Source: an uncultured Aquimonas sp.
GTDB lineage: Bacteria > Pseudomonadota > Gammaproteobacteria > Xanthomonadales > Xanthomonadaceae
NCBI GenBank assembly: GCA_946481615.1
Contig: CAMLOR010000204.1
Location: forward strand, 1 to 6,220
DNA: 6,220 nucleotides
Direction: 5' to 3'
Positions within the stretch are counted from its first letter, which is position 1, and each line of letters begins with the position of its first letter. Positions 1 through 6,220 of this stretch are shown here, piece by piece. A program made the translations under genes and the position numbers. A model generated the notes under the pieces. That model was not told the DNA's origin. It made no database searches and was given only the letters and a program-made list of their open reading frames with translations.

Positions 1-91
1 GTCGTCGGAGGGAAACCCGGCGCGCCCGTGGGGGGCTGGCGGCCACCGAACGTCTGGCTCTTCGAGAGCGCAAGGACAGGCAGGTCGCGAC

Positions 92-760
92 ATGCGTGCG
101 AATCCGATGCAACAGGTGTGGTGGGACGCGACGCCGACGCGCCGTTCGCGCCGCGCCGTCCTGCTCGCGGCGCTCAGTCTCGGGATCCTCTGGTGGCTCG
201 CGATGCGCCGCGTGCGCGAGGTGGCGAAGCTCGCGCGCAGCGAAGCGCCGCTCGACGCCGCCCTGATGGTGCCGGCCTTCGGGCTGGACGGCGGAGAGAT
301 CTCGGCCGAATACGGCCGCCGCCTGCAGCGCGTCACGCGCCTGTGCCGCGAAGCCTCGGAACGCCGCCTGCTGCTCACCGGCCGCTCGAAGGAGGCCGCC
401 GCGCGTGGCGAATCGGCGGCGGGCTGGCGCTGGATGCGCGAATTCGGGCTGTGTCCTCAGGCCGTCGTCTCGCTCGACGAGAACGAGGGCGATACCGAGG
501 ACGACCTGCGCCACGCCGCCGCCCGCATCGTGCCGGGTCAGCGGGTGGCCATCGTCAGCAACCGCTATCATCTGGCGCGCTGCGGCGTGCTGGCGCGGCG
601 CCTGGGGCTGGACTGGTCGCTGTGCGCGGCCGAATCGGCCTGGCGAGGCGGCCTGTGCTGCCAGTTCGCGGTGGCGCGCGAAGCCCTCGCGCTGCTGGCG
701 CTGTGCGGCTGGCGCGCCGCCTTCCTCGATCCTCCCCTGTTGCCGGAACACGATAGATGA
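92..760 (+). CDS. DUF218 (SanA/ElyC/YdcF-type) membrane-anchored protein
   Basis: A 222-residue protein with one N-terminal hydrophobic segment (about residues 22-38, ending W-W-L-A-M) flanked by arginines, then a soluble domain. The domain looks like DUF218: a buried strand with A-L-M-V-P-A-F-G at 57-64, L-L-L-T-G-R at 93-98, the acidic [10 protein letters not shown] stretch at 129-138, and V-S-N-R-Y-H-L-A-R at 155-163, the family's 'T/S-x-x-Y-H-x-x-R' signature. Family members such as SanA and ElyC are inner-membrane proteins linked to envelope integrity; their biochemical activity is not settled, so I assign no reaction. The length fits SanA (about 240). I chose ATG 92, with a weak CAGG 7 bases upstream; the frame is open to base 1, so a longer protein or an upstream start cannot be excluded. 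The stop overlaps the hemF start, which suggests one operon. Confidence 0.82.
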
Positions 761-1656
761 CGCAGCCCGAGTCCGTTGCCGCCTTCCTGCGCAGCCTGCA
801 GGACCGCATCTGCAACGAACTCGAAGGCGTCGACGGCGAAGGGCGGTTCCTCGAAGACACCTGGACGCGCGCCGAAGGCGGCGGCGGCCGTTCGCGCGTG
901 ATGAAGGAAGGCGCGGTCTTCGAACAGGCCGGCATCGGCTTCTCCGAGGTGCAGGGCGCCACGCTGCCGCCCTCGGCCACCGCGCACCGTCCCGAACTCG
1001 CCGGCGCGCCGTGGCGCGCGCTGGGCGTGTCGCTCGTGTTCCATCCACGCAATCCCTACGTGCCGACCACGCACATGAACGTGCGCTTCTTCGAGGCGCG
1101 GCCGAAGGATCGCGAGCCCGTGTGGTGGTTCGGTGGCGGCTTCGACCTCACGCCGTTCTATCCCTTCGACGAGGACGTGCTGCACTGGCATCGCATCGCG
1201 CAGCGCGTCGCAGGCGTGCACTACGCCGCGCACAAGAAATGGTGCGACGACTACTTCCATCTGAAGCACCGCGGCGAGACGCGCGGTGTCGGCGGCCTGT
1301 TCTTCGACGACTTCACGCAAGGCGGCTTCGAGGCCGCGTTCGCTTACCAGCGCGCGACAGGCGAAGGCTTCCTCGAGGCGTACCTGCCCATCGTGCAGCG
1401 GCGCCGCGATACGCCGCATGGGGAACGCGAGCGCGAGTTCCAGCTCTACCGCCGCGGACGCTACGTCGAATTCAACCTGGTATGGGACCGCGGCACGCTG
1501 TTCGGCCTGCAGTCGGGCGGGCGCACCGAGTCCATCCTCATGAGCCTGCCGCCGCGCGTGCGCTTCGAATACGGCTACGCTCCGGAACCCGGCAGCGCCG
1601 AAGCGCGGCTGCAGGACTACCTGCGGCCGCGCGATTGGCTGACGGAGTTGCCGTAG
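757..1656 (+). CDS. hemF: Aerobic (oxygen-dependent) coproporphyrinogen III oxidase HemF
   Basis: HemF catalyses the O2-dependent oxidative decarboxylation of two propionates of coproporphyrinogen III, giving protoporphyrinogen IX, late in haem synthesis; it is a cytosolic homodimer. At 299 residues it equals E. coli HemF in length. Visible signatures are G-G-G-G-R-S-R-V at 41-48, the [11 protein letters not shown] block at 73-83, [12 protein letters not shown] at 123-134, K-W-C-D-D-Y-F near 161-167, G-G-L-F-F-D-D at 179-185, and the [12 protein letters not shown] block at 236-247. The four histidines needed in E. coli HemF (H96, H106, H145, H175) are present as H96, H106, H145 and H171; the shift comes from a four-residue deletion between the last two. 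The ATG overlaps the stop of the DUF218 gene as ATGA, and a GGAA (745-748) lies 8 bases upstream. It converges on the next gene with a six-base gap. Confidence 0.97.
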
Positions 1657-1662
1657 CGCTGA

Positions 1663-3174
1663 TTACGGCGCGCGGTCGGCTCGTTCGAAGACGTAACCGG
1701 CGCTGTCGCCCACGCCGGCCCCGATCAGGAACAGCTTGAGCGGGCGCGGCAGCCACGGATGCAGCGGTTCGCCGTATTCGAGGCGGCCGCTGCCGACCAC
1801 GCGCGTGCCGTACGCCATGCGTGCATCGAAGTCGAACGAATGGCGGGCGGGGTCGAGACGCTCGATGCGGCCGCTGAAGGCGACTCGCCCGAACTCGATC
1901 GCTTCGTAACTCAGATCGGCGTGCACGTCGATGCGCTTGAAGCAGACGAATCCCGAGCATTTGTCTTCGCCGTAGCTGCCGGGCAGCAATGTGGCCAGCT
2001 CGCCCTGCGGCACCTGGCCGCCGTCCTGGGCGTAGGCATCGAGCACGGCTTCGGCCTGGCGGCCGCTGCCGTCCTGCATGGCGATCACGAGACGGCCCGC
2101 GCCATCGCGGCGCAGCGGTCCTTCGATCACGGCGCCGAACCGCGCTTCGGGATAGCTGCCACCGCTGCGTCGCAGCTGGAGCCATGGCTCGCCGTTGCGT
2201 TCGATGAAGATGCCGCGATAGAAGCCCGAGTAGAACACCCACGCGTAGACCTCGTCGCGCGAATTCACGAAGACATCGACGAATTCGTGACCGGGACCGA
2301 CGGTGCCGGTCTCGACGCGGCCGCTGTAACGATCGCCGAACCATGCGGGCCGCGCAGCCGGGATATCGCAGTTCACGCCTTGCGGGATGGTGAGGCGGGA
2401 AAGCGCGAAACTGCCACCGCCGGAGGTCGTGTCGTAGGCGAATACCGCGTGCCTGCAATCGGAGAATTCGAGCGAGACGCTGCCGATTTCGGTGACGCCC
2501 AGATCGGCATGCGCGAAGCTGCCGAAGCGCATCCCGCGCGGCGCATAGGCGCGTCCGGCGAGTCGCCGGCCCTGGCCCGAGGCTTCGATGTACACCTGCA
2601 TCGGCTGGCCGGCAGCGTCGTACGTGTACCAGTACACGAGCGCCGAGCCCGGCGCGACGACGTCGACGTTGATGCTGGCACCTTGCAGCTGGGAATGATG
2701 CCAGGTGCCTTCGAACGCACCGAGCGGGCCAGGATCGTGCGGCGTGCAACCGCCCGTCAGCGGGCGCAATGGCGTGCTGCCGTTGCCGAACGCGTGGCCA
2801 CCGTCGGCGACGTTCGAATTCCACGAAAGTGTCGCGTCATCGCAATCGCCGGGCGTGAAGCTCAGCGTGCCCCACGGCTCGAACACGAGTTCGCGTGGAT
2901 CGAAATCGTTGAAGCGAGGGCCGTAGGGCGCGTATGCGGTGCCGACGAAGGCGCCGTTCTCGCGGCGAGCTTCCGCATATACCGGCATCGAATTACCGGC
3001 GAAGTCGTAGGTGAACCAGAGCAACAGCGCGGCATCGTCCGAGAGCCGATCCACGGCAAGGCCGTGACCGGACTGCGCGGGGTTGTACCAACTGCCGGAC
3101 TGCGCGAACGCAAGCGTGGGCACCGAGAAAACGAGCGCCAGGCAGGCGCGACGGAATGCAATGAGGATGTTCAT
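1663..3174 (-). CDS. Exported protein with two tandem GxWYNP/SGxG repeats, function unknown
   Basis: A 503-residue protein starting M-N-I-L-I-A-F-R-R, with a classical Sec signal peptide (basic R8-R9, hydrophobic core 10-22, likely cleavage A-F-A|Q at 24/25). The mature part opens with two homologous units. Unit 1 (about 27-143) has G-S-W-Y-N-P, W-F-T-Y-D-x-A-G, Y-A-P-x-G-x-R-F and a Cys pair C111/C143. Unit 2 (about 157-269) has G-T-W-H-H-S, W-Y-T-Y-D-A-A-G, Y-A-P-R-G-M-R-F and C240/C269. Such repeats are common in secreted proteins of Lysobacter/Dokdonella-like bacteria and have no defined function. Residues 270-503 are not a clear third copy: they carry W-V-F-Y-S-G-F-Y-R-G (312-321), a close Cys pair C406/C411 and an unassigned tail. 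I chose ATG 3174 because the signal peptide begins there; no good Shine-Dalgarno precedes it. An in-frame ATG at 3246 would sit inside the upstream terminator hairpin and bury the signal peptide. Confidence 0.85.
   Translation of the reverse strand: MNILIAFRRACLALVFSVPTLAFAQSGSWYNPAQSGHGLAVDRLSDDAALLLWFTYDFAGNSMPVYAEARRENGAFVGTAYAPYGPRFNDFDPRELVFEPWGTLSFTPGDCDDATLSWNSNVADGGHAFGNGSTPLRPLTGGCTPHDPGPLGAFEGTWHHSQLQGASINVDVVAPGSALVYWYTYDAAGQPMQVYIEASGQGRRLAGRAYAPRGMRFGSFAHADLGVTEIGSVSLEFSDCRHAVFAYDTTSGGGSFALSRLTIPQGVNCDIPAARPAWFGDRYSGRVETGTVGPGHEFVDVFVNSRDEVYAWVFYSGFYRGIFIERNGEPWLQLRRSGGSYPEARFGAVIEGPLRRDGAGRLVIAMQDGSGRQAEAVLDAYAQDGGQVPQGELATLLPGSYGEDKCSGFVCFKRIDVHADLSYEAIEFGRVAFSGRIERLDPARHSFDFDARMAYGTRVVGSGRLEYGEPLHPWLPRPLKLFLIGAGVGDSAGYVFERADRAP
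2368..3096 (-). repeat. Two tandem protein-level repeats within the exported protein
   Basis: Unit 1 is encoded at about 3096-2746 and unit 2 at about 2706-2368, each some 113-117 residues long. They align by the order of shared elements: G-[ST]-W at the start, then W-[FY]-T-Y-D-x-A-G-x-x-M, Y-A-P-x-G-x-R-F, a G-[ST]-[LV]-S-[LF] strand, a D-C at the centre of the second half, and L-[RS]-x-L-T leading to a closing Cys. The conserved Cys pair in each unit suggests a disulfide after export. The identity is clear in protein but not in DNA, so the duplication is old. Confidence 0.7.
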
Positions 3175-3230
3175 GGTGCTGCGGAGACGCGCACGCCATG
3201 CGCATCCCCCAGCAGGTTTTCCGACCGCAC

Positions 3231-3270
3231 AAAAGAAAAGCCCCACAAGCTAGGGGGGAGCTTGTGGGGC
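3231..3270 (-). terminator. Rho-independent terminator of the sX13-like RNA
   Basis: Stem GCCCCACAAGCT (3270-3259) pairs perfectly with its complement (3251-3240) across a seven-base loop (3258-3252). On the minus strand the tract TTTTCTTTT (3239-3231) follows directly. The orientation is unambiguous, because the plus strand has no T-run after the stem. It also serves as the third C-rich loop of the sRNA and would stop any polA read-through before the exported-protein gene, whose start is 57 bases further on. Confidence 0.92.
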
Positions 3271-3350
3271 GGGGTCGGAAGCGGGCTTGGGGAGAGACCG
3301 GCTTCCGACTGGTTCGAATCGAAGGGGGGTCGATTCGAACCGCGGGTGGC
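3231..3350 (-). ncRNA. sX13: sX13-like trans-acting small RNA with three C-rich hairpin loops
   Basis: Read on the minus strand, three hairpins follow one another. Hairpin 1 (3341-3311) has a perfect 12-bp stem, GGTTCGAATCGA with its complement, and loop CCCCCCT. Hairpin 2 (3309-3274) has a 9-bp stem, GTCGGAAGC/GCTTCCGAC, and an 18-nt loop containing TCTCCCC. Hairpin 3 (3270-3240) has a perfect 12-bp stem, loop CCCCCCT, and is followed by TTTTCTTTT. From recall of the published Xanthomonas work, sX13 is an RNA of about 115 nt encoded between polA and a hypothetical gene, with three C-rich loops that pair with G-rich motifs near mRNA start sites. Size, fold, loops and position all agree here. 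The 3' end is fixed by the U-tract; the 5' end is not visible, and 3350 is an estimate (a small GGTGG/CCACC hairpin at 3345-3362 may lie inside or just upstream). I cannot test sequence identity with the Xanthomonas RNA. Confidence 0.8.
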
Positions 3351-3370
3351 GTTGCGTCCACCGTGTGCAC

Positions 3371-3450
3371 AGATTACGGATTCAGGCTGAAAGTTCCGTG
3401 AGCAGTTTCGTAAATAAACCGATAAGTTCAGAAACCATTCAGTCCAAAAA
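3371..3450 (-). promoter_or_regulatory. Low-GC stretch, probable promoter region of the sX13-like RNA
   Basis: By hand count these 80 bases are about 39% G+C, far below the surrounding coding DNA. They lie directly upstream of the hairpin cluster in the minus direction, which fits a promoter. The best -10-like hexamer is TAATCT (minus strand, 3376-3371), which would place a start near 3364; no good TTGACA-like box lies 16-18 bases before it. A TTGGAC at 3447-3442 could be a -35 for an earlier start near 3410. An 11-base dyad, TTCAG-C-CTGAA (3391-3381), overlaps the spacer and could be an operator. The region is plausible; the exact boxes are not established. Confidence 0.35.
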
Positions 3451-3470
3451 TCCGGACTGCGGGCATCCGG
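3446..3470 (-). terminator. Candidate polA terminator
   Basis: On the minus strand CCGGAT (3470-3465) pairs with GTCCGG (3457-3452), including one G-U pair, around the seven-base loop GCCCGCA, and is followed by ATTTTT (3451-3446). It lies about 105 bases downstream of the polA stop and would end the polA transcript before the sRNA promoter region. The stem is short (six pairs). Two other hairpins compete for the same bases, GGGCAT/ATGCCC at 3461-3480 and CAGTCC/GGACTG at 3440-3459, so its efficiency is uncertain. Confidence 0.4.
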
Positions 3471-3574
3471 GTGCATGCCCATAGCATCGATGCGTCAGCG
3501 GGAAGAAACGTTTCATCCGGACACGCTCGTCTCGTCGCGAAATGGGGGCGGTCCACCCCGCTTCAAGGCCCGGA

Positions 3575-6220
3575 TCAGTGCGCCTGATCCCAGTTTTCGC
3601 CGACCCCGGCGTCGACGACCAGCGGCACGCGCAGCTGCGCCGCGGCCTGCATGCGCTGGCGGACTTCGTCCAGCATTTCTTCGACGAATCCGGCTTCGAC
3701 CTCGAACACCAGTTCGTCGTGCACCTGCATGATCATCGCCGCGCGGCCGGCGTGCGGTTGCAGCCAGTCGTGCACGCTGCGCATGGCGCGCTTGATGATG
3801 TCGGCGGCCGTGCCCTGCATCGGCGCGTTGATGGCGGCGCGCTCGGCGCCCGCGCGCAGGCCCTGATTGCGCGAATGGATCTCGAGCAGATGCAGGCGGC
3901 GGCCGAACACGGTTTCGACGTAGCCGCTTTCGCGCGCCTGCTGCCGCACCTGCTCCATGTAGCGCTGCACGCCCGGGTAGCGCGCGAAGTACAGCGCCAT
4001 GTAGTCCGCGGCATCGCCGCGCGAGATGCCGAGGTTGCGCGCCAGCCCGAAGGCGCTCATGCCGTACATCAGGCCGAAGTTGATGGCCTTGGCGGCGCGC
4101 CGTTGGCCGGCGTCGACCTGATCCACCGGCAGGCCGAACACTTCCGCCGCGGTGGCGCGATGGATGTCCTGCCCGCTCTCGAACGCGGCGACGAGGCCCG
4201 GGTCTTCCGAGAGGTGGGCCATGATGCGCAGCTCGATCTGCGAGTAGTCGCAGGCGACGATCCTGCGTCCGGGCGGCGCGATGAACGCGGTGCGGATGCG
4301 GCGTCCATCCTCGGTGCGGATCGGGATGTTCTGCAGGTTGGGATCGGTGGACGAAAGCCGCCCGGTGGCGGCGCCCGCCTGGTGGTAGCTCGTGTGCACG
4401 CGGCCGGTGTGCGGATTCACCATCTCCGGCAACTTGTCGGTATAGGTGCTGCGCAGCTTGGCAAGCGCGCGGTGTTCGAGGATGAGGCGCGGCAACTCGT
4501 GCTGGTCGGCGATGGCCTCGAGCGCTTCCTCGTTGGTGCTGGGCTGGCCGGTGGCGGTCTTCACCAGCACCGGCAGCTTCAGTTCCTCGAACAGCAGCTG
4601 GCACAGCTGCTTGGGCGAGTCGAGGTTGAAGTTGCGCCCCGCCGCCTCGTGCGCGCGCTGCTGCGCGGACAGCATGCGGCGCGAAAGATCGGCGCTCTGG
4701 CGGCGCAGTTCGTCGGCATCGATCAATACGCCGTTGGCTTCCATCGCCGCCAGCACTTCCACCAGCGGCATCTCGATCTCGCGGTAGACGCGCTCCAGCC
4801 CCGGCTCGCCCTGCACGCGCGGCGCCAGGGCGTGGTGCAGGCGCAGCGTGATGTCGGCATCCTCGGCCGCATAGGCCGTGGCGCATTCGACCGAAACCTG
4901 CGAGAACGGGATCTGCTTGGCGCCCTTGCCGCAGACGTCCTCGTATTTGACGGTGGTGTAGCCGAGGTAGCGTTGCGCCAGCGAATCCATGTCGTGGCGG
5001 CTGGCGTTCGAGTTCCACACGAAGCTCTCCAGCATCGTGTCCTCGGCATAGCCCTGCACCGCGATGCCGTTGCGGCGAAACATCTGCAGATCGTACTTGC
5101 CGTGCTGGCCGACCTTGCGCCGGGCGACATCCTCGAAGATGGGCCGCAGCGCGGCCAGCACCTCGTCGCGCGGCAGCTGTGCCGGGGCGTCTGGTCCGTC
5201 GTGCGCGATCGGCACGTAAGCGGCGCGGCCACTCTCGACGGCGAAGCTGATGCCCACGAGATTGGCGCGCATCGGATCCAGCGAATCGGTTTCGGTGTCG
5301 AAGGCGATCAGGTCGGCGGTGCGCAGGCGCTCGGCCCATGCAACGAGCTGCTCGCGCGTGAGGACGGCCTCGTATTCGCCTTTCACCGCCAACGACGCGT
5401 CGATGGCTTCGGCGGGCTGCGCGGCGCCGCGCGCGAATCCGCCGCTGCGCGCCTTGCCCGGCTCCTTGTTGGTAGTCACCGACGGGCCGCCGCCTTCGAG
5501 TTCGCGCAGCGCCTGCACGAAGCCGTAGCGCGAGTACAGGCCCTTGAGCGCTTCGGCATCGGCGTCGCGCAGCTTCAGCGTGCTGCAATCGTCGGCCAGG
5601 GGAACGTCGGTCTTGATGGTGGCGAGCTGGCGGTTGAGCGGCAGCTGCGGCAACGCCGCCCGCAGGTTCTCGCCGATCTTGCCGCCGATCTTCTCCGAAT
5701 TGGCGATCACGCCGTCGAGCGTGCCGTACTCGCCAAGCCATTTGGCGGCGGTCTTCGGGCCGCACTTCTCCACGCCGGGGATGTTGTCGACGCTGTCGCC
5801 CATCAGCGCCAGGAAGTCGATGATCTGCGCCGGCTTCACGCCGAATTTCTCGACGACGGCGGCTTCGGAATCCAGGCGCGAACCGCTCATGGTGTTGATC
5901 AGCGTGATGCCCGGCCGCACGAGCTGCGCGAAGTCCTTGTCGCCGGTGGACACGGTGACGTCCATGCCGCGCTCGGCGCCCTGCAGCGCCAGCGTGCCGA
6001 TCACGTCGTCGGCTTCCACGCCCGGCTCGCGCAGGATCGGGAACCCGAGCGCCGAGACGATGGCGAGCATCGGCTCGATCTGCACGCGCAACTCGTCCGG
6101 CATCGGCGGGCGGTTGGCCTTGTACTCGGCGTACAACTCGTCGCGGAACGTCGGGCCGCTGGCGTCCATCACGAACGCGGCACAGTCCGGTTTCTCCTTG
6201 AGCGTGGCGCGCAGCATGTT
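3575..6220 (-). CDS. polA: DNA polymerase I (5' end of gene beyond the window)
   Basis: PolA fills gaps and removes RNA primers in lagging-strand synthesis and excision repair. The frame runs unbroken to the window edge. The first Met in view (6217) aligns with internal Met45 of E. coli PolA in 'L-N-M-L-R-S-L', and the base triplet before it (AAC) supplies that Asn, so about 44 residues are missing. Counting from that Met, the 5'-nuclease domain (to about 240) has E-A-D-D at 68-71, T-G-D-K-D at 91-95 and M-G-D-S-V-D-N-I-P-G at 139-148. The proofreading domain keeps D307/E309 (F-D-T-E-T), D376 (K-Y-D) and Y449/D453, so it should be active. Polymerase motif A has D657 in D-Y-S-Q-I-E-L-R; the O-helix is R706...K710, F714, Y718; motif C is Q-V-H-D-E-L-V-F-E-V with D834. 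These match E. coli D705, K758, F762, Y766 and D882 with a constant offset of 48. The C-terminus G-E-N-W-D-Q-A-H is canonical and complete. Confidence 0.98.
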   Translation of the reverse strand, partial: NMLRATLKEKPDCAAFVMDASGPTFRDELYAEYKANRPPMPDELRVQIEPMLAIVSALGFPILREPGVEADDVIGTLALQGAERGMDVTVSTGDKDFAQLVRPGITLINTMSGSRLDSEAAVVEKFGVKPAQIIDFLALMGDSVDNIPGVEKCGPKTAAKWLGEYGTLDGVIANSEKIGGKIGENLRAALPQLPLNRQLATIKTDVPLADDCSTLKLRDADAEALKGLYSRYGFVQALRELEGGGPSVTTNKEPGKARSGGFARGAAQPAEAIDASLAVKGEYEAVLTREQLVAWAERLRTADLIAFDTETDSLDPMRANLVGISFAVESGRAAYVPIAHDGPDAPAQLPRDEVLAALRPIFEDVARRKVGQHGKYDLQMFRRNGIAVQGYAEDTMLESFVWNSNASRHDMDSLAQRYLGYTTVKYEDVCGKGAKQIPFSQVSVECATAYAAEDADITLRLHHALAPRVQGEPGLERVYREIEMPLVEVLAAMEANGVLIDADELRRQSADLSRRMLSAQQRAHEAAGRNFNLDSPKQLCQLLFEELKLPVLVKTATGQPSTNEEALEAIADQHELPRLILEHRALAKLRSTYTDKLPEMVNPHTGRVHTSYHQAGAATGRLSSTDPNLQNIPIRTEDGRRIRTAFIAPPGRRIVACDYSQIELRIMAHLSEDPGLVAAFESGQDIHRATAAEVFGLPVDQVDAGQRRAAKAINFGLMYGMSAFGLARNLGISRGDAADYMALYFARYPGVQRYMEQVRQQARESGYVETVFGRRLHLLEIHSRNQGLRAGAERAAINAPMQGTAADIIKRAMRSVHDWLQPHAGRAAMIMQVHDELVFEVEAGFVEEMLDEVRQRMQAAAQLRVPLVVDAGVGENWDQAH

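Follow-up and report, generated by a model that had tools for sequence, protein, structure and literature searches.

sX13 is a proven abundant RNA of Xanthomonas (PMC3771888). It has been described as 115 nt long with an unstructured 5′ region and as constitutively expressed, and salt, a temperature of 37 °C and minimal medium each raise its level (PMC3771888). Repression by Xanthomonas sX13 needs both its C-rich loops and G-rich motifs in the mRNA and proceeds without Hfq (PMC3771888). ErsA, or Pseudomon-1, of P. aeruginosa is induced under envelope stress and on transfer to body temperature (PMC7565897); it has a U-rich single-stranded stretch and depends on Hfq (PMC8575079). Spot 42, also Hfq-dependent, belongs to carbon metabolism (PMC3771888). 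The authors of the sX13 study did not decide whether such RNAs are also encoded at polA in other bacteria (PMC3771888). Our literature search, made mostly without subscription papers, returned no paper naming both ErsA and sX13 and none in which any two of Pseudomon-1, sX13, anti-hemB and ErsA occur together.

We analyzed a stretch of 6,220 nt, hereafter the window. A cmscan of the whole window places the Rfam sX13 model (RF02232) at 3234-3353 on the minus strand with 52.7 bits against a gathering cut-off of 50 (E = 5.1e-8). Four Rfam matches were obtained at E up to 10, and sX13 alone lies above its cut-off: 6C (RF01066) overlaps the element at 38.5 bits (cut-off 47) and Atu_C7 at 25.6 bits (cut-off 45). 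The models of ErsA (RF01719), anti-hemB (RF02837) and Spot 42 (RF00021) did not match the window at E up to 10. Our own model R1, trained on 17 RNAs of Rhodanobacteraceae type with the window left out, scores the element at 82.1 bits (E = 4.9e-14, the E-values of R1 and of model R2 introduced below being rough). As in sX13, polA lies upstream on the same strand, three stems carry C-rich loops and the terminator is at stem 3. The initial annotation had read an sX13-type RNA here and named the Rfam model as a check; the check was passed, narrowly, and with the R1 score and a polA-adjacent place and C-rich loops as published (PMC3771888) its sX13 reading is supported.

The element consists of successive hairpins on the minus strand. 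P1 (3311-3341) has 12 bp and the loop CCCCCCT; P2 (3274-3309) has the loop CTCTCCCCAA, with CCCC within a larger loop; and P3 (3240-3270) again has 12 bp and the loop CCCCCCT. Folds and covariation support all three, and the terminator scan also identifies P3 as a terminator stem, followed by the T-rich tail TTTTCTTTT (3231-3239). The initial annotation had placed these three C-loop hairpins and the terminator at the end of the third correctly. Its range of 3231-3350 omits a fourth, 5′-terminal hairpin, P0 (3345-3362; GGUGG(A)CG-CAA-CG-CCACC), which also lies outside the Rfam model. The whole predicted RNA, of about 129 nt, would span 3234-3362, compared with 3234-3353 for the Rfam match and 3234-3364 for the R1 match. 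The region 3230-3420 folds at -78.6 kcal/mol (z = -7.67), and none of 200 shuffled sequences was as stable.

Upstream of P0 the window reads GGAACTT-N17-TCTGT, with the -35-like box at 3391-3397 and the -10-like box at 3369-3373 of the minus strand, and six bases then lead to P0. The consensus of sigma-E (ECF) promoters is GAACTT, then TCTGA or TCTAA about 16 nt on. A sigma-70 scan of 3100-3620 gave no promoter-like site. The same interval holds six terminator-like sites, compared with 0.7 in shuffled sequence, and those at 3440-3470 (minus strand) lie between polA and the RNA gene; with terminator-like hairpins following polA itself, a separate promoter for the RNA is suggested. From the boxes, sigma-E control of the RNA in the window's organism is the control we would predict.

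The gene for DNA polymerase I, polA, runs on the minus strand from beyond the window to its stop at 3575 (3575-6220; Pfam DNA_pol_A, E = 2.6e-159), adjoining the element as the initial annotation had it. The neighbor on the other side, which it had called an exported-protein gene, is an ORF at 1663-3174 on the same strand (ATG at 3174) with an N-terminus that looks signal-peptide-like by eye and no Pfam match at E up to 0.001. The sequence GGGGG occurs at 3210-3206 of the minus strand, 32-36 nt ahead of this ATG and just past the RNA terminator; that it might be a neighboring target site of the RNA is only a guess. Facing this ORF, positions 92-1656 of the plus strand hold genes for a DUF218 protein and for coproporphyrinogen III oxidase (hemF). 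A plasmid search of the window gave no match.

We consider it likely that the element is the gene of a trans-acting small RNA of the sX13 family, with four hairpins, a sigma-E-type promoter and C-rich loops as its active parts. P0, this promoter and the wide family described below all go beyond the initial annotation.

Relatives were collected with the window's PolA as query, taking the best 80 of 588 polA loci. Rfam sX13 reaches its cut-off in 19 of the 20 loci L001-L020 and in 11 of the 20 loci L021-L040, and in none of L041-L060 or L061-L080. Whole-genome searches of the genomes behind the Lysobacterales loci found sX13 in 15 of 15 at E up to 0.1 (10 of 15 above the cut-off), compared with 3 of 14 control genomes at that E-value and none above the cut-off; the five best below-cut-off matches in the Lysobacterales genomes lie downstream of polA. 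At E up to 0.01 the Rfam model finds sX13 in 240 of the 397 genomes searched in the order, in 142 of them above the cut-off; none of the 14 controls matches. For comparison of loci, 100 more were taken from the high-scoring part of the matches listed, so that weak members are under-represented in the order counts. Of 133 loci (the window, 32 named loci and the 100 from the matches listed), 127 have polA upstream of the RNA in the same orientation, and three loops with CCC are found in 130 of the 131 RNAs of the order, a sample that includes the best matches listed.

Six consecutive C in the first C-rich stretch occur, among the 131 sampled RNAs, only in the window and in L004, an unclassified Lysobacteraceae bacterium. 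The L004 RNA looks most like the window's, and its P0 arms are identical. A role in virulence is not implied for the window's RNA, since its closest look-alike is that of L004 and many of the lineages carrying such RNAs are of unknown lifestyle.

The promoter motif recurs within the order. A strict sigma-E motif is present in 65 of 124 distinct sX13 upstream regions, the window included (shuffled mean 1.7, maximum 6), and a loose one in 81 (shuffled mean 8.4, maximum 17), in a set that includes loci from the high-scoring part of the matches listed. The 17-nt spacing is the commonest among motif-bearing relatives (62 of 81). Even the loose motif is missing from the remaining 43 of 124, and with these counts we gave up sigma-E control as a property of the whole order. 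For the named loci with distinct upstream regions, window included, the loose motif is found in 19 of 33 and missing from 14. It is absent from both Xanthomonas, two of three Stenotrophomonas, three of four Pseudoxanthomonas, two Lysobacter, one Luteimonas and five others; some of the motif-less named loci carry a shifted box such as GGAAACTT. The upstream region of rpoE itself bears the motif in 8 of 11 genomes (shuffled mean 0.4, maximum 3), and all 11 genomes examined from the set of 15 possess rseA, the anti-sigma gene.

Beyond the order, R1 searched at E up to 10 against 46 sources gave 21 matches, and 20 of these follow polA on its strand (the exception being L053:2828). A second model, R2, was built from alignment A4, which comes mainly from this order and includes the window and some distant loci. 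At E up to 4e-5, R2 matches 12 of the 39 more distant polA loci (L042-L080, a set including L054, which is labelled Lysobacterales and has no R2 match), with 13 matches in total, every one downstream of polA and on its strand. Seven of these 12 loci had supplied rows to A4, and five had not (L048, L052, L067, L076 and L080). Two weak R2 matches in the distant polA loci lie elsewhere (E = 0.18 and 0.33). The sigma-E motif occurs in 10 of the 39 loci (shuffled mean 0.58, maximum 2; antisense 1; polA coding control 0), and a looser pattern in 8 of 39 (0.8, maximum 3). A de novo scan for CCCC-loop hairpins downstream of 38 distant polA loci found 18, compared with 7.3 (sd 1.9) in shuffled sequence and one on the other strand; only three of the 38 loci have two or more such hairpins, compared with 0.95 in shuffled sequence.

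In an even sample of the class, R2 matches 117 of 369 genomes at E up to 0.01, five of which are also in the order sample. We examined 61 of these class-wide matches, 25 as returned and 36 chosen from the matches listed, taking them by inference to lie outside the order. With L242, at a contig edge, scored as a miss, and L248 and L270 representing the same G573 locus, polA is upstream in 33, engB is downstream in 40 and one or the other is present in 49 of the 61; by NCBIfam, three of the engB queries are YihA/YsxC (EngB), and so is the ORF next to the RNA in L246. The sigma-E motif precedes 46 of the 61 (shuffled mean 1.1, maximum 4). Among 59 class-wide RNAs examined for CCC loops, 42 have three or more, 14 have two and three have one. 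In alignment A5, of 95 rows, all 42 pairs covary, with a score of 0.642 (shuffled 0.176, slid no more than 0.104). Pairing is kept in 95.1% of cells for the outer P0 helix and in only 69.1% for the two inner pairs, and CTCCCT occurs in 70 rows (shuffled mean 10.6, maximum 19).

The survey also turned up variants. Two to four tandem sX13-like copies lie downstream of polA in, among others, L035 (4294-4995), L046 (4195-4758), L270 (G573) and L271 (G680). L069 (Halothiobacillaceae) has, about 35-120 nt past the polA stop, a sigma-E-like box and a 5′ hairpin with a GCAACG loop and no model match, perhaps a shortened relative. Four genomes of the order (L266-L269) have a second R2 match, scoring up to about 43 bits; these second matches have neither a sigma-E box nor polA, and we rejected them as off-target. 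Three of these, L266 1001-1143, L267 1001-1103 (minus strand) and L268 1001-1106 (minus strand), follow an ORF that is phasin-like by eye and consist of two C-rich-loop hairpins of the TCCCTCCCCC type with a terminator; they are perhaps a second, 3′UTR-derived C-rich-loop RNA.

The Rfam models of other RNAs fall on the same places. When 20 class-wide loci were scanned at Rfam cut-offs, a single match was obtained, anti-hemB in L246, at the R2 place. At E up to 0.05 the same loci gave 36 matches (anti-hemB, sX13, ErsA, ar14 and one ncS037), each overlapping the R2 place; several RNAs match two or three families, and no single RNA in these 20 loci is matched by sX13, ErsA and anti-hemB together at that E-value. 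The ErsA model finds 15 of 185 class genomes at E up to 0.01 (one above cut-off). Compared by eye, nine of the 15 matches follow polA on its strand by no more than about 320 nt; of the others, those in G559 and G424 coincide with R2 matches and four lie at neither kind of place. The ErsA gene that passes the cut-off (G565, L351) starts 104 nt downstream of polA, is found by R2 at 29.3 bits, and by eye shows GAACTT, TCATA, a 5′ hairpin and later C-rich loops without P1. The anti-hemB model finds 107 of 185 class genomes, nine above the cut-off; it also matches 5 of 14 control genomes weakly, which makes the anti-hemB branch less certain.

These scores raise the question of convergence, in which the likeness of sX13, ErsA and anti-hemB would reflect C-rich loops and a GC-rich terminator acquired separately, and a single family would exist only in the Xanthomonas order. 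The mostly sub-threshold scores, the anti-hemB matches in controls and the lack of P1 in the ErsA gene examined are in keeping with this account, and the R2 matches of about 43 bits at other gene ends show that C-rich hairpins alone can score. Against it stand the common place beside polA or engB, the common promoter type, the common order of hairpins with covariation, and the ErsA model, which matches 0 of 14 controls and has most of its genome matches just downstream of polA. We regard convergence as unlikely, though it is the strongest of the alternatives, and prefer common descent in one family.

The second alternative concerns the 5′ end. The Rfam model and the published 115-nt RNA both start at the A of AACGCC, within the P0 loop; the published start was assigned here from the length of the RNA and its distance to polA. 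On the description of sX13 as published, the RNA would be a constitutive 115-nt transcript with an unstructured 5′ end, and the inverted repeat that we call P0 would be a DNA operator for a dimeric regulator. The published length and structure and the stated constitutive expression agree with this (PMC3771888), and the repeat is centred on the published start. The mismatches within the repeat speak against the operator. In 80 distinct sequences including the window, 609 of 688 stem cells are Watson-Crick, 59 are G-U, 4 are A-C and 16 are other, and when the position where T-G is commonest is omitted the ratio is 26 G-U to 3 A-C. DNA binding would favor neither mismatch. G-U is tolerated and A-C hardly, and because an operator would not favor G-T, the P0 arms appear to be transcribed on the minus strand; we rejected the operator reading of P0 on this excess. 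Two registers were used in this count, the window's having a bulged A, and each sequence was assigned to the register with the higher pairing score, in which G-U counts and A-C does not; the two scores are 7-8 and 1-5 in nearly all sequences, and the choice of register thus hardly affects the ratio.

Alignments point in the same direction. The P0 arms vary freely with pairing kept: in A4, two-sided changes are seen in 8 of 8 P0 pairs, and its two helices pair in 98.3 and 95.9% of cells. The GCAA core is present in 131 of 132 loci with upstream sequence, a set including a sample from the best matches listed. The covariation score of the whole structure in A4 (91 rows) is 0.670, compared with 0.223 shuffled and at most 0.076 slid, A4 and A5 both being fitted to their own models, which favors the model structure. 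When run on a plain MAFFT alignment, RNAalifold did not recover P0 or the greater part of P1 and P2, and for this reason the structure-aware alignments from our own models were used. In addition, 15 nt separate the end of the -10-like box from the published start, too great a distance for the box to serve it. We consider the published description, combined with a DNA operator, a distinctly improbable account of the locus. With P0 as a transcribed hairpin, the real 5′ end would probably lie about 9 nt upstream of the published one, near 3362 in the window, and a processed 5′ end in Xanthomonas may be compatible with the P0 data. An sX13 shortened by 14 nt from the 5′ end retained complementation (PMC3771888), which indicates that P0 is dispensable under a strong foreign promoter. 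P0, missing from the Rfam family model, offers a checkable correction to that model.

In X. campestris, RpoE1 raises hrpX and not hrpG (PMC6085468), and sX13 does the same in X. campestris pv. vesicatoria (PMC3771888). This parallel fits a sigma-E link, whereas the drifted boxes of Xanthomonas argue against a direct one. The main text of the sX13 report uses the word sigma once, for RpoS, and contains none of the terms RpoE, ECF and envelope (PMC3771888).

That the hairpins are just polA terminators and spacer, with no separate RNA, is hardly credible: P3 is a terminator and polA does lie upstream, but polA has its own terminator-like hairpins ahead of the element, the loops and upstream boxes are conserved in relatives, and in Xanthomonas the RNA itself is established (PMC3771888).

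We propose the following mechanism for the sX13-family RNA of the window. Judging from the promoter box, RNA polymerase with sigma-E would probably start near 3362. The RNA would fold into four hairpins, in which P0 may guard the 5′ end, P1 and P2 would present C-rich loops, and P3 would supply the third C-rich loop as well as the end of transcription. By analogy with Xanthomonas sX13, the loops would pair with G runs at or near ribosome-binding sites and repress translation. A conserved candidate target is hfq: in 12 of 15 genomes of relatives GGGG lies near its start (-15 to +12), and in three there is none. Nine of these genomes have it near the ribosome-binding site and five at the site tested in Xanthomonas, two of the latter having it at both; the background for such motifs at ribosome-binding sites is 241 of 4,487 genes, a figure that applies to Xcv and not to the 15 genomes (PMC3771888). 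The target set in the window's organism is likewise putative.

Taken alone, the window adds one more sX13, and the comparison matters more. Judged by sequence, many polA loci of other bacteria do encode such RNAs, with the same four-hairpin plan and often an envelope-stress-type promoter. On balance we think it probable that a single ancient family of stress RNAs, encoded next to polA and/or engB, spans the Gammaproteobacteria in the broad GTDB sense, with a sigma-E promoter, P0, C-rich loops and sometimes tandem copies; that sX13, ErsA and anti-hemB are its branches; that the published 5′ end of sX13 is about 9 nt short; and that Xanthomonas has lost the ancestral sigma-E control. If this is true, regulators so far studied apart would belong to a single system, sharing sigma-E as their input and, as their output, the action of C-rich loops on G-rich ribosome-binding sites.

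Among known systems, Spot 42 resembles the sX13 family in its place downstream of polA, where it was found in L073, but the R2 model does not match L073. The 6C RNA has hairpins with six-C runs as the window does, with a score below the 6C cut-off. Anti-hemB of Burkholderia has a consensus with a CCUCCCUGAG loop, and its model matches many class-wide relatives at the R2 place; it covers the later hairpins only, does not match the window, and the likeness is one of models only. ErsA, judged from the single gene L351, shares with the window the position downstream of polA, the promoter of sigma-E/AlgU type, the 5′ hairpin and the C-rich loops. The sigma-22/sigma-E-type promoter, an ErsA trait, is present in the window by sequence; as for the polA-engB place of ErsA, the window has polA, and engB is not among the four window ORFs given to Pfam. 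ErsA differs in that L351 lacks P1 and the ErsA model does not match the window, and, unlike sX13, ErsA needs Hfq and, for some targets, its U-rich stretch. The closest system is sX13 of X. campestris pv. vesicatoria, with the same polA place, three C-rich loops, terminator and a model score above the cut-off. The window stands apart from it by six-C runs in loops 1 and 3, by clear sigma-E-type boxes that have drifted in the two Xanthomonas loci, and by P0, which is part of neither the published nor the Rfam sX13. These comparisons lead us to infer a single family with sX13, ErsA and, probably, anti-hemB as its branches.
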